NCBI RefSeq assembly: GCF_004339525.1
Contig: NZ_SMGE01000001.1
Span: 6,200,001 to 6,264,000 of the forward strand
DNA: 64,000 nt
DNA from: Flavobacterium sp. 90
GTDB taxonomy: Bacteria; Bacteroidota; Bacteroidia; Flavobacteriales; Flavobacteriaceae
Direction: 5' to 3'
This document shows positions 1-64,000 of the stretch, piece after piece; positions within the stretch are counted from its first letter, which is position 1, and each line of letters opens with the position of its first letter. Both the position numbers and the translations under genes were made by a program. Below the pieces are notes generated by a model. That model was not told where the DNA came from and searched no databases. It saw only the letters and a program-made list of their open reading frames with translations.

Positions 1-324
1 AAATTCGTAGATTTTTTCTGCTCCTTCATAAGCCAGAAAAAGTCCACCAAGTACTAAGATTACAATGATTGCAACAGGAAAAAATGCACTTAATAAAAAC
101 GCGATCGGCAAAATGATTACTTTATTAAGAAGTGAACCTTTGCTGATTGCCCATAATACCGGAAGTTCTCTGGACGAGGCAAATCCTGAGGCTTTTTCAG
201 CATTTACTGCTAAATCATCTCCTAAAATCCCTGCTGTTTTTTTTGCTGCAACTTTACTCATTACTGCAACATCATCCATAATTGCTGCGATATCGTCTAA
301 TAGTACGAAAAAACCTGATGCCAT
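1..324 (-). CDS. DUF808 (YedI-like) membrane protein, C-terminus cut by window edge
   Basis: The first 108 codons of a gene that runs off the left edge; the ATG is at 324. The opening MASGFFVLLDDIAAIMDD, followed by VAAKKTAGILGDDLAV and SRELPVLWAISKGS, is the signature of the DUF808/YedI family of inner-membrane proteins. A first long hydrophobic stretch lies at about residues 75-97. The biochemical role of the family is not known to me. The downstream end is outside the window, so integrity cannot be judged. Confidence 0.85.
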   Translation of the reverse strand, partial: MASGFFVLLDDIAAIMDDVAVMSKVAAKKTAGILGDDLAVNAEKASGFASSRELPVLWAISKGSLLNKVIILPIAFLLSAFFPVAIIVILVLGGLFLAYEGAEKIYEF

Positions 325-447
325 TATTCCTTTTTTGTTTTTAAAAACTGCGTAATTTACTGGCTTTTAGTCTCCAGTATAATTAGTGAGTTTGATTATT
401 TATTAGTGCTAATCTAAGACTTTTTTGTCAATTTTTTCAACTAAAAA

Positions 448-567
448 TTAACTGCATTGTCCTAAAAGCACCCAAATAATTATGAAAACTAAAATAGTTC
501 CAAAACATCCTCCGCCTAATTTCTTAGCGCCGTAACCTGCTATTAATCCTCTAAAAATATTGTTCAT
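448..567 (-). CDS. 39-residue small membrane-associated protein
   Basis: A short reading frame, ATG at 567 and TAA at 448-450. The product starts MNNIFRGLIAGYGAKKLGGG and continues into one hydrophobic segment (about residues 22-36, GTILVFIIIWVLLG) ending QCS. A glycine-rich front followed by a single membrane-spanning stretch looks like a real small membrane protein rather than chance, and such short proteins are often annotated as hypothetical in flavobacteria. It sits alone between the DUF808 gene and the clpB terminator. Function unknown. Confidence 0.6.
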   Translation of the reverse strand: MNNIFRGLIAGYGAKKLGGGCFGTILVFIIIWVLLGQCS

Positions 568-710
568 CGTTTTGCAATTAAGGTTATATTTCTTTTGATT
601 GATCGTTAAATCAGTATTGTAAAGGTCAAGACTTTATTTGAAATTATTTTATATTACTTTTAAAAAAAGTTATATTATTTCCGAATTTTACTTCATCAAT
701 AAGCATAAAA

Positions 711-741
711 AAAACACCATTCGCCGCAACGAATGGTGTTT
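711..741 (-). terminator. Rho-independent terminator of clpB
   Basis: A 12-bp stem (712-723 with 730-741, containing ACACCATTCG and CGAATGGTGT) with a 6-nt loop. On the minus strand the stem runs into a T tract of eight. It lies 45 bp past the clpB stop. Confidence 0.85.
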
Positions 742-752
742 CTATTAATTTA

Positions 753-780
753 TAAAGATGTACTTCAGTGCATCTTTACG
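753..780. repeat. Degenerate copy of the ACTGCAGTGC palindrome family
   Basis: The stretch AAAGATG-TACTTCAGTG-CATCTTTAC resembles the palindromes at 32458-32485 and 32601-32625 (core ACTGCAGTGC flanked by AAAGA and TCTTTAC). The arms AAAGATG and CATCTTT can pair. It lies between the clpB stop and its terminator. Confidence 0.45.
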
Positions 781-785
781 GTAAA

Positions 786-3389
786 TTATTTCGCCAGATG
801 AGTTTGGTTTCTAAAAACCAATTGTCCATCAAAAGCATCAATTAAGATTATGCTGTCTGTAGTGATCTTTCCTGCCAAAATTTCTTTAGACAATTGATTC
901 AGCACTTCTCTTTGAACAACACGTTTTACAGGTCTTGCACCAAATTGTGGATCATAACCTTTGTCTGATAAATATTTAATCGCTTCTGGCGTAGCATCCA
1001 TTGTAATACCTTGTAATGCCAACATTTTTGTAACGCTCTTAAGCTGTAAACCAACAATTCTAGAGATATTATCGACCGTTAAAGGCGTAAACATCACAAT
1101 CTCATCGATACGGTTTATAAATTCCGGACGTACGGTTTGTTTCAATAATCCCAAAACTTCCACTTTTGCAGATTCAGTTGCAGATTCTATACTTCCTTTT
1201 AAATTCTCAAATTTATCTTGTATAATCTGACTTCCCATGTTGGATGTCATGATGATAATTGTATTCTTGAAATCGGCCAAACGACCTTTGTTATCTGTCA
1301 AACGACCTTCGTCCAGAACCTGCAATAAAATATTGAAAGTATCAGGATGTGCTTTTTCGATCTCGTCCAGCAAAATTACTGAATACGGTTTTCTACGCAC
1401 AGCTTCTGTCAATTGACCGCCTTCGTCATAACCTACATATCCTGGAGGCGCACCAACCAAACGGCTCACACTGTGACGTTCCTGATACTCACTCATGTCG
1501 ATACGTGTCATTGCATTTTCGTCATCAAAAAGATATTCTGCTAAAGCTTTTGCAAGCTCGGTTTTACCAACTCCTGTTGTTCCTAAGAATAAGAAAGTTC
1601 CAACTGGTTTTTTCAAATCCTGCAAACCGGCGCGGCTTCTACGAACAGCATCACTTACGGCTTCAATCGCTTCTTCCTGACCTACTACACGTTTGTGCAA
1701 TTCGTCTTCAAGATGCAAGAGTTTTTCACGCTCTGTCTGAAGCATTTTCATCACAGGAATTCCGGTCCATTTTGCTACAACTTCTGCGATATCTTCGCGG
1801 GTTACTTCTTCTTTAATCAAAGAATTACCCGATTGATATTCTTGCAATTGTTTCTGTAAAACATCAAGACGTTCTTGCGCTTCTTTAATTTTTCCATAAC
1901 GAATTTCGGCTACTTTTCCGTAATCTCCGTCACGTTCTGCGCGTTCTGCTTCGTATTTAAAGTCTTCAATTTCTAATTTTACAGCCTGAATTCCGTCAAC
2001 AACATCTTTTTCAGATTTCCATTTTGCATAGATTTCGTTGCGTTCTTCTTTTAAGTTCGCCAAATCCATGCGAAGGATTTTCAGCTTGCTTTCTTCTTTT
2101 TCACGTTTTATCGCTTCAATTTCGATTTCTAACTGCATGATTTTACGATCCAAAACATCTAATTCTTCTGGTTTTGAATTGATTTCCATACGCAGTTTCG
2201 AAGCTGCTTCGTCCATCAAATCGATCGCTTTATCCGGTAAGAAACGATTCGTAATATAACGTTGCGAAAGTTCAACCGCAGCAATAATTGCTTCGTCTTT
2301 TATCTGAACTTTATGATGCGTTTCATACTTTTCTTTGATTCCACGTAAAATCGAAATCGCACTTTCGGTATCTGGTTCATCGATTAAGATTTTTTGGAAA
2401 CGACGTTCTAAGGCTTTATCTTTCTCAAAATATTTTTGATATTCATCTAAAGTCGTTGCTCCAATCGCTCTTAATTCACCACGAGCCAAAGCTGGTTTAA
2501 GGATATTTGCCGCATCCATTGCGCCTTCTCCTCCACCTGCGCCAACAAGCGTATGAATCTCGTCGATAAATAAAACGATATCACCTTCTGCAGCTGTAAC
2601 TTCTTTTACAACCGCTTTTAAACGTTCTTCAAATTCTCCTTTGAATTTCGCACCGGCAATCAATGCTCCCATATCAAGTGAGAAAACGATTTTGTCTTTT
2701 AAGTTTTCAGGCACATCGCCGTCAACAATTCTATGCGCCAAACCTTCGGCAATAGCGGTTTTACCAACTCCGGGCTCTCCCACTAACATTGGGTTATTTT
2801 TTGTTCTACGGGTCAAAATCTGTAATACACGACGGATTTCTTCGTCACGACCAATAACTGGATCAAGTTTTCCGGTTCGTGCTAATTCGTTTAGATTTTT
2901 AGCATATTTATTTAAAGAGTTATAAGTTTCTTCAGCTGAAGCCGATGTTACTCTTTCTCCTTTACGAAGTTCTTCGATAGCTGCTTTTAAGCCTTTTCCG
3001 GTAACTCCCTGATCTTTTAAAATTTGTGAAACTTTACTTTTTGAATCAAAAATTGCCAAAATTAAATGTTCGATAGAAACATATTCATCGTTCATTTTTT
3101 GAGCAATAATCTCAGCTTCATTAAGCATTTTGTTTGCGTCTCTGGAAAGCATAATATCGCCTCCCGAAACTTTAGGAAAACTTTGAATTGTACTGTCTAA
3201 TATTTGTAAAAACAACGGAACATTAACATTCAGCTTTTTCAAGATAAACGGCGCAACATTTTCGTCTACTTCAAAAATAGCCTTAAAAATGTGTTCGTTT
3301 TCTATCTGTTGCTGTCCGTTGCGTTGGGCCAATTGCTGTGATAGCTGAATGGCTTCCTGCGACTTAATTGTAAATTTATTTATGTTCAT
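786..3389 (-). CDS. clpB: ATP-dependent disaggregase ClpB
   Basis: An 867-residue Hsp100 chaperone that works with DnaK to extract proteins from aggregates in the cytoplasm. The order is: N-terminal Clp domain (about 1-145), first AAA+ module with Walker A GEPGVGKT (204-211), a long coiled-coil middle domain (about 400-530) that separates ClpB from ClpA and ClpC, and second AAA+ module with Walker A GTTGVGKT (near 605) and the GYVGYDEGG pore segment. The length is typical of the family. The ATG at 3389 begins MNINKFTIKSQEAIQ, a normal ClpB start. It is transcribed alone and is followed by a strong terminator. I see no clear heat-shock operator upstream. Confidence 0.98.
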   Translation of the reverse strand: MNINKFTIKSQEAIQLSQQLAQRNGQQQIENEHIFKAIFEVDENVAPFILKKLNVNVPLFLQILDSTIQSFPKVSGGDIMLSRDANKMLNEAEIIAQKMNDEYVSIEHLILAIFDSKSKVSQILKDQGVTGKGLKAAIEELRKGERVTSASAEETYNSLNKYAKNLNELARTGKLDPVIGRDEEIRRVLQILTRRTKNNPMLVGEPGVGKTAIAEGLAHRIVDGDVPENLKDKIVFSLDMGALIAGAKFKGEFEERLKAVVKEVTAAEGDIVLFIDEIHTLVGAGGGEGAMDAANILKPALARGELRAIGATTLDEYQKYFEKDKALERRFQKILIDEPDTESAISILRGIKEKYETHHKVQIKDEAIIAAVELSQRYITNRFLPDKAIDLMDEAASKLRMEINSKPEELDVLDRKIMQLEIEIEAIKREKEESKLKILRMDLANLKEERNEIYAKWKSEKDVVDGIQAVKLEIEDFKYEAERAERDGDYGKVAEIRYGKIKEAQERLDVLQKQLQEYQSGNSLIKEEVTREDIAEVVAKWTGIPVMKMLQTEREKLLHLEDELHKRVVGQEEAIEAVSDAVRRSRAGLQDLKKPVGTFLFLGTTGVGKTELAKALAEYLFDDENAMTRIDMSEYQERHSVSRLVGAPPGYVGYDEGGQLTEAVRRKPYSVILLDEIEKAHPDTFNILLQVLDEGRLTDNKGRLADFKNTIIIMTSNMGSQIIQDKFENLKGSIESATESAKVEVLGLLKQTVRPEFINRIDEIVMFTPLTVDNISRIVGLQLKSVTKMLALQGITMDATPEAIKYLSDKGYDPQFGARPVKRVVQREVLNQLSKEILAGKITTDSIILIDAFDGQLVFRNQTHLAK

Positions 3390-3479
3390 ATGTATGTGAT
3401 TTATGATTGATTTTACTTATAAATTTCGATACCATTAAAATTACAATTTATTGGATTAAATTTTTAACTTTAAATGATA

Positions 3480-3487
3480 TAACTTTG
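3480..3487 (+). promoter_or_regulatory. Candidate -7 box for the ytxJ-like gene
   Basis: TAACTTTG fits the Bacteroidota -7 consensus TAnnTTTG. The nearest TTG (3451-3453) is 26 nt upstream, longer than the usual 17-23, so support is weak. It would give a leader of about 100 nt before the ATG at 3597. Confidence 0.35.
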
Positions 3488-3596
3488 CTTCAGATCTTTC
3501 AAATTATATTCCACACTAAAAATAAAGACAAAATGTCGCTAAAAATCAGATTTTCATCCATTTTTAACGTCAAAAAGTCATAAAACACGCCATAAT

Positions 3597-3986
3597 ATGA
3601 GTTTTTTAAATTCAATCTTCGGAAATTCAGAGAATACAGATTCTCCAAAAAGTAATGTAAACTGGACAGAATTAACTGATTTAGTTCAATTAGCAGAAAT
3701 AGAAGCAATATCTAATGAAAAGCCAGTTGTGATTTTCAAACACAGCACAAGATGCAGCATTAGCCGAATGGCTTTGAAACAATTTGAACGCGAATTTGAT
3801 TTGAATGAGACTGTCGATGCTTACTTTTTAGATTTAATTGCACATCGCGATATTTCAAATGAAATCGCAAACAGATTCAATGTTTATCACGAATCTCCGC
3901 AACTTATTCTAATTAAAAACGGAAAAGCTGTTTACGATGTTTCGCACAGTGATATCGATGCAATTGCTTTGAAAGAGAAAGTATAA
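3597..3986 (+). CDS. ytxJ: YtxJ-like monothiol bacilliredoxin (bacillithiol system)
   Basis: A 129-residue thioredoxin-fold protein. The motif KHSTRCSISRMA carries a single cysteine in the place where thioredoxins have CxxC, which is typical of YtxJ (DUF2847) proteins that remove bacillithiol from mixed disulfides. Downstream ESPQLILIKNGKAVYDVSHSD contains the cis-proline (SPQ) and the last strand of the fold. The short N-terminal part before WTELTDL is variable in the family. The gene is monocistronic, divergent from clpB and followed by an 18-bp hairpin. Inference: the organism makes bacillithiol; no biosynthesis gene is in the window. Confidence 0.85.
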   Translation: MSFLNSIFGNSENTDSPKSNVNWTELTDLVQLAEIEAISNEKPVVIFKHSTRCSISRMALKQFEREFDLNETVDAYFLDLIAHRDISNEIANRFNVYHESPQLILIKNGKAVYDVSHSDIDAIALKEKV

Positions 3987-4010
3987 TTTTTTAATCGAAA
4001 AATGATTTTT

Positions 4011-4057
4011 GTAAAAAGTGAGATGTAGATTAAACAAACCTACATCTCACTTTTTAC
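4011..4057. terminator. Bidirectional terminator between ytxJ and DUF2157-type genes
   Basis: A perfect 18-bp stem (4011-4028 with 4040-4057, core AAAAAGTGAGATGTAG) around an 11-nt loop, with A and T runs at the outer ends. It sits between convergent genes, 25 bp after the ytxJ stop and 46 bp after the stop of the facing gene. Confidence 0.8.
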
Positions 4058-4069
4058 ATTTTACATTTT

Positions 4070-4097
4070 ACAAAAGACTTTTTACAAAAGACTTTTT
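4070..4097. repeat. Two perfect tandem copies of a 14-mer
   Basis: ACAAAAGACTTTTT occurs twice in a row (4070-4083, 4084-4097), preceded by two copies of ACATTTT. It lies next to the stop codon of the membrane-protein gene. The 14-bp period matches two other intergenic arrays in this window. Confidence 0.8.
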
Positions 4098-4103
4098 ACA
4101 AAA

Positions 4104-5267
4104 CTAAAAAGTTCCTTCTGAACCACCGCCGCTAAAACCTCCGCCTCCAAAATCCATTGGAGATTCTGATTTTACTTCTGGTTTTAAACCAACTGTTGAA
4201 GCTACAATTAAGGCTTCGGCATTAAGGAAAACATTCGAACTATTGATTCTGTCCGGTTTAAAAGTCAAACCACTTTCTTTATTTTTTAAATTTCGAATAG
4301 AAAAATAAGCGATTGCAAACAAAACTAATCCTCCTAATGTCAATGCTATTTCTATAGGTAAAACCGAATAATAGAATCTAATCGTGTAAATTGAAAATCC
4401 TATTGCCAGAAAACTAATCCAAAGCATAATTCTATCTTTTGTTTTTAAAGCTTTCGCCAAATAAACAATAGGAACAATAAATGTAAATGCGTAAAAGAAA
4501 ATCGCAAACGGAATATCTTTTCCGGAAGGAACTTCATTTCCTAAAAGCATTACCGAAAGCTCTCTAACAACGAGATAATTACAAGAAAGATAAAACAATA
4601 TTAAACAGAAACTATTGGCAAGTAAAAGCCCATTATAGTAATACCTTTCCTTGAGATTGCTAATTAATTTTTTAGTGAAAAAGTAAAATACAGCAGAAAC
4701 TATCATTGCTGCGAATGGCAAAATAGTCTTTCCGACAGGACCAAATTCAAATAAGCCATAAAATAAAACTGCAGCAGAAGCTAAACAAAAAACAAGCAAA
4801 GACAGTAGATGCAGATATCTTCTATACACTCCGAAAGAAGCAATTGCAACAAATATGGCAATTATCAATTCATAACCTTCTGTAGTTATAGCGATTGCAA
4901 ACCCAACATTTAGAATCGCTCCCAAACAAAATGCATCTTCTAAACCGTGTCCATAATATTCTTGATTAGCTAATAATTCTGCACCTATAAAACCTACAAT
5001 TGCAAAAAGATAACAGCAAATATTAAAAAAGGATTGTTCGCCACTAAGACCAAATAATGAAATTGCGCCGCATACCGATAAATACAAAAATGAGCCTAAT
5101 AAAAAGAATCCTAATCGAACCAAAATATTACTGTTTACTTTAAAATCCGGAAGTTCTTTTTTAATTAAATCTCTTTGTTCTTTACTTATAAAACCTGCTT
5201 CTTTTAAAGAATTTGCTTCTTCAAGCAAAGCCAAATCATCTAAAAATTGTTTATCGTATACTATCAT
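4104..5267 (-). CDS. Polytopic membrane protein, DUF2157-like N-terminus
   Basis: 387 residues. The cytoplasmic N-terminus (ALLEEANSLKEAGFISKEQRDLIKK) is a short helical region like that opening DUF2157 proteins. It is followed by roughly ten hydrophobic segments from residue 50 to about 330, and a soluble tail ending PMDFGGGGFSGGGSEGTF. Glycine-rich ends like this are common in bacterial membrane proteins but are not diagnostic. The start codon overlaps the stop of the upstream gene by four bases (ATGA), so the two are translationally coupled. Both proteins share the same plan and may have arisen by duplication. Function unknown. Confidence 0.75.
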   Translation of the reverse strand: MIVYDKQFLDDLALLEEANSLKEAGFISKEQRDLIKKELPDFKVNSNILVRLGFFLLGSFLYLSVCGAISLFGLSGEQSFFNICCYLFAIVGFIGAELLANQEYYGHGLEDAFCLGAILNVGFAIAITTEGYELIIAIFVAIASFGVYRRYLHLLSLLVFCLASAAVLFYGLFEFGPVGKTILPFAAMIVSAVFYFFTKKLISNLKERYYYNGLLLANSFCLILFYLSCNYLVVRELSVMLLGNEVPSGKDIPFAIFFYAFTFIVPIVYLAKALKTKDRIMLWISFLAIGFSIYTIRFYYSVLPIEIALTLGGLVLFAIAYFSIRNLKNKESGLTFKPDRINSSNVFLNAEALIVASTVGLKPEVKSESPMDFGGGGFSGGGSEGTF

Positions 5268-6265
5268 TTTGCAATTTCTTTATTGAAGTTTTTAATAAGT
5301 TTAATAAATAAGACTATTGAACCAATGAAATAAGCCGGTAATATCATAACAAACAACATCCAGACATCTGAAAAATCAATATGCTCAAAAACTCTGAACA
5401 AGAATATATTAAAACCTATATAAGCATAGACAATCATAAAAACATATAACGAAATCGCCTTGAGATTATGACTTACTTTATAAAAATAATACGATGAACC
5501 CGCCAAAACAAAAGCAAAAATTAACCAAATTCCTTCGTTGTAATAATCAAGTAAATTATGGATCGATGCTATACTTATAATATGCAAAGCAAATGTGAGA
5601 TAGATAATATTGAAATGTGTTTTTAACTGAATTCTTGTGCTGTAAATAGTCCATAAAATCAGTAAAACGCCCAATATTATTGCAGAATAACTTAAACTTT
5701 GCTCAGCATAAAAATTTGTATTATTTAATAAATCCTGAGGTGTTACCGAAAGTCCAATATAAGCCGCCAAACCTGTAATAGCAATAGTCAGAACACTTTT
5801 ATTATCGAAATAATACGCACAAAAGAAACTGACCACCGTTGGAATTAAAGTTGCTAATCCATAATGTGTACCGAAAGGTTTGTATTGAAATTGTAAATAA
5901 CCTATAAAAATACAAGTCAGAATATTAGCCAATAAAACTAAATATTCCAGAACAGGATGTTCAAAAGTAGTTTCGGTTTTCTGAAAGCCTTTTGCGTCTT
6001 TAAAACAAAAATAAAAACAAATTGCAATGATAATTAACAATATCGAAAGTATCGCAATATGACCAATACTATCAATGTTTTTATAAATCAAAATCCCGAT
6101 TCCTGATGTAAATAACAAAACCGATAAATAGAGAAAAAATTTCAATTCGGCGTTTAGCGAAAAAATATTCAGATTGCGATAGGAAGTTATTTCCTGATAC
6201 TGATGCTCTGTTATCAGGTTTTTATCCAAAAGCGCTTTAGTGGCTTGGTCGTCAAACTTATTCAT
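5264..6265 (-). CDS. DUF2157 family polytopic membrane protein
   Basis: 333 residues from the ATG at 6265. An upstream TTG in frame (6292) overlaps a -7 box (6290-6297), so the ATG is preferred. The N-terminus (DDQATKALLDKNLITEHQYQEITSY, read here as separate helices) matches the DUF2157 cytoplasmic region, followed by about ten membrane segments beginning FFLYLSVLLFTSGIGILIY. It is the first gene of a two-gene operon with the gene that overlaps its stop. The role of this family is not established. Confidence 0.75.
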   Translation of the reverse strand: MNKFDDQATKALLDKNLITEHQYQEITSYRNLNIFSLNAELKFFLYLSVLLFTSGIGILIYKNIDSIGHIAILSILLIIIAICFYFCFKDAKGFQKTETTFEHPVLEYLVLLANILTCIFIGYLQFQYKPFGTHYGLATLIPTVVSFFCAYYFDNKSVLTIAITGLAAYIGLSVTPQDLLNNTNFYAEQSLSYSAIILGVLLILWTIYSTRIQLKTHFNIIYLTFALHIISIASIHNLLDYYNEGIWLIFAFVLAGSSYYFYKVSHNLKAISLYVFMIVYAYIGFNIFLFRVFEHIDFSDVWMLFVMILPAYFIGSIVLFIKLIKNFNKEIAK

Positions 6266-6289
6266 AGTTACTTTTATAAAAGTGTAAAT

Positions 6290-6297
6290 CAAAAATA
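6290..6297 (-). promoter_or_regulatory. Candidate -7 box of the DUF2157 operon
   Basis: On the minus strand the sequence reads TATTTTTG, a full match to TAnnTTTG, 24 nt before the ATG at 6265. No clear TTG -33 box is seen at the right distance. Confidence 0.45.
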
Positions 6298-6538
6298 GTG
6301 TTTTTTTATCATCGATAAATTTTAATTTGTAAATAAAAACCTGCTTCAGATGAACGAAAAAAAAATGAATATTTATAAAAACATATAATTAATACCGGTA
6401 ATTTTTAAAGATAATTTACCAAAATCCAAAAAATGTATTTTAAACATTTAAAATTAAACTTTATTAATTAATTTCGAACAATCGATTACAATAGATCCCA
6501 AATCTACTTTTATTAAACTTAAATTAATTAACTTAAAA

Positions 6539-7855
6539 ATGAAAAGAAATCTACTTCTGTTACTATTTTTACTGAGCTTATCAGTTTCTTCACAAAATTA
6601 TTACATGACTGCACCTGAAGGATTTGGTGCCGCAGCAACGGGTGGTGGAACTTCGACTCCTGTTACTGTTTCTAATTATTCTGATTTAGTAGCAAAACTT
6701 AAATTGACTACTAAACAAGTAATCCTGATCTCTGGATCAATAAACTGCAGTTTTACCAGTTTACTCGTTAATGACAAAACTATTATTGGACTACCGGGAG
6801 CAAGATTGATAAATACAGATCAAACTGCTGCGGGATCCGGAATTCTTAATTTGAAACCCGGATCTAATAATATCATAATAAGAAACCTGATTTTTGAAGG
6901 TCCGGGAGCTTATGATGTTGATGGTCATGATAATTTCACATCTGAAGCTACCAATATTTGGGTAGATCACTGTGAATTTCAAGACGGAATGGATGGTAAT
7001 TTCGACAATAAAGGAGCAGCCGATAATGTTACTATTTCGTGGTGTAAATTTACCTATTTAAAAACACCTAAAGCCGGAGGTTCCGGTGGTGCAGATGATC
7101 ATAGATTTTCAGATTTAGTAGGTTCTTCAAAAACCGATGCTCCTTCTGACGGTCATTACAGCATTACTTTTAAAAACTGTTATTGGGCTGAAGGTTGTAG
7201 AGAACGTATGCCACGTGGAAGAAATGCTGAACTTCACATTCTAAATTGTTATTATAATACGTCTGTATCCGGCTCATTGGGAATTGGTTTAGGCGGAGGA
7301 AATAACAATACAACTTGTTATGTAGAAGGTACAGATTTTGCTAAAATTGGTACCGTGTTCAAAAATTATATCAGCACTGATGGAGGAACGGTTGGTGTTA
7401 CTTTTTCGGACTGTCTTAAAGCGCCCGAAGGTTATGGCGATGCTGTTAGTAAACCTTCATATGCGTATTCCAGCTTTCCGGCTACAGAAGTTGCTAACTA
7501 TTTAACGAATACTTCATGCGGCGCTGGTGCAACTCTTCAGGTTACTGCTGATGGAAAAATAAGCTCGGCTTGTACCGCTTTTTTAGGAATTAGCGATAAA
7601 ACAATTGATCTGGATTTTAAATATTATCCAACGCTTATTGATAGTTTATTAAATATCCAATTTTCTAATAGTGAAAACGGAACTGCTCTTATAAGTATAT
7701 TTTCTTCAAACGGCTCTAAAGTCTACTCCAATTCAAGAAACATTTCATCTGAGGAAAATTTAGAATTAAATGTCGGAAATCTTGCTGAAGGAACTTATAT
7801 CTGCAAAATTCAGATTGAAAACAGAATTAAAACATTTAAGGTTGTCAAAAAATAA
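6539..7855 (+). CDS. Secreted pectate lyase, polysaccharide lyase family 1, with type IX secretion tail
   Basis: 438 residues. A signal peptide (MKRNLLLLLFLLSLSVSSQ) is followed by a right-handed beta-helix lyase. The PL1 motifs are seen: WVDHCEF (about 140-146), VTISWCKF, and the ERMPRGRNAE segment, where the family's catalytic arginine lies. The last 80 or so residues (from about 358) form a type A C-terminal sorting domain ending GTYICKIQIENRIKTFKVVKK-like, so the enzyme is probably exported by the type IX system and anchored or released at the surface. The usual YPNP at the start of this domain is degenerate (YYPTLID). No SusCD pair or other pectin genes are adjacent, so it is an isolated carbohydrate enzyme rather than part of a utilization locus. 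Confidence 0.9.
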   Translation: MKRNLLLLLFLLSLSVSSQNYYMTAPEGFGAAATGGGTSTPVTVSNYSDLVAKLKLTTKQVILISGSINCSFTSLLVNDKTIIGLPGARLINTDQTAAGSGILNLKPGSNNIIIRNLIFEGPGAYDVDGHDNFTSEATNIWVDHCEFQDGMDGNFDNKGAADNVTISWCKFTYLKTPKAGGSGGADDHRFSDLVGSSKTDAPSDGHYSITFKNCYWAEGCRERMPRGRNAELHILNCYYNTSVSGSLGIGLGGGNNNTTCYVEGTDFAKIGTVFKNYISTDGGTVGVTFSDCLKAPEGYGDAVSKPSYAYSSFPATEVANYLTNTSCGAGATLQVTADGKISSACTAFLGISDKTIDLDFKYYPTLIDSLLNIQFSNSENGTALISIFSSNGSKVYSNSRNISSEENLELNVGNLAEGTYICKIQIENRIKTFKVVKK

Positions 7856-7864
7856 TTCCCAAAT

Positions 7865-7901
7865 AAAAACCGATTTGTATCAGATACAAATCGGTTTTTT
7901 T
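7865..7901. terminator. Bidirectional terminator between pectate lyase and argH
   Basis: AACCGATTTGTAT (left) pairs with ATACAAATCGGTT (right) around CAG, with A and T runs outside. The stem is about 16 bp. It lies between convergent stops at 7855 and 7920 and can serve both strands. Confidence 0.85.
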
Positions 7902-7919
7902 ATTTAAAAGCAAATTCTC

Positions 7920-9200
7920 TTAATAAGCTGCTTTCATTTTGTCTTTAATAGCATCTAAACACAAATTATTGATACTTCCTTCGTGCGTATGTTTTGTTTC
8001 TTTTGGAGATTGGTACGTTCCTGCTTCCAGTTGTTCAGCAACGGCTTTGTATGCATCTCTAAAAGGCATTCCTGCAACAACCATTTCATTTAAAGTATCA
8101 ACTGTAAACAAATAATCGTATTTTTTATCTTTTAAAATATTATCTTTTACTGTGATATCTTTTACAGAGAAAATCGCAATATCTAAACACGCTTTCAGGT
8201 TTTGAAGTGCCGGAAATAAACCTTCTTTCAAAAGTTGTAAATCTCTGTGATAACCACTTGGCAAGTTATTCGTAATTAAAGTTATTTCGTATGGAAGTGC
8301 CTGAATCTTATTGCATTTTCCTCTGATTAATTCAAAAACATCAGGGTTTTTCTTGTGTGGCATAATACTAGAACCTGTTGTAAGATGTGCAGGTAAGCCA
8401 ATGAAATCAAAGTTTTGGCTCATATACAAACAAACGTCCATTGCAAATTTTGATAAAGTTCCTGCAACACTTGCCATTGCAAATGCAACGGTTTTCTCTG
8501 CTTTTCCGCGGCTCATTTGTGCTGCAACAGCATTGAATTTCAAAGTTTCAAATCCTAATTCCTGCGTTGTAAATGTTCTGTTGATTGGGAACGAACTTCC
8601 GTAACCTGCTGCAGATCCTAACGGATTTTGATCAACAATTTTTGAAGCTGCGTTTAACATTGCAATGTCATCAATAAAACTTTCGGCGTAAGCAGAAAAC
8701 CACATTCCGAATGACGATGGCATTGCGATTTGTAAATGCGTATATCCTGGCAATAAAACATTTTGATGTTTCTCTGCCGATTCCATTAACAAGTCAAATA
8801 ATGTTTTTACTTGTTCTTTTAAGGCTTTTAATTCGTCTTTCAAATACAAATGAACGTCAACTAAAACCTGATCGTTACGAGAACGCGCGGTGTGGATTTT
8901 CTTTCCGGCATCGCCAAGTTTTACAGTCAATAAATATTCTATTTTGGAATGTACATCTTCAAAACTGTCTTCAATTTCGAAGTTTCCTTTTTCAACGTCA
9001 GCGATGATTTCATTTAAAGCATCAACCAAAGAAGTTGTTTCTTCTTCAGTTAATAAACCAATTTGACCCAACATTTTAGCATGCGCAATAGAACCTAAAG
9101 CATCGTATTTTGCCAAAACTAAATCCAGTTCACGATCGTTACCAACGGTGAAATGTTCGATTTGTTTATCTGTTGGTATTCCTTTTTCCCAAAGTTTCAT
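7920..9200 (-). CDS. argH: Argininosuccinate lyase
   Basis: A 426-residue enzyme of the fumarase/aspartase superfamily that splits argininosuccinate into arginine and fumarate, the last step of arginine synthesis. The family signature GSSIMPHKKNP is at 276-286, and ARSRNDQV (105-112) and TSS/YTHLQ-type substrate-loop motifs are present. It is somewhat shorter than the usual 450-470 residues, as is common in Bacteroidota. It is the last gene of the minus-strand arginine cluster and is separated from argE by a 320-bp gap full of dispersed-repeat sequence. Confidence 0.96.
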   Translation of the reverse strand: MKLWEKGIPTDKQIEHFTVGNDRELDLVLAKYDALGSIAHAKMLGQIGLLTEEETTSLVDALNEIIADVEKGNFEIEDSFEDVHSKIEYLLTVKLGDAGKKIHTARSRNDQVLVDVHLYLKDELKALKEQVKTLFDLLMESAEKHQNVLLPGYTHLQIAMPSSFGMWFSAYAESFIDDIAMLNAASKIVDQNPLGSAAGYGSSFPINRTFTTQELGFETLKFNAVAAQMSRGKAEKTVAFAMASVAGTLSKFAMDVCLYMSQNFDFIGLPAHLTTGSSIMPHKKNPDVFELIRGKCNKIQALPYEITLITNNLPSGYHRDLQLLKEGLFPALQNLKACLDIAIFSVKDITVKDNILKDKKYDYLFTVDTLNEMVVAGMPFRDAYKAVAEQLEAGTYQSPKETKHTHEGSINNLCLDAIKDKMKAAY

Positions 9201-9520
9201 AGGTTTTGTTTTTTAGACTTCTTAGATTTTTAGATTGTTAGACATCTTAGATTTCTGGACTATTTAGATTATTTTCTTTAAGCCGTATTTCTTTGAATTT
9301 GTTCTCTAATTTGTTCTAATGTTGTCGTTTATACAGTTGTGTTTCTAGCCCCCGATAGTCCCGAAGTCTCGGGAGAAATCCTTTTATTTTTTTCCTTTAA
9401 AAAAATAAAAGATTACTTCACTTAATTCTCATTTTAATCGGAGTTCAGGGAACTCCGTTTGGAACGAATAGCGGGAAATAGCTCCTAATCCTTCGACTTC
9501 GCTCAGGACAAAGATTAATA
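9201..9520. other. 320-bp gap between argE and argH made of repeat debris
   Basis: No gene is seen. From the argH side it holds a degenerate TTAGATTTTTAGATTG-type simple repeat (9205-9275), then a copy of the AGCCC...AGCTCC element (9345-9485) that contains two small palindromes, then CTTCGACTTCGCTCAGGAC, which has the look of a dispersed repeat (9491-9509). Any argE-argH transcript would have to cross it. Confidence 0.6.
9345..9485 (+). repeat. AGCCC...AGCTCC element, copy interrupted by two palindromes
   Basis: Begins CTAGCCCCCGATAG, passes AAATCCTTTT and AAAAGATT, and ends GCGGGAAATAGCTCC. These blocks occur in the same order in the copy at 40976-41058. Here TCCCGA-AGTC-TCGGGA (9359-9374) and CGGAGTTC-AGG-GAACTCCG (9439-9457) replace inner parts, which looks like compensatory or inserted hairpins. 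Confidence 0.55.
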
Positions 9521-10591
9521 TTATAATTTAAAGAAATCAGTTAGTATTTTGATATACAAGTCGATTCCTTCTTCGATTTCGTTGATGAAAATAAATTCGT
9601 CTGCTGAATGTGAACGCAAAGTTTCGCCTGGTCCAAGTTTTAAAGACTGACAACTCAAAACAGATTGATCTGAAAGTGTTGGCGAACCATAAGTTGTTCT
9701 TCCTAAAGCGATTCCGGCTTGTACTAAACCATGTTCAACCGGAATTGACGATGCATTTAAATGCATGGATCTTGGTGTTACTTCGGCATTTACGTTTGCT
9801 TTTACAACTTCTAAAATCTCAGTATTTGAATAACGATCTGTTACACGAATATCGACAACCAAATCGCATTCTGATGGCACCACATTATGCTGTTTTCCTG
9901 CATTGATTTGCGTTACGGTCATTTTTACAGGACCTAAAACATCAGAGATTTTGTCGAATTTATAGTTTTTAAACCATTCCATTACCGGAATTGATTTGTA
10001 AATTGAATTATCATCATTTTGATGTGCGGCATGGCTTGCAGTTCCTTTTACTTTTACGTCAAGAACTAAAAGGCCTTTTTCTGCAACAGCCAGTTGCATT
10101 AAAGTAGGCTCGCCCACAATCGCGCAATCTAACTCTGGCAAATGTTGTAAAACACTATTTAAACCGTTTTTTCCGCTGCTTTCTTCTTCTGCTGAAGCTA
10201 CAATTACAATGTTATGAGATAAATTTTGGTTCTCATAAAAATGCACAAAAGTCGCCAATAAAGAAACCAGACATCCTCCGGCGTCATTACTTCCTAAACC
10301 GAATAATTTGCCGTCTTTTTCAATAGCTTTAAACGGATCGTTTGTGTACGCTTGATTTGGTTTTACGGTATCGTGATGTGAATTCAGTAAAAGTGTCGGT
10401 TTATTTTCGTCGAAATATTTATTGAAAGCCCACACATTATTATTTTCTCTTTTAAAAGGAATTTCGTTTTGATTGAACCAATTTTCTATTAAAAGTGCTG
10501 TTTGATCTTCTTCGCTTGAAAATGAAGGGGTTTCAATCAGGCTTTTTAATAATGCTATGGCTTCTTTGGTAAGCGTTTCTATTTTCTTCAT
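9521..10591 (-). CDS. argE: N-acetyl/N-succinyl-ornithine deacylase, M20 family
   Basis: 356 residues, M20 metallopeptidase fold. It removes the acyl group from N-acylornithine or N-acylcitrulline. Metal ligands and catalytic residues visible: H72-x-D74 in NSHHDTV, D103 in GSNDAGG, EEE at 135-137 and E161 in GEPT. In Bacteroidota with the carbamoyltransferase encoded at 11731-12678, citrulline is made in the acylated form, so this enzyme would act on N-acylcitrulline (family knowledge plus context). Whether the acyl group is acetyl or succinyl cannot be read from the sequence. It lies between argB and argH in the cluster. Confidence 0.88.
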   Translation of the reverse strand: MKKIETLTKEAIALLKSLIETPSFSSEEDQTALLIENWFNQNEIPFKRENNNVWAFNKYFDENKPTLLLNSHHDTVKPNQAYTNDPFKAIEKDGKLFGLGSNDAGGCLVSLLATFVHFYENQNLSHNIVIVASAEEESSGKNGLNSVLQHLPELDCAIVGEPTLMQLAVAEKGLLVLDVKVKGTASHAAHQNDDNSIYKSIPVMEWFKNYKFDKISDVLGPVKMTVTQINAGKQHNVVPSECDLVVDIRVTDRYSNTEILEVVKANVNAEVTPRSMHLNASSIPVEHGLVQAGIALGRTTYGSPTLSDQSVLSCQSLKLGPGETLRSHSADEFIFINEIEEGIDLYIKILTDFFKL

Positions 10592-10615
10592 AGTTGTGTA
10601 GGTTCTCTGCCGTGA

Positions 10616-10633
10616 TCCCGATAGCTATCGGGA
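10616..10633. repeat. Perfect 18-nt palindrome between argB and argE
   Basis: TCCCGATAGCTATCGGGA is a perfect palindrome, bordered by GTGA and CAAAGTCAC. It resembles the short GC-rich palindromes found inside other repeats of this window (9359-9374). Confidence 0.6.
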
Positions 10634-10863
10634 CAAAGTCACAAAGTTTTTTGATTAAATCTGTGACGATTTTAATTTGCGCAAATTTCTTAAATTAAAA
10701 TTTAAAAGTACTGCGCAGTTCTGTTTTTTTGCCACTAATTGCACGAATTTTCACAAATTATCTTTTTGTTAAAGATTTAAAATCAAAATAAACTTTTTAA
10801 TGTACGACTAAAATTATTTTCTCTTTTAAAAGAAAAAATTAGAGTCAATTCGCGCAACATCTT

Positions 10864-11637
10864 TTATAATGTAATAGTTGTATGTAAAACGTCTGGATTT
10901 TGAAGCATCTTATGATGTCCAATTTTAATTTTCTGAACCCCTCTTGATAAACTATTGAAACAGTTATCCAGTTTTGGAATCATTCCGGAATGGATTACTT
11001 TTTCTTCTTTTAGTTTATTGTATAATTCTTCGTTAATTTCTGTTATTACAGATGAATCATCTTCTGAATCTTGCAAAACTCCTTGTTTTTCAAAACAATA
11101 TGTCAATGTAACATCAAAAACTTCAGACAATGCGATAGATAATTCGCTTGCAATAGTATCAGCATTTGTGTTTAATAATTGTCCGTTTTTATCATGTGTG
11201 ATGGCGCAGAAAACAGGAACAATTCCTGTTTCTAATAATGTCGTTAGTAATTTGGTATTAACCTGTTTTACGTCACCTACAAATCCGTAATCGATTGTTG
11301 GATGATTTCGTTTTACTGACTGAATTAAATTTCCGTCAGCTCCAGAAAAACCAATTGCGTTATTATCTTTAGCTTGCAATTGCGCCACAATATGCTTGTT
11401 GATTTGTCCGGCGTAAATCATCACGACAACATCAAGCATCGGCGCGTCTGTTATTCGACGTCCGTCGATCATTTGCGGAACCAAACCAATACTTTGAGCC
11501 ATTTTTGTGGCCGATTTTCCTCCGCCGTGAACTAAAACTTTATGTCCTTCGATTTTCGAAAAATCAGTTAAGAATTGTTCTAACTCGGCTGGATTGTCGA
11601 TGATGTTTCCACCAATTTTTATTACTTTAACTTCCAT
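10864..11637 (-). CDS. argB: Acetylglutamate (or succinylglutamate) kinase
   Basis: 257 residues, amino-acid-kinase fold. It phosphorylates the gamma-carboxylate of N-acylglutamate. The phosphate-binding loops KIGGNIID (7-14) and VHGGGKSA (37-44) and the C-terminal GMIPKLDNC segment, which contacts nucleotide in this family, are present. It lacks the long N-terminal helix of arginine-inhibited hexameric kinases, so strong feedback inhibition at this step is not expected (inference). It lies between argF' and argE, 93 bp after argF', with an imperfect inverted repeat in the gap. Confidence 0.93.
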   Translation of the reverse strand: MEVKVIKIGGNIIDNPAELEQFLTDFSKIEGHKVLVHGGGKSATKMAQSIGLVPQMIDGRRITDAPMLDVVVMIYAGQINKHIVAQLQAKDNNAIGFSGADGNLIQSVKRNHPTIDYGFVGDVKQVNTKLLTTLLETGIVPVFCAITHDKNGQLLNTNADTIASELSIALSEVFDVTLTYCFEKQGVLQDSEDDSSVITEINEELYNKLKEEKVIHSGMIPKLDNCFNSLSRGVQKIKIGHHKMLQNPDVLHTTITL

Positions 11638-11638
11638 G

Positions 11639-11723
11639 AGGTTCTAAGTTACTAAGGTTCTAAGGGACTAAGATTTTATTCAATAGTTTCTTAGCATCTT
11701 AGAAACTTAGAACCTTAGTACCT
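11639..11723. repeat. Imperfect 26-nt inverted repeat of TTCTAAG units
   Basis: The left arm (11639-11664) is built from GGTTCTAAG and TTACTAAG units; the right arm (11698-11723) carries CTTAGAAACTTAGAACC. The arms can pair with a few mismatches. It occupies nearly the whole argF'-argB gap and belongs to the same simple-sequence style as 20511-20680. Confidence 0.6.
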
Positions 11724-11730
11724 CAAAAAA

Positions 11731-12678
11731 TTACATTTTTTTCAAAATCTTTTGCAAAACTAATTGTGCCGAATACGTTCTGTTATTCGCTTGCTGAATT
11801 ACGATTGAATTTTCGCTGTCAATCACTTCATCGCTTACAATTACGTTACGACGAACGGGAAGACAGTGCATGAATTTTCCGTTATTGGTTAGCGCCATTT
11901 TTTCGGCTGTAACAGTCCAATTTGGATCTATGTTAGTTACTTTTCCGTAATCATTGAAATTACTCCAGTTTTTTACGTAAACGAAATCGGCATTTTCGAA
12001 AGCTTTATTTTGATCGTATTCGATTTTGCAATCTTTCGTGATTTCAGAACTTAGTTCGTAACCTTCCGGATGTGTGATTACAAAATCCATATCTTTTTGC
12101 ATTTGCATCATTTCTACGAATGAATTTGCAACGGCTTGTGGTAAAGCTTTTGGATGCGGCGCCCAAGACAAAACTACTTTTGGTTTGTGTTTTGTTTTGT
12201 ATTCTTCCATTGTAATCGCGTCCGCCAAAGATTGCATTGGGTGACGAACAGCGCTTTCCATATTTACGATTGGCACTGTTGCGTGTTTTAAAAATCCCGA
12301 AATAACAGTTTCTTGATAATCTTTTTCCTTGTCTACTAAACCTGCGAAAGCACGAATGGCAATAATATCACAATATTGAGACACTACTTCTGCTGCTTCT
12401 TTAATGTGTTCTGAAGCACCAGAATTCATAACTGCTCCATCTTCGAATTCTAATGTCCATCCTTCGTTAGTGAAATTCATCACCATAACATTCATTCCTA
12501 AGTTTATCGCGGCTTTTTGAGTACTCAAACGCGTTCTTAAACTCGGATTGAAAAATAGCATTCCTAAGGTTTTGTTTTTTCCTAAGGCTTGATTTTTAAG
12601 CGGGTTCTTTTTGATTTTTAATGCGCTTTTTACCCATTTTGATAATGAGTCTATATCTTTTATTGAAATATAATTCAT
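11731..12678 (-). CDS. argF': N-acylornithine carbamoyltransferase (SOTCase/AOTCase type)
   Basis: 315 residues, closely following the N-succinylornithine carbamoyltransferase of Bacteroides fragilis as I remember it. It transfers carbamoyl phosphate to N-acylornithine, giving N-acylcitrulline. The carbamoyl-phosphate motif FNPSLRTRLSTQ (43-54) and HCLPVRRN are conserved. In the loop GAVMNSGASEH (81-91) residue 89 is serine. By my alignment this is the position that is Pro90 in the B. fragilis enzyme (succinyl) and Glu92 in Xanthomonas (acetyl), so acyl specificity is open. It sits upstream of argB. The assignment to the acylornithine class is firm; ordinary ArgF would lack these features. 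Confidence 0.92.
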   Translation of the reverse strand: MNYISIKDIDSLSKWVKSALKIKKNPLKNQALGKNKTLGMLFFNPSLRTRLSTQKAAINLGMNVMVMNFTNEGWTLEFEDGAVMNSGASEHIKEAAEVVSQYCDIIAIRAFAGLVDKEKDYQETVISGFLKHATVPIVNMESAVRHPMQSLADAITMEEYKTKHKPKVVLSWAPHPKALPQAVANSFVEMMQMQKDMDFVITHPEGYELSSEITKDCKIEYDQNKAFENADFVYVKNWSNFNDYGKVTNIDPNWTVTAEKMALTNNGKFMHCLPVRRNVIVSDEVIDSENSIVIQQANNRTYSAQLVLQKILKKM

Positions 12679-12717
12679 GTCTTTTTGTTTTTTTCTTATT
12701 TAACTATCTAAAAATTT

Positions 12718-12758
12718 GACGCGGATTTTACTGATTCGCTTTGCGAAGACGCGGATTT
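12718..12758. repeat. Left arm of a 41-nt inverted repeat framing the GxxExxY gene
   Basis: Contains GACGCGGATTTTACTGAT and CGCTTTGCGAAGACGCGG. Reverse-complemented, it matches 13218-13258 at 35 of 41 positions, with an inner block of 20 identical bases. It lies 11 bp past the stop of the enclosed gene. Confidence 0.8.
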
Positions 12759-12769
12759 GTACGGATTTT

Positions 12770-13159
12770 TTATATTCTTAACTTTCTAGTGTTTTCGAAT
12801 ATTTTCCGTTTGAATTCTGGCTTTGTTCCAAAATTCAAAAGTAAACCTACTTCGCAATTTGTTCCTTTTAAATAATTCAAAATTTGATTTTCAAATTCTA
12901 CTATTATACAATTAGCTGCTTTTAATTCTAATATGATTAAATCTTCCACAATTAAATCCGCATAATATTCTCCAACTTCACTTCCTTTATAATATACTTT
13001 AATCTTCTTTTGTGCTTCAACTTTAAGACCTTTATTTTTAAGTTCTAAATACAACGAATTTTGATAAACTCTTTCTAAAAATCCATGCCCTAATTCATTA
13101 TATACTTCATAAAAAGTTTTAATAATGATATCTGTCAAATCTTGATGTAATAATTTCAT
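12770..13159 (-). CDS. GxxExxY protein (PD-(D/E)XK-like)
   Basis: 129 residues. The family name motif is present as G26-F-L-E29-R-V-Y32. A nuclease-like signature follows: D68 (YYADLIV) and E78-L-K80 (IILELKA), spaced as in PD-(D/E)XK enzymes. Members are abundant and multicopy in Bacteroidota and environmental genomes, and their role is unknown to me. Here the gene is framed by 41-nt inverted repeats (12718-12758 and 13218-13258) and interrupts the spacing between proB and argF'. It has its own 11-bp and 58-bp flanks and no link to arginine synthesis. The cassette organisation suggests mobility, but no activity has been shown. Confidence 0.85.
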   Translation of the reverse strand: MKLLHQDLTDIIIKTFYEVYNELGHGFLERVYQNSLYLELKNKGLKVEAQKKIKVYYKGSEVGEYYADLIVEDLIILELKAANCIIVEFENQILNYLKGTNCEVGLLLNFGTKPEFKRKIFENTRKLRI

Positions 13160-13217
13160 TTTTAATTTTGAATGAAATATACTACATTAAAATCAAAGCC
13201 AAATATAAAATCCGTTT

Positions 13218-13258
13218 AAATCAGCGTCTTCGCAAAGCGAATCCGTTTCATCCGCGTT
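13218..13258. repeat. Right arm of the inverted repeat framing the GxxExxY gene
   Basis: Contains CGTCTTCGCAAAGCGAATC and TCATCCGCGTT; pairs with 12718-12758. Its outer end is 5 bp from the proB stop codon. Confidence 0.8.
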
Positions 13259-13263
13259 CAATA

Positions 13264-14022
13264 TCACACAATTCGAGTAAAAGGAATTTCGCCTTCTAAT
13301 GCTTTTAAAATAAAATTATCATTTAAGCCGTTGACGATCCAGGTTTCGATGTTGGCGGCTTTTGCGATTCCGGCAGCTTCAATTTTTGATTGCATTCCGC
13401 CTGTTCCGTGTGATGATTTTGATTCTCCTATTTCTTTTTCTAAGACTTTTAAATCATTTACTAATTGAATCGTTTCAGGATTTTCATCATGAATAGAATC
13501 TTTCGTGTAAATTCCGTTTGTATTAGTGGCAATAATCAGAATATCAACATTTAAAAGAACCGCTGTCAATGCCGCTAATTTATCGTTATCTCCAAACCTG
13601 ATTTCATCAGTGGCAACAGTATCATTTTCATTAATAATCGGAATGTAATTGTTCTCGACCAAAACGTTTATGGTATTGACAATATTTACTTTTGACTGAT
13701 CTTTTTCAAAATCTGAATAAGACAATAAACATTGCGATGTCAATAATCCTAAATCGCTGAAATTCTCATGGAAAATCCGCATTAAATGTGGCTGTCCAAT
13801 TGAGGCTAAAGCTTGCTTTAATGCAATTTCTTTTCCTTTACTTTCAAGTTTTACAAATTGTTTGGCGGCTGCAATGGCTCCGGAACTCACGATTACAAAT
13901 TCGTAATCTTTGTTAAGAGCGGCAATTTGCATGCCTATATCTTCGATCTTTCCCCGCGAAATATGATTGGTTTCTTTGGTTAAAGTATTACTTCCTATTT
14001 TTAATAAAATCCTTTTTTTCAT
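13264..14022 (-). CDS. proB: Glutamate 5-kinase without PUA domain
   Basis: 252 residues from the ATG at 14022 (MKKRILLKIGSNTLTKE). A GTG 18 nt upstream is in frame, but it lies in GTGGCAAAAAC, part of a dispersed TTCGTGGCAAA repeat, so the ATG is preferred. The enzyme phosphorylates glutamate in the first step of proline synthesis. The amino-acid-kinase motifs IKIGS-type loop, VSSGAI, INENDTVATDEIRFGDND and GTGGMQSKIEAA are all present. The C-terminal PUA domain of E. coli ProB (367 residues) is absent, as in many Bacteroidota. It follows proA in the arginine cluster. Confidence 0.93.
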   Translation of the reverse strand: MKKRILLKIGSNTLTKETNHISRGKIEDIGMQIAALNKDYEFVIVSSGAIAAAKQFVKLESKGKEIALKQALASIGQPHLMRIFHENFSDLGLLTSQCLLSYSDFEKDQSKVNIVNTINVLVENNYIPIINENDTVATDEIRFGDNDKLAALTAVLLNVDILIIATNTNGIYTKDSIHDENPETIQLVNDLKVLEKEIGESKSSHGTGGMQSKIEAAGIAKAANIETWIVNGLNDNFILKALEGEIPFTRIV

Positions 14023-14035
14023 TGTTGTTGTTTTT

Positions 14036-14210
14036 GCCACGAAGGCTCAAATGCACTAAGTTTTTATATTGTAAGCGTTTTTTACCGCAAAGTTCGCAAG
14101 GTTTTTACATTGTTCGTGTTTACAAACGCTAATAAGTTCGCAAAGCTTTGTCTTTATATAAATCCAGTAATCTAAAATTCTAAGAAGTCTAACAATCTAA
14201 GAAAGTCTAA
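14036..14210. repeat. Repeat-rich gap between proA and proB
   Basis: Contains GCCACGAAGGCTCAAATGCAC, ACCGCAAAGTTCGCAAGG, AAGCGTTT with a facing AAACGCT, and a TCTAAGAAGTCTAACAATC simple repeat next to the proA stop. These are decayed pieces of the same intergenic repeat style seen at 9201-9275 and 54111-54215. No gene is seen. Confidence 0.5.
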
Positions 14211-15404
14211 CTATCTAATTTGTCCTTCTCCGTAAACGTACCATTTGTTTGTTACCAAATGCTGTAAACCAATTGGTCCTCTTTGATGTAATTTATCTGT
14301 GCTTATCGCTAATTCTCCGCCTAATCCAAATTGCCCTCCGTCTGTGAAACGGGTTGAAGCATTTTGATAAACTGCGGCTGTATCAACGGCATCCATAAAT
14401 TCTTGAGCTGCTTTGTCGTCTCTGGTAATAATTACCGCCGAATGTCCGCCACAATATTTATTGATTTTATCAATTGCATTTTCTTCAGAATCAATGGTTC
14501 CGATTACGATTTTATAATCCAGAAACTCTTCATACCAGATATCTTCGTTTTGAAGTGTTTCTGTATCTTCAAAACTCTCTAAAGTTTTATCAACGATTAC
14601 TTCTACATTAGATTCTTTTAAAGTTTCGATCAAAATAGCTGTAAAACCCTCAAAATTGGGTAATTTAGAATCTATTAAAACTTTATCAACTGCATTACAA
14701 GCCGAAATTTTAGAGGTTTTGGCATTCAAAATTATTTTTAAAGCCAAATCTGTATCTGCATCTTTATGAACATAAACAAAATTGTTTCCGCGTCCGCTTA
14801 CAATTACCGGACAAGTTGCGTGGGCTTTTACAAACTCGATTAATTTTTCTCCTCCTCTTGGAACAATTAAATCTACTTTTTGAGTTGGTTTTTCTAAGAA
14901 AGCCTGAGTTTCTGTTCGATTATAATTCAAATATTCAACCCAATCTTTTGAAACTCCGTTTTCTTCTAAAGCTTTATGCCATAAATCAACAATTTTTAAG
15001 TTTGATTTTAAAGCTTCTTTTCCTCCTTTTAATAAAATCTTATTTCCGGATTTAAAGGCAATTCCTCCCGCTTCAATTGTAACATCTGGGCGAGATTCAT
15101 AAATGATTAAAATCGTACCAAAAGCTGCCGTTTTATTAATGACTTTTATTCCATTATCATGAACAAAATGAAAACGTTCTACTCCAACCGGATCTTCCTG
15201 AGAAGCTAGTTGATTTAAAGATAAAATCATCTCGTCGACTTTTTTATCATCTACTTTCAAGCGTTCTTCCATCGCTAAATCTGAGCCGTCGTAATCTGCA
15301 AGATCTTCCTGATTAGTCAAGATAATCTGACTCCGCTCCTGCTCGACCAGCTTTGCCATAGCGCGCAAAACCAGATTGCGTTTTTCAATTGATAATGGAT
15401 TCAT
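14211..15404 (-). CDS. proA: Gamma-glutamyl phosphate reductase
   Basis: 397 residues, aldehyde-dehydrogenase fold. It reduces glutamyl 5-phosphate with NADPH to glutamate semialdehyde in proline synthesis. The catalytic cysteine is C236 in SKISACNAVDK, and the cofactor region SGRGNNFVYVHKDAD and the RFTDGGQFGLGGE block are conserved. It sits between argD and proB. ProB and ProA together compete with the acylglutamate pathway for glutamate, which may explain why proline and arginine genes share one cluster. Confidence 0.95.
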   Translation of the reverse strand: MNPLSIEKRNLVLRAMAKLVEQERSQIILTNQEDLADYDGSDLAMEERLKVDDKKVDEMILSLNQLASQEDPVGVERFHFVHDNGIKVINKTAAFGTILIIYESRPDVTIEAGGIAFKSGNKILLKGGKEALKSNLKIVDLWHKALEENGVSKDWVEYLNYNRTETQAFLEKPTQKVDLIVPRGGEKLIEFVKAHATCPVIVSGRGNNFVYVHKDADTDLALKIILNAKTSKISACNAVDKVLIDSKLPNFEGFTAILIETLKESNVEVIVDKTLESFEDTETLQNEDIWYEEFLDYKIVIGTIDSEENAIDKINKYCGGHSAVIITRDDKAAQEFMDAVDTAAVYQNASTRFTDGGQFGLGGELAISTDKLHQRGPIGLQHLVTNKWYVYGEGQIR

Positions 15405-15464
15405 AATTTGTAGTTGGTTGGTTGTTTTTTTGGTTGTTTCTTTTTAATTGAAACTTATCTTATA

Positions 15465-15491
15465 CCTAACAGGTTTTGGAAACCTGTTAGG
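15465..15491. repeat. Perfect 12-bp hairpin between argD and proA
   Basis: CCTAACAGGTTT (15465-15476) pairs fully with AAACCTGTTAGG (15480-15491) around TGG. No T tract follows on either strand, so it is more likely a repeat or mRNA-stability hairpin than a terminator. It lies 10 bp after the argD stop. Confidence 0.75.
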
Positions 15492-15501
15492 ATAGTCAAA
15501 T

Positions 15502-16641
15502 TTAGTTTTGAAGTTCTTGTAAACTTTCTTTTAAAGCTACAATAAAAGTATCAATATCAGCTTTTTTCACTGTCAATGGCGGCAAAATTCTTAATAGATT
15601 TTTGTTGTTTGCACTTCCTGTAAAAATGTGTTTTTCGATGATTAGCTTTTTTCTTAAAGCTGCAACATCAAAATCAAATTCTACTCCAAGCATTAAACCT
15701 TTTCCTTTTACTTGTTTGATTCCGGAAACTTCTTTGATTTTTTCTAAGAAATATTCATAAACTTCGTTTACATTTTTTTGTAAATCTAGTTTTTCAATTA
15801 CGTCTAAAACTGCAATTCCTGCTGCACAAGATAAATGGCTTCCACCGAAAGTAGTTCCTAATAATCCGAAACTTGCTTCAAATTTTGGTGAAATTAAAAT
15901 CGCTCCAACCGGAAATCCATTCCCCATTCCTTTTGCAACTGAAATAATATCAGCGTTGATTCCGTGATGTTGAAACGCGAAGAATTTTCCGCTTCTTCCG
16001 TATCCTGATTGTACTTCGTCTAAAATTAAAACAACATCATGTTTTTTACATGCTTTTTCTAAAGCCTGAAAAAATTCTGTTGTTCCCTGATCTAAACCTC
16101 CAACTCCTTGAATTCCTTCGATAATTACTGCTGTAACATCTCCTTTAGCCAATTCAGCTTCAACTAATTCGATTTGGTTTAGAGGTAAAAAAGTAACTAC
16201 TTGTTGTGCATTAATTGGTGCTACAATTTTTTTGTTATCTGTAACAGCAACGGCTGCAGAAGTTCTTCCGTGGAAAGAATTATCAAAAGCTACAACTCTT
16301 GATTTTCCATTATGGAAAGAAGCTAATTTTAAGGCATTTTCATTGGCTTCAGCTCCTGAACTGCATAAAAACAGTTCGTAATCTTCTAAACCAGAAAGTT
16401 TTCCTAATTTCTGAGCCAATTCAACCTGCAACGGATTCTGAATAGCATTCGAATAAAATCCTAAATGATCTAATTGATTCTTTAGTTTTTCTACATAATC
16501 AGGTTGCGTATGGCCAATTGAGATTACACCGTGTCCGCTGTATAAATCTAAATATTCTACTCCTTTGTCGTCTATAATTGTACAATCAATTGCTTTAACT
16601 GGAGTAATATTGTATAATGGGTAAACGTTGAATAAGTTCAT
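15502..16641 (-). CDS. argD: Acylornithine aminotransferase
   Basis: 379 residues, class III PLP aminotransferase. It converts N-acylglutamate semialdehyde to N-acylornithine. The PLP lysine is K237 in SVAKGMGNGFP and the cofactor aspartate is D208 in LILDEVQSGYGRSG; CSSGAEANE (93-101) binds the cofactor phosphate. Ornithine aminotransferases (RocD) share this fold, but the position between argC and proA in a biosynthetic cluster favours ArgD. The neighbouring upstream gene (16685-17155) is unrelated. Confidence 0.92.
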   Translation of the reverse strand: MNLFNVYPLYNITPVKAIDCTIIDDKGVEYLDLYSGHGVISIGHTQPDYVEKLKNQLDHLGFYSNAIQNPLQVELAQKLGKLSGLEDYELFLCSSGAEANENALKLASFHNGKSRVVAFDNSFHGRTSAAVAVTDNKKIVAPINAQQVVTFLPLNQIELVEAELAKGDVTAVIIEGIQGVGGLDQGTTEFFQALEKACKKHDVVLILDEVQSGYGRSGKFFAFQHHGINADIISVAKGMGNGFPVGAILISPKFEASFGLLGTTFGGSHLSCAAGIAVLDVIEKLDLQKNVNEVYEYFLEKIKEVSGIKQVKGKGLMLGVEFDFDVAALRKKLIIEKHIFTGSANNKNLLRILPPLTVKKADIDTFIVALKESLQELQN

Positions 16642-16684
16642 GTTTTTTTGTTTATTTTTTAGGTTTCAAGTTTTGCATACAACA

Positions 16685-17155
16685 CTATTTTAACCAGTTT
16701 TTTAATTCATCAATTTTTTCTTTTGCCGATTTTAAATATTCCAAATAAATAGTTCCATAAACATCAAGTTCATTCGCTCTATTTTCTTCATTTAAAAGAG
16801 GAATCGCAAGTATTCTATGTTTCTCTGCAAATTCTAAATCAATAGAAATAGAATAAATAGATTCTCGTAAATAATCTTTCAAATTTAAAAGTAAATCTAG
16901 CTGTGTAATCATTTTAAAATTAGGAATTTCATTAATCGAAATGCCATTAAATTCCCTAATTTCTCCGTCCGGCAATATTATTTTATTTTTTTCTATTAAA
17001 AATGGAGTAATTAATTTATCAATTTTAAAGATTTCAACTTTTAATAAGTTGAGAGCTTTTCTCCGTTGAGAATATTCTTGATATTTTAAAGTTCCTATCG
17101 ATGATCCAAATCCAAGAACAACACCAAGTATTAATAAAATTATTTCATTTGTCAT
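16685..17155 (-). CDS. Unknown 156-residue protein with N-terminal membrane anchor
   Basis: Not recognised. One N-terminal hydrophobic segment (IILLILGVVLGFGSSIG, residues 5-21) is followed by a basic stretch (YQEYSQRRKALN) and a mostly helical, charged body ending LKSAKEKIDELKNWLK. It looks like a membrane-anchored protein with a cytoplasmic helical domain. Base composition is more AT-rich than the flanking arginine genes. It interrupts argC and argD with gaps of 76 and 43 bp, which suggests a later insertion into the cluster. Confidence 0.65.
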   Translation of the reverse strand: MTNEIILLILGVVLGFGSSIGTLKYQEYSQRRKALNLLKVEIFKIDKLITPFLIEKNKIILPDGEIREFNGISINEIPNFKMITQLDLLLNLKDYLRESIYSISIDLEFAEKHRILAIPLLNEENRANELDVYGTIYLEYLKSAKEKIDELKNWLK

Positions 17156-17231
17156 TTTTTTATTTTTATCAATTTTTAAATAATATATAGAACTAAAAAA
17201 ACTTGAAACTTGAAACTTTAAACAATTTTTC

Positions 17232-18209
17232 CTAAAATCCGCTTGGTTTCAAATGTAAACCTGTGGTTTCTTCTAATCCGAACATTAAATTCATATTTTG
17301 AATTGCTTGTCCTGAAGCACCTTTGGTTAAGTTATCAATGATTGAAGTGATTAAAATCCGGTTTCCTTTTTTCAATAAACTAATGATACATTTGTTGGTT
17401 TGAACGACTTGTTTCATATTGATATTTGTCGTTGTAACCGTTACAAAAGGCTCATTTTTATAGAAATCTTGGTATTTGTCTACTAAATCTTCTAAGCTTT
17501 CTTCAGAAGTTGTATATAATGTTGCAAAAATTCCTCTTGTAAAATCACCTCTATTCGGAACAAAAATTAATTCATCTGAATAATCTGCTTGCAATTGATT
17601 TACACTTTGATTGATTTCTCCCAAATGTTGATGTTCAAAAGCTTTGTAATGAGACATATTATTGTTTCTCCAACTAAAATGCGAAGTTTCAGCAAGACTT
17701 ACACCTGCACCTGTACTTCCGGTTGTGGCATTAATATGAACGTCAGATTTTAATAGATTATTTTTTGCTAATGGCAATAAAGCCAATTGAATCGCTGTTG
17801 CAAAACAACCTGGATTTGCTATATAGTTTGCTTTTTTAATCTCTGATTTATTCAATTCAGGTAATCCGTAAACGAATTCTTTTCCATCGAAAATAGCGTC
17901 TTTAGTTAGTCTAAAATCATTTCCTAAATCGATAATTTTAGTATGACTCGCAAACTTGTTTTCTTCCAAAAATGAAATAGATTTTCCGTGACCTAAACAC
18001 AAGAAAACTACATTTACATCAGGATTTACAACATCTGTAAAGTTCATTTCGATATCTCCCATCAAATCATGGTGCGCCACAGAAAGCGGTTTACCCGAAT
18101 TTGTCGTGCTGTAAACAAAGTCAATGTTTACCTTGGGGTGATACATCAAGATTCTGATAAGTTCTCCGGCCGTGTAGCCCGAACCACCAATTATTCCAAC
18201 ATTAATCAT
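17232..18209 (-). CDS. argC: N-acyl-gamma-glutamyl-phosphate reductase
   Basis: 325 residues. It reduces N-acylglutamyl phosphate to the semialdehyde with NADPH. The nucleotide loop GIIGGSGYTAGELIRIL (5-21) and catalytic cysteine C135 in NPGCFATA are clear; ATTGSTGAG and HRHLGEI-like (HQHLGEI) active-site segments follow. Its start codon lies within the end of argG (8-bp overlap), so the two are translationally coupled. Confidence 0.96.
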   Translation of the reverse strand: MINVGIIGGSGYTAGELIRILMYHPKVNIDFVYSTTNSGKPLSVAHHDLMGDIEMNFTDVVNPDVNVVFLCLGHGKSISFLEENKFASHTKIIDLGNDFRLTKDAIFDGKEFVYGLPELNKSEIKKANYIANPGCFATAIQLALLPLAKNNLLKSDVHINATTGSTGAGVSLAETSHFSWRNNNMSHYKAFEHQHLGEINQSVNQLQADYSDELIFVPNRGDFTRGIFATLYTTSEESLEDLVDKYQDFYKNEPFVTVTTTNINMKQVVQTNKCIISLLKKGNRILITSIIDNLTKGASGQAIQNMNLMFGLEETTGLHLKPSGF

Positions 18210-19395
18210 GAGTCAAATGGTTTACTGATGAAAATATATTTTGTGCATTTCCAAGAATTTTAATAAATCCTTTAGCATCGTCAGAAGTCCACGCATTATT
18301 CATTTCTCCGTATTGACCAAAACCTGTGTTCATCAAATCGTTTTTAGATTCGATTCCGTCAAGCGAAAAATGATATGGTTTTAATGAAACTGTTACGGTT
18401 CCGTTTACTGTTTTTTGAGTGTCTTGAAAGAAAGTTTCGATGTTTCTCATTACAGGATCCAAAAACTGACCTTCGTGAAATAACATTCCGTACCAGTTTC
18501 CTAGTTGTTCTTTCCAGTATTGTTGCCATTTACCAAGTGTGTGTTTCTCTAATAAATGATGCGCTTTGATAATGATTAAAGGTGCAGCAGCTTCAAAACC
18601 AACCCTTCCTTTGATTCCGATAATAGTATCTCCAACGTGAATATCTCTACCAATTGCATAAGCATTTGCCAGTTTTTCAAGTTTTACAATATTATTTTCA
18701 GGTAAGTCTTTTTTACCATTTAATGCTACTAATTCTCCTTGTTCGAAATGTAAAGTCACTTTTTCTTCTCCTTCTTTTTGCAATTGCGAAGGATAAGCTT
18801 CACTTGGTAACGGTTGGCTTGAAGTTAAAGTTTCTTTTCCTCCAACGCTTGTTCCCCAAAGTCCTTTATTGATTGAATATTGTGCTTTTTCCCAAGAATA
18901 ATGTACTCCATTTTGAGCCAAGTAATCTACTTCTTCTTGTCTTGATAATTTTAAATCTCTAATTGGTGTAATAATTTCAATTTCCGGAGCAATGGTTTGG
19001 AAAATTAAATCAAAACGAATCTGATCATTTCCTGCACCTGTACTTCCGTGTGCAATTGCGCTTGCTCCTACTTTTTTAGCATATTTTATAGCTTCAATTG
19101 CCTGAAAAACACGTTCTGCACTTACTGATAATGGATATGTATTGTTTTTTAATACGTTTCCGAAAATCAAATATTTTATAGCTTTATCATAATATTTGTC
19201 AATGATAGTCAAATTGGCGTGTTGTGCGCTTCCTAATTCGTAAGCTCTTTTTTCAATTGCTGATAATTCTTCAGCATCAAATCCTCCTGTATCTACAAGT
19301 ACGGTGTGAACTTCGTATCCTTTTTCATTTTTTAAATATTTCAAACAATACGAGGTATCTAATCCTCCACTATAAGCTAATACAACTTTTTTCAT
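18202..19395 (-). CDS. argG: Argininosuccinate synthase
   Basis: 397 residues. It joins citrulline and aspartate using ATP. The PP-loop AYSGGLDTSYCLKYL (8-22) is at the N-terminus, and HGSTGAGNDQIRFD and the GRDIHVGDTIIGIKGR region are conserved. The length is typical. It follows the GNAT gene by 64 bp and overlaps argC by 8 bp. Because the deacylase acts on acylcitrulline, the substrate here is free citrulline as usual. Confidence 0.97.
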   Translation of the reverse strand: MKKVVLAYSGGLDTSYCLKYLKNEKGYEVHTVLVDTGGFDAEELSAIEKRAYELGSAQHANLTIIDKYYDKAIKYLIFGNVLKNNTYPLSVSAERVFQAIEAIKYAKKVGASAIAHGSTGAGNDQIRFDLIFQTIAPEIEIITPIRDLKLSRQEEVDYLAQNGVHYSWEKAQYSINKGLWGTSVGGKETLTSSQPLPSEAYPSQLQKEGEEKVTLHFEQGELVALNGKKDLPENNIVKLEKLANAYAIGRDIHVGDTIIGIKGRVGFEAAAPLIIIKAHHLLEKHTLGKWQQYWKEQLGNWYGMLFHEGQFLDPVMRNIETFFQDTQKTVNGTVTVSLKPYHFSLDGIESKNDLMNTGFGQYGEMNNAWTSDDAKGFIKILGNAQNIFSSVNHLTHD

Positions 19396-19459
19396 TTTTT
19401 ATAATTTAGGCTAATACTTTCGTATGTAGCAAGTTTGAGATTTCTTTTTTAATTTATTC

Positions 19460-20101
19460 TTAGGTTAAAAAGATAAACGACAATAGTTTATTTAAGAATA
19501 AGGCTTGTTTTATTTTCTTTAATCTGCTTAAAACAGCTTCGTTAAAAGGATGTCTTGGCGGATCTTTTTGTTTTTCTTTCGGGTCGTACAACATTCCGGT
19601 GCAAAGACACATTTTGTTTTCTTTGCTTTGCAAAATTTGGTAATTGGTACATGTTTTACAACCTGCCCAAAAGCTAGGATCTGTTGTAAGTTCAGAGAAA
19701 GGCACAGGTTTATATCCTAAATCAGAGTTGATTTTCATTACAGCCAAACCGGTTGTAATTCCAAATATTTTAGCATCTGGATATCTTTTTAGAGAATAGT
19801 CAAAAACCTTGGATTTGATCTTTTTTGCCAAGCCTAAACTTCTATAATCCGGATGTACAATTAAGCCCGAATGTGCCACGAACTTGCCGTGTTGCCAACT
19901 TTCGATATAACAAAAACCTGCAAATTTTCCATCTGCTAAAGCAATCATTGCATCACCACTCGACATTTTTTTCTGAATGTATTCAGGAGTTCTTTTAGCA
20001 ATCCCAGTACCTCTTAATAAGGCAGATGATTCTATTGTATCGCAAATTTCCTGTGCGAATTTAAAGTGTTCTTCCTGAGTAACAACAATAGAGATTTTCA
20101 T
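19460..20101 (-). CDS. GNAT acyltransferase heading the arginine cluster; possible acylglutamate synthase
   Basis: 213 residues. A GNAT core is visible (AMIALADGKFAGFCYIESW, then SGLIVHPDYRSLGLAKKIK, the acyl-CoA loop, residues 78-97). The C-terminal part holds four cysteines, C148-x2-C151 and C165-x-C167, a pattern that could bind a metal. It is the first gene after the cluster promoter, and no ArgA or ArgJ is in the window, so I infer that it makes N-acetyl- or N-succinylglutamate. This is a context argument only. The final 15 residues (LFLNKLLSFIFLT) are hydrophobic and may be a non-conserved tail. Confidence 0.75.
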   Translation of the reverse strand: MKISIVVTQEEHFKFAQEICDTIESSALLRGTGIAKRTPEYIQKKMSSGDAMIALADGKFAGFCYIESWQHGKFVAHSGLIVHPDYRSLGLAKKIKSKVFDYSLKRYPDAKIFGITTGLAVMKINSDLGYKPVPFSELTTDPSFWAGCKTCTNYQILQSKENKMCLCTGMLYDPKEKQKDPPRHPFNEAVLSRLKKIKQALFLNKLLSFIFLT

Positions 20102-20257
20102 TTCAATAGTTGAAGTTAGAGTTAAAAATTAAAACGTATTGTTTAGTTTGAAATCCTGAATTCAATCCAATAAAAATAGACAAAAAAGAAGTAACATTCT
20201 CAAAATCAAAAACTTGACTAAGAAAATTCAAAAAATAATATATACTTTTAGGATATG

Positions 20258-20274
20258 TTTGTCCAATGGACAAA
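20258..20274. promoter_or_regulatory. Operator-like palindrome in the arginine leader (proximal)
   Basis: TTTGTCC-AAT-GGACAAA, a perfect 7-bp inverted repeat, about 157 bp before the GNAT start. It shares its half-site with 20380-20394. It could be a protein-binding site or an mRNA hairpin. Confidence 0.4.
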
Positions 20275-20333
20275 TTATGTGATTTCAAAATGAAAAATGA
20301 ATATAAATAAATACGCGGCGAAAAACTCTGTGA

Positions 20334-20394
20334 ATACTATAGAGATAGTATCCGTACTTCGGGAGAAGTTACAGGTGAGTTTGTCCGTGACAAA
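20334..20394 (-). promoter_or_regulatory. Run of three hairpins at the 5' end of the arginine leader
   Basis: Read on the plus strand: ATACTAT-AGAG-ATAGTAT (20334-20351), ACTTC-GGGA-GAAGT (20356-20369) and TTTGTC-CGT-GACAAA (20380-20394). All are predicted to be in the transcribed leader, 30-90 nt after the likely start site. The close packing of three hairpins in an AT-rich leader suggests a structured regulatory RNA. I do not recognise a known riboswitch. No arginine-rich leader peptide is seen, so classic attenuation is not supported. Confidence 0.45.
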
Positions 20395-20429
20395 GAAGTT
20401 ATATGTAAACTTATTTTATTCATCGCTTG

Positions 20430-20457
20430 CAAAAGTACACTATTTTTTAATTCACAA
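20430..20457 (-). promoter_or_regulatory. Promoter of the arginine cluster
   Basis: On the minus strand TTG (20457-20455), 17 nt, then TACTTTTG (20437-20430). This fits the Bacteroidota TTG-N17..23-TAnnTTTG consensus fully. Transcription would start near 20423 and leave a leader of about 320 nt before the GNAT ATG at 20101. Confidence 0.7.
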
Positions 20458-20554
20458 AACAAAAAATTAAAATTCTAACATTTTTTTAATGTAATGTTAT
20501 TTTTTTTAAGGCTCTGAGGTTCTGAGGTACTGAGGTTCTAAGTTTTTTTTAAAA

Positions 20555-20680
20555 CCTGAAACTTGAAACCTGAAACTTAGAACTTGAAACTTAGAACTTG
20601 AAACTTAGAACTTGAAACTTAGAACTTGAAACTTAGAACTTGAAACTTAGAACTTGAAACTTGAAACCGGAAACTTGGAA
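20555..20680. repeat. 14-bp tandem array, six perfect units plus degenerate flanks
   Basis: GAAACTTAGAACTT is repeated six times without change from 20572 to 20655; related units (GAAACCT, GAAACTTG) flank it. It lies between the arginine promoter and the terminator of the M1 peptidase gene. There are no unique spacers, so it is not a CRISPR. Confidence 0.95.
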
Positions 20681-20693
20681 TCTAAAACAAAAC

Positions 20694-20733
20694 AAAAAAC
20701 CCGATAGTTACAGAATAACTATCGGGTTTTAAA
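20694..20733. terminator. Terminator of the M1 peptidase gene
   Basis: A perfect 15-bp stem AAAACCCGATAGTTA / TAACTATCGGGTTTT around CAGAA, with an A-rich left edge giving T residues on the minus strand. It lies 30 bp beyond the peptidase stop. Confidence 0.85.
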
Positions 20734-20760
20734 TATTTTAGTATTGGATATTTCTAATTC

Positions 20761-23028
20761 TTACTTAGTAAACGGAATCGATTGTCCGTTGCCTAAAATT
20801 ATCATATCAAAACCTGTTTTTGCTTCATTAAACTTAAATTTTAATCCAGCAGAAGTTGATTCAAATGTATCTTTTTCGTTCTCTACCGGTGTTACAGGAA
20901 ACTTTGGATAGTTTGTAATCTCAGCAGTTAATGTGCTGTTTTTTTCTGTAAATTCAATTTTAAGCGGCGCTTTAGTTGTTGAATATACTCCTAAATAACC
21001 GTCTAAAATTATGTCTTTTTCTATTGTACTTTTTCCGGCTGTCCAGATATTATTTGCTTCATTATGATCCGGAAAAACATGATCAGGATCAAGCGTTATA
21101 CTTTGAATTTCTTCTGTAGAATCATGTTTAAATGACCACACATTGTTACGTTGCCATACTTCTACAGGAACCGTAACTCTTGAAACTTTACCACTTTTTC
21201 CTTTAACATCTACAACGATTGGCATTGGCATTTTATCAAAATTTTCAACTGTAATTACAACTCCTTTTGACGGATCGTTTTTTACATATTTAATTGAATT
21301 TATACCTTGGTCAAAACGCCAGTTGTTAACGTACCAGCTTCTCCAGAACCAACTTAAGTCTTCACCTGCAACATTCTCCATAGATCTGAAAAAGTCATCC
21401 GGTTGTGGATGTTTGTAAGCCCAACGCTCTACATAAGTACGGAAAGCAGTATCAAAACGCTCTTTTCCTAGTATTTGTTCTCTTAAGATTATTAATCCTG
21501 AACTTGGCTTGAAATAACATAACATACCAATATTTGCTTCCTTCATATTATCAGGAGAACTCATGATAGTTTCTAAATCAGGTCTTGTAAAAGGCTCTGC
21601 TTCTTTGTGCAAATCTGATGGTGGATCATTATATTCGCCTTTATTAAATTCTGCAGTACTTAATGAGTTTATAAAAGTATTAAAACCTTCGTCCATCCAG
21701 GCAAACAATCTCTCGTTTGAACCTACAATCATAGGAAACCAAATGTGTCCGAATTCGTGATCTGTAACTCCCCATAAATCTTTTCCTTTAGATTCCCATC
21801 CGCAGAAAACAATCCCTGGATATTCCATTCCACCTTCATTTCCTGCTACGTTTGTTGCTACAGGATAAGGATATTCAAACCATCTTTTAGAATAGTTTTC
21901 AATCGCTGCTTTTACATATTCGGTAGAACGACCGTAACCATCTTTTCCGTCACTTTCAACAGGATAAGCTGATAATGCTAATACTTTTTTACCACTTGGT
22001 AAGTTAATTTTAGCTCCATCTAAAATAAAAGCCGGAGATGATGCCCAAGAAAAATCACGTGCATTTTTTATTTGATAATGCCATGTTTTTACAGCCGTAG
22101 CATTTGTAGTCGCGGTTGCAGCGACTTCAGAAGCAGAACGAATCGTAACTGTTTTATCGCTTTGAGAAGCTTCTTTGTAACGCTTAAATTGTTCAGCAGG
22201 TAATACTTCTGCTCCATTTAATAGTTCTCCAGAACCTACAACGTAATGATTTGCAGGAGTTGTAATTTTTACATCAAAATCTCCGTACTCCAAATAAAAC
22301 TCAGAAGCACCTAAATAAGGAGCTGTATTCCAACCTCTTACATCATCATACACACACATACGTGGGTACCATTGTGCAATTGTGAAAATCTTACCATTTT
22401 TAGTTTCTAAAACTCCCATTCTGTCAGATCCTTCAAAAGGAGCGATGAACGAAAATTCAATTTTAATTTTTACAGAACCTCCTTTTGAAGCTAATTCTTC
22501 AGGAAGAAAAACTTGCATTCTGGTATCTGTAATTACATATTTTGCTTCAACTTCTGTTTTTTTCTTTCCAACAGAAATTACTTTTACTGATTTTATTTTA
22601 TTTCCTCCGTCAAAAACCTGACCTTGAGCTCCGTTACGACTTCCTGTTAAAGGCACAATAGCGTTTCCTCTTGAATCTGCTTTGAATAAATTTTGATCTA
22701 AATACATCCAAACAAATGACAATTTATCCGGACTATTATTAGTATATGTAACTTCGTCTGTACCAATAATTTCGTTTGTAGTTCCGTTTAGCTTTGCTGT
22801 AATCTGATAATCAGCTCTGTTTTGCCAATACTCAACTCCTGGCTGACCGCTTGCAGAGCGCGTAGGCGTACCGTTTTTAGTGTAAAAATTTGGTGCAAAC
22901 GCATCATGATAATTGTAATTATTAACTGGATTTACTGCTGTCCCCGCAGGCGTTTGTTGCGCCCAAACAGAAGAAATTCCAACAAAGAAAGCCATGGTTA
23001 AAAGGCCTTTTAAGGAATGCTTTTTCAT
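20761..23028 (-). CDS. Secreted M1 family zinc metallopeptidase
   Basis: 755 residues from the ATG at 23028, which opens the signal peptide [17 protein letters not shown] and is preferred over an in-frame codon 24 nt upstream. The gluzincin motif HEFGH (424-428) with the third ligand glutamate 19 residues on (WMDEGFN, E447) and the exopeptidase-type loop GGMEYPG (399-405) mark the M1 aminopeptidase family. The N-terminal domain before the catalytic part is beta-rich, as in the family. It probably trims peptides in the periplasm or outside the cell. No type IX sorting tail is seen at the C-terminus. It is monocistronic. Confidence 0.92.
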
Positions 23029-23214
23029 ATTTTTTAGCTGTTTATGTAGCAAATTAATGAAAAAAAAAGCTATCTACAGAGAAAACCTAAAAGATAAATT
23101 TAATTTTAGCAAAAATTTATCAAAAAAATATTTTAAGGCTTTTTCTTAGAAAAATAAAATTTATAAAATACATTTACATTCCTATAAAATTTAATTCACT
23201 TCAACTATAAAAAA

Positions 23215-24066
23215 TTGAATACAACTATTTCAAATTCACAGATAAGTGCTTCTATTAAACATGCCGGAGCAGAATTATTTTCATTAAAAAACAATCAGAA
23301 TAAAGAATTCATCTGGGAAGGTAATCCTGATTTCTGGGGAAAACATTCTCCTGTTCTTTTTCCGATTGTAGGAACTTTAAAAAACAACACTTATACTATT
23401 AACGGAACTGAATATCAATTACCAAGACACGGTTTTGCTCGTGATATGGAATTTCAATTGATCGAAAAAACCGAAAATAGTGCCGTTTTTTCATTAAAAT
23501 ATAATGAGGAAACATTGAAAAAATACCCTTTCTCATTTGAATTACAACTTATTTATACGCTTCAGGAATCTACATTAGACATTGAATACAAAGTAATTAA
23601 TGAAGGTGATTCTAAAATGCCTTTTTCTATTGGAGCTCATCCTGCAATAGCTTTACCTGAAGCTTTTGAAAATTATGCGCTTGATTTTGAAGTAAATGAA
23701 GTTCTGGAATATTATATTTTAGAAAATGATTTAATTTCAAACAAAACAGAGGTTTTAGAAAGCACCGATAGTTTAGTTCCTTTAAATTATAAATTATTTG
23801 AAAACGATGCTTTAATCTTCAAAACATTACAATCAAATTCACTTACAATCCTCGAGAATTCGAAACCTTATGTAAAAGTTGCTTTTGAAGATTTTCCTAG
23901 TTTAGGAATCTGGACTAAAGAAAATGCTCCATTTATCTGTATTGAGCCTTGGCTTGGATATTCAGACACAGCTGAAAAATCTGGTGATTTATTTGAAAAA
24001 GAAGGCATTTTAGTTTTGGATGCTAATCAAACTTTCCAAGCAAAATTTAGTATACACATATTATAA
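23215..24066 (+). CDS. Aldose 1-epimerase family protein (LacX-like)
   Basis: 283 residues starting with TTG at 23215; no in-frame ATG precedes the conserved N-terminus (ISNSQISASIKHAGAEL), so the TTG is the best choice. The GalM/LacX fold is shown by SLKNNQNKEFIWEGNPDFW, LFPIVGTL, PRHGFARD (a likely active-site histidine) and GAHPAIALP. Such enzymes interconvert alpha and beta anomers of sugars or act on hexose phosphates. Followed after 11 bp by a GNAT gene, probably co-transcribed. Confidence 0.88.
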   Translation: MNTTISNSQISASIKHAGAELFSLKNNQNKEFIWEGNPDFWGKHSPVLFPIVGTLKNNTYTINGTEYQLPRHGFARDMEFQLIEKTENSAVFSLKYNEETLKKYPFSFELQLIYTLQESTLDIEYKVINEGDSKMPFSIGAHPAIALPEAFENYALDFEVNEVLEYYILENDLISNKTEVLESTDSLVPLNYKLFENDALIFKTLQSNSLTILENSKPYVKVAFEDFPSLGIWTKENAPFICIEPWLGYSDTAEKSGDLFEKEGILVLDANQTFQAKFSIHIL

Positions 24067-24077
24067 AAAGTAAAGAA

Positions 24078-24626
24078 ATGCTAGAATTCAATTTTAATCC
24101 ATTTCCGGTTATAGAAACGGAACGTTTGATATTAAGAAGAGTTTCAAATGATGATGCTCATGATATTTTCATATTGCGTTCAAATCCTGAAACAATGAAA
24201 TTCATCCCAAGACCTTTGTTGAAAAGTGCTGAAGATGCTCTTGTTCTTATTCAAGAGATTGAAGGTAAGATAAATACAAATATTGGTATAAATTGGGCAA
24301 TTACACTAAAAGACAACCCTAAACTACTTGGCATAATTGGCTATTACAGAATGCAACCTGAAAATTATCGTGCTGAAATTGGATATATTTTGTTACCTGA
24401 ATTTCATGGAAAAGGAATAATTCCTGAGGCTGTAAACCGATTAATTAAATTTGGTTTTGAAGATTTAAAATTACATTCGATAGAAGCCGTTATTGATCCT
24501 GAGAATTTTGCCTCTGAAAAAGTACTGCAAAAATGCGGCTTTGTAAAAGAAGCTCATTTAAAAGAATCTGATTTTTATGAAGGACGTTTTTTAGATAAGG
24601 TAATTTACTCATTATTAGAAAAGTAA
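24078..24626 (+). CDS. RimJ/RimL-type GNAT acetyltransferase
   Basis: 182 residues. The N-terminus ETERLILRRVSNDDAHDIF and the acetyl-CoA region AEIGYILLPEFHGKGIIPEAV are the normal pattern of the family acting on protein N-termini or small amines. VIDPENFASEKVLQKCGF is the conserved C-terminal segment. The substrate cannot be read from the sequence. It follows the epimerase gene closely. Confidence 0.88.
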   Translation: MLEFNFNPFPVIETERLILRRVSNDDAHDIFILRSNPETMKFIPRPLLKSAEDALVLIQEIEGKINTNIGINWAITLKDNPKLLGIIGYYRMQPENYRAEIGYILLPEFHGKGIIPEAVNRLIKFGFEDLKLHSIEAVIDPENFASEKVLQKCGFVKEAHLKESDFYEGRFLDKVIYSLLEK

Positions 24627-24703
24627 TTCCACTGGCTGTTTCTTACAGAAAAAACTTTATTAAAAATAGAGACCACGAAACAATAGTAAGTATTCTTATG
24701 CGT

Positions 24704-24711
24704 TATATTTG
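24704..24711 (+). promoter_or_regulatory. Candidate -7 box of the DUF3575 gene
   Basis: TATATTTG matches TAnnTTTG, 46 nt before the ATG at 24758. The leader contains the short palindrome ATGCAGCCTGCAT. No TTG is seen at the right distance. Confidence 0.4.
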
Positions 24712-24757
24712 CACCCAAAATAATTAATGCAGCCTGCATTTCTTTATAATATGCCAC

Positions 24758-25312
24758 ATGAAAAAATTACTGATTCTTCTTGTTCTTTTCTTTACAATAC
24801 ATTCACAAAGTCAAACTTTTATTAAATTTAATGCGGCTACAGCTTTAATAGGTGTGCCAAATGTTGGTATTGAAACCAGTATTGGAGAGAAAACTACTTT
24901 TAGTTTTGATGTAATGGCTTCTTTTTGGAAATCATTTAATGGCCATAACCCTATGGAATTCTATACGTTCACTCCTGAAATTCGTTATCATTTCAAAGAA
25001 AAGTATAATGGTTTTTATGCTGGCTTTAATGCTGGTCCTGACTTTTATCAAATTCAAAAATGGAATTACTGGGACACGAACAAATACGAACACGGTTTTG
25101 GTTATCGAGTAGGTGTTACAATTGGATACAATATCAAATTAAGCGATAAATTTTTACTAGATATTTTTGCAGGTGGTGGCTGGCATCAAGGTTTTTATCA
25201 TGGATATTACAATGATGGAACTCCGGGAAGATATGAAAAAGCTCCAAACTGGAACAAAAGTGGCGAATGGCTTCCGTATCGTGGCGGTGTTATGATTTCT
25301 TATAAATTGTAA
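24758..25312 (+). CDS. Outer-membrane beta-barrel protein, DUF3575-like
   Basis: 184 residues. A signal peptide (MKKLLILLVLFFTIHSQSQ) is followed by alternating aromatic beta strands such as YTFTPEIRYHFKEKYNGFYAGF and ending in GGVMISYKL, with a terminal hydrophobic residue, as in small outer-membrane barrels. The pattern NVGIETSIGEKTTFSFD fits DUF3575. The role is unknown. It converges with the VF530 gene with no gap between the two stops. Confidence 0.75.
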   Translation: MKKLLILLVLFFTIHSQSQTFIKFNAATALIGVPNVGIETSIGEKTTFSFDVMASFWKSFNGHNPMEFYTFTPEIRYHFKEKYNGFYAGFNAGPDFYQIQKWNYWDTNKYEHGFGYRVGVTIGYNIKLSDKFLLDIFAGGGWHQGFYHGYYNDGTPGRYEKAPNWNKSGEWLPYRGGVMISYKL

Positions 25313-25540
25313 TTATTTTGTAAACTTAGGCAGTGATTTTACATATAAATCTTCTACTTTTTTACGAGCCCAATCCGTTTTTCTTAAGAATGTTAAACTT
25401 GATTTTACACTAGGGTTTGACAAAAAGCATTTTACGGGAATCAACTCTCCTAATGTGTCAAAACCATAATGTTCAACTAATGATTCTAAAATTTTTTGAA
25501 GTGTAATTCCGTGTAAAGGATCTTTAGATTGATTCTGCAT
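25313..25540 (-). CDS. VF530 family DNA-binding protein (DUF2132)
   Basis: 75 residues. KDPLHGITLQKILESLVEHYG, then CFLSNPSVKSSLTFLRKTDWARKKVE, are the well-conserved blocks of the VF530 family, small helical proteins reported to bind double-stranded DNA. The whole family length is present. It is monocistronic and its stop abuts the stop of the barrel gene. Confidence 0.92.
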   Translation of the reverse strand: MQNQSKDPLHGITLQKILESLVEHYGFDTLGELIPVKCFLSNPSVKSSLTFLRKTDWARKKVEDLYVKSLPKFTK

Positions 25541-25564
25541 TTTATACTTTTTAGATAATAATAA

Positions 25565-25595
25565 AAAGACCGTGCTTTAAAAAAGTACGGTCTTT
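25565..25595. terminator. Terminator-like hairpin between divergent VF530 and smpB genes
   Basis: AAAGACCGTGCTTT pairs with AAAGTACGGTCTTT (one G-T wobble) around AAA, followed by T runs on both strands. It lies upstream of both neighbours, where a terminator is not expected. It may end an unannotated small RNA or be a repeat. Confidence 0.55.
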
Positions 25596-25680
25596 ATTTT
25601 TTACAAAATTAGTAAATTGAAATCTAAATCAATTAAATCTTTAATTATCTTTAGACATATCAAAGTTTTCCAATTTTGTT

Positions 25681-25688
25681 TACATTTG
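25681..25688 (+). promoter_or_regulatory. -7 box immediately before smpB
   Basis: TACATTTG matches TAnnTTTG and is 5 nt from the smpB ATG at 25694. Transcription would start at or next to the ATG, so the mRNA may be leaderless. Confidence 0.5.
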
Positions 25689-25693
25689 TACTT

Positions 25694-26149
25694 ATGTTAA
25701 AAACAGTCAATATACTTAATAAAAGAGCTCGATTTGATTATGAGATAATCGACACTTATACTGCCGGAATTGTTTTATCCGGAACTGAAATTAAATCAAT
25801 ACGATTAGGCAAAGCTAATATTACCGAAAGTTTCTGCGAATTTAGTAATCTCGAACTTTTTGCGATCAATACCTATATAGAAGAATATTCTTTTGGAAAT
25901 CAATTTAATCATAAATCCAGAAGTGAGAGAAAATTACTTTTGAATAAAAAAGAATTAAAAACTCTTCATAAAAATGTGCAGGCAAAAGGACTTACAATAG
26001 TTCCTTTAAAATTGTTTACCAATGAAAAAGGATTAGCAAAATTGCAAATTGGTCTTTGTAAAGGAAAGAAAAATTACGATAAGCGTGAATCTCTTAAAGA
26101 ACAGGATACCAAACGTGATTTAGATCGAATAAAAAAAGCTTATAACTAA
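25694..26149 (+). CDS. smpB: SsrA-binding protein
   Basis: 151 residues from the ATG at 25694 ([18 protein letters not shown]). An upstream in-frame TTG at 25676 would place the start ahead of the promoter box and is rejected. SmpB binds tmRNA and delivers it to stalled ribosomes. [24 protein letters not shown] is the OB-fold core, and the basic tail [23 protein letters not shown], which enters the empty mRNA channel, is complete. The tmRNA gene itself was not seen in the window. Confidence 0.96.
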
Positions 26150-26226
26150 AAGTTATTTTTACCAGAACTAGTATTCTTTATCATTTTATACGTATTTTTA
26201 CTACAATAATTCTAAAAAAATGTAAT

Positions 26227-26868
26227 ATGAAGAAGTACTTATTTTTATTAATCATTGTTTTTGCGCTTTCAAGTTGTGGTAGCAATACTTCTATCGTCAA
26301 CAGTTGGAGAGATCCTAAAGTAACTGTCGCTCAGGAAAATTTCAAAAAAGTATTAGTTGTTGTTCTGGTAAAAGATGAAGCTTCGAGAAGAGTTGCCGAA
26401 AATAGAATTGCAGCAAGTAATCCTATTTTTAAAACTTCTTATGAATACCTAAACGAAACAGTCAAAGATCTTACTAAAGAACAAAAATTAAAAATTCTAC
26501 AAGACGAGAATTTTGATGGAGTAATTACAATGCGATTAGTAAGTACAGACAAAGAAACTACTTATGTTCCTGGAACTTATACCGGAATGTATTACGGTGG
26601 GTTTGACGGAATGTACACTGGAATGTATGGTTATGGTTTTGGAAATTGGTACGGAATGTACTCTCCTAACTTTTACGATCCGGGATATTATCAGGAAACA
26701 ACTTCGTATATGGTAGAAACGAATATTTTTTCATTAAAAGAAAACAAACTTATCTGGACAGGAACCACAAAATCAGATTACGTTACTGATTTAGGCCAAA
26801 CAGTTGATGCAATTATGCAAACAGTTGTAAAAGAAATGAGAAAAGACGGATCACTTCCTCCTAAATAA
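26227..26868 (+). CDS. Lipoprotein of unknown function
   Basis: 213 residues. The lipobox LSSCGS (cysteine 17) gives a mature lipoprotein. The N-terminal part IVNSWRDPKVTVAQENFKKVLVVVLVKD resembles DUF4136-like lipoproteins, where an early WxxP segment precedes a Rossmann-like strand. A Tyr/Gly/Met-rich insert (about 118-160, with TGMYYGGFDGMYTGMYGYG) stands out and probably forms a flexible loop. It is followed by a strong terminator, so it is monocistronic. Confidence 0.8.
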   Translation: MKKYLFLLIIVFALSSCGSNTSIVNSWRDPKVTVAQENFKKVLVVVLVKDEASRRVAENRIAASNPIFKTSYEYLNETVKDLTKEQKLKILQDENFDGVITMRLVSTDKETTYVPGTYTGMYYGGFDGMYTGMYGYGFGNWYGMYSPNFYDPGYYQETTSYMVETNIFSLKENKLIWTGTTKSDYVTDLGQTVDAIMQTVVKEMRKDGSLPPK

Positions 26869-26879
26869 AAAATATGATC

Positions 26880-26908
26880 AAAAGCAATAGTTACCTATTG
26901 CTTTTTTT
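26880..26908 (+). terminator. Terminator of the lipoprotein gene
   Basis: AAAAGCAATAG pairs with CTATTGCTTTT around TTAC, ending in seven T residues. It starts 12 bp after the stop codon. Confidence 0.9.
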
Positions 26909-26959
26909 ATCTAAATAAAAATGACTAAATCTGTCAAGACATTTTAAATCATTAAAAAA

Positions 26960-28009
26960 ATGAAAACACTTCTTAAAAACGCAAGAGAACAAAAAGGATT
27001 AAAGACCCGAGAAGTGGCACAAATACTTGGTATTGACCAAGCCTTAATAAGTAAATTTGAATCTGGAACAAGAAAACCAACTAAAGATCAAATTTCTAAA
27101 CTTTCTCAACTTTTAGAAATCGATTACGAAACTTTGATGATTGCATGGCTTAAAGAAAAAATTCTCTACGAAATTGGAGATGATGACTTTGCTTTAAAAG
27201 CTTTAATACTAGCCGAGCAAGAAATAAAATATAATAAAACAGTTTCAAAATTAAAGATTTCCAATACTTTAGAAAAACTTTTAAAAGAGATCGATCTTTT
27301 AAAAGAAAAACTAGATAGTTATCGACAATATGATAGCTTTAAAATCACTCAGGCATTAGAGTTAGAATATACTTTTGAAAGTAATCGGATTGAAGGCAAT
27401 ACGATGACACTTCGAGAAACAGATATGGTTATCAATGAAGGTTTGACTATTTCCGGAAAAAGTATGCGAGAGCATTTAGAAGCAATCAATCATCACGAAG
27501 CGATTGGATTTATTAAAGATTTGATGCAAAGAAATGTTTCGCTAAACGAACGTGACCTTTTATCAATTCATAATTTAATTCTACGTGGGATAATTCCAGA
27601 AGATGCTGGTCGTTACAGAAAAGTTCAAGTTATGATAAAAGGAAGTACGCATATGCCGCCACAACCTTTTATGGTTGCAAAAGAAATGGAAGACTATTTT
27701 ATTTGGTACGAAATCAATAAAAACAAATTACATCCTGTTATTCTAGCTGCCGAAATGCACGAAAGATTAATCACAATTCATCCTTTTATTGATGGAAACG
27801 GACGAACTTCTCGTCTTGTCATGAATTTAATTCTATTACAAAAAGGTTACATAATTGCTAATATAAAAGGAGATTACGATAGTCGCACGCATTATTATCA
27901 AACTCTTGAAACTGCTCAAACCAAGAATAACAAAGAAGACTTTTTACTTTTTGTTGCTCAAATTGAAAAAGAAAACCTTGAACGATATATTAGTATTATT
28001 GCTCAATAA
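26960..28009 (+). CDS. XRE-type HTH fused to Fic domain (predicted AMP transferase)
   Basis: 349 residues. An N-terminal helix-turn-helix of the XRE type (1-60; TREVAQILGIDQALISKFESG) precedes a linker and a Fic domain with the full active-site motif HPFIDGNGRTSR (274-285). The inhibitory motif is present within the same protein just before the Fic core, S141-NRI-E145-G, as in Fic proteins with an N-terminal inhibitory helix. Fic enzymes transfer AMP to hydroxyl groups on target proteins. The HTH suggests that it also binds DNA, possibly its own promoter. There is no separate antitoxin gene. Targets unknown. Confidence 0.93.
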   Translation: MKTLLKNAREQKGLKTREVAQILGIDQALISKFESGTRKPTKDQISKLSQLLEIDYETLMIAWLKEKILYEIGDDDFALKALILAEQEIKYNKTVSKLKISNTLEKLLKEIDLLKEKLDSYRQYDSFKITQALELEYTFESNRIEGNTMTLRETDMVINEGLTISGKSMREHLEAINHHEAIGFIKDLMQRNVSLNERDLLSIHNLILRGIIPEDAGRYRKVQVMIKGSTHMPPQPFMVAKEMEDYFIWYEINKNKLHPVILAAEMHERLITIHPFIDGNGRTSRLVMNLILLQKGYIIANIKGDYDSRTHYYQTLETAQTKNNKEDFLLFVAQIEKENLERYISIIAQ

Positions 28010-28011
28010 AA

Positions 28012-28034
28012 AAAGCCCAACTAAATTGGGCTTT
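28012..28034. terminator. Bidirectional terminator between the Fic gene and pcm
   Basis: AAAGCCCAA pairs with TTGGGCTTT around CTAAA. It lies between the converging stops at 28009 and 28038. Confidence 0.85.
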
Positions 28035-28037
28035 CTA

Positions 28038-28679
28038 TTAATTTTTATCTTCTAATAAAGGAACGAATCGAAATTCTCCAAACTCATGTTTTTCGAATTG
28101 AGTTTCATTTTTTCGAATCAGCAAAGTCATAATCTGAACATCTTCTCCTAAAGGAATAACCAGTCTCCCTCCTATTTTTAACTGCGCCATTAATGGCTGC
28201 GGAATAAAAGGAGCGCCTGCCGTAACTATAATACTATCAAACGGTGCATAAGTTGGTAAACCTTTATAACCATCTCCAAATGATAAATGTTTAGGACGAA
28301 TATTTAATTTTGGAAATAAATTTGAAGTAGTTCTAAACAACTCATTTTGTCTTTCTACACTATACACCTTAGCTCCCAACATACATAAAACTGCAGTTTG
28401 GTAACCGGAGCCGGTTCCAATTTCAAGAATCTTGTGTTCTTTTTTAACTTCTAATAACTGAGATTGAAAAGCAACAGTATAAGGTTGCGAAATAGTTTGC
28501 CCCGCTCCTATAGGAAAAGCCTTATCCTGATAAGCGTAATCTTCAAAACTAGAATTTAGAAAAAGGTGTCTTGGGATTTTTTTTATCGCATCCAAAACCG
28601 CTTTATCAGTAATTCCTTTTTGTTCTAAAGTGCTTACTAATTGATTACGAAGTCCTTGATGTTTGGCAGTGTCTTTCAA
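28038..28679 (-). CDS. pcm: Protein-L-isoaspartate O-methyltransferase
   Basis: 213 residues. It methylates isoaspartyl residues so that damaged proteins can be repaired. The SAM-binding loop EIGTGSGYQTAVL and the preceding GAGQTISQPYTVAFQ block are diagnostic, and IVTAGAPFIP is the post-motif. The length is typical. It is divergent from the oxidoreductase gene at 28823. Confidence 0.95.
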   Translation of the reverse strand: MKDTAKHQGLRNQLVSTLEQKGITDKAVLDAIKKIPRHLFLNSSFEDYAYQDKAFPIGAGQTISQPYTVAFQSQLLEVKKEHKILEIGTGSGYQTAVLCMLGAKVYSVERQNELFRTTSNLFPKLNIRPKHLSFGDGYKGLPTYAPFDSIIVTAGAPFIPQPLMAQLKIGGRLVIPLGEDVQIMTLLIRKNETQFEKHEFGEFRFVPLLEDKN

Positions 28680-28798
28680 AATAGGTAGGTTTTATTTTTG
28701 CAAAAATAGGAAACAAAACAGTAAATCAAATATTGATTTTTAAATATTAAATTCCTAAATCTTTATTGCATTAACTTTCACTTTCGACAAATAAATTA

Positions 28799-28806
28799 TA
28801 TTTTTG
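28799..28806 (+). promoter_or_regulatory. Candidate -7 box of the oxidoreductase gene
   Basis: TATTTTTG matches TAnnTTTG, 16 nt before the ATG at 28823. The nearest TTG is 30 nt upstream, so only the -7 element is supported. Confidence 0.4.
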
Positions 28807-28822
28807 TTTAAAATACATTCTC

Positions 28823-29788
28823 ATGTTAAAAGTAGGAGTTTTAGGTGCAGGTCATCTTGGTAAAATACATTTACGCTTATTACAACAATCTGACAAGTAC
28901 GAATTAGTTGGATTTTACGACGAAAATCAAGAAAATGCCGAAAGAATTTCAAAAGAATTCGGTTATAAAAACTTCAGTACTATTGCAAAATTAATCCACG
29001 CTGTGGATGTAATTGATATTGTGACACCAACACTTTCTCATTACAAATGTGCAAAAGTCGCTATCAAATCCGGTAAACATATCTTTATCGAAAAACCAAT
29101 TGCCAACACTGTAGAAGAAGCTGAAGAAATTATTGCTTTAGCAAAAGAATACAATGTAAAAGGTCAGGTTGGTCATGTTGAACGCTTTAATCCAGCGTTT
29201 ATTGCTACAAAAAACATGATCGAAAATCCCATGTTTATAGAAACGCATCGTTTGGCCGAGTTTAATCCACGTGGTACAGATGTTCCTGTAGTTCTCGATT
29301 TAATGATTCACGATATTGATGCTATTTTGAGCGTTGTACATTCAAAAGTAAAAGATATTCACGCAAGTGGAGTTTCGGTAATTAGTGATACTCCGGATAT
29401 TGCCAATGCAAGAATTGAATTCGAAAATGGATGCGTTGCCAATTTAACAGCAAGCAGAATTTCGATGAAAAACATGCGTAAAACACGTTTCTTTCAAAGA
29501 GATGCCTACATTTCAGTTGATTTTCTGGAAAAAAGATGCGAAGTTGTTCGTATGAAAGATGCTCCTGAAGTTCCAGGAGATTTTGACATGATTTTGCAAA
29601 ATGCCGAAGGTGTAAAAAAACAAATCTATTTTACTAATCCTGATGTTGAACAAAACAATGCAATTCTGGACGAATTAGAGTCTTTTGCAAACGCAATAAA
29701 AACTGATACTACGCCAGTTGTAACGCTTGAACAAGCTACAGATGCTTTAAGAGTAGCGTATCAGATTATTGATTGTTTCGAAAAATAA
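28823..29788 (+). CDS. Gfo/Idh/MocA family oxidoreductase
   Basis: 321 residues. The Rossmann loop GAGHLGKIHLRLL (8-20), the EKPIA motif (with the catalytic-pocket lysine) and VGHVERFNPAF are typical of the family, which reduces or oxidises sugar-like substrates with NAD(P). The substrate is not predictable here. It precedes the 3-hydroxyacyl-CoA dehydrogenase gene; a hairpin lies between them. Confidence 0.9.
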   Translation: MLKVGVLGAGHLGKIHLRLLQQSDKYELVGFYDENQENAERISKEFGYKNFSTIAKLIHAVDVIDIVTPTLSHYKCAKVAIKSGKHIFIEKPIANTVEEAEEIIALAKEYNVKGQVGHVERFNPAFIATKNMIENPMFIETHRLAEFNPRGTDVPVVLDLMIHDIDAILSVVHSKVKDIHASGVSVISDTPDIANARIEFENGCVANLTASRISMKNMRKTRFFQRDAYISVDFLEKRCEVVRMKDAPEVPGDFDMILQNAEGVKKQIYFTNPDVEQNNAILDELESFANAIKTDTTPVVTLEQATDALRVAYQIIDCFEK

Positions 29789-29811
29789 TACAAAAATATA
29801 ACCCATTATTT

Positions 29812-29852
29812 TTAAGGTTTAAAGCGTATTTCTAAGTAGCTTTAAACCTTAA
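29812..29852. terminator. Hairpin between oxidoreductase and hydroxyacyl-CoA dehydrogenase genes
   Basis: TTAAGGTTTAAAGC pairs fully with GCTTTAAACCTTAA (14 bp) around a 13-nt loop. The T tract after it is short, so termination may be partial. Confidence 0.6.
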
Positions 29853-29878
29853 CTTTTAAAATTAAAATATCAAATTCA

Positions 29879-30766
29879 ATGAAAACTATAGCTGTAATTG
29901 GTGCAGGAACAATGGGTAACGGAATTGCTCACACATTTGCACAAAGTGGTTTTACGGTAAAACTTATCGATCTATCCGAAAAATCATTAGACAAAGGAAT
30001 GGCAACTATCGCTGCCAATTTAGATCGAATGCTTTCTAAAGGAACAATTACTCAGGAAGATGTTGCAAAAACGATCACCAATATTATTACCTATACAGAT
30101 ATTAAAGATGGCGTTGTTGGAGTGGATTTAGTTGTTGAAGCTGCTACAGAAAACGTAGAGTTAAAACTGAATATTTTCAAACAATTAAACGAAGCTTGTT
30201 CTCACAATACAATTCTGGCAACTAATACTTCTTCGATTTCAATTACACAAATCGGGTCTGTTGTCGCACATCCTGAACGTGTTATTGGTATGCACTTTAT
30301 GAATCCGGTGCCAATTATGAAATTAGTCGAAATCATTCGCGGATACAATACAAGCGATGAAGTGACTAAAATTATCATGGATTTATCTGAGAGATTAGGA
30401 AAAGTTCCTGTTGAAGTAAACGATTATCCTGGTTTTGTGGCAAACAGAATTTTGATGCCAATGCTAAACGAAGCAATCGAAACGTTATATAATAAAGTTG
30501 CTGGTGTTTACGAAATTGACACTGTAATGAAATTAGGAATGGGACATCCAATGGGACCGCTTCAATTGGCTGATTTTATTGGTCTTGATGTTTGTCTTGC
30601 TATTTTGAATGTAATGTACGAAGGTTTCAAAAATCCTAAATATGCTCCTTGTCCATTATTAGTAAATATGGTAAGAGCCGGAAAACTTGGTGTAAAATCC
30701 GGTGAAGGCTTTTACGATTATAGAGAAAGTAAAAAAGCAGAGAAAATCTCTAAGCAGTTTGTTTAA
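29879..30766 (+). CDS. hbd: 3-hydroxybutyryl-CoA dehydrogenase
   Basis: 295 residues. It converts 3-hydroxyacyl-CoA to 3-ketoacyl-CoA with NAD(P). The N-terminal Rossmann motif GAGTMGNGIAHTFAQSG (7-23), the catalytic histidine in GMHFMNPVP, and DYPGFVANRILMPMLNEA are all present. The length fits the single-function enzyme rather than the fused FadB. It is followed 12 bp later by two unknown genes. Confidence 0.93.
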   Translation: MKTIAVIGAGTMGNGIAHTFAQSGFTVKLIDLSEKSLDKGMATIAANLDRMLSKGTITQEDVAKTITNIITYTDIKDGVVGVDLVVEAATENVELKLNIFKQLNEACSHNTILATNTSSISITQIGSVVAHPERVIGMHFMNPVPIMKLVEIIRGYNTSDEVTKIIMDLSERLGKVPVEVNDYPGFVANRILMPMLNEAIETLYNKVAGVYEIDTVMKLGMGHPMGPLQLADFIGLDVCLAILNVMYEGFKNPKYAPCPLLVNMVRAGKLGVKSGEGFYDYRESKKAEKISKQFV

Positions 30767-30778
30767 GATTTTTAAAAT

Positions 30779-31300
30779 ATGATAACATTTGAAAGTGAAT
30801 ATAAAAATTTCAATCAGCGATTTTTTCGTATAAATAATTTGTTTTTTTTTATTGAATTTATTCTTTTTTCGCCGATAATTATAATTTTTAACCTTTCAAT
30901 CTTTTTTACAATTATAATTGAAATCTTTTTGGTAGCAATTTGCATATATACAATTGTTAATCAAAACAAAAGTAATATTCATATAATAGCATTAGAAGGA
31001 AATAATATTGTTTTACACGGTGAAACATTTAATACAAGTTGGGTAAAAGCACTAAATCTAAAAGAAACTAATATCCAGATAAATTGTATCGGCTCTCGAC
31101 AAGGATTAAGAGGTGCTACTTTTTATTTAAAATTGAAAAGTACAAAAGATAATTACCTCATAAATTCATTCGATACATATTCTGATGAAGGCATTATACA
31201 GATCTTTAATGAGTTTAAGAAGTTAAAGGAAGAAAAAATAATCGTAGACGAAAGAATAATATTATTGCAAATTCAAGAGAAAATAGAAAAATATCAATAA
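30779..31300 (+). CDS. Unknown membrane protein, 173 residues
   Basis: Not recognised. Two close hydrophobic segments (about 21-38 and 40-60; FFFIEFILFSPIIIIF and FTIIIEIFLVAICIY) are followed by a soluble part with alternating strands (IHIIALEGNNIVLHGETFNTSWVK) reminiscent of small PH-like domains in membrane-anchored bacterial proteins. The coding sequence is very AT-rich compared with hbd and yggS. Start at 30779, 12 bp after hbd. Confidence 0.6.
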   Translation: MITFESEYKNFNQRFFRINNLFFFIEFILFSPIIIIFNLSIFFTIIIEIFLVAICIYTIVNQNKSNIHIIALEGNNIVLHGETFNTSWVKALNLKETNIQINCIGSRQGLRGATFYLKLKSTKDNYLINSFDTYSDEGIIQIFNEFKKLKEEKIIVDERIILLQIQEKIEKYQ

Positions 31301-31314
31301 CATCGAATTTAAAC

Positions 31315-31905
31315 ATGAGAAATTTTATTTTGGCATTTATATTGTTTTCAACAGCTAATTGTATTTCTCAAAATGATGCAGTAAATTTAAAAAATCGAGA
31401 ATTTACAATTCATGAAATTGATAGTATTTGCGAAAAAAATGGGCATGGCTTCATTTCAGATGGTGTCATAAGAATTGAAACTGAGACTGAAGTAGACAAA
31501 ATTAAAACAAAGTTTCTTAGTGCAAGAGGTGGATATTCATATAGTTTTTATCTACACCATTTTAATGAAGATAATTATAATTTACTTTCGAATATCGAAA
31601 AAAGAAAATATAATTTTGACAAGTACAGCAATTTAATAAAAGGTCAATATCATGAAAGTATTCATTATTTAAATTCTTATTCAGACAATATTACGGGAGA
31701 ATTTTACTATTTTGACACAAAACTTTTCTACGTAAAAATTAAAATCATACGAACTGAAGATAATAAAAAAGATATTTCAGAAACCTATAATTATAGTATT
31801 ACCGAATTAAACAATTTAAAAGAAACACAAACTCTTTCTTCATTTGAACTTAAAAGTTGGGTAGCTAAAAAAAATGATCAAATAATTAAGTATTACAATC
31901 AATAA
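31315..31905 (+). CDS. Unknown secreted protein, 196 residues
   Basis: Not recognised. A short signal peptide (MRNFILAFILFSTANCISQ) precedes a mostly hydrophilic body rich in Tyr, Asn and Lys. AT-rich like the preceding gene, with which it forms a pair. Its TAA shares one base with the yggS ATG (TAATG at 31903-31907), so translation may be coupled. Confidence 0.6.
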   Translation: MRNFILAFILFSTANCISQNDAVNLKNREFTIHEIDSICEKNGHGFISDGVIRIETETEVDKIKTKFLSARGGYSYSFYLHHFNEDNYNLLSNIEKRKYNFDKYSNLIKGQYHESIHYLNSYSDNITGEFYYFDTKLFYVKIKIIRTEDNKKDISETYNYSITELNNLKETQTLSSFELKSWVAKKNDQIIKYYNQ

Positions 31906-32579
31906 TGAGTGCAATAAAGCAAAATTTGCTTCAAATAAAAGGCAATTTACCTGAAAACGTAACTTTGGTTGCGGTTTCTAAAACTAAACCTGTTTCGGAT
32001 TTGATGCAAGCATACGAAGCTGGTCAGCGTATTTTTGGAGAAAATAAAATCCAGGAAATGACTGATAAGCACGAACAAATGCCAAAAGATATTCAGTGGC
32101 ACATGATAGGTCATGTACAATCGAATAAAGTCAAATTTATGGCACCGTTTGTGAGTTTGATTCATGGAGTTGACAGTTTAAAATTATTGCAGGAAATCAA
32201 TAAACAAGCTTTAAAAAACAATAGAATTATCGATTGTTTGCTTCAAATATATATTGCCGAAGAAGAATCTAAATTTGGTTTAGACCAAAACGAATTAAAT
32301 GAATTATTATCTTCGTCAGAGTTCAAAGAAATGAAAAACATTCGTATCTTAGGATTAATGGGAATGGCAACCTTTACAGAAAACCAAAACCAAATTAAAA
32401 AAGAATTTATACATTTAAAATCGATTTTTGATTCTTTAAAACATATTAACGAATATGGTAAAGACGCACTGCAGTGCGTCTCTACAATTTCCATGGGAAT
32501 GTCCGGAGATTATCAACTTGCCATAGAATGCGGAAGCACAATGGTTAGAATTGGAAGCAGCATTTTTGGAGGAAGGTAA
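31905..32579 (+). CDS. yggS: YggS-family PLP-binding protein, with a repeat element in its reading frame
   Basis: 224 residues. A PLP homeostasis protein of the alanine-racemase fold; the PLP lysine is K26 in VAVSKTKPV. IFGENKIQEMTDK, WHMIGHVQSNK and ISMGMSGDYQLAIECGSTMVRIGS are the conserved blocks. Residues 185-194 (GKDALQCVST) are encoded by a 28-nt palindromic repeat (32458-32485) that belongs to an otherwise intergenic family. It lies in the variable loop just before the ISMGMS motif, and the frame remains open, so the protein is probably functional. Confidence 0.93.
   Translation: MSAIKQNLLQIKGNLPENVTLVAVSKTKPVSDLMQAYEAGQRIFGENKIQEMTDKHEQMPKDIQWHMIGHVQSNKVKFMAPFVSLIHGVDSLKLLQEINKQALKNNRIIDCLLQIYIAEEESKFGLDQNELNELLSSSEFKEMKNIRILGLMGMATFTENQNQIKKEFIHLKSIFDSLKHINEYGKDALQCVSTISMGMSGDYQLAIECGSTMVRIGSSIFGGR
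32458..32485. repeat. 28-nt near-perfect palindrome inside yggS
   Basis: The core AGACGCACTGCAGTGCGTCT (32462-32481) is a perfect 20-nt palindrome, extended by GTAA and CTAC with one mismatch pair. Related copies: 32601-32625 and 753-780. Confidence 0.85.
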
Positions 32580-32600
32580 TTTTTCAAAAATCGCTTATCA

Positions 32601-32625
32601 AAAGACACACTGCAGTGCGCCTTTA
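32601..32625. repeat. Second palindrome copy, just after yggS
   Basis: AAAGACACACTGCAGTGC followed by GCCTTTAC, the same family with three or four changes, 22 bp after the yggS stop. Confidence 0.75.
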
Positions 32626-32665
32626 CAGAAAACTGAATACTAAAAACTGAGACTGAATACTGAAT

Positions 32666-34027
32666 TTGTACGCAATACTAGACATAGAAACCACTGGAGG
32701 CCAGTTTAACGAAGAAGGAATTACTGAAATCGCCATTTATAAATTTGATGGTCATGAAGTAGTTGACCAATTCATTAGCCTTGTTAATCCCGAAATTCCG
32801 ATTCAGCCTTTTGTGGTGAAATTAACCGGAATCAATAATGCTATGTTGCAGTCAGCTCCAAAGTTTTTTGAAGTCGCCAAAAGAATCATCGAAATCACTT
32901 CAGATTGTATTATCGTAGCACATAATGCCTCATTTGATTATAGAATTTTACGTACCGAATTCAGACGTTTAGGTTATGATTTCGAAGCCAGAACACTTTG
33001 CACTGTTGAACTTGCCAAAAAACTAATTCCGGATCAGCCTTCTTATAGTTTAGGCAAGCTTGTTCGTGCACTTGGAATTCCAATGGCAGACAGACATCGT
33101 GCCAGCGGAGACGCAATGGCAACCACCAAGTTGTTCAAAATGCTTCTCGAAAAAGACTTGGAAAAAACAATCGTCAAAGATTTTATAAAACTTGAAGTCG
33201 AAAAAGGAATTGCTCCAAAACTACTGGATCTTTTAGCGCAAATGCCTGCAAAAACTGGCGTTTACTACATTTATAATGAAGGTGGAAGCCTTATATATAT
33301 TGGCAAAAGCCAAAATATCAAAAAGAGAATCAATCAGCATTTTACCGGAATTACAACTAAAAGTAAAAAAATTCAAGCCGAAGTTTTCACCATAACTTAT
33401 GACGAAACCGGAAGCGAATTAATTGCACTTTTAAAAGAAAGTGAAGAAATAAAAATAAACCGTCCCAGACATAATCGTTCTCAAAGAAAAACCATTTTTT
33501 TATATGCATTATATGCCGAAAAAGATGCAAATGGCTATATGAATCTTAGGCTTGAAAAAGCAGATGGACGAAAAAAAGAAATCACCTCGTTTGCTACTTT
33601 ACAAGAAGGTAAAAATGCGCTTTTCAGATATACATCAAAATATCATTTGTGTCAAAAGCTTACCGGATTATACAAAACCCAAAAAGAGTGTTTTCAATAT
33701 AAAATAAAAGAATGTGACGGTGCTTGTATTGGCGAAGTTAGTCCTGAAGAATACAACATTCGCGTTCAGCAATTTATATCCGAAAATAGCTTTGAAAACA
33801 AAAGTATGATTCTACTTGACAGAGGTAGAAACGTGAATGAAAGAAGCGCTGTATTAATCGAAAACGGAATTTATAAAGGTTACGCTTATTACGACCTGAA
33901 TTATCAAATTACCAATATTGAGATTCTAAAAAACATTCTGATCCCGATGCAGCACAATCGAGATGTAAAAAATATTATTCAAAATTACATCCGAAAAAGT
34001 AAATCGCTTAAAATCCTTCATTTTTAA
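32666..34027 (+). CDS. DnaQ-like exonuclease fused to GIY-YIG (UvrC-like) domain
   Basis: 453 residues starting at TTG 32666 (YAILDIETTGG begins the DEDDh exonuclease). The exonuclease motifs are DIETTG (6-11 region), HNASFDYRIL and the H-x4-D motif in HRASGDA. After about residue 190 comes a GIY-YIG domain: GVYYIYNEGGSLIYIGKSQNIKKRINQHF, split by a loop, as in the N-terminal half of UvrC. Such proteins are thought to act in DNA repair or processing but the substrate is unknown. The TTG sits after a short simple repeat (ACTGAATACT, 32632-32660) and no ATG is available nearby. Confidence 0.9.
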   Translation: MYAILDIETTGGQFNEEGITEIAIYKFDGHEVVDQFISLVNPEIPIQPFVVKLTGINNAMLQSAPKFFEVAKRIIEITSDCIIVAHNASFDYRILRTEFRRLGYDFEARTLCTVELAKKLIPDQPSYSLGKLVRALGIPMADRHRASGDAMATTKLFKMLLEKDLEKTIVKDFIKLEVEKGIAPKLLDLLAQMPAKTGVYYIYNEGGSLIYIGKSQNIKKRINQHFTGITTKSKKIQAEVFTITYDETGSELIALLKESEEIKINRPRHNRSQRKTIFLYALYAEKDANGYMNLRLEKADGRKKEITSFATLQEGKNALFRYTSKYHLCQKLTGLYKTQKECFQYKIKECDGACIGEVSPEEYNIRVQQFISENSFENKSMILLDRGRNVNERSAVLIENGIYKGYAYYDLNYQITNIEILKNILIPMQHNRDVKNIIQNYIRKSKSLKILHF

Positions 34028-34044
34028 CACAACAAAACTTTCAT

Positions 34045-34052
34045 TATCTTTG
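34045..34052 (+). promoter_or_regulatory. -7 box immediately before the potassium-channel gene
   Basis: TATCTTTG matches TAnnTTTG and is 5 nt from the ATG at 34058, as for smpB, so a leaderless message is possible. Confidence 0.5.
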
Positions 34053-34057
34053 TAGAT

Positions 34058-34897
34058 ATGAAAAAAATTAAATCAAAATACGATCTTTTCAGGCAAAAAA
34101 CCCAAATTATTATTTACGGTAGTAATACATTTTTTGGGCGTTTATTTGATTTGATACTTTTGGGACTTATTTTACTAAGTGTCCTTTTAGTAATGTTGGA
34201 CACAGTTGAAGGTATCAATCAAAAATACCACTCACAACTTCTTGTTTGCGAATGGATTATTACTATTTTCTTTACCATAGAATTTATTTTACGTATTATT
34301 TCGATACAAAAACCCCTAAAATATGTTTTCAGCTTTTACGGAATCATCGATTTAATGGCAATACTCCCCATGTATTTATCTATATTTTTTCCTGCGACAA
34401 ATGTTTTAACCATTGTAAGAATCCTGCGTTTCTTTCGATTGTTTAAAATCTTGCACATACCGCAAATTTCACAGCAATCCAAACAACTTCGGGAAGCTAT
34501 GGAAGCCAGCAAAGAAAAAATTTTGGTATTTATCTACTTTGTAATTATTAGCGCAGTAATTATTGGTTCACTAATGTACGTTGTCGAAGGCAAAGAAAGT
34601 GGTTTTACCAGCATTCCTGTCGGGATTTATTGGGCAATTGTAACCCTAACTACCGTTGGTTACGGCGACATTTCGCCGGCGTCTCCATTAGGTCAGTTTT
34701 TAGCCTCGCTAGTTATGATTATGGGTTACGGAATAATTGCCGTGCCAACAGGAATCGTAACGGCAGAATTTGCAAAAAGCAGCTTACGAAATAATGCAGT
34801 TAGCACAAAAAAAACATGTCAAAAGTGCAATTCACAATTGCATTTTGATAGCGCAAAATATTGTCATGAATGCGGAACCGAGTTATCAAATAATTAA
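34058..34897 (+). CDS. Voltage-gated-type potassium channel with C-terminal zinc ribbon
   Basis: 279 residues. Six membrane segments: S1 (31-48), S2 (62-82), S3 (95-110), an S4-like segment with regularly spaced arginines (VRILRFFRLFKIL, 120-132), S5 (154-174) and S6 (212-236). The pore holds the selectivity filter TVGYGD (199-204). A four-cysteine zinc ribbon closes the protein (C254, C257, C269, C272). The ribbon is probably cytoplasmic and regulatory or for assembly. The gene is upstream of miaA. Confidence 0.9.
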   Translation: MKKIKSKYDLFRQKTQIIIYGSNTFFGRLFDLILLGLILLSVLLVMLDTVEGINQKYHSQLLVCEWIITIFFTIEFILRIISIQKPLKYVFSFYGIIDLMAILPMYLSIFFPATNVLTIVRILRFFRLFKILHIPQISQQSKQLREAMEASKEKILVFIYFVIISAVIIGSLMYVVEGKESGFTSIPVGIYWAIVTLTTVGYGDISPASPLGQFLASLVMIMGYGIIAVPTGIVTAEFAKSSLRNNAVSTKKTCQKCNSQLHFDSAKYCHECGTELSNN

Positions 34898-35050
34898 TTT
34901 AATGAGCTATTTCCAGCTGTACATTCCAACTCCTCCTTATATTTGTTGTTTTTTTAAGGCATAAAAAGAGCTTCTAAAGTCGCTTTTTTATCCCAAAAAA
35001 AACTAACAAATATAAGTCCGGGGTTTCCATTGCCATCTGGGCTAAAAAAT

Positions 35051-35971
35051 ATGAAATACTTAATAACCATCGTCGGACCAACAGCCATAGGAAAAACAGC
35101 CTTAAGCATTGCTTTGGCACAACATTTCAAATGCGAAATAATCTCTTGTGATAGTCGTCAATTCTTCAAAGAAATGACAATTGGCACAGCCGTTCCTAAT
35201 CAGGAAGAATTACAAGCTGCAAAACATCATTTTATCCAAAACAAATCAATTTTCGAAAATTATACCGTTGGTGATTACGAAAAAGAAGCACTTCTTAAAT
35301 TAGAAGAATTATTTCAAAATAATGATTTCGCCATTCTTATTGGCGGTTCAGGATTATATGTTGATGCAATTTTAAAAGGTTTCGATGAATTCCCCGAAAT
35401 TGATCCAGCGGTACGTTCTCAGGTAAATTCTAATTACGGCAACCTCGGAATTGAATATTTGCAAGAACAATTACAACTTTTAGATCCTGATTATTATCAA
35501 AAAATAACCGTAGAAAATCCACAAACGCTTCAAAATCCGCAGCGAATGATGCGTTTTGTAGAAGTTTGTATCGGAACTCAAAAGCCATATTCCTCATTTC
35601 TAAATCAGAAGAAAAATAACAGAAACTTCACTCCTATTTTAATTGGTTTAGAAGCAGAAAGATCCACAATTTACGACAGAATCAACCAACGAGTTGACAT
35701 CATGATAAACGAAGGTTTATTGCAGGAAGCAGAAACTTTATATCCTAATAAAGCGTTAAATGCGCTGCAAACCGTCGGTTATCGAGAATTATTTAGTTAT
35801 TTTGACGGAGATTTCTCGTTGCCATTTGCTATCGAAGAAATCAAAAAAAACACCAGACGTTTCTCAAAAAGACAACTTACCTGGTTTAAAAGAAATGAAA
35901 ACACAAAATGGTTTGATTATGCCACAAATAGAAAAAAAATTAAAGATTACATAGAAAATCTTCTAAAGTAA
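35051..35971 (+). CDS. miaA: tRNA dimethylallyltransferase
   Basis: 306 residues from the ATG at 35051; the in-frame codons upstream (from 35030) lack a conserved match and are not used. It transfers a prenyl group to A37 of tRNAs that read UNN codons. The P-loop GPTAIGKTALSIALA (7-21), SCDSRQFFKEMTIGTA, and QTVGYRELFSYFDG are the family motifs. The length is normal. Confidence 0.95.
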   Translation: MKYLITIVGPTAIGKTALSIALAQHFKCEIISCDSRQFFKEMTIGTAVPNQEELQAAKHHFIQNKSIFENYTVGDYEKEALLKLEELFQNNDFAILIGGSGLYVDAILKGFDEFPEIDPAVRSQVNSNYGNLGIEYLQEQLQLLDPDYYQKITVENPQTLQNPQRMMRFVEVCIGTQKPYSSFLNQKKNNRNFTPILIGLEAERSTIYDRINQRVDIMINEGLLQEAETLYPNKALNALQTVGYRELFSYFDGDFSLPFAIEEIKKNTRRFSKRQLTWFKRNENTKWFDYATNRKKIKDYIENLLK

Positions 35972-36011
35972 AATCTATTTCTTTTCTCTTTCTTCTATTA
36001 TCTGATAGAAA

Positions 36012-36050
36012 AATCTAAAATCAACAATCTAAAATCAACAATCTAAATTC
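36012..36050. repeat. 14-bp tandem repeat before the thioesterase gene
   Basis: AATCTAAAATCAAC is repeated twice exactly (36012-36039) followed by AATCTAAATTC. It ends 11 bp before the ATG at 36062 and has the same period as 4070-4097 and 20572-20655. Confidence 0.85.
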
Positions 36051-36061
36051 TAAAATTAAAA

Positions 36062-36808
36062 ATGCCTATATCACCAAATTTCACATCAGTTTTAAGTAAA
36101 GACTGGGAAATCAATTTTACACAATGTACTCCAAATGGTTTTTTAAAATACACCGATTTATGCAATATTCTACAACTAACAGCTGCAGCACATTCAGAAG
36201 TTGGAGGCATTAGTTTTTTTGATATGCAGGAATTTCACCAAGCTTGGGTTTTAAGCAGAATGCGCGTTGAAATTTCGGCGCTACCAAAATGGCAAGATAT
36301 TGTAACCGTAAAAACATGGATCAATAGTTTAGAAAATTCCCGTTCTGTTCGTGCCCTTGAAATGTACGTAAACGGTAAAAAAATAGTAGGCTGTGAAACT
36401 TATTGGGCCGTATTTAATACGCAAGCGCGCCGTCCTGAACCATTGGCTTTACCTTACGAACATTTTGAATTATTCCCAGACAATAGAGCAACAACCGAAG
36501 GTTTTTCTAAAATAAACATCAACCACGAAAAAGGAGCTATTTTTGAAAAAACCGTTTATTTATCAGATTTAGATATTGTAAATCATGTCAATAATGTCAA
36601 ATACTTAGAATGGTGTTTAGATCATGTAGATGAAAAGCGAATTTTAAAACAAGAAGTAAAAAGTTTCGAAATGAATTTCATGAAAGAACTTTCACTAAAA
36701 GATAATGTAGTAATTCACGAAAGTGAAGACGACGATCATACTACGGCAACATTCAGTATTACTAAAAATGAGAAAACGTGTTTTGCATTAGAATTACATT
36801 GGAAGTAA
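36062..36808 (+). CDS. Acyl-ACP thioesterase
   Basis: 248 residues, double hotdog fold of the FatA/FatB type. It frees fatty acids from acyl carrier protein. WEINFTQCTPNGFLKYTDLCNILQ, then WVLSRMRVEI and the second half DIVNHVNNVKYLEWCLD, containing the conserved N-x-H-x-N active-site pattern (NHVNN), mark the family. It is the last gene before a repeat-rich 397-bp gap. Confidence 0.9.
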   Translation: MPISPNFTSVLSKDWEINFTQCTPNGFLKYTDLCNILQLTAAAHSEVGGISFFDMQEFHQAWVLSRMRVEISALPKWQDIVTVKTWINSLENSRSVRALEMYVNGKKIVGCETYWAVFNTQARRPEPLALPYEHFELFPDNRATTEGFSKININHEKGAIFEKTVYLSDLDIVNHVNNVKYLEWCLDHVDEKRILKQEVKSFEMNFMKELSLKDNVVIHESEDDDHTTATFSITKNEKTCFALELHWK

Positions 36809-36879
36809 ACATTTTGCCCACGGATTTTACTGATTGAACTGGTTTACACAGGTTATTTTAATTTAGATTCGTGCAATTT

Positions 36880-37069
36880 GTGTAGTCCCTAAGGGACAAA
36901 TATTCGTTTTCTCAATACTATTTCCTACCGACATATAATCTCTACGAGATATTTCTCTTTGAATAAACATGCAAAAGTTAAAAAAAGCTTTGAAATACTC
37001 CGTTACGAGTTAAATCTCGGTAAAACACAAAAACAACCTTCCTGAAAATTGTCCCGTAGGGACGACATA
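36880..37069. repeat. MITE-like 190-bp element with nested inverted repeats
   Basis: Outer arms GTAGTCCCTAAGGGACAA (near 36880-36899) and TTGTCCCGTAGGGACGAC (37049-37066) are inverse complements with two or three mismatches. Inside, TACCGACATATAAT pairs with AAATCTCGGTA and CTCTACGAGATATTTC with GAAATACTCCGTTACGAG, so the whole element can fold into one long imperfect hairpin. There is no coding capacity. Confidence 0.7.
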
Positions 37070-37152
37070 AAAAAACAATATAATTTGCCCTCAGATATAT
37101 TACACTATTACATTTTTAATTTGCGGAAATTTGCGGCAAAAAGAAAATAAAA

Positions 37153-37189
37153 AAAAACGATGCAACTCAAATAGAATTGCATCGTTTTT
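37153..37189 (-). terminator. Terminator of the rtcB-prfH operon
   Basis: AAAAACGATGCAA pairs with TTGCATCGTTTTT (13 bp) around an 11-nt loop. It lies 17 bp beyond the stop of the TPR gene. Confidence 0.85.
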
Positions 37190-37205
37190 GTCTTTAAATC
37201 AAAAT

Positions 37206-37742
37206 TTATTTAGATTTCTTTTTTGAATCTTTTTTTGATTTCTTTGACTTCTTTTTATTTTCAACTAAATCAATTTTTCCTTTAATTCTCTTCTCTACAT
37301 CAGTAATATCAGAATCAAAAGCAAATTGCAAAAAGTGAAGTTTAGCATTTTTTATTTCCTTCAATGCATTTTTAAACTCATGCTGCGCTTCATAAAGTAT
37401 TGCTTTCTTGACATAAATTTCAGATTTATTAATTCCTTTTACAGTCAAAGCAAAATCAATTAGTTTTTGAGCTTCTTCATAATCTTCGTTCAAAATCAAA
37501 GTTTGCAAATAATGAGGATAAACTTCAAGAGCATGAATATTAATTGCCAAAGCTTCCTGAAAATACTGCTTCGCCTCTTCATAATTCCATAATTGCTCTG
37601 CCTGAATTCTTCCGTACAAACACAAAACCATTGTGTTTTTGGCATCATATGAAAAAGCATAATCTAAAGATTCAATAGTTTCTTCAAGCGAATACGGATA
37701 ATTATCCAGAGCTTGAAAAAGGTATTTATCAATTGTTTTCAT
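37206..37742 (-). CDS. TPR protein, last gene of the rtcB-prfH operon
   Basis: 178 residues. Several tetratricopeptide-like helical repeats, for example [25 protein letters not shown] (about 52-76) and [16 protein letters not shown] (88-103), followed by a lysine-rich tail ([15 protein letters not shown]) that suggests contact with nucleic acid or ribosomes. Its start overlaps the prfH stop by 14 bp, so the two are translationally coupled. It could be an adaptor for the RtcB/PrfH proteins; no function is known. Confidence 0.8.
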
Positions 37743-38418
37743 TTCGTAAATCGGTTTTTAATTTCTGACGAGTTCCTTTGTAACTTTTCTCTACTTTATT
37801 CTTTTTGAAATCAGTTCCAGTAAAAACTCTAACAGGATTTCCACGCTGAATATTCAGTTGATTTTCCCATTGTTTTCCAACATGATTTTTAAGTTGTTGC
37901 AAAGTTTCGTCTTCTAGTTTTTTTAATAATCTTTCTGTTGCCAATTTTTTGTTTTGATGTTGTGATCGACTGTCCATCGACACAACGGCAATTCCTGTTG
38001 GAATATGAGTCGCTCGAATAGCCGAACTCACTTTATTAACGTGTTGTCCACCAGCACCGGAACTTCGCATCGCTTGGTATTGAATATCATTTTCTGAAAT
38101 CGACGCATTCTTTTGCGATTCAATCTCAAAAATGCCAATAAACCAATTTTTACGTTTGTGCATTTTCCTAAACTGACTCTGACCAATCCATTGAATCGTT
38201 CCTATCCATGAATTTGCAAATGTTTCAGCATTTTTTCCTTTTATAGATATTGTTGCCGTTTCAATAGTTCCGTTTTCTTCACCAACTTCTCTTTGAAGCA
38301 AAATAGTTTCTAACTGTTGTTCTTGTGCTTCGTCCAAAACTTTTTTAAGCACTTGGGCAACAACCCAAGTGCATTCTGCAGGTCCACGACCCGCTGTTAT
38401 CTGAATTATTTTTTCCAT
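37729..38418 (-). CDS. prfH: Release-factor homologue PrfH
   Basis: 229 residues, shorter than RF1 and RF2 because it lacks the stop-codon recognition domain. The peptidyl-tRNA hydrolysis motif is [17 protein letters not shown] (GGQ). PrfH is known, with its partner RtcB2, to rescue ribosomes whose 16S rRNA decoding site has been cut (colicin E3 type damage); RtcB2 then reseals the cut. Here it is 11 bp from rtcB and overlaps the TPR gene, exactly the arrangement expected for that system. Confidence 0.93.
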
Positions 38419-38429
38419 TTTTTATTTTC

Positions 38430-39821
38430 TTATCGGTCCATTCTAACGATTTTCGGAGTAAAAGTTCCCAGAACTTCCACCAAATCAGTTTGATTTCCCA
38501 TTACTTTTGTAATGTCTTTGTACGCCATTGGTGCTTCATCAATGTTTCCACCAATCAAGGTTACATCATTCGCTTTCAGCACTTTTTTAATTTCACTTTG
38601 AGTAAAATTAGCTTTGCATTTAGCTCTCGAAAATAAACGTCCCGCACCGTGAGAAGCTGAATTTAAACTCTCAACATTTCCCTTACCTTTTACAATATAA
38701 CCTGGCGCTGTCATCGATCCGGGAATAATCCCCAATTGGCCTTCTGCAGCTGGAGTTGCACCTTTTCTATGCACAATACATTCTTGTCCGTTTACCATTT
38801 CTTTCCAGGCAAAATTGTGATGATTTTCAATCGTAACCACTACTCTTTTTCCTACAGCTTTAGCAATTCTTCTATGAATATCGTCGTGACAGGCCTTTGC
38901 ATATTCTCCAGCTAAATTCATAGCGAGCCAATATTCCTGACCATCATGTGTGTTCAAATCCAACCAAGCCAAATGCTGAACATTTTTTGGTAGCGGACAT
39001 TGCTTAGTTGCCAAATACGTATAATGTTTCGCAATGTTTGCACCTAAACCGCGAGAACCGCTATGTGATAAAATGGCAAAATATTCTCCAACTCCAAGTT
39101 TCCATTCATTCTCTGGATTGTCAATTTTTGCAATTCCAAATTCCACAAAATGATTTCCTCCGCCAGAACTCCCTAATTGCTTATAAGCTTTTGGTAAAAG
39201 ATTCTTTAGTAAAGGAATATCCTGAAATTCGCTTTTGTAAAAAACTTCATGATCTGCTTTTGTAGCGTGTGTTTCATTCATTCCAAATTTGGTATTATCT
39301 TTCAAAATTGCCTCTAATTGATGTTCTTTTCCTTTGAAATAGGAAGCTGGTAAATCAAAAATTGACAAACTCATTCGGCAACCAATATCAACACCAACTC
39401 CATACGGAATAACTGCATTATCAGTTGCTAAAACTCCGCCAATTGGCAATCCATAACCTGAATGCGCGTCTGGCATTAATGCTCCCGCAACTGAAATTGG
39501 TAATTTTAAAGAATCATATAACTGAAACTTAGCTTGCTGATCAATTTCATTTTCACCAAAAATGGTAAAAGGAGCTCTGGTTGTCTTCAATTGATGCATT
39601 CTTACATGAACAGGATTTATCAAACCTTCGGCTACTTTTCCCCATGTTCCATGTCCATCAAATTTTTCGGGATGAAGTAATACTTCTTTTGCTTCTGTTA
39701 GAATGGATTCTTTTTTCTCTCTTTTTCTATATCTGTTTATTTGCCCTAAGGCTATGTTTATTGAATTATTTTTTGGAAAGCCTAACTTAATCAAGTCTTT
39801 TCCGGATAATTTATTTCCCAT
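38430..39821 (-). CDS. rtcB: RNA ligase RtcB (PrfH-linked type)
   Basis: 463 residues. It joins RNA 3'-phosphate or 2',3'-cyclic phosphate ends to 5'-OH ends using GTP and manganese. The metal and nucleotide motifs are in place: GVDIGCRM (D and C), GSSGGGNHFVEFG, LSHSGSRGLG, ENHHNFAW and SASHGAGR, whose histidine is the site of guanylylation in the family. It is larger than the 408-residue E. coli RtcB and has an N-terminal extension (about 1-60). No RtcA or archease is present. The gene sits between the unknown 248-residue gene and prfH. Confidence 0.95.
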   Translation of the reverse strand: MGNKLSGKDLIKLGFPKNNSINIALGQINRYRKREKKESILTEAKEVLLHPEKFDGHGTWGKVAEGLINPVHVRMHQLKTTRAPFTIFGENEIDQQAKFQLYDSLKLPISVAGALMPDAHSGYGLPIGGVLATDNAVIPYGVGVDIGCRMSLSIFDLPASYFKGKEHQLEAILKDNTKFGMNETHATKADHEVFYKSEFQDIPLLKNLLPKAYKQLGSSGGGNHFVEFGIAKIDNPENEWKLGVGEYFAILSHSGSRGLGANIAKHYTYLATKQCPLPKNVQHLAWLDLNTHDGQEYWLAMNLAGEYAKACHDDIHRRIAKAVGKRVVVTIENHHNFAWKEMVNGQECIVHRKGATPAAEGQLGIIPGSMTAPGYIVKGKGNVESLNSASHGAGRLFSRAKCKANFTQSEIKKVLKANDVTLIGGNIDEAPMAYKDITKVMGNQTDLVEVLGTFTPKIVRMDR

Positions 39822-39824
39822 GAT

Positions 39825-40571
39825 TTATATCGTTTCGTCTACATATAGTTGATACAACACGTGCAGACTTTTATTTTTAATTGGGTTAATCTCTCGTGGA
39901 TTTTCATTTTGATAATAGCGCCAACGATAAGAAAACCCATCTACTAATTTGTTTATTTTGTATCGTAAATTAAGATTCGTAACATAATTATCAAGAAGCT
40001 GAATTTCACTTTCTAAATCTGCATCAACCATTTTAGTATGCGTTATCATGTACGGTTTAACGCGAAATACATAACGCCAAGGTTCATTAAATACATAATG
40101 AATTTTGTAGCGTTTACAATTAGAACACCATCGTTCCCTTTTGTAAAAATGCATTTTCTCTTTATCAGTTAATGTTAGTTTTGGACTTCTCCATTCTGAT
40201 TCAGAAAATTCCTTTACTGTTTGAAGCTTCTCGACATACACATGCTTTCTTTTCCTCTTTTTCTTTTTCTTAAAAGATTTTTCAGAAGAATGTTCCCATG
40301 TATTTATCTTCTCAAGCAATGTTTTATAAAACAATGCTTCATTTGATCTTACTATATCTTCCCTGAGTACAAAACTGCGTTCCCAACCTTTTTGATAAGG
40401 CGTTGCTAAAGGAACCAATGGCAAATTTTGTCGTTTTTTCCAGAGTTCAACTTCAAGTTTTCTTGACTGAATTAATTGTTTTTCAAAATCTTCTTTTACT
40501 AATCTTTTCTTTGTTCTTTTATTTTTAAAGCGAGAGCACAAAGCATACTCTTCTGCTGTATAATTTTCCAT
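39825..40571 (-). CDS. Unknown 248-residue lysine-rich protein, first gene of the rtcB-prfH operon
   Basis: Not recognised. The start is set at the ATG 40571 (MENYTAEEYALCSRFKNK); an in-frame ATG 48 nt upstream (40619) follows a small hairpin and seems less likely. The body contains WERSFVLREDIVRSNEALFYK, a very basic patch (KKKKKRKRKHVYVEK), and one CxxC (WCSNCKRYKIHYVF) that could be half of a zinc site. The lysine richness and its place 3 bp upstream of rtcB, with coupled stop and start, suggest a role with RNA or ribosomes. Homologues, if any, were not recalled. Confidence 0.72.
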   Translation of the reverse strand: MENYTAEEYALCSRFKNKRTKKRLVKEDFEKQLIQSRKLEVELWKKRQNLPLVPLATPYQKGWERSFVLREDIVRSNEALFYKTLLEKINTWEHSSEKSFKKKKKRKRKHVYVEKLQTVKEFSESEWRSPKLTLTDKEKMHFYKRERWCSNCKRYKIHYVFNEPWRYVFRVKPYMITHTKMVDADLESEIQLLDNYVTNLNLRYKINKLVDGFSYRWRYYQNENPREINPIKNKSLHVLYQLYVDETI

Positions 40572-40680
40572 AAAAAAATTATAGTGCATTAAATTAATAG
40601 CCAAAACAGGCCATAACATTTTATCCGTTAGGATAAATTATAAAATCGATTATTCGGGAAAATTTGAAGTGTCTAGAATA

Positions 40681-40716
40681 AAAAAAGCCCGAAACTAAAT
40701 GTCTTCGGGCTTTTTT
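40681..40716 (-). terminator. Terminator of the 27-residue peptide gene
   Basis: AAAAAAGCCCGAA pairs with TTCGGGCTTTTTT (13 bp) around a 10-nt loop, 20 bp beyond the peptide stop on the minus strand. It also stops any transcript from the right before the rtcB operon. Confidence 0.85.
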
Positions 40717-40736
40717 ATATATCTAAAAATGAATTT

Positions 40737-40820
40737 CTAAGATTGAAATAAGCCACGAAGAAGCGCTGCACCAAATTCGTTTGGCGTGAAGCTTTGAGAT
40801 GTCAATGTAAGTACAAACAT
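40737..40820 (-). CDS. Possible 27-residue peptide
   Basis: ATG at 40820, TAG at 40737-40739. Product: MFVLTLTSQSFTPNEF followed by GAALLRGLFQS. It has an A-rich region before the ATG, a promoter-like pair (40860-40891) 40 nt upstream and a strong terminator 20 bp after the stop, so a transcript of about 170 nt is predicted. The sequence is amphipathic with one arginine. It may be a real small protein, a leader peptide or a small RNA that contains this frame by chance. Confidence 0.45.
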   Translation of the reverse strand: MFVLTLTSQSFTPNEFGAALLRGLFQS

Positions 40821-40859
40821 TTTTCTTCGTTTTTAAAGGGTTATTAATTTTTTCGTCTG

Positions 40860-40891
40860 CAAATATTCAGAATACTTTTTTGATTTTCCAA
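40860..40891 (-). promoter_or_regulatory. Promoter-like pair before the 27-residue peptide gene
   Basis: On the minus strand TTG (40891-40889), 21 nt, then AATATTTG (40867-40860), one mismatch from TAnnTTTG. The start site would be near 40853. Confidence 0.45.
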
Positions 40892-40975
40892 ATTTATTTT
40901 AAAGAAAATTCATCTAAAAAATAATTACTATATCTTTTAACTCTCGAAAAAACATATTATCTATTTGAAAACTAA

Positions 40976-41058
40976 AGCCCTAGCCCTGATAGAAGCGGTA
41001 TCCTTTTTAGGGCTTTTTTTGCCCGAAAAAGATATAGCGGATAGCAGGAAATAGCTCC
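40976..41058 (+). repeat. AGCCC...AGCTCC structured element, full copy
   Basis: Starts AGCCCTAGCCCTGATAGAAG and ends TAGCAGGAAATAGCTCC. In the middle CTTTTTAGGGC pairs with GCCCGAAAAAG around TTTTTTT. The outer blocks ATAGAAGCGGTATCC and GATATAGCGGATAGC are echoed by a second copy at 9345-9485. It resembles a repeat that I recall as common between flavobacterial genes; it could be an RNA motif of the Flavo-1 kind, but that is not verified. Confidence 0.6.
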
Positions 41059-41135
41059 AAGTTATATGAAAAGCTAATATTTTCAAATTAAAAGTTTAAT
41101 TTTTTAAATTCTAAAATCCAATTTTTTCGAGGCGT

Positions 41136-41238
41136 TTGTCATTTCGACAGAGGAGAAATCACACGAGCAACTCCGTTCCTAAAAGTTACCAATATTTGAG
41201 ATATTACTAGTGTGATTTCTCCTCTGTCGAAATGACAA
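41136..41238. repeat. 103-bp element with perfect 29-nt inverted repeats
   Basis: The left arm (41136-41164; starts TTGTCATTTCGACAGAGG, ends AATCACAC) is the exact complement of 41210-41238. The 45-nt inner part contains GAGCAACTCCGTTCC and is not repeated. No coding capacity. Confidence 0.95.
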
Positions 41239-41277
41239 GATTTCGTATAAATGCAATTAAAAAATATAAGCACAAAA

Positions 41278-41303
41278 AAAGCTCTGATTTCTCAGAGCTT
41301 TAA
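41278..41303 (-). terminator. Terminator of rprXY
   Basis: AAAGCTCTGA pairs with TCAGAGCTTT around a short T-rich loop. It lies 26 bp beyond the stop of the response-regulator gene; on the minus strand it runs into a T tract. Confidence 0.8.
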
Positions 41304-41328
41304 TATTTTTTGTTTGGTCTTTTTCTTG

Positions 41329-42045
41329 TTATTCTGTTACTTTGCTTTTAACAACTAATCTGAATCCTTCTCCGTGAATGTTAAGAATTTCAACATCTTC
41401 GTCAGCTTTTAGGTACTTTCTAAGTTTAGCAATGTAAACGTCCATACTTCTTGAAGTAAAGTAGTTGTCATCTCTCCAGATTTTTGTTAATGCTAATTCT
41501 CTTGGCATTAAATCATTTTCGTGAAGAATCAACATTTTAAGTAATTCATTCTCTTTTGGAGATAATTTTATTGGTTCTTCGTTTTCGAATGTTAAGAATC
41601 TAAGTTTAGAATTTAGGTGAAATTTACCAATATTAAACTCAAATTGAACTTGTTCTGCTTTCGTATCAGCAGATTTTCTTTGAATGATTGCTTTGATTTT
41701 CATCAATAAAACTTCTGAATCAAAAGGTTTATTCAAGTAATCATCAGCTCCTGCTTTATATCCTTTTAAGACATCTTCTTTCATAGATTTTGCCGTTAAA
41801 AAGATAATTGGCACTTCGCTATTTTTCTCTCTAATTTCTTTGGCTAAAGTATAACCATCTTTATAAGGCATCATTACGTCAAGAATACATAAATCATATA
41901 CATCTTTCTTGAATTTCTCGAAACCTTCCATACCGTTTTTAGCTAAAGTAACTTCAAAGTCATTTAACATTAGATAATCTTTAAGAACTGCCCCAAAATT
42001 AAGGTCATCTTCTACTAAAAGTATTCTTTTGTTATTATTTTCCAT
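41329..42045 (-). CDS. rprY: OmpR-type response regulator, RprY-like
   Basis: 238 residues. Receiver domain (1-120) with phospho-acceptor D56 (LCILDVMMP), acidic pocket VEDD and conserved lysine in DDYLNKPF; winged-helix DNA-binding domain (about 135-235) with the recognition region SRSMDVYIAKLRKYL. The sequence fits RprY of the Bacteroidota, a regulator linked to oxidative stress and sodium. It is read 3 bp after the sensor kinase gene. Confidence 0.9.
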   Translation of the reverse strand: MENNNKRILLVEDDLNFGAVLKDYLMLNDFEVTLAKNGMEGFEKFKKDVYDLCILDVMMPYKDGYTLAKEIREKNSEVPIIFLTAKSMKEDVLKGYKAGADDYLNKPFDSEVLLMKIKAIIQRKSADTKAEQVQFEFNIGKFHLNSKLRFLTFENEEPIKLSPKENELLKMLILHENDLMPRELALTKIWRDDNYFTSRSMDVYIAKLRKYLKADEDVEILNIHGEGFRLVVKSKVTE

Positions 42046-42048
42046 ATT

Positions 42049-43635
42049 TTAATTTATTAATGGTATTTTTATTATAAAGGTGCTACCTTTTCCTTTTTCG
42101 CTTTCAACATACACTTGTCCATTATGATCTTCTACTATTCTTTTTACATAAGCAAGTCCTAAACCGTGTCCTTTTACATTATGTAAATCTCCTGTATGTT
42201 CTCTATAAAACTTTTCAAAAACTCGTTTTTGAGCTATCTTACTCATACCAAGACCATTATCTTTTACTTTTATCAGAATCATGTCTTTAACATTTTCTGT
42301 AAAAATTTCAATTTCAGGAGCATCCGGTGAATATTTTATCGCGTTTTCTAAAATATTTACCAATACGTTTGTAAAATGCACTTCATTAATCAAACACGTT
42401 GTTCTTGCCGCATTAAAGTGTTTTACAACTGTACCTTGTCTGTCTTCCAAAATTAAGTTTACGTGCTCAATTGCATCATCAATAATATCATGAATTACAG
42501 TTGGTTCTTTTGTTATATCAAGTTCTCTTTTTTCTAATTTAGAGATACGAAGAACGTTTTCAACCTGAGCATGCATTCTTTTATTTTCGTCCCGAATCAT
42601 TTGAAGATAGCGATAAACTTTCTCTTTATCTTCAATAATCTTAGGGTTTCTGATTGCGTCCAGTGCTAAATTTATTGTTGCAATTGGAGTTTTAAACTCG
42701 TGCGTCATATTATTAATAAAATCAGTTTTGATTTCAGAAATATGTTTTTGACGCAACAATTGATTCAATGCACTTGTATAAGCAACTATTATAATCAATG
42801 TAAATATTATCGATAATATAGTGATACTCAACAATTCAGAAAGTAAAAATTTCTTTTTATGAGGAAACGTTATATACAATTCATATCTACTGCTTCCTTC
42901 ATTGTCCGTGAATATCGGTACATGATAACTTGCATCTTTATCATAATGAAATCCATCTGACTTTATTTTTGTCGACAAACCACTATTAAGAACTCCGAAT
43001 TCAAATTTGGTTTTTACACCATATTCTTCTAATTCTTTCTTTAGAAGGTTCTGCAATTTAATCTTAGAAATTCTTTCGTCAATTGGTAATGCATCTGCAA
43101 AATCCTTTATCGAAATTTCCATTTGAACTTTATTCAAAAGATCTAAACTACCTGATTTTTCTACTCTTAAATCAGGAATTAAACTTTGTCCTAAAGTACT
43201 ATTGTCAATATTGTTGTTATTATTATAAACTTCAGTTACTCTTTTTGAACTAAAATTTTTAAATCTTTCGCTGCTAAACTTTTTATTGAAAAGTGAACCA
43301 CTTATATCATAATCTTCGGATGTAAGTGTGTTAGAATAAACGATCGTTTTATTTGTCTTGGTATTTCTTTGTACATATAATACTTCAAGTAAATCCTCTT
43401 TCTTTGGAATTTTACCAGTACTATCTTTTAAACGATTCCATTTATCATAAAAACTATACTCTTCTTGCTGCTCAAGTTTATCAGCAACATTACCTATTAC
43501 TTGGGTAACGTGGTATTTAAATTGTTCGTCATTATTTTTGAACGAAGAATTGAACCAATATACTTGAACCAGAATAATCCCTATTAAGGACAAACTCATC
43601 AGTAAAACAAGTATTCTAAAAAATAATTTATTCAT
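42049..43635 (-). CDS. rprX: Sensor histidine kinase, RprX-like
   Basis: 528 residues. Membrane segment near 6-27, a periplasmic part of about 230 residues, a second segment near 263-288, then the dimerisation helix with the phospho-histidine (NNMTHEFKTPIATIN) and the ATPase with N box (NILENAIKYSPDAP), G1 (DNGLGMS) and G2 (GHGLGLAYVKRIV). It is the partner of the adjacent regulator. The signal is unknown. Confidence 0.9.
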   Translation of the reverse strand: MNKLFFRILVLLMSLSLIGIILVQVYWFNSSFKNNDEQFKYHVTQVIGNVADKLEQQEEYSFYDKWNRLKDSTGKIPKKEDLLEVLYVQRNTKTNKTIVYSNTLTSEDYDISGSLFNKKFSSERFKNFSSKRVTEVYNNNNNIDNSTLGQSLIPDLRVEKSGSLDLLNKVQMEISIKDFADALPIDERISKIKLQNLLKKELEEYGVKTKFEFGVLNSGLSTKIKSDGFHYDKDASYHVPIFTDNEGSSRYELYITFPHKKKFLLSELLSITILSIIFTLIIIVAYTSALNQLLRQKHISEIKTDFINNMTHEFKTPIATINLALDAIRNPKIIEDKEKVYRYLQMIRDENKRMHAQVENVLRISKLEKRELDITKEPTVIHDIIDDAIEHVNLILEDRQGTVVKHFNAARTTCLINEVHFTNVLVNILENAIKYSPDAPEIEIFTENVKDMILIKVKDNGLGMSKIAQKRVFEKFYREHTGDLHNVKGHGLGLAYVKRIVEDHNGQVYVESEKGKGSTFIIKIPLIN

Positions 43636-43640
43636 CGAAA

Positions 43641-43648
43641 CAAAATTA
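43641..43648 (-). promoter_or_regulatory. -7 box immediately before rprX
   Basis: On the minus strand TAATTTTG is 5 nt from the ATG at 43635 (TTTCG between), the same arrangement as smpB and the potassium-channel gene. Confidence 0.45.
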
Positions 43649-43694
43649 ATATTTTAACAATATACTAAATAATACATTAACCAAATATTAACAT

Positions 43695-44291
43695 TTAAGA
43701 CTGATTTTGTTTTATATTTAAAATTTTAAGAATTTTAACAACTTCTTCTCTAGCAATTTTAAGATTACTGTTATTAATTACAAAATTGCTTAAGGAAATT
43801 CGTTTTTCATCATTCCACTGCATTTTTATCCTGCTTAAAACTTGTTCACGTGTGGTATTATCTCGCTTTAGAACTCTTTCAATTCTAATTTCTTCCGGGG
43901 CAGTAACTGTTACAATAACATCGCAATCTTTATAACGACCACTTTCAAACAAAATTGCGGCTTCATACACCACATATTGATATTTTTTATGTTCTGATAA
44001 CCAAATTTCAAAATCCCTCTTTACAGCCGGATGCACAATTGCATTTAATTTTGCTAACTGATCGGCATTATTAAAAACAATTTCAGCCAGTTTTGCTCTG
44101 TTTAAAACGTCATTTTCAAAAAGTGCTCCTCCAAATGTTGCCTTTATTTCGTTGACAATACTTTGAGATTGCATTACTTTTTTAGCTTCATCATCAGCAA
44201 TGTAAACCGGAACTCCCATTGTTGCAAAATAGTTTGCAATAGTTGTTTTACCACTTCCTATTCCGCCTGTTAAGCCAATAACTTTTGTCAT
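43695..44291 (-). CDS. coaE: Dephospho-CoA kinase
   Basis: 198 residues. The last enzyme of coenzyme A synthesis. P-loop GLTGGIGSGKTTIANYFA (6-23), the VYIADDEAKKVM region and the VHPAVKRDFEIWL and VYEAAILFESG motifs are conserved. The gene starts 1 bp after the glycosyltransferase stop. Confidence 0.95.
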   Translation of the reverse strand: MTKVIGLTGGIGSGKTTIANYFATMGVPVYIADDEAKKVMQSQSIVNEIKATFGGALFENDVLNRAKLAEIVFNNADQLAKLNAIVHPAVKRDFEIWLSEHKKYQYVVYEAAILFESGRYKDCDVIVTVTAPEEIRIERVLKRDNTTREQVLSRIKMQWNDEKRISLSNFVINNSNLKIAREEVVKILKILNIKQNQS

Positions 44292-44292
44292 A

Positions 44293-45291
44293 CTATATCT
44301 TAAAAAACATACGAGGAAAGGCCTCTTGCGGTTTTTTCTTTAGAAGGATAATTTTTATGAATGATTCTAAAAATCCCGTTCCATAACCATAAAATTGTTT
44401 CCAAACTGCAATTACAGAAAGATATCCAATTTTAATGCTTTTATTTTGAATACTTGCTATAAGAAAAACCATACCGAAATATACAAAATATAATTGTAAT
44501 AATATATCAAAATTGAAAATTAATAGTAAAAAAGCTAATAATAATCCGAGGATAAAAAACGTCGGAAAAAAGAACGTTAATTTATTATGTTCCGGATACC
44601 AACTATTAAGAATCGGTCTTGCAATTCCGAATTTATGCACTTGTATTGAGAATTTTTCCCAGTCAATTCTTCGTTTATGATAAACGTAAGCTTCTGAAAA
44701 CAATCTGGTTTCAAATCCTAAATTCCATAATCGAATTGATAAATCCGGATCTTCTCCCGGATGAATATTTCCAAACCCCTTTGAAGCCTCAAAAGCCTTT
44801 TTTGAAATTCCCATATTGAAACTTCTTGGCTGAAACTTATTAATTTTTTCAGAACCACCACGAATTCCTCCAGTTGTCAAGAAAGATGTCATTGCAAAAT
44901 TAATTGCTTTCTGAATACTCGAAAAGCTATCTAACGCTCTGTCCGGGCCTCCAAAACAATCAACATATTCCTGATCCAGGGCTTTTCTAACTTCTGTTAA
45001 ATAGTTAGGCGGAATAATACAATCTGAGTCAAAAATAATAAAGTAATCTCCTCTTGCCTTTTGCATCCCGAAGTTTCTGGAATCTCCAGGTCCTGAATTT
45101 TCCTTAAAGTAATATGAAATATTCAATTTTCCCTGATATGTCATCACGACGTCTTTACATGGAATTGACGATCCATCTTCGACTAGAACAATTTCAAAAG
45201 CTTCATTATAATCAGATTTTGAGAGACTTTCTAAAAGTTCATCTACTTCATCTGGACGATTATACACGGGTATAATTAAAGAAAAAATCAT
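44293..45291 (-). CDS. Family 2 glycosyltransferase
   Basis: 332 residues. The GT-A fold starts with SLIIPVYNRPDEVDELLESL; FDSDCIIPP holds the metal-binding DxD-like site and GFGNIHPGEDPDLSIRL the acceptor-side ED motif. One or two hydrophobic segments near 245-290 (FFFPTFFILGLLLAF) anchor it in the inner membrane. It probably works on cell-surface glycan, but the acceptor is not predictable. Read just ahead of coaE. Confidence 0.88.
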   Translation of the reverse strand: MIFSLIIPVYNRPDEVDELLESLSKSDYNEAFEIVLVEDGSSIPCKDVVMTYQGKLNISYYFKENSGPGDSRNFGMQKARGDYFIIFDSDCIIPPNYLTEVRKALDQEYVDCFGGPDRALDSFSSIQKAINFAMTSFLTTGGIRGGSEKINKFQPRSFNMGISKKAFEASKGFGNIHPGEDPDLSIRLWNLGFETRLFSEAYVYHKRRIDWEKFSIQVHKFGIARPILNSWYPEHNKLTFFFPTFFILGLLLAFLLLIFNFDILLQLYFVYFGMVFLIASIQNKSIKIGYLSVIAVWKQFYGYGTGFLESFIKIILLKKKPQEAFPRMFFKI

Positions 45292-45361
45292 AATGGGATG
45301 TGCGTATTAAAGTGGGAATATTTTAAAATTAAAAATTTTAACAAAGATATGTTATATTCAT

Positions 45362-45392
45362 AAAAAAACCATTCGCTGTGACGAATGGTTTT
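45362..45392 (-). terminator. Terminator of fabV
   Basis: AAAACCATTCG pairs with CGAATGGTTTT around CTGTGA. It lies 26 bp beyond the fabV stop on the minus strand. It strongly resembles the clpB terminator (711-741). Confidence 0.85.
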
Positions 45393-45417
45393 CATTTATA
45401 AGAGTTTTTTTTTCTAT

Positions 45418-46608
45418 TTATTTGATACTTTCAATATTTACAACTTCATTTGCTTCTGCTGCATAATCAACTCCTGCAAATTCAAATCCAAAAAGATTCA
45501 GGAAATCGTTTCTATATCCTGCTAAATCACCAATAGCCGGTAATGTTTCAGTTGTAGCTTCTAACCAAAGTTTAGCCACTTTTTCCTGAACATCATCACG
45601 CATTTCCCAGTCGTCAATTCTGATTCTGCCTTTTTCATCAACAGGAACTTCTGATCCATTGTACAATCTATCTTGGAACAAACGCTGAATCTGCTCAATA
45701 CAACCTTCGTGAATTCCTTCTTCTTTCATGATTTTATATAAAAGAGAAATATACAAAGGAATAACAGGAATCGCAGAACTTGCTTGTGTAACCAATGCTT
45801 TGTTTACAGAAACATAAGCTTTTCCTCCTATTGATTCTAAACTATCTGTGATAGAAAATGCTGTAGCTTCTAAATGATCTTTTGCCTGACCAATTGTACC
45901 TTTACGGTAAACCGCTTCTGTCAATGATGGCCCGATATAAGAATAAGCAACTGTTGTAGCTCCGTCTGCCAATAAATTTTCAGCTTTTAAAGCATCAATC
46001 CACATTGCCCAGTCTTCACCTCCCATTACAGCAACTGTATTTTCAATATCTTCTTCGTTTGCCGGAGCAATTGAAACTTCAGAAACTTTTCCGGTATGAA
46101 AATCTACTGTTTTATTTGTAAAAGTTTGTCCGATTGGTTTTAAAACTGAACGGTGCAAAACTCCTGTTACAGGATGTTGACGCACTGGAGAAGCTAAACT
46201 GTAAATTACAAGATCAACTTGTCCTAAATCTGCTTTAATTAAATCTAAAGTTTCTCTTTTTATTTCGTTTGAAAAAGCATCTCCATTAATACTTTTTGCA
46301 TATAGACCTGCTTTGTGAGCTTCTGTTTCAAAAGCTGCAGAATTATACCATCCTGGTGAAGCTGTTTTTCCTTCAACTGGTGGTTTTTCAAAGAAAACTC
46401 CAATTGTTGCAGCATCAGATCCAAAAGCACTTGTGATTCTTGAAGCTAAACCAAATCCAGTAGAAGCTCCGATAACTAACACTTTCTTTGCTCCAGCAAT
46501 TGGACCTTTTGATTTTATATATTCTATTTGATTTTTAACATTTTGCTCGGCTCCTTTTGGGTGAGATGTCAAGCAAATAAATCCTCTCATTCTAGGTTCT
46601 ATAATCAT
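45418..46608 (-). CDS. fabV: Enoyl-ACP reductase FabV
   Basis: 396 residues, a long-chain SDR-type reductase. It performs the last reduction of each fatty acid elongation round. The family-specific long Rossmann turn KKVLVIGASTGFGLASRI, the segment YSLASPVRQHP, and the catalytic Y-x8-K pair in YRKGTIGQAK are all present. FabV is known for low sensitivity to triclosan. It is monocistronic with its own terminator. Confidence 0.95.
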   Translation of the reverse strand: MIIEPRMRGFICLTSHPKGAEQNVKNQIEYIKSKGPIAGAKKVLVIGASTGFGLASRITSAFGSDAATIGVFFEKPPVEGKTASPGWYNSAAFETEAHKAGLYAKSINGDAFSNEIKRETLDLIKADLGQVDLVIYSLASPVRQHPVTGVLHRSVLKPIGQTFTNKTVDFHTGKVSEVSIAPANEEDIENTVAVMGGEDWAMWIDALKAENLLADGATTVAYSYIGPSLTEAVYRKGTIGQAKDHLEATAFSITDSLESIGGKAYVSVNKALVTQASSAIPVIPLYISLLYKIMKEEGIHEGCIEQIQRLFQDRLYNGSEVPVDEKGRIRIDDWEMRDDVQEKVAKLWLEATTETLPAIGDLAGYRNDFLNLFGFEFAGVDYAAEANEVVNIESIK

Positions 46609-46715
46609 TTTTTTCCTTTTTATTCGTAATTAAGTCATTCTCTCTTTATCAAAGAAGAACTAACCTATTAACGTTTGTTTAATTAGCTTTAAGATGACAA
46701 ATATAAATTATTTCT

Positions 46716-48368
46716 TTAGTTCAACAAGGCTTTAGCATGATTTAAAGCCGAATCCGAAACAACTGCTCCTGATAACATTTGAGCAATTTCTACAACTCTT
46801 TCGTCCTGAGACAAAAGTCTCAACTCTGATTGTGTATCGTCGTCAACTGTAGATTTCGAAACTTTAAAATGTGAATCTCCTTTTGCTGCTATTTGAGGTA
46901 AATGCGTAATGGCGAAGATTTGCATTTTTGCGCTCATTTCCTTCATTATCTCTCCCATTCGAATAGCAATTTCTCCGGAAACTCCTGTATCAATTTCGTC
47001 AAAGATTAAGGTTGGTAACTTTGAATATTGTGCCAAAATCGCTTTGACAGCCAACATTATACGAGACATTTCTCCTCCTGAAGCTACTTTTTTCAATAAA
47101 CCAAAATCAGTTCCTTTATTTGCAGAAAACAAAAATTGCAACTCTTCTTTTCCATTATTGAAATAGGTTTCAGATGGCAATAATTCCATATTAAAACGGA
47201 CATTTGGCATTCCTAAAGTTTCTAATATCGAAACTAATTGATTCGATAAAACCGGAATTGCTTTTATTCTTTCCTCATGAATTGTCGCAGAAAAAGCATC
47301 TAATTCTGAAGTTTTTTGTTCTATTGATTTTGATAAAATTGCTATTTCGTCTTCAATATTATCCAATTCCAGTACTTTATTTTCCAAGCCTGCCTGAATT
47401 TGTAATAATTCTTCTACAGTTTTAACCTGATGTTTTTTCTGTAAATTATAAATCAACTGCAATTTTTGACCTACTAATTCTAATTGCGCCGGATCATTTA
47501 ACAATTTTTCTGATGCATTTTGCAATTCTTTCGAAACATCGTCAACCTCAATTGCTACACTTGTAATTCTTTCGAATAAACTTTGATATTCCGGCGAAAA
47601 TGTCGTGATTTTTTGCAAGGAAGCTTTAATTTCATTTAGATTATGAAAAACGCCAAATTGCTCTTCATTGGCAATTACCAATGATTTATCAATTGATTCT
47701 TTAATAATTTCAACATTATTCAGTTTCTCATAATCAGCTTCTAATTCTTCTTGCTCGCCTGATTTTAATTTTGCAACAACCAATTCATTCAATAAAAAAG
47801 TATTGTATTCCAATTCTTTTCCTGAATCGCTTTGTTTTTTTAATAAAGCATTCAGTTTAGTTTTATCTGATTTATACTCTTTCAGTAATTTTTGATACGA
47901 TAATATTGTTTCTCCATTATTTGCAATTGCATCAATAATTTTAAACTGAACACTTTCGTCTGATAATTCCTGTGTTTGCTGTTGCGAATGTATATCAATC
48001 AAAAACAAACTTAAATCTTGCAATTCCTGAAGATTTACCGGACTATCATTTATAAATGCACGAGATTTTCCCGAAGGCAAAATTTCGCGTCTAATTATAG
48101 TTTCGTCTTCGTAATCAAGATCGTTGCTTTCGAAAAATTCTTTTAGATTGTATTTAGAAATTTCAAAATGTGCTTCAATTACACATTTTTCTTCTTTGTT
48201 TTTTAATGACGTAAGATCAGCTCTTTTTCCTAAAACAAGTCCAATTGCACCTAATATAATTGATTTCCCCGCACCTGTTTCACCTGTAATTATAGAAAAA
48301 CCTTTTGAAAAATCAATAGCTAGTTTTTCAATTAGAGCATAATTTTTAATTGACAGCGAAGTAATCAT
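46716..48368 (-). CDS. recN: DNA repair protein RecN
   Basis: 550 residues, SMC-like ATPase. Walker A is GETGAGKSIILGAIGLVLG near the N-terminus, the coiled coils span about 155-380, and the C-terminal half has ASGGEMSRIMLAVKAIL (signature) and PTLIFDEIDTGVSGE (Walker B). It helps bring together broken ends in recombination repair. It ends the DUF6913-dapA-bamD-rpoZ-coaBC-DUF4835 operon. Confidence 0.97.
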   Translation of the reverse strand: MITSLSIKNYALIEKLAIDFSKGFSIITGETGAGKSIILGAIGLVLGKRADLTSLKNKEEKCVIEAHFEISKYNLKEFFESNDLDYEDETIIRREILPSGKSRAFINDSPVNLQELQDLSLFLIDIHSQQQTQELSDESVQFKIIDAIANNGETILSYQKLLKEYKSDKTKLNALLKKQSDSGKELEYNTFLLNELVVAKLKSGEQEELEADYEKLNNVEIIKESIDKSLVIANEEQFGVFHNLNEIKASLQKITTFSPEYQSLFERITSVAIEVDDVSKELQNASEKLLNDPAQLELVGQKLQLIYNLQKKHQVKTVEELLQIQAGLENKVLELDNIEDEIAILSKSIEQKTSELDAFSATIHEERIKAIPVLSNQLVSILETLGMPNVRFNMELLPSETYFNNGKEELQFLFSANKGTDFGLLKKVASGGEMSRIMLAVKAILAQYSKLPTLIFDEIDTGVSGEIAIRMGEIMKEMSAKMQIFAITHLPQIAAKGDSHFKVSKSTVDDDTQSELRLLSQDERVVEIAQMLSGAVVSDSALNHAKALLN

Positions 48369-48418
48369 AGAGAAAATTTGTAAAAATAAAAGTTAATGAT
48401 GGGTGTGAAATTAAATAA

Positions 48419-49303
48419 TTAAAATTTAATTTGCGACCATTTTGTAGAATTCAATGGTGAGACTTTATTCAAAACGTCTGTTAAATCTGTAACAGGAATA
48501 CTTGGGCCTCCTGAAAATATGGAAACGATTTCATCTGATTTTGCATCAAAAAATACTCTCGTCAAAAAAGCATTGGGTTTTACAGTGCTAAATCGACCAA
48601 TAATAAGAAGCGCATCTTTTATTTTTTCTTTTGATGCTTTCAAATCCTGACTCATCAAATCTAAACCTGTATGATAAGCATACATCACCTGACGCAAATC
48701 ACTATACATTGGCGAAATCATATCGTTTATTAAATAGTAACGATTTTGAATTCCATCAGATTGACTCCATCCTTTAGATCCTCCTTGTTGGGCAACATTT
48801 GCAATATTTTGAGCAGTTTCCAGATATTGATTTCCGGCTCCCATTTGAAAAGTATCCGCATCCATTCCAAGAATCAAATAACTATAAAAAGAAACAACAG
48901 AAACTAAATTCGAATCAAATGTTGTTGGATTAAACAACAATGGCTCATACTCTGTATATCTGAAATTAAAATCTTTATCGTTATAATTTAAAACAGGAGA
49001 AGAATAGGTAGAATTGAAAATCAACCGAGATGATTGTACCTGGATAGTTCCTGAAAACTGATCTGAACTATTAGAAGACAATGTAATATACATTGAACAA
49101 TTGATACGTTCGTTTTGTTTCAGAACTGATCCTGTCCAATCTGTTTTATTCACAAATTCAGCCAAAGAAGTCTGAAGTGTTTTAAAAACCTGCTGATTGG
49201 GATTTGGTAATCTTTCTGTGTTAATAGTAACAGTACAATTTAGCTGTTGTGCCTGCGTAAAGCCAAAAATAAAGAAAACTAAAAATGTAACTATTTTATT
49301 CAT
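48419..49303 (-). CDS. DUF4835 family secreted protein
   Basis: 294 residues with a signal peptide (MNKIVTFLVFFIFGFTQAQ). The start LNCTVTINTERLPNPNQQVFKTLQ and the DWTG segment are the family's conserved blocks. The family occurs in Bacteroidota next to recN and coaBC, as here, but its role is not known. A link to the cell envelope is inferred from the signal peptide. Confidence 0.88.
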   Translation of the reverse strand: MNKIVTFLVFFIFGFTQAQQLNCTVTINTERLPNPNQQVFKTLQTSLAEFVNKTDWTGSVLKQNERINCSMYITLSSNSSDQFSGTIQVQSSRLIFNSTYSSPVLNYNDKDFNFRYTEYEPLLFNPTTFDSNLVSVVSFYSYLILGMDADTFQMGAGNQYLETAQNIANVAQQGGSKGWSQSDGIQNRYYLINDMISPMYSDLRQVMYAYHTGLDLMSQDLKASKEKIKDALLIIGRFSTVKPNAFLTRVFFDAKSDEIVSIFSGGPSIPVTDLTDVLNKVSPLNSTKWSQIKF

Positions 49304-49371
49304 ACGAAAGTTAATTTGGGTTCTACTACAAAAGTAATACTATTCTTGCTTTTAATTCGTATTTTAACTCT

Positions 49372-50586
49372 TTATGATTTCACAAAATGCGAAACAACTT
49401 TGTTTAAAATATCAACAGCTACAAATTCTTTTGATTTCAATTCCATTGGTTCAATTTTAAAATCTTTATCAATAAAGGTAACTTTATTGGTTTCTTTTTT
49501 AAAACCGGCTCCTTCATCTTGTAAGGAATTTAAAACAATCAAATCTAAGTTTTTTTTCTGAATTTTCAACTTAGCATTCTCAATTTCATTTTCGGTCTCT
49601 AAAGCAAAACCTATTAAGAATTGATTCTTTTTGATTGCACCCAATGATGCCAAGATATCTTTTGTCTTTTCTAATTCGATTGTAAAATCATCAGCTGCTT
49701 TTTTAATCTTTTGCAAAGCCACAACTTTAGGTTTGTAATCTGCAACGGCTGCTGCCGCAATTGCCACATCAACATCATTAAAATGTAAATGGCAAGCATC
49801 ATACATATCTTGCGCCGAAACTACATTGATAACTTCAACCAGCTTATTTTTTGCCTTAAAATGCGTTGGTCCTGCTACTAAAATTACCTGCGCTCCTAAA
49901 TTAGCTGCTTCATTTGCAATATCAAACCCCATTTTTCCCGAAGAATGATTTCCTATAAAACGTACAGGATCTATCGCTTCGTATGTTGGTCCGGCAGTAA
50001 TTAGTATTTTTTTTCCTTTAAGAGGTAATTTACTTTCTAAATCGGCTTCAAGAAAAGCAACGATATTCTCTGGTTCTGCCATTCGGCCTTCTCCTGATAA
50101 ACCACTTGCTAATTCTCCGTTTTCAGCAGGAATCATTACATTCCCGAATTGCTTTAAAGCAGCAAAACTGGATAAAGTAGACGGGTGTTTATACATATCC
50201 AAATCCATTGCCGGAGCAAAGTAAACGGGGCATTTTGCCGATAAATAAGTTGCTATTAAAAGATTATCACAGTTTCCGGTCGTCATTTTCGACAATGTGT
50301 TAGCTGTTGCCGGAGCAATTAACATTAAATCAGCCCAAAGTGCCAAATCAACATGATTATTCCAGACAACATCTTCATCGTCCTGATTAAAGAAACTTGA
50401 ATGTACAGGATTTTTTGATAACGTAGATAACGTAAGTGGGGTTACAAAATCCTTAGAAGCAGGTGTCATTATCACTTGGACATGTGCACCTGCTTTTATA
50501 AAAAGTCGTACTAATGAAGCTGTTTTATAGGCTGCGATTCCACCGGAAACTCCTAGTAAAATCTTTTTCCCGTTTAAAACTGACAT
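49372..50586 (-). CDS. coaBC: Phosphopantothenoylcysteine decarboxylase/synthetase
   Basis: 404 residues, two domains. The CoaC half (1-180) has the FMN-site ILLGVSGGIAAYKTASLVR and the PAMDLDMYKHPS catalytic segment. The CoaB half (190-end) has ITAGPTYEAIDPVRFIGNHSSGKMG and AAAVADYKPK. Together they make 4'-phosphopantetheine from phosphopantothenate and cysteine. It follows rpoZ after 18 bp. Confidence 0.95.
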   Translation of the reverse strand: MSVLNGKKILLGVSGGIAAYKTASLVRLFIKAGAHVQVIMTPASKDFVTPLTLSTLSKNPVHSSFFNQDDEDVVWNNHVDLALWADLMLIAPATANTLSKMTTGNCDNLLIATYLSAKCPVYFAPAMDLDMYKHPSTLSSFAALKQFGNVMIPAENGELASGLSGEGRMAEPENIVAFLEADLESKLPLKGKKILITAGPTYEAIDPVRFIGNHSSGKMGFDIANEAANLGAQVILVAGPTHFKAKNKLVEVINVVSAQDMYDACHLHFNDVDVAIAAAAVADYKPKVVALQKIKKAADDFTIELEKTKDILASLGAIKKNQFLIGFALETENEIENAKLKIQKKNLDLIVLNSLQDEGAGFKKETNKVTFIDKDFKIEPMELKSKEFVAVDILNKVVSHFVKS

Positions 50587-50604
50587 TTATACTATATTAT
50601 TTTA

Positions 50605-50922
50605 TTATTTGTTTGAACCTCTGTGGTAAGTTTTACCATCTAACCATTCTTGTACTGCTAAAGCGTGTGGTTTAGGTAATTTTTCGTAAAATTTAGAAAC
50701 TTCAATTTGCTCTTTATTTTCAAAAACTTCTTCAAGACTGTCATTGTAAGTAGCAAACTCTTCTAATTTTTCAGTTAATTCTTTTTTAATTTCAGAATTA
50801 ATTTGATTTGCTCTTTTAGCCATAATGGTAATTGCTTCATACACATTTCCTGTTGGCTCTTCAATAACTGTTTTATTGTAAGTTATTGTATTTACAGGAG
50901 CATTCGTCTTTTTTAAATCCAT
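50605..50922 (-). CDS. rpoZ: RNA polymerase omega subunit
   Basis: 105 residues. The Bacteroidota form of omega, with the helix GNVYEAITIMAKRANQINSEIK that contacts the large subunit. The C-terminal part (EWLDGKTYHRGSNK) is typical of the phylum. It starts 4 bp after bamD and is followed by coaBC. Confidence 0.9.
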   Translation of the reverse strand: MDLKKTNAPVNTITYNKTVIEEPTGNVYEAITIMAKRANQINSEIKKELTEKLEEFATYNDSLEEVFENKEQIEVSKFYEKLPKPHALAVQEWLDGKTYHRGSNK

Positions 50923-50926
50923 GACT

Positions 50927-51727
50927 TTATTTTATTTTAGTAAATTTTTGTAAATCAGTATCAACTCTAGCATTCATTTCGTCTGCTTTCACTTTGTATT
51001 TTGTAGCGCTGTTGAACTTTATTAAGTTATTGTAAGCTGCTTTTGCAACATTTAAACGTTCTTCCATTTTTGAAGGAACACTATTTATTGCCAATTTGTA
51101 TGCTGAATCATATTTATAGAACAACGCATCTTCTTTGAATGGTGTTCCCGGAAAATCAGCGATAAAATTATCAAATGCAATCAATGCTGATTTATAATCA
51201 GAAATCGTATTGTATCCTTTAGCATTTTCGTATGCTTTTTTCTCTAGTTTACCGCTCAAAATTTTAACAGCTTCATTTGCCTGAGCAATATATTCAGAGT
51301 TTGGATAGTTATCAATAAACGCTTGTAATTTCTCCAGAGCTTTTACTGTATCTGTTTGATCCAAACTATAAACAGGAGCTAATTTTGAATAGCTAAAAGC
51401 ACCAAGAAAAGCTGCTTCCTGAACTTTCTCACTACGCGGATATCCTGAAACAAAGCTTTCGAACTGGTAACCAGCCAAATAATATTGCTTTGACTTATAA
51501 TAAGACTGAGAAAACATATAAAATAATTTCTCTGCCTGAGGTTTACCTCTATATGTAGGCGCTAATTGCTCAAAAAGACGGATCGCTTTTGAATATTTTC
51601 CTGCATCATACATCTTTGTTGCTACATCAAACTTCGCCGCAACATCTTCATTTTTCAATGCTTTTTGGTAATCACTACAAGAACAAAAAAGGACAACAAC
51701 AATTAATAGAGATACTATTTTTTTCAT
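50927..51727 (-). CDS. bamD: Outer-membrane assembly lipoprotein BamD
   Basis: 266 residues from the ATG at 51727 (MKKIVSLLIVVVLFCSCSDY), which gives a clean lipobox; an in-frame codon 51 nt upstream would spoil the signal. TPR repeats follow (YDAGKYSKAIRLFEQLAPTYRG, FYMFSQSYYKSKQYYLAGYQFESF). It is part of the BAM complex that inserts beta-barrel proteins. It lies between dapA and rpoZ. Confidence 0.93.
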   Translation of the reverse strand: MKKIVSLLIVVVLFCSCSDYQKALKNEDVAAKFDVATKMYDAGKYSKAIRLFEQLAPTYRGKPQAEKLFYMFSQSYYKSKQYYLAGYQFESFVSGYPRSEKVQEAAFLGAFSYSKLAPVYSLDQTDTVKALEKLQAFIDNYPNSEYIAQANEAVKILSGKLEKKAYENAKGYNTISDYKSALIAFDNFIADFPGTPFKEDALFYKYDSAYKLAINSVPSKMEERLNVAKAAYNNLIKFNSATKYKVKADEMNARVDTDLQKFTKIK

Positions 51728-51864
51728 TTTCTTACTTTTATTATGATTTCTTAGACAATTATGCCAAAGCAAAATCACACCGAAGTTCCGGTGGCAAATT
51801 TAGTTATTAATTTAGCTACTACAAAATATTTTTTTGGTATAATAAAATACCGGTAATCTTACTG

Positions 51865-52746
51865 TTATTTAATGCTATTTTTAACAAATTCATTCAATCT
51901 GTTTGCCAGAGATTCGTCTACAGTTACTAATGGTAAACGCACAACATTCTCAGCAATATCAAGGGCTTGAAAGATTTGTTTGATTCCGGCAGGATTTCCC
52001 TGTTCAAAAATCATATCAATACAATCTGATAAAAAGTATTGTGTTTTAAATGCTTCATTTACTTTTCTGTTCAGTCCTAAACGGATCATTTCTGAAAATT
52101 CTTTCGGAAAACCTTGTCCAATTACAGAAATTACTCCTGCTCCACCAGCCAAAACAATTGGCAATGCAATCATATCATCTCCTGAAATTACAAGAAAATC
52201 TTTTGGTGCATTTTTTATCAATTGCATAGCCTGAGCCAAATCTCCTGCAGCTTCTTTTATTGCCACAATATTAGTAAATTCTTTTGCCAAACGCACTACT
52301 GTTGCCGGTAACATATTACTTGATGTTCTTCCAGGAACATTATATAAAATCACCGGAATTGGTGATGCTTCTGCAATTGCTTTAAAATGCTGATAAATTC
52401 CTTCTTGCGTTGGCTTATTATAATAAGGAGAAACAGAAAGAATGGCATCAAAAGCTGAAAAATCTCCAGTTTTTAATTCTTCTACAATTTGCATTGTATT
52501 ATTTCCTCCAACTCCAAGAACTAAAGGCAATCTTCCTTTATTGACATCGATTACTGTTTTTATAACCAATTCTTTTTCGGATTGTGTTAAGGTAGCATTT
52601 TCTGCTGTTGTCCCCATAACTACAAGATATTCAACTCCTCCATCGATCGAAAAATTAACGATACGTTGTAAAGCTTCGATATCTACTGAAAAGTCTTTTT
52701 TAAATGGGGTCACAAGCGCAACACCAGTTCCTATTAATGATTGCAT
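51865..52746 (-). CDS. dapA: 4-hydroxy-tetrahydrodipicolinate synthase
   Basis: 293 residues. It condenses pyruvate and aspartate semialdehyde in lysine/diaminopimelate synthesis. The Schiff-base lysine is K164 in [10 protein letters not shown], the catalytic tyrosine Y135 in ILYNVPGRT, and [10 protein letters not shown] forms the substrate loop. It is 15 bp after the preceding gene. Confidence 0.96.
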
Positions 52747-52761
52747 ATTCTACTTTATGTT

Positions 52762-53274
52762 TTATTTTATACTCTTTAAATACTTAAACAATTCTGTTAC
52801 GAAAAGTTTATAATCCTCTATAGCAGTATTCATCATCCAGCGGTTTAAACTTTTATCAACTGATGAAAATCCTACTTTAAATTTAGCTTTTGATTTACTG
52901 GTTATCATCATCAAAATCACTTTTTCGATATTATAATAACTAATCAAAAGATCAAATTCTGTATCTGTAAACTCATTCAGAAAATCTTCTGTAATCTCTG
53001 CGTTCCATTTGATATGTTTTTTACCAAAAGTAGGCTTCGAATACGTTTCTTTCTGCTTAAATTTATCTCTGTACGCAACAACTTTTATACTCTCAGGCGA
53101 TATTCCTTGTTGTATTAATTCGTTTATTAACTCTTGCGAATGACTAAAATCACTCTCATCAATCAATAAACCAATTGTTTGTATATTGCTTGTAAAGACT
53201 TCGTTTTTGACATTATTCAGGTTATTTTTTAATGATTTTTTTACAAAAAATTCCTTTATATAATTTAAAAACAT
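52762..53274 (-). CDS. DUF6913-like protein
   Basis: 170 residues, not functionally characterised. IGLLIDESDFSHSQELINELI and SYYNIEKVILMMITSKSKAKFKVGF are its most structured parts. It is the first gene of the dapA operon, in a position where flavobacteria commonly carry such a protein; the family name is from memory and uncertain. Confidence 0.65.
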   Translation of the reverse strand: MFLNYIKEFFVKKSLKNNLNNVKNEVFTSNIQTIGLLIDESDFSHSQELINELIQQGISPESIKVVAYRDKFKQKETYSKPTFGKKHIKWNAEITEDFLNEFTDTEFDLLISYYNIEKVILMMITSKSKAKFKVGFSSVDKSLNRWMMNTAIEDYKLFVTELFKYLKSIK

Positions 53275-53292
53275 AGTACTTTTACCAGATTA

Positions 53293-53300
53293 CAAAATTA
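53293..53300 (-). promoter_or_regulatory. Candidate -7 box of the dapA operon
   Basis: On the minus strand TAATTTTG, 18 nt before the ATG at 53274. No TTG at a proper distance. Confidence 0.35.
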
Positions 53301-53321
53301 ATTATTTAAGTCGCATTTAAG

Positions 53322-54101
53322 ATGGTAAAACTAAAAAAGTATAACGGAGTTTTAAAACTTTTTGTTATATTCTTAACACTTTTTTTTATATTTTCCTGTA
53401 GTCAGAAAAATTATAATTTAACGAAGATAGAAGGAAAACAGCTTCCAATTACAGAAAAGGGTGCAGAAACTCCTGAAATTGAAAAATTTATAAAGCCATA
53501 TCGCGATCATATCAACAAAGACCTGGACAGCGTACTTGCTTATTGTCCTGAAACTCTCGATAAAAGTACGGGAAAATGGCAAACAAGTATCGGAAGTTTA
53601 TTAGCTGATGTTTGTGTAGAACGTGGAAATCTTGTTTTTAAAGCCCGCGAGAAAAAGACCATTGATCTATGTTTATTAAATCATGGTGGAATTCGTGCTA
53701 TTTTACCTAAAGGTAATGTTACGACAAGAACTGCTTTTGAAATTATGCCTTTTGAAAACAATCTGGTTGTTGTAGCTTTAAAAGGACAACAAATTCTGGA
53801 TATAGCTGCTTACATTATTAAGGAGAAAAAACCTCAACCATTATCAGGAATGACTTTTACGATTGCAAAAGATAATACTGCAAAAAACATTTTGATTCAG
53901 GGAAAACCTCTTGATCTTAATACTGTTTATTATGTTGCAACAAATGATTATCTGGCAAATGGTGGTGACAGCATGACTTTCTTTGCTAAAGGTGTTCAGA
54001 AATTTGATTTGAATTATAAATTGAGAGACGTATTGATTGATTATTTTAAAGAAGTTGATACAATTCCGATATCAAAAAATATCAGAATTACAGAAGAATA
54101 A
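53322..54101 (+). CDS. Lipoprotein carrying only the C-terminal 5'-nucleotidase domain
   Basis: 259 residues. Lipobox FIFSCSQ, then a 5'-nucleotidase C-terminal domain: IGSLLADVC, NHGGIRAILPKGNVTTRTAFEIMPFENNLVV and VATNDYLANGGDSM, which form the nucleoside-binding half of UshA-type enzymes. The metal-binding N-terminal half is absent and is encoded by the next gene. It is divergent from the dapA operon. Confidence 0.9.
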   Translation: MVKLKKYNGVLKLFVIFLTLFFIFSCSQKNYNLTKIEGKQLPITEKGAETPEIEKFIKPYRDHINKDLDSVLAYCPETLDKSTGKWQTSIGSLLADVCVERGNLVFKAREKKTIDLCLLNHGGIRAILPKGNVTTRTAFEIMPFENNLVVVALKGQQILDIAAYIIKEKKPQPLSGMTFTIAKDNTAKNILIQGKPLDLNTVYYVATNDYLANGGDSMTFFAKGVQKFDLNYKLRDVLIDYFKEVDTIPISKNIRITEE

Positions 54102-54110
54102 AAAGAGTTA

Positions 54111-54215
54111 GCCACGAATTTCACGAATTTACACGAATTCCAATTGTAAAAATTCATTATGAATTTGAGCGAATTCAAAAAAATCTAATTCGTGTAAATT
54201 CGTGAAATTCGTGGC
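54111..54215. repeat. 105-bp element with perfect 29-nt inverted repeats
   Basis: The left arm (54111-54139; GCCACGAATTTCACGAAT...) is the exact complement of 54187-54215. The inner 47 nt hold a second palindrome AAATTCAT-T-ATGAATTT (54150-54166). It separates the two halves of the split nucleotidase. Confidence 0.95.
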
Positions 54216-54261
54216 AAAGAAAAAGCATTAGCAAATTACAGTTTTCGTAAAAAAATATAAA

Positions 54262-55158
54262 ATGAAAAGAAGAGAATTTATCGAAAAAACAGCCGCAAGT
54301 ACAGCCTTATTAAGTTTAGGTTTGTCATTAAGCAGTTTTGAAACTAACGATATAAAACACTTAACGATTCTTCATACTAATGATGTTCACAGCCATATTG
54401 ATCCTTTTCCAGCTGATGATCCTCGTAATCCTAATAAAGGTGGCGTTTCAAGAAGAGCCGCTCTTATTGAAACAATTCGTAAAGAAAATCCAAATGTGCT
54501 GTTATTAGATGCAGGAGATATTTTTCAGGGAACTCCATATTTCAATTATTACGGTGGTGAACTTGAATTTAAGTTGATGAGTATGATGAAATATGACGCA
54601 TCAACTATTGGAAATCACGATTTTGACAATGGTCTTGATGGTTTGTATGCGCAAATGCCTCATGCTACTTTTGAATTTATCAATTCTAATTATGATTTTA
54701 AAAATACGGTCATGAACGGACTTGTAAAACCTTATAAAATTTTCAACAAAAACGGAATTAAGGTTGGTGTTTTTGGTGTAGGAATTGAACTAGCAGGATT
54801 GGTTGATAAACAAATGTATAAGGAAACCGTTTATAATGATCCTGTTGAAATTGCTCAGGATATGACGCAATTACTAAAAAAACAGGAAAAATGTGATTTG
54901 GTTATTTGTCTTTCGCATTTAGGTTATAAATATAAAGATGACGAATCTAAAATTTCTGATTTAAAATTTGCGGCACAAACTCAGGATATTGACTTGATTA
55001 TTGGCGGACATACACACACTTTCTTAGACAAACCAACAGTTGTAAAAAATAAAGCGCAACAAGATGTTTTGGTGAATCAAGTAGGTTGTTATGGAATTAA
55101 TTTAGGAAGAATAGATTTTTACTTTGACAAAGACAAAGCGCATACTAATCAGGGGAAA

Positions 55159-55173
<15 letters not shown>
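54262..55173 (+). CDS. Metallophosphatase half of a split 5'-nucleotidase
   Basis: 303 residues. A Tat-like signal (KRREFIEKTAAS) precedes a calcineurin-like phosphoesterase: ILHTNDVHSHID (D and H), DAGDIFQG, GNHDFDNGLDG (GNHD), and GGHTHTFLD. This is the N-terminal catalytic half of the UshA family. The C-terminal half is the gene before it, so the two likely work as a heterodimer. The stop overlaps the end of the facing gene by 15 bp. Confidence 0.9.
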
Positions 55174-57931
<2,758 letters not shown>

Positions 57932-58094
57932 CTAAAGTTTTATAAAATCAAAAATCAAGCTGCAAAACGATGCAGCCTGATTTTCTTCTTGTCCATTATT
58001 CTTAAAAAAGAATTAATAAAAACCAACTTCCAAATGGTTTCTGAGTTCTATACTTTGTTACTGATAATCAGATTATTAGATTGCAAATATAAAA

Positions 58095-60029
58095 CTATTT
58101 CTGGATAATAATAAAGTCTGAGCGTCTGTTTACTAAATGTTCGGCTTCGGTACATTTTACACCGTTTTTACATTTATTAATTATTCGGCTTTCACCATAA
58201 CCTATCGCGCTTTCTATTCTTGAAGGATCTATATCCTGCGAAACGATATAATCACGAGTCGATTTGGCTCTGTTATCAGATAATTTTAAATTATAAGAAT
58301 CTTTCCCACGAGAATCTGTGTGTGATTCTATCTTGATTCTGATATTTGGAAATTTTTTCATGATAAAAACTACCTTAGTCAATTCTTCAATTGCCAATGG
58401 TGTAATATCAAACTTATCGTAATCAAAATAAATTGGGTTAACATCTACTTTTTCAACTCCTTTTTTCTTAACTACCAAATCATCGTAATTGCTAAGTTCG
58501 AAGTTTACATCTTTAATTTCGCCTTCGTTTTCCATCGTAGTTTCAACGGTTTTTTCGTCACTGCTATAATTTGGCTTAGCCGCAATCATTTTAACTACTT
58601 TCCCGCAAGGCACTACGATTGCATATTTACCATCGTAATTTGTTTTTGTTTCACCAAGAATCTCACTATAAGAGTTGTACGCCATAACGGAAACATCTGT
58701 AAGTGGCAATTTTGTTTTTCTGTCAAATGCCGTACCTGAAATGTTTTGATTACAAACCGGTTTTCCTTTTGTGAAAGAATAGATGTCATCATCTCCTTTG
58801 CCTTCGGCTCTGTTTGATGAAACATAACCATAACTGTCTGTTTTATCAATTACAAAAGCAAAATCGTCTTTGTTACTATTTATAGGACCTCCTAAATTTT
58901 TTGGAGTTGTAAAAGTTCCATCGGCTAAAAAATTGCTTTCATAGACATCTAAATCTCCCCATCCGTAATGCCCGTCTGAAGAAAAATAAAGTACTCCGTT
59001 TCGGTAAAAAGGAAAAACTTCGTTACCTATTGTATTAATTTTTGGTCCCAAATTCACCGGAGAACTCATTGTTCCGTCATTGGCAATTTTTACATAATAC
59101 AAATCGGTTTCACCATAACCTCCGGGCATATCTGATGCAAAGAAAAGATATTGTCCGTCGTCGCTCAAAGAAGGATGACCAACTGAATAATCATCACTAT
59201 CAAAGAAAACTTTCTGCGGATTATCTAACTTATTATCTGCTATGGTGCCTTTTATGATCTGAAAATTATTGACTTTGTCCTGATCAATAACCAATTTATT
59301 TTTCTTTACAATATTGGTAGAATAATAAATTGTTTTTCCGCTGGCATCAAAACTCGCTGTTGCTTCGTGATACTTGGTCATAATATTTGGAAGAAATACT
59401 GTTTCGTTAAACAAACTTCCATCTGCAGGATTCCTCTCGGCAACATACAAACTTAGAAACGGCTGATTGTTCCAACTGTATAGTTTTTCACCGAATTTTG
59501 TTGTGTCTCTTGCAGATGTAAATACTACTTTGTCTCCAAAAAAAGAAGCTCCAAAATCAGATTTACTGGTATTAATATCTAAATTTTTTATGTTATAAAG
59601 AGATTTTGTTTTTGCCAGACTATCCATTTGTGCCTTTTGAGCAACATAACGATTGATCTCATTTTTATCTCCTTTTTTATTCAGATATTCTTTTGTGATT
59701 TTATCTGCTTCATCATAATCCATAACGGCTTTCATAGTTTGGATGTAACGCAAATAGTAAATATCAGTTAAGTTGTTGCCTTGTACTTCGTATAATTTTC
59801 TATACCATTTTAATGCATTTCTGGCATCTGAAATAAAATAATACGAGTCGGCAGCATTCTTTAACGTTTGAGCGGATGGATTTTTTATGTTTTGTAGAAT
59901 TTCCTCATATGCTTTTGAAGCATCCAGATAGGAATAATCTCTAAACAAGGCATCCGCTTTCTTTAAATTCGTCTGAGCAAAACCAAATGTAAAACTCAAT
60001 ACGAAACTTAGGATATATATTTTTTTCAT
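58095..60029 (-). CDS. TPR - PD40 - OmpA family outer-membrane protein
   Basis: 644 residues. A signal peptide (MKKIYILSFVLSFTFGFAQ) is followed by TPR-like helices (20-130), WD40/PD40 beta-propeller blades (VVFTSARDT, IYYSTNIV, LSDDGQYLFFASD, LYFSSDGHYGWGDLDVY), a CarboxypepD-like plug domain (about 430-510) and an OmpA peptidoglycan-binding domain (IYFDYDKFDITPLA to the end). Such proteins are encoded beside PorP/SprF genes in Flavobacterium and link adhesins to the wall. It ends the adhesin operon. Confidence 0.92.
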   Translation of the reverse strand: MKKIYILSFVLSFTFGFAQTNLKKADALFRDYSYLDASKAYEEILQNIKNPSAQTLKNAADSYYFISDARNALKWYRKLYEVQGNNLTDIYYLRYIQTMKAVMDYDEADKITKEYLNKKGDKNEINRYVAQKAQMDSLAKTKSLYNIKNLDINTSKSDFGASFFGDKVVFTSARDTTKFGEKLYSWNNQPFLSLYVAERNPADGSLFNETVFLPNIMTKYHEATASFDASGKTIYYSTNIVKKNKLVIDQDKVNNFQIIKGTIADNKLDNPQKVFFDSDDYSVGHPSLSDDGQYLFFASDMPGGYGETDLYYVKIANDGTMSSPVNLGPKINTIGNEVFPFYRNGVLYFSSDGHYGWGDLDVYESNFLADGTFTTPKNLGGPINSNKDDFAFVIDKTDSYGYVSSNRAEGKGDDDIYSFTKGKPVCNQNISGTAFDRKTKLPLTDVSVMAYNSYSEILGETKTNYDGKYAIVVPCGKVVKMIAAKPNYSSDEKTVETTMENEGEIKDVNFELSNYDDLVVKKKGVEKVDVNPIYFDYDKFDITPLAIEELTKVVFIMKKFPNIRIKIESHTDSRGKDSYNLKLSDNRAKSTRDYIVSQDIDPSRIESAIGYGESRIINKCKNGVKCTEAEHLVNRRSDFIIIQK

Positions 60030-60040
60030 AGGTTGTACTT

Positions 60041-60973
60041 TTAGAAGAATCGAGGAGATTTAATTTTGCTTTCACCCTTATTGAACTGATACTTTAAGAT
60101 GAATTCATGTGTTCCATCATTGTATTTATTCAATTGACTTACTGTATAATCAAAAGCATATCCAAGATAGAAGCTTTTTGATATTTGAAAACCTGCCAGG
60201 ATACTTACAGAATCGTCTGTTCTGTAAGAAGCTCCTATTACAAATTTTTCTACAATCATAAAATTCGCCGAAATATCAGCAGAAAGTGGTGCTCCACTAA
60301 CTGCCTTTACTAAAAATGCCGGTTTAAATTTTAAATTTGGATTCAAATCAAAAACATAACCTCCCATTAAATAATAATGTAACCTGTCGTAATTAATAGA
60401 TTCCTGAACGTCACTATAATAATCACTTTGAATAAAGCTTGGAATTGAAAATCCTAAATACCATTTATTAGTATAATAGTAAACTCCTGCTCCAACGGCT
60501 ATTTTTGCTTGGTTATCAATATTTTGATTTAGCAAAACATCATTATTATCATAATATCTCCCTTTTGACCAATCTATGTTCAACATTCTCATACCAGCTT
60601 TTAACCCGAAGGCTAATCTTTTTTCGTAACCAAGTGGTATCGAATAAGAGAAGTTTCCGTCAAGATATAATTCGTTTGATGGACCAATTTTGTCATTAAC
60701 GACGCTTAATCCTAAACCAATTTTCTCATTTCGAAGCGGTGATTGAATGGAGAATGATTGTGTTTCCGGTGCTCCGGAAATACCAACCCATTGTGAACGG
60801 TGCAAAAGTGTAGCTTCTAATGCGCCAGTAGACCCAGCATAAGCTGGATTTACGGCCATTGTGTTATACATATACTGTGTGTATTCAGGATCCTGTTGCG
60901 CACTGGCGCAAACCGTGATAAAAGAACATATTAAAATAAAATATGTTTCTAATGATTTTATATATAGTTTCAT
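60041..60973 (-). CDS. PorP/SprF family outer-membrane protein
   Basis: 310 residues. Signal peptide, then the family opening DPEYTQYMYNTMAVNPAYAGS, and barrel strands ending EFILKYQFNKG. SprF is needed for secretion of the gliding adhesin SprB in F. johnsoniae; members next to a large protein with a type B tail are thought to hold that protein at the surface. Here the large adhesin is directly upstream, 45 bp away. Confidence 0.95.
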   Translation of the reverse strand: MKLYIKSLETYFILICSFITVCASAQQDPEYTQYMYNTMAVNPAYAGSTGALEATLLHRSQWVGISGAPETQSFSIQSPLRNEKIGLGLSVVNDKIGPSNELYLDGNFSYSIPLGYEKRLAFGLKAGMRMLNIDWSKGRYYDNNDVLLNQNIDNQAKIAVGAGVYYYTNKWYLGFSIPSFIQSDYYSDVQESINYDRLHYYLMGGYVFDLNPNLKFKPAFLVKAVSGAPLSADISANFMIVEKFVIGASYRTDDSVSILAGFQISKSFYLGYAFDYTVSQLNKYNDGTHEFILKYQFNKGESKIKSPRFF

Positions 60974-61018
60974 AACGATACTTATTTAGTTTAATTAATT
61001 AGATGATTAATAGCACAG

Positions 61019-64000
61019 TTATCTCATTATAGATAACCATCCTTTTTTAACCGTTCCATCTCCAATGGTTATCACATAAAAATAAGTACCTGTTGGCAAC
61101 ATATCTCCTCTATTAACAACTCCTGATACATTGGCAGTTCCGTCCCAATCATTTTCATAATGTTGTTTACTATATACTAATGAACCGTATCTGTTAAATA
61201 CTTTCAACTCGTTATTTGGATATGTGTCAATACAATCAATTCTAAAGAGGTCATTTGATCCATCATTATTTGGAGTGAACTCATTATAAACTGTCAAACA
61301 AATTGGTTCTACCGTAGCAGACGCCGAGTTATTTGATGTATCAACATCTAATGGAGTTGAAATTTCGACAGTGGCAACATTTGTATAAGTACCGCTTGGT
61401 AAAACTTCTGCAGTAATTGTAAGTACAACACTTTGTCCTGAATTCAAATTTGGAATTGTCCATAATCCTGTTTTTGGATCATATGTTCCTAATGTTGTAT
61501 TAGAACTTACTAAATTGTATCCGCTAGGTAATAAATCACTAACTAGAGTATTGATAAAACTACCTTCTCCAACATTGTTTACTGTAACGGTAAAGGTTAC
61601 TACATCACCAAAATTTGGTGTTGGGTTGCTAACTGTGTTGGTTATAGTTATATCTGAACATGTGGCAACTGTAACATTCAGTGATTTAGTTGTTGTATCA
61701 CCGCAGTTATTTATATAAGTTACCTCAACTTTACCCGGTCCAATATCTGACCATGAAACTGTTACAGATCCATCTGTTGTTCCTCCGCCTGAAACTATTG
61801 TTCCGTTAGTAATTGACCATACATAATTTGATTTTCCGTTTGCTATAGAATAAGTAACTCCTTTGAAAACACATGGTGTATCGTCTGTAGTTGCTATTTG
61901 TACTAAAGCATCGTTCTCAAAATTAATAGTAACTCCCAATCTAGTAGCGCTCGCACAACCATTTGTTGTGTTGCTTAAAGCACTTGCATAATAAGTAGCT
62001 GCTATCAATGGTGTATTTGCTGCTAATGGTGTTCCGCCTGTTGCAGTTGCATACCAAACAACGTTAGGTTCGTTTACCAGAATGTTTGCTATAGTTGGCA
62101 ATGCTGATAAACAGAATGTTTGTGTTGTATTTGGTGTTGTAATAATACCTGGTGTATTTACTTTTACTACAACTGCTAATCTTACAGGATTTTCACAACC
62201 TGTAGCGCTTGAAACCACTCCGTAGTATGTTCCGGAAGCTAAAGCTGTCGTTGCAGGAATTGCTGTTCCGCCAGTTGCTGTACTGTACCAAATTACATTT
62301 GCTTCGTTTACCTGAATATCAGAAACTTTTGGTGCATTTGTTGAACAAAAGTCTTGAGAAGCATCTGTCGTTGTTGGCGTAGGACTTGGTCCTGAAACTG
62401 TAACAGTAACTTTCAAACGAGTTGTGCTTTCACATCCTGATACCGGATCTTTTATGTTTCCGTAATAAACACCAGTTGTTAAAGCAGTTGTCGGTGCAAT
62501 TGCTGTTCCGCCTGTTAAAGCTGTATACCAAATTACATTAGGTTCGTTTACCTGAATGCTTGCAAATGTTGGTGCACTTACTGTACAGAAGCTTTGAGCT
62601 GCATTAGTTGTTGTTGGATTAACTGTGTTTCCAATAGTAATTGTAACTTTTAATCTTGTGTTACTTTCACAACCCGTTACCGGATCTTTTATGGCTCCAA
62701 AATAATCTCCATTTGCTAATGCTGTTGTTGGTGCAATCGCTGTTCCGCCTTTTAATGTGGCATACCAAACTACGTTACTTTCATTTACCTTAATATTAGA
62801 AACTTTAGGAGAATCACCTGAACAGAAAACCTGAGTTGTTGCTGTTGTTGTAGGTGTTCCAGGATCTTTTATACTAATAGTTACCAGTAAACGAACTGAG
62901 CTTTCACAACCTGTAGTTGCATCTTTTAGTGTTGCATAATAATTACCATTTGCCAATGCTGTTGTTGGAGCAATTGCTGTTCCGCCAGTTGCTGCATTGT
63001 ACCAAACGACATTACTTTGGTTCACCTGAATATTAGCTACTGTTGGCGCATTTACTAAACAGAAATCTTGTGTTGTATCTGTTGTAGTTGGTGTAGCAGG
63101 ATTTGTTACACTTACTGCGACTCTTAATCTTAATGCACTTTGACAAGTAGTTGCAGGATCTGAAATCGATGCGAAATAATTTCCTGTTGCTAAAGCTGTT
63201 GTTGGTGCAATTGCTGTTCCGCCTGTTGCTGTGGCATACCAAACTATACTTCCTGTTGTTGGTGTATCAACTTGAATATTAGCTACAGTTGGAGCATTTA
63301 CTAAACAGAAATCTTGTGTTGTATCTGTTGTAGTTGGTGTTCCCGGATCAGTTACTTTAATCGTAATCGCTAATCTAACTTTACTTTCACAAGTAGTTGT
63401 TGGATTTTTGATTGATGCGTAATAAGTTCCTGTTGTCAATGCTGTTGTTGATGGAATTGCTGTTCCGCCTGTCGCTGCATTGTACCAAACTATATTTGCT
63501 GCAACTGCTGGACTTACGTCGATTGTTGCAAAAGTCGGAGCATTTACTAAACAGAAATTCTGAGCTGTTTTTGTAATTACTGGCGTTCCAGGATCTGTTA
63601 CGTTAATTGTAATCGCTAATCTAACTTTACTTTCACAAGTTGTTGTTGGATTTTTAATTGCTGCATAATAAGTTCCTGAAGTCAATGCTGTGGTTGGAGC
63701 AATTGCTGTTCCGCCTGTTGCTGCACTGTACCAAACAATATTTGTCGCTGGACTTACGTCGATTGTTGCAAATGTTGGATTGTTGATCAAACAGAAATCC
63801 TGTGTTGTTTTAGTAATTACTGGTGTTCCAGGATCGGTTACGCTAATATTAATCGCTAATCTTACTTTACTTTCACAAGTAGTTGTCGGATTTTTGATCG
63901 ATGCATAATAAGTTCCTGTTGTCAATGCTGTAGTTGGAGCAATTGCTGTTCCGCCTGTTGCTGCACTGTACCAAACAATATTTGTCGCCGGACTTACGTC
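61019..64000 (-). CDS. Giant repeat adhesin with type B type IX tail, N-terminus cut by window edge
   Basis: At least 993 residues are visible; the 5' part lies beyond the right edge. From the right: nine Ig-like repeats of about 78-83 residues (hallmark VWY-x3-TGGTAI, FC and P-T/CES motifs), a PKD-like domain (about 61680-61910), a DUF11-like domain (VSDLLPSGYNLV; about 61310-61680) and a C-terminal gliding-motility type B sorting domain (YNEFTPNNDGSNDLFRID, PTGTYFYVIT). The protein is exported by the type IX system and probably acts in gliding or adhesion. It is followed by its PorP/SprF partner. Confidence 0.9.
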   Translation of the reverse strand, partial: DVSPATNIVWYSAATGGTAIAPTTALTTGTYYASIKNPTTTCESKVRLAINISVTDPGTPVITKTTQDFCLINNPTFATIDVSPATNIVWYSAATGGTAIAPTTALTSGTYYAAIKNPTTTCESKVRLAITINVTDPGTPVITKTAQNFCLVNAPTFATIDVSPAVAANIVWYNAATGGTAIPSTTALTTGTYYASIKNPTTTCESKVRLAITIKVTDPGTPTTTDTTQDFCLVNAPTVANIQVDTPTTGSIVWYATATGGTAIAPTTALATGNYFASISDPATTCQSALRLRVAVSVTNPATPTTTDTTQDFCLVNAPTVANIQVNQSNVVWYNAATGGTAIAPTTALANGNYYATLKDATTGCESSVRLLVTISIKDPGTPTTTATTQVFCSGDSPKVSNIKVNESNVVWYATLKGGTAIAPTTALANGDYFGAIKDPVTGCESNTRLKVTITIGNTVNPTTTNAAQSFCTVSAPTFASIQVNEPNVIWYTALTGGTAIAPTTALTTGVYYGNIKDPVSGCESTTRLKVTVTVSGPSPTPTTTDASQDFCSTNAPKVSDIQVNEANVIWYSTATGGTAIPATTALASGTYYGVVSSATGCENPVRLAVVVKVNTPGIITTPNTTQTFCLSALPTIANILVNEPNVVWYATATGGTPLAANTPLIAATYYASALSNTTNGCASATRLGVTINFENDALVQIATTDDTPCVFKGVTYSIANGKSNYVWSITNGTIVSGGGTTDGSVTVSWSDIGPGKVEVTYINNCGDTTTKSLNVTVATCSDITITNTVSNPTPNFGDVVTFTVTVNNVGEGSFINTLVSDLLPSGYNLVSSNTTLGTYDPKTGLWTIPNLNSGQSVVLTITAEVLPSGTYTNVATVEISTPLDVDTSNNSASATVEPICLTVYNEFTPNNDGSNDLFRIDCIDTYPNNELKVFNRYGSLVYSKQHYENDWDGTANVSGVVNRGDMLPTGTYFYVITIGDGTVKKGWLSIMR
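61930..64000. repeat. Tandem Ig-like repeats in the adhesin gene
   Basis: Nine units of about 234-249 nt. The three at the right edge are closest: the sequence GACTTACGTC recurs at 63511, 63751 and 63991, a period of exactly 240 bp. Units towards the stop codon are more diverged. Confidence 0.95.

Follow-up and report, generated by a model that had tools for sequence, protein, structure and literature searches.

The OrfA–rtcB–prfH–TPR Gene Cluster

The locus lies in the one-contig genome of Flavobacterium sp. 90 (GCF_004339525.1, NZ_SMGE01000001.1). The window analyzed is the whole 64,000-nt stretch from 6,200,001 to 6,264,000, and all coordinates below are positions within it. The ORF list places four genes on the minus strand in the order OrfA–rtcB–prfH–TPR, preceded by a promoter-like element, a 27-codon leader ORF, and an intrinsic terminator, in that order. 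OrfA and rtcB are separated by 3 bp, rtcB and prfH are separated by 11 bp, and prfH and the TPR gene overlap by 14 bp; this spacing, given in the original prediction, was reproduced from the minus-strand ORFs. The 11-bp gap suggests that rtcB and prfH belong to one transcription unit. A hairpin and T-run, read from the minus strand 3′ of the TPR gene (37150–37188), likely mark the end of the operon.

Profile searches confirm the predicted identity of the two central genes. The rtcB gene (38430–39821, minus strand) encodes a 463-aa RNA ligase that scores 277.4 bits on PF01139 (cut-off 27), and prfH (37729–38418, minus strand) encodes a 229-aa peptide chain release factor H whose TIGR03072 score of 244.7 bits clears the cut-off of 166.65. 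The peptidyl-hydrolase motif of PrfH, GGQ, begins at residue 123, and its nearest solved chain is 9mor, 'Peptide chain release factor H' (E 3e-77). RtcB carries the motifs containing what we take to be the catalytic Cys and His residues (C148, H224, H253, H334/335, and H391). Its scores against the release-factor-linked models are below cut-off (136.5 of 271.8 bits for TIGR03073 and 172.8 of 407 bits for NF007153), and the claim is therefore one of an RtcB-PrfH operon rather than of an E. coli-type RtcB2. By analogy with E. coli, the operon would reseal a cut 16S decoding site.

OrfA (39825–40571, minus strand) is a basic protein of 248 aa with a pI of 9.7. Its start at 40571 is the one common to its relatives, and the longest ORF begins at 40619. 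No Pfam or NCBIfam matches were obtained up to E = 1, and a fold search gave no convincing match. The protein has a long N-terminal helix and lacks conserved Cys pairs. The CxxC pointed out in the original prediction is present (WCSNCKRY); however, of 30 aligned relatives, only 9 have Cys at one of its two columns and only 3 at the other, and the motif therefore does not represent a conserved metal site. Of 79 loci, 76 have OrfA immediately 5′ of rtcB, and prfH is missing from some of them. It occurs in 15 of the 41 prfH-containing Flavobacterium genomes, one of these copies being broken (G109), and is therefore not essential. Judging by its linkage and charge, the protein probably assists RtcB in binding or locating ribosomal RNA.

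The last gene (37206–37742, minus strand) encodes a 178-aa TPR-repeat protein with the lysine-rich C-terminal tail noted previously. Its TPR assignment comes from sub-threshold profiles, the best of which scores 24.2 bits against a cut-off of 27. Among 150 Flavobacterium genomes, 38 have a main-type prfH, invariably followed by the TPR gene, and 3 have a divergent prfH, in no case with the TPR gene next to it; in the phylum sample, it adjoins prfH in 20 of 22 prfH genomes. Overall, it sits beside rtcB or prfH (one prfH being broken) in 44 of 46 genomes. The linkage of the two partners is far above chance. The expectation that both flanking genes travel with rtcB-prfH is thus borne out, and their homologues are not found mostly elsewhere. 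This linkage, together with a proposal made in 2019, suggests that the TPR protein probably acts as a scaffold.

Leader and Candidate Attenuator

The region 5′ of OrfA contains the parts expected of a transcription attenuator, all on the minus strand. The promoter-like element (40860–40892), putatively of the Bacteroidota type, comprises TTG (within TTTG, 40892–40889), a 21-nt spacer, and AATATTTG (40867–40860). The motif [TA]AnnTTTG is found at 81 of 82 leader loci, with TTG 15–24 nt 5′ of it at 75 of 82 and a spacer of 21 at 68. Segment 1 (ACGAAG, 40825–40830) lies just 5′ of the leader ATG and is complementary to segment 2. The leader ORF (40737–40820) encodes MFVLTLTSQSFTPNEFGAALLRGLFQS in 27 codons followed by a stop. 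Toward its end, the Leu-Arg-Gly codons form segment 2 (CTTCGTGGCTT, 40750–40760), a candidate antiterminator strand that copies the 3′ arm of the terminator. Segment 3 (AAGCCCGAAG, 40703–40712) is the 5′ arm of the intrinsic terminator, and segment 4 (TTTCGGGCTT) with its T-run (40680–40694) completes the hairpin. Segment 2, being nearly identical to segment 4, can pair with segment 3, and segment 1 can pair with segment 2. In an Rfam scan, only Flavo-1, on the opposite strand, passes its gathering score; matches over the attenuator itself are sub-threshold (Thr_leader, 30.5 and 27.2 of 55 bits; MicC, 28.7 of 90).

This arrangement is conserved. An in-frame leader and terminator are present at 89 of 119 mapped loci, a count drawn from overlapping locus sets. 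At all 89 loci carrying the leader–terminator unit, the ORF is in frame and starts with ATG or GTG, which suggests that the leader is translated. The spacing between the short leader ORF and the intrinsic terminator that precedes the operon is nearly constant: the distance from leader stop to T-run is 44–52 nt, being 49–51 nt at 69 of 82 loci and 50 nt at 43 of 82. Of 150 Flavobacterium genomes, 43 contain exactly one match to the attenuator pattern, and a reversed-pattern control gave 0 matches. Each of the 43 is located 5′ of rtcB or OrfA at a distance of less than 0.7 kb. These genomes comprise 40 of the 41 that contain prfH plus 3 that have rtcB with prfH absent or broken. In the phylum sample, the pattern occurs in 18 of 296 genomes, all 18 of which are among the 22 with prfH. 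The attenuator was not found at the Pedobacter- and Chitinophaga-type OrfA-rtcB loci, where a hairpin scan gave scattered pairings only, nor at PcfJ-rtcB-TPR loci or in two further genomes (G166 and G269). In the records examined from E. coli, Proteus, and Aureibacter, rtcB-prfH is likewise preceded by a candidate leader with a full Shine-Dalgarno sequence.

Conservation extends to the nucleotides of segment 2. Its codons are CTT in 80 of 80 leaders, CGT in 76 of 80, and GGC in 65 of 80, relative to background frequencies of 0.23, 0.20, and 0.11. In the alignment, 96.7% of 420 cells of the 2:3 helix are paired, and the pair 130-175 appears as C-G 29 times, U-A 7 times, and U-G 6 times. In one genome (G235), the leader peptide becomes LRD, and a matching change preserves 2:3 pairing. 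A recoding test with synonymous codons is passed by 16 of 20 leaders; it is weak in the other four, where 54 (L098), 76 (L099), 74 (L142), and 30 (L164) of 500 shuffles do as well. Leader codons 2–20 are under only mild purifying selection, with a synonymous share of 0.35 versus 0.25 expected. Terminator covariation is scant on alignment A3, in which some rows are one column off.

Computation predicts that part of the leader ORF belongs to an antiterminator in competition with the terminator. When nascent folding was computed for seven leaders, 8–10 bp of 2:3 formed with a ribosome at codon 3, and none formed with a ribosome at codon 20, 24, or 27. Ribosome-free nascent RNA also forms 2:3, whole or partial (5–10 bp). 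In minimum-energy folds of the complete transcript, five of the seven leaders retain the terminator when a ribosome occupies codon 3, and the switch therefore rests on folding kinetics.

Proposed Switch and Alternative Explanations

We propose, with a probability of about 0.68, that this Bacteroidota operon serves ribosome rescue and RNA repair through RtcB and PrfH, that it includes two RtcB-linked accessory proteins, and that it is controlled by a transcription attenuator that senses ribosomes. A ribosome that reaches the end of the leader would cover segment 2, allowing the 3:4 terminator to form and leaving the operon off. A damaged or drugged ribosome that initiates and then stalls or slows before the midpoint of the leader would not cover segment 2, and 2:3 could pair before segment 4 is made, so that transcription continues. 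Slowed ribosomes would thereby switch the operon on, PrfH would release the stuck peptide, and RtcB would reseal the cut RNA. The original prediction had considered OrfA and the TPR protein as possible components of repair or of damage sensing; the sensing is better assigned to the leader-peptide attenuator, which it overlooked.

The leader ORF and terminator could instead be a separate small gene, with the operon promoter located in the interval of about 110 bp between terminator and OrfA and no attenuation taking place. Short ORF–terminator units can be independent genes, and 110 bp has room for a promoter. However, the unit stands 5′ of the rtcB operon in 43 of the 43 sampled Flavobacterium genomes that carry it, and it recurs among different neighbors in five genomes that belong to a second family within the order (G161, G357, G410, G422, and G426). 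It is kept where OrfA is missing and where prfH is missing or broken, and its leader–terminator complementarity survives changes in the peptide. We consider a separate gene improbable. About equally improbable is a genuine attenuator that answers to another signal, either an amino acid or an OrfA or RtcB product bound to the leader RNA. Many leaders are Ser/Thr-rich, OrfA is very basic, and, in E. coli, RtcAB reportedly acts on its own regulator, RtcR (PMC9650030). Nevertheless, the operon is not biosynthetic, and the leader types share no codon run, as MFKFNQDSPAGLPLMVV and MFVLTLTSQSFTPN illustrate, for which reason an amino-acid-sensing leader was dropped as first choice. The leader also persists at loci without OrfA, and its frame is open at every locus bearing the unit.

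Finally, OrfA and the TPR protein might be unrelated housekeeping genes held beside rtcB by vertical inheritance only. In the johnsoniae group, the entire neighborhood is syntenic (miaA, thioesterase, and two-component genes), and linkage there is therefore not independent. In other lineages, however, the neighbors change, yet OrfA-rtcB and prfH-TPR stay joined. In one of the two genome samples, 17 of 17 OrfA copies adjoin rtcB; in the other, 9 of 9 lie within 5 kb of prfH, and neither sample yielded an OrfA apart from the operon. In 5 genomes that lack prfH, rtcB is still followed by a diverged TPR gene, and lone copies are rare (OrfA at 1 of 79 loci, L230; TPR in 2 of 46 genomes). This explanation is very improbable.

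Implications and Comparison with Known Systems

If the proposed attenuation is correct, damaged ribosomes report their own damage and turn on their own repair. The available parts of the literature examined leave open, outside Pseudomonas, what induces RtcB-PrfH repair in cells. A conserved attenuator on the rtcB operon makes this question directly testable, the prediction being that decoding-center damage leads to stalling on the 27-codon leader. The leader and terminator also provide a clean marker for locating rtcB operons across Flavobacteriales. Both OrfA and the TPR protein can be placed firmly beside the RtcB pathway. A broader and more tentative possibility is that leader peptides generally control RtcB-PrfH operons even among distantly related bacteria, with the ribosome as damage sensor and repair closing the loop. 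Flavobacteriales would then have a dedicated attenuator family, with OrfA as an rRNA-binding partner, possibly of a new fold, that recruits RtcB to cut ribosomes.

The E. coli rtcB2-prfH pair protects against colicin E3, which cleaves 16S rRNA (PMC9223846). The Flavobacterium operon shares with it an rtcB directly 5′ of prfH and a PrfH with GGQ and a codon-recognition region. It differs in its 463-aa RtcB, which is under the TIGR03073 and NF007153 cut-offs, in its OrfA and TPR partners, and in its leader and terminator. Gene content is also shared with the RFH–RtcB accretion systems of Burroughs and Aravind (2019), for which the accessible text describes a TPR gene, a nucleotidyltransferase, a zinc-ribbon protein, and highly charged proteins around RFH–RtcB (PMC6514570). 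Here too, a TPR gene and a basic protein without known relatives adjoin the pair, and relatives of our operon carry Pol-beta-like nucleotidyltransferase and Cys-rich (ZnR-like) genes between rtcB and prfH, matching that list. The partners, originally predicted to be undescribed, are thus only in part new; OrfA may be the charged protein listed as item 4 or, alternatively, the ZnR protein of item 3. The same text mentions no attenuator.

For the attenuator, the nearest precedent is in Pseudomonas aeruginosa, where the RtcB-like gene armZ, beside PA5470/prfH, has the leader PA5471.1 (PMC12057347, PMC13041342). As summarized in the available portions of these papers, full translation of PA5471.1 leads to a 3:4 terminator and early stalling turns armZ on, and a Q3 amber mutation in the leader raises expression; the review among them states that attenuation at armZ still awaits confirmation. 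In one search of the literature, coverage of which was incomplete, a leader peptide, RtcB, and attenuation come together only in PMC12057347; a Flavobacterium psychrophilum transcriptome paper, in its available text, mentions leader attenuation for amino-acid operons (PMC9723704). The Flavobacterium and Pseudomonas systems both place a leader peptide and a 3:4 terminator before an RtcB-like gene adjoining prfH, whereas P. aeruginosa belongs to another phylum, uses another peptide, and has in ArmZ an anti-repressor of an efflux operon. The Flavobacterium attenuator may be viewed as an analogue of the Pseudomonas armZ–prfH leader.

Operon Organization and Encoded Proteins

The operon lies on the minus strand of a 6.65-Mb, single-contig Flavobacterium genome and encodes OrfA (40571-39825; a 248-aa basic protein), RtcB (39821-38430), PrfH (38418-37729), and a 178-aa TPR-repeat protein with a lysine-rich tail (37742-37206). 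The open reading frames bear out the originally predicted gene order and spacing. PrfH matches the equivalog model TIGR03072 at 244.7 bits against a cut-off of 166.65. In profile searches, RtcB is a clear member of PF01139 and falls short of the thresholds for the release-factor-linked RtcB models, which makes the name E. coli-type RtcB2 unsuitable. For OrfA, Pfam and NCBIfam searches up to E = 1 gave no match. The AlphaFold2 model of this protein has fair local confidence (mean pLDDT 84.5, pTM 0.59), and a structure search with it gave no convincing match. The CxxC motif of OrfA, singled out in the original prediction, is not conserved among aligned relatives. That OrfA acts on rRNA together with RtcB is conceivable, at slightly less than even odds.

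Linkage of the Partner Genes

The proposed association of both partner genes with rtcB-prfH holds across genomes, judged by coordinates in two samples and at 79 loci. Among 150 Flavobacterium genomes, PrfH (counted above its cut-off) is present in 41, OrfA in 17, the TPR protein (E ≤ 1e-20) in 46, and RtcB in 62. OrfA adjoins RtcB by coordinates in all 17, and 15 of these genomes have PrfH above the cut-off; the exceptions are G052 and G149, the latter with a broken prfH. G109 and G149 carry a broken OrfA. Where PrfH is of the main type (38 genomes), the TPR gene always lies directly 3′ of prfH; the three prfH genomes whose pair is divergent (G020, G076, G123) are without it. Eight TPR genomes remain. 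One (G149) has the gene adjoining the broken prfH, five (G033, G024, G118, G130, G085) encode a ~36% identical TPR protein just downstream of an rtcB that lacks prfH, and two have it alone (G107 and, as a fragment, G066). A PcfJ-like gene precedes rtcB in four of the five (PF14284 in the three scanned, by alignment in the fourth), with a shorter ORF at its place in G085. These loci (L089-L093) represent a second operon type without prfH, encoding the PcfJ-like protein, RtcB (65-67% identical in intact copies), and the TPR protein (about 36%); in G130, rtcB consists of three separate ORFs. The lone TPR relatives (L094 5982-6476 in G107; L095 5855-6151 in G066), with neither rtcB nor prfH within the 12 kb examined, are likely remnants of a lost operon.

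In the phylum-wide sample of 296 genomes, PrfH occurs in 22 and OrfA in nine, all nine being prfH-positive with OrfA and prfH no more than 5 kb apart. The rtcB gene lies between the two in all six mapped (G000, G235, G269, G321, G357, G410), a count that leaves out the OrfA genomes G353, G390, and G430. TPR matches (E ≤ 1e-10) were found in 23 of the 296 genomes, and 20 of these adjoin prfH.

The best 80 of 189 stretches encoding OrfA relatives in named genome contigs gave 79 loci, with RtcB directly 3′ of OrfA at 76. With neighbors called by tblastn (E ≤ 1e-4), PrfH is matched at 69 loci, the TPR protein at 57, a zinc-ribbon-type protein at 30, and a nucleotidyltransferase at two. The three loci without RtcB are L224 (a contig end), L226 (OrfA-prfH), and L230 (OrfA alone). 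OrfA-rtcB occurs without prfH at Pedobacter loci such as L211, L217, L218, L223, and L231 and at L166 of Flavobacterium araucananum, which keeps only remnants of the TPR gene. At L225 (Pedobacter), the window query found no PrfH, and wider queries produced a match at E ≤ 1e-4. By these arrangements, OrfA follows RtcB rather than PrfH.

Excerpts of the 2019 analysis by Burroughs and Aravind (PMC6514570) place near RFH-RtcB a TPR gene, whose product is likened to Rqc1, a Pol-beta nucleotidyltransferase, a zinc-ribbon protein whose C-terminus is charged, and a further charged protein. The description of both partners as undescribed therefore fails for the TPR protein, and OrfA may be that charged protein. 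Relatives of the operon likely hold versions of the 2019 TPR, nucleotidyltransferase, and zinc-ribbon proteins. Eight proteins encoded between rtcB and prfH in relatives were scanned against domain profiles. Six are nucleotidyltransferase-like (NTP_transf_5 or Aminoglyc_resit matches), with two (G410, G242) passing the Aminoglyc_resit cut-off and four below cut-off, and two (G049, G235) are Cys-rich. The G235 set comprises TPR, PrfH, nucleotidyltransferase, Cys-rich protein, RtcB, and two weak OrfA relatives. Its locus (L137 4498-10704), with two very diverged OrfA relatives 5′ of rtcB (19% and 18% identity), is the most complete form of the system at any mapped locus.

A Leader-Terminator Unit Upstream of the Operon

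A probable attenuator is a new element upstream of the operon genes. A 27-codon leader ORF, MFVLTLTSQSFTPNEFGAALLRGLFQS (40820-40737, minus strand), stands between the response-regulator gene and OrfA, and a terminator hairpin (40712-40685, minus strand, T-run to 40680) lies 108 bp before OrfA. A Flavo-1 RNA (RF01705; 40978-41055, plus strand; 76.3 bits, E 4e-16) occupies the strand opposite to the operon between the leader and the response-regulator gene. An inverted repeat of ~100 bp at 41136-41239, with sub-threshold plant microRNA matches, resembles a small mobile or REP-like element.

The 119 loci mapped for the leader include L094 and L095, where rtcB, prfH, and OrfA are all missing. In 82 of the 119, an initial scan detected a leader carrying Leu-Arg-Gly or Leu-Arg-Ala close to its end; these leaders represent 80 distinct sequences of 25-28 codons. 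Six further leaders must start at GTG (L103, L179, L180, L181, L189, L195), and the L137 leader has Leu-Arg-Asp instead of Leu-Arg-Gly. Leader and terminator are thereby found at 89 of the 119 loci, from locus sets that overlap (e.g., L097 and L166). The distance from leader stop to T-run is 44-52 nt, and 49-51 nt in 69 of 82. A promoter-like motif of loose consensus, which we take to be a Bacteroidota-type promoter, precedes the leader ATG by 34-43 nt in 81 of 82 leaders.

Segment 2 of the leader (CTTCG-U-GGCTT; 40760-40750) can form 10 bp, with one bulged U, with segment 3 (AAGCCCGAAG; 40712-40703), the terminator 5′ arm; the 3′ arm is segment 4 (TTTCGGGCTT; 40694-40680 together with the T-run). 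Segment 1 (ACGAAG; 40830-40825) lies shortly before the leader ATG and is complementary to CTTCGT in segment 2. The Leu-Arg-Gly codons are extremely biased: CTT in 80 of 80 distinct leaders, CGT in 76 (CGC in 4), and GGC in 65 (GGT in 13, Ala GCT in 2), versus background use of 0.23, 0.20, and 0.11 in 12 window genes. In an alignment of 42 leaders (that of the window plus 41 from the 80), 96.7% of the cells in the 2:3 helix are paired; half of the pairs in this helix are invariant and thus uninformative on pairing, and pair 130-175 is C-G in 29, U-A in 7, and U-G in 6. In G235, codon GGC has become GAC (peptide LRD), the 5′ arm reads GTCCGAAG, and the 3′ arm is altered too; with the codon and both arms changed, the pairing therefore outlives the amino-acid change. 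Each of 20 chosen leaders was compared with 500 synonymous recodings; 16 exceed 95% of their recodings in pairing, and L098, L099, L142, and L164 fall short of this. On the 42-leader alignment, covariation in the terminator itself is low, partly because some rows are shifted. The alignment rows are related, and the pairing, codon, recoding, and covariation numbers are not sets of independent events.

The pattern CTTCGYGSY...RCCCGAAG...TTCGGGYTTT occurs once each in 43 of the 150 Flavobacterium genomes and is absent from the other 107; the reversed-pattern control gave no matches in these 150. All 43 matches lie, by coordinates, <0.7 kb 5′ of rtcB or OrfA. Forty of these matches come from the 41 prfH genomes, and the other three from G052, G058, and G149, where rtcB is present and prfH is absent or broken. 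The 41st prfH genome, G111, has a unit with a variant terminator (L107). Of the 296 genomes in the phylum sample, 18 contain the pattern, and all 18 have prfH; among the four other prfH genomes, G235 and G242 have variant units, and no leader-terminator unit was found in G166 and G269. Judged by sequence, the unit is specific to the surroundings of the rtcB operon. The existence of the attenuator, apparently a dedicated one, is well supported and highly probable. At L083 (G058), rtcB is 72% identical and the attenuator is kept, with no prfH or TPR gene in the 4 kb examined.

Proposed Switch

Under classical attenuation logic, an early stall in the leader would turn the operon on, and complete translation would turn it off. 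Seven leaders were folded with a ribosome mask and segment 4 not yet transcribed. With the P site at codon 3, 8-10 bp of 2:3 form; at codon 16, 2-9 bp; and at codons 20, 24, and 27, none. In the complete transcript with the ribosome at codon 3, the terminator is the lower-energy fold in five of seven leaders, so the switch would need kinetic capture. Nascent RNA without a ribosome also makes 5-10 bp of 2:3, and folding therefore predicts no state for an untranslated leader. Constraint on the peptide is mild (synonymous share 0.35 versus 0.25 expected, over codons 2-20 in 53 different leaders of 27 codons), which fits a leader important for being translated, not for its product. We consider it likely (probability about 0.75) that the attenuator responds to slowed ribosomes. 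The operon is an RtcB-PrfH system with partly known partners, and its attenuator makes ribosome self-sensing the leading hypothesis for the induction of repair.

Comparison with Known Systems

Of 45 plasmid-collection records with a match, nine were fetched and seven scanned for upstream ORFs. In the E. coli, Proteus mirabilis, and Aureibacter records, short ORFs 52-175 bp upstream of rtcB have a 7-nt Shine-Dalgarno match, which 0 of 400 shuffles reach in each record. These candidate leaders, each with a full Shine-Dalgarno sequence and 5′ of rtcB-prfH, are MTNPLSMTLCRPFQD (E. coli, L273 about 2176-2239), MTTTNMNTLCGQSQK (Proteus, L275 about 1735-1798), and MLVYHSNIAL (Aureibacter, L272 about 1830-1878). 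Weaker ORFs occur in Klebsiella (5-nt match, attained by 6.5% of shuffles) and in Methylosinus and Shinella (4-nt match, 15% and 20%), and the Skermanella record has no such ORF 5′ of rtcB. As leaders, these ORFs are a lead, not a result. The Klebsiella locus (L276) places rtcB-prfH on a conjugative IncC resistance plasmid, with a prfH that is shorter as annotated and ends beside sul1.

According to portions of PMC9223846, E. coli rtcB2-prfH guards cells against colicin E3, which cuts the 16S rRNA decoding center, and rtcB2 by itself on a high-copy plasmid restores resistance. This fits the retention of the attenuator at rtcB where prfH is lost. In P. aeruginosa, excerpts of PMC12057347 and PMC13041342 describe a leader, PA5471.1, preceding the RtcB-like armZ, which adjoins PA5470/prfH. 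Attenuation at armZ needs further confirmation, as one review notes. Complete translation of PA5471.1 is said to give the 3:4 terminator, and its deletion or an early amber codon raises ArmZ (PMC12057347, PMC13041342). As described in these excerpts, PA5471.1-armZ has the same on/off logic as that proposed for the Flavobacterium leader.
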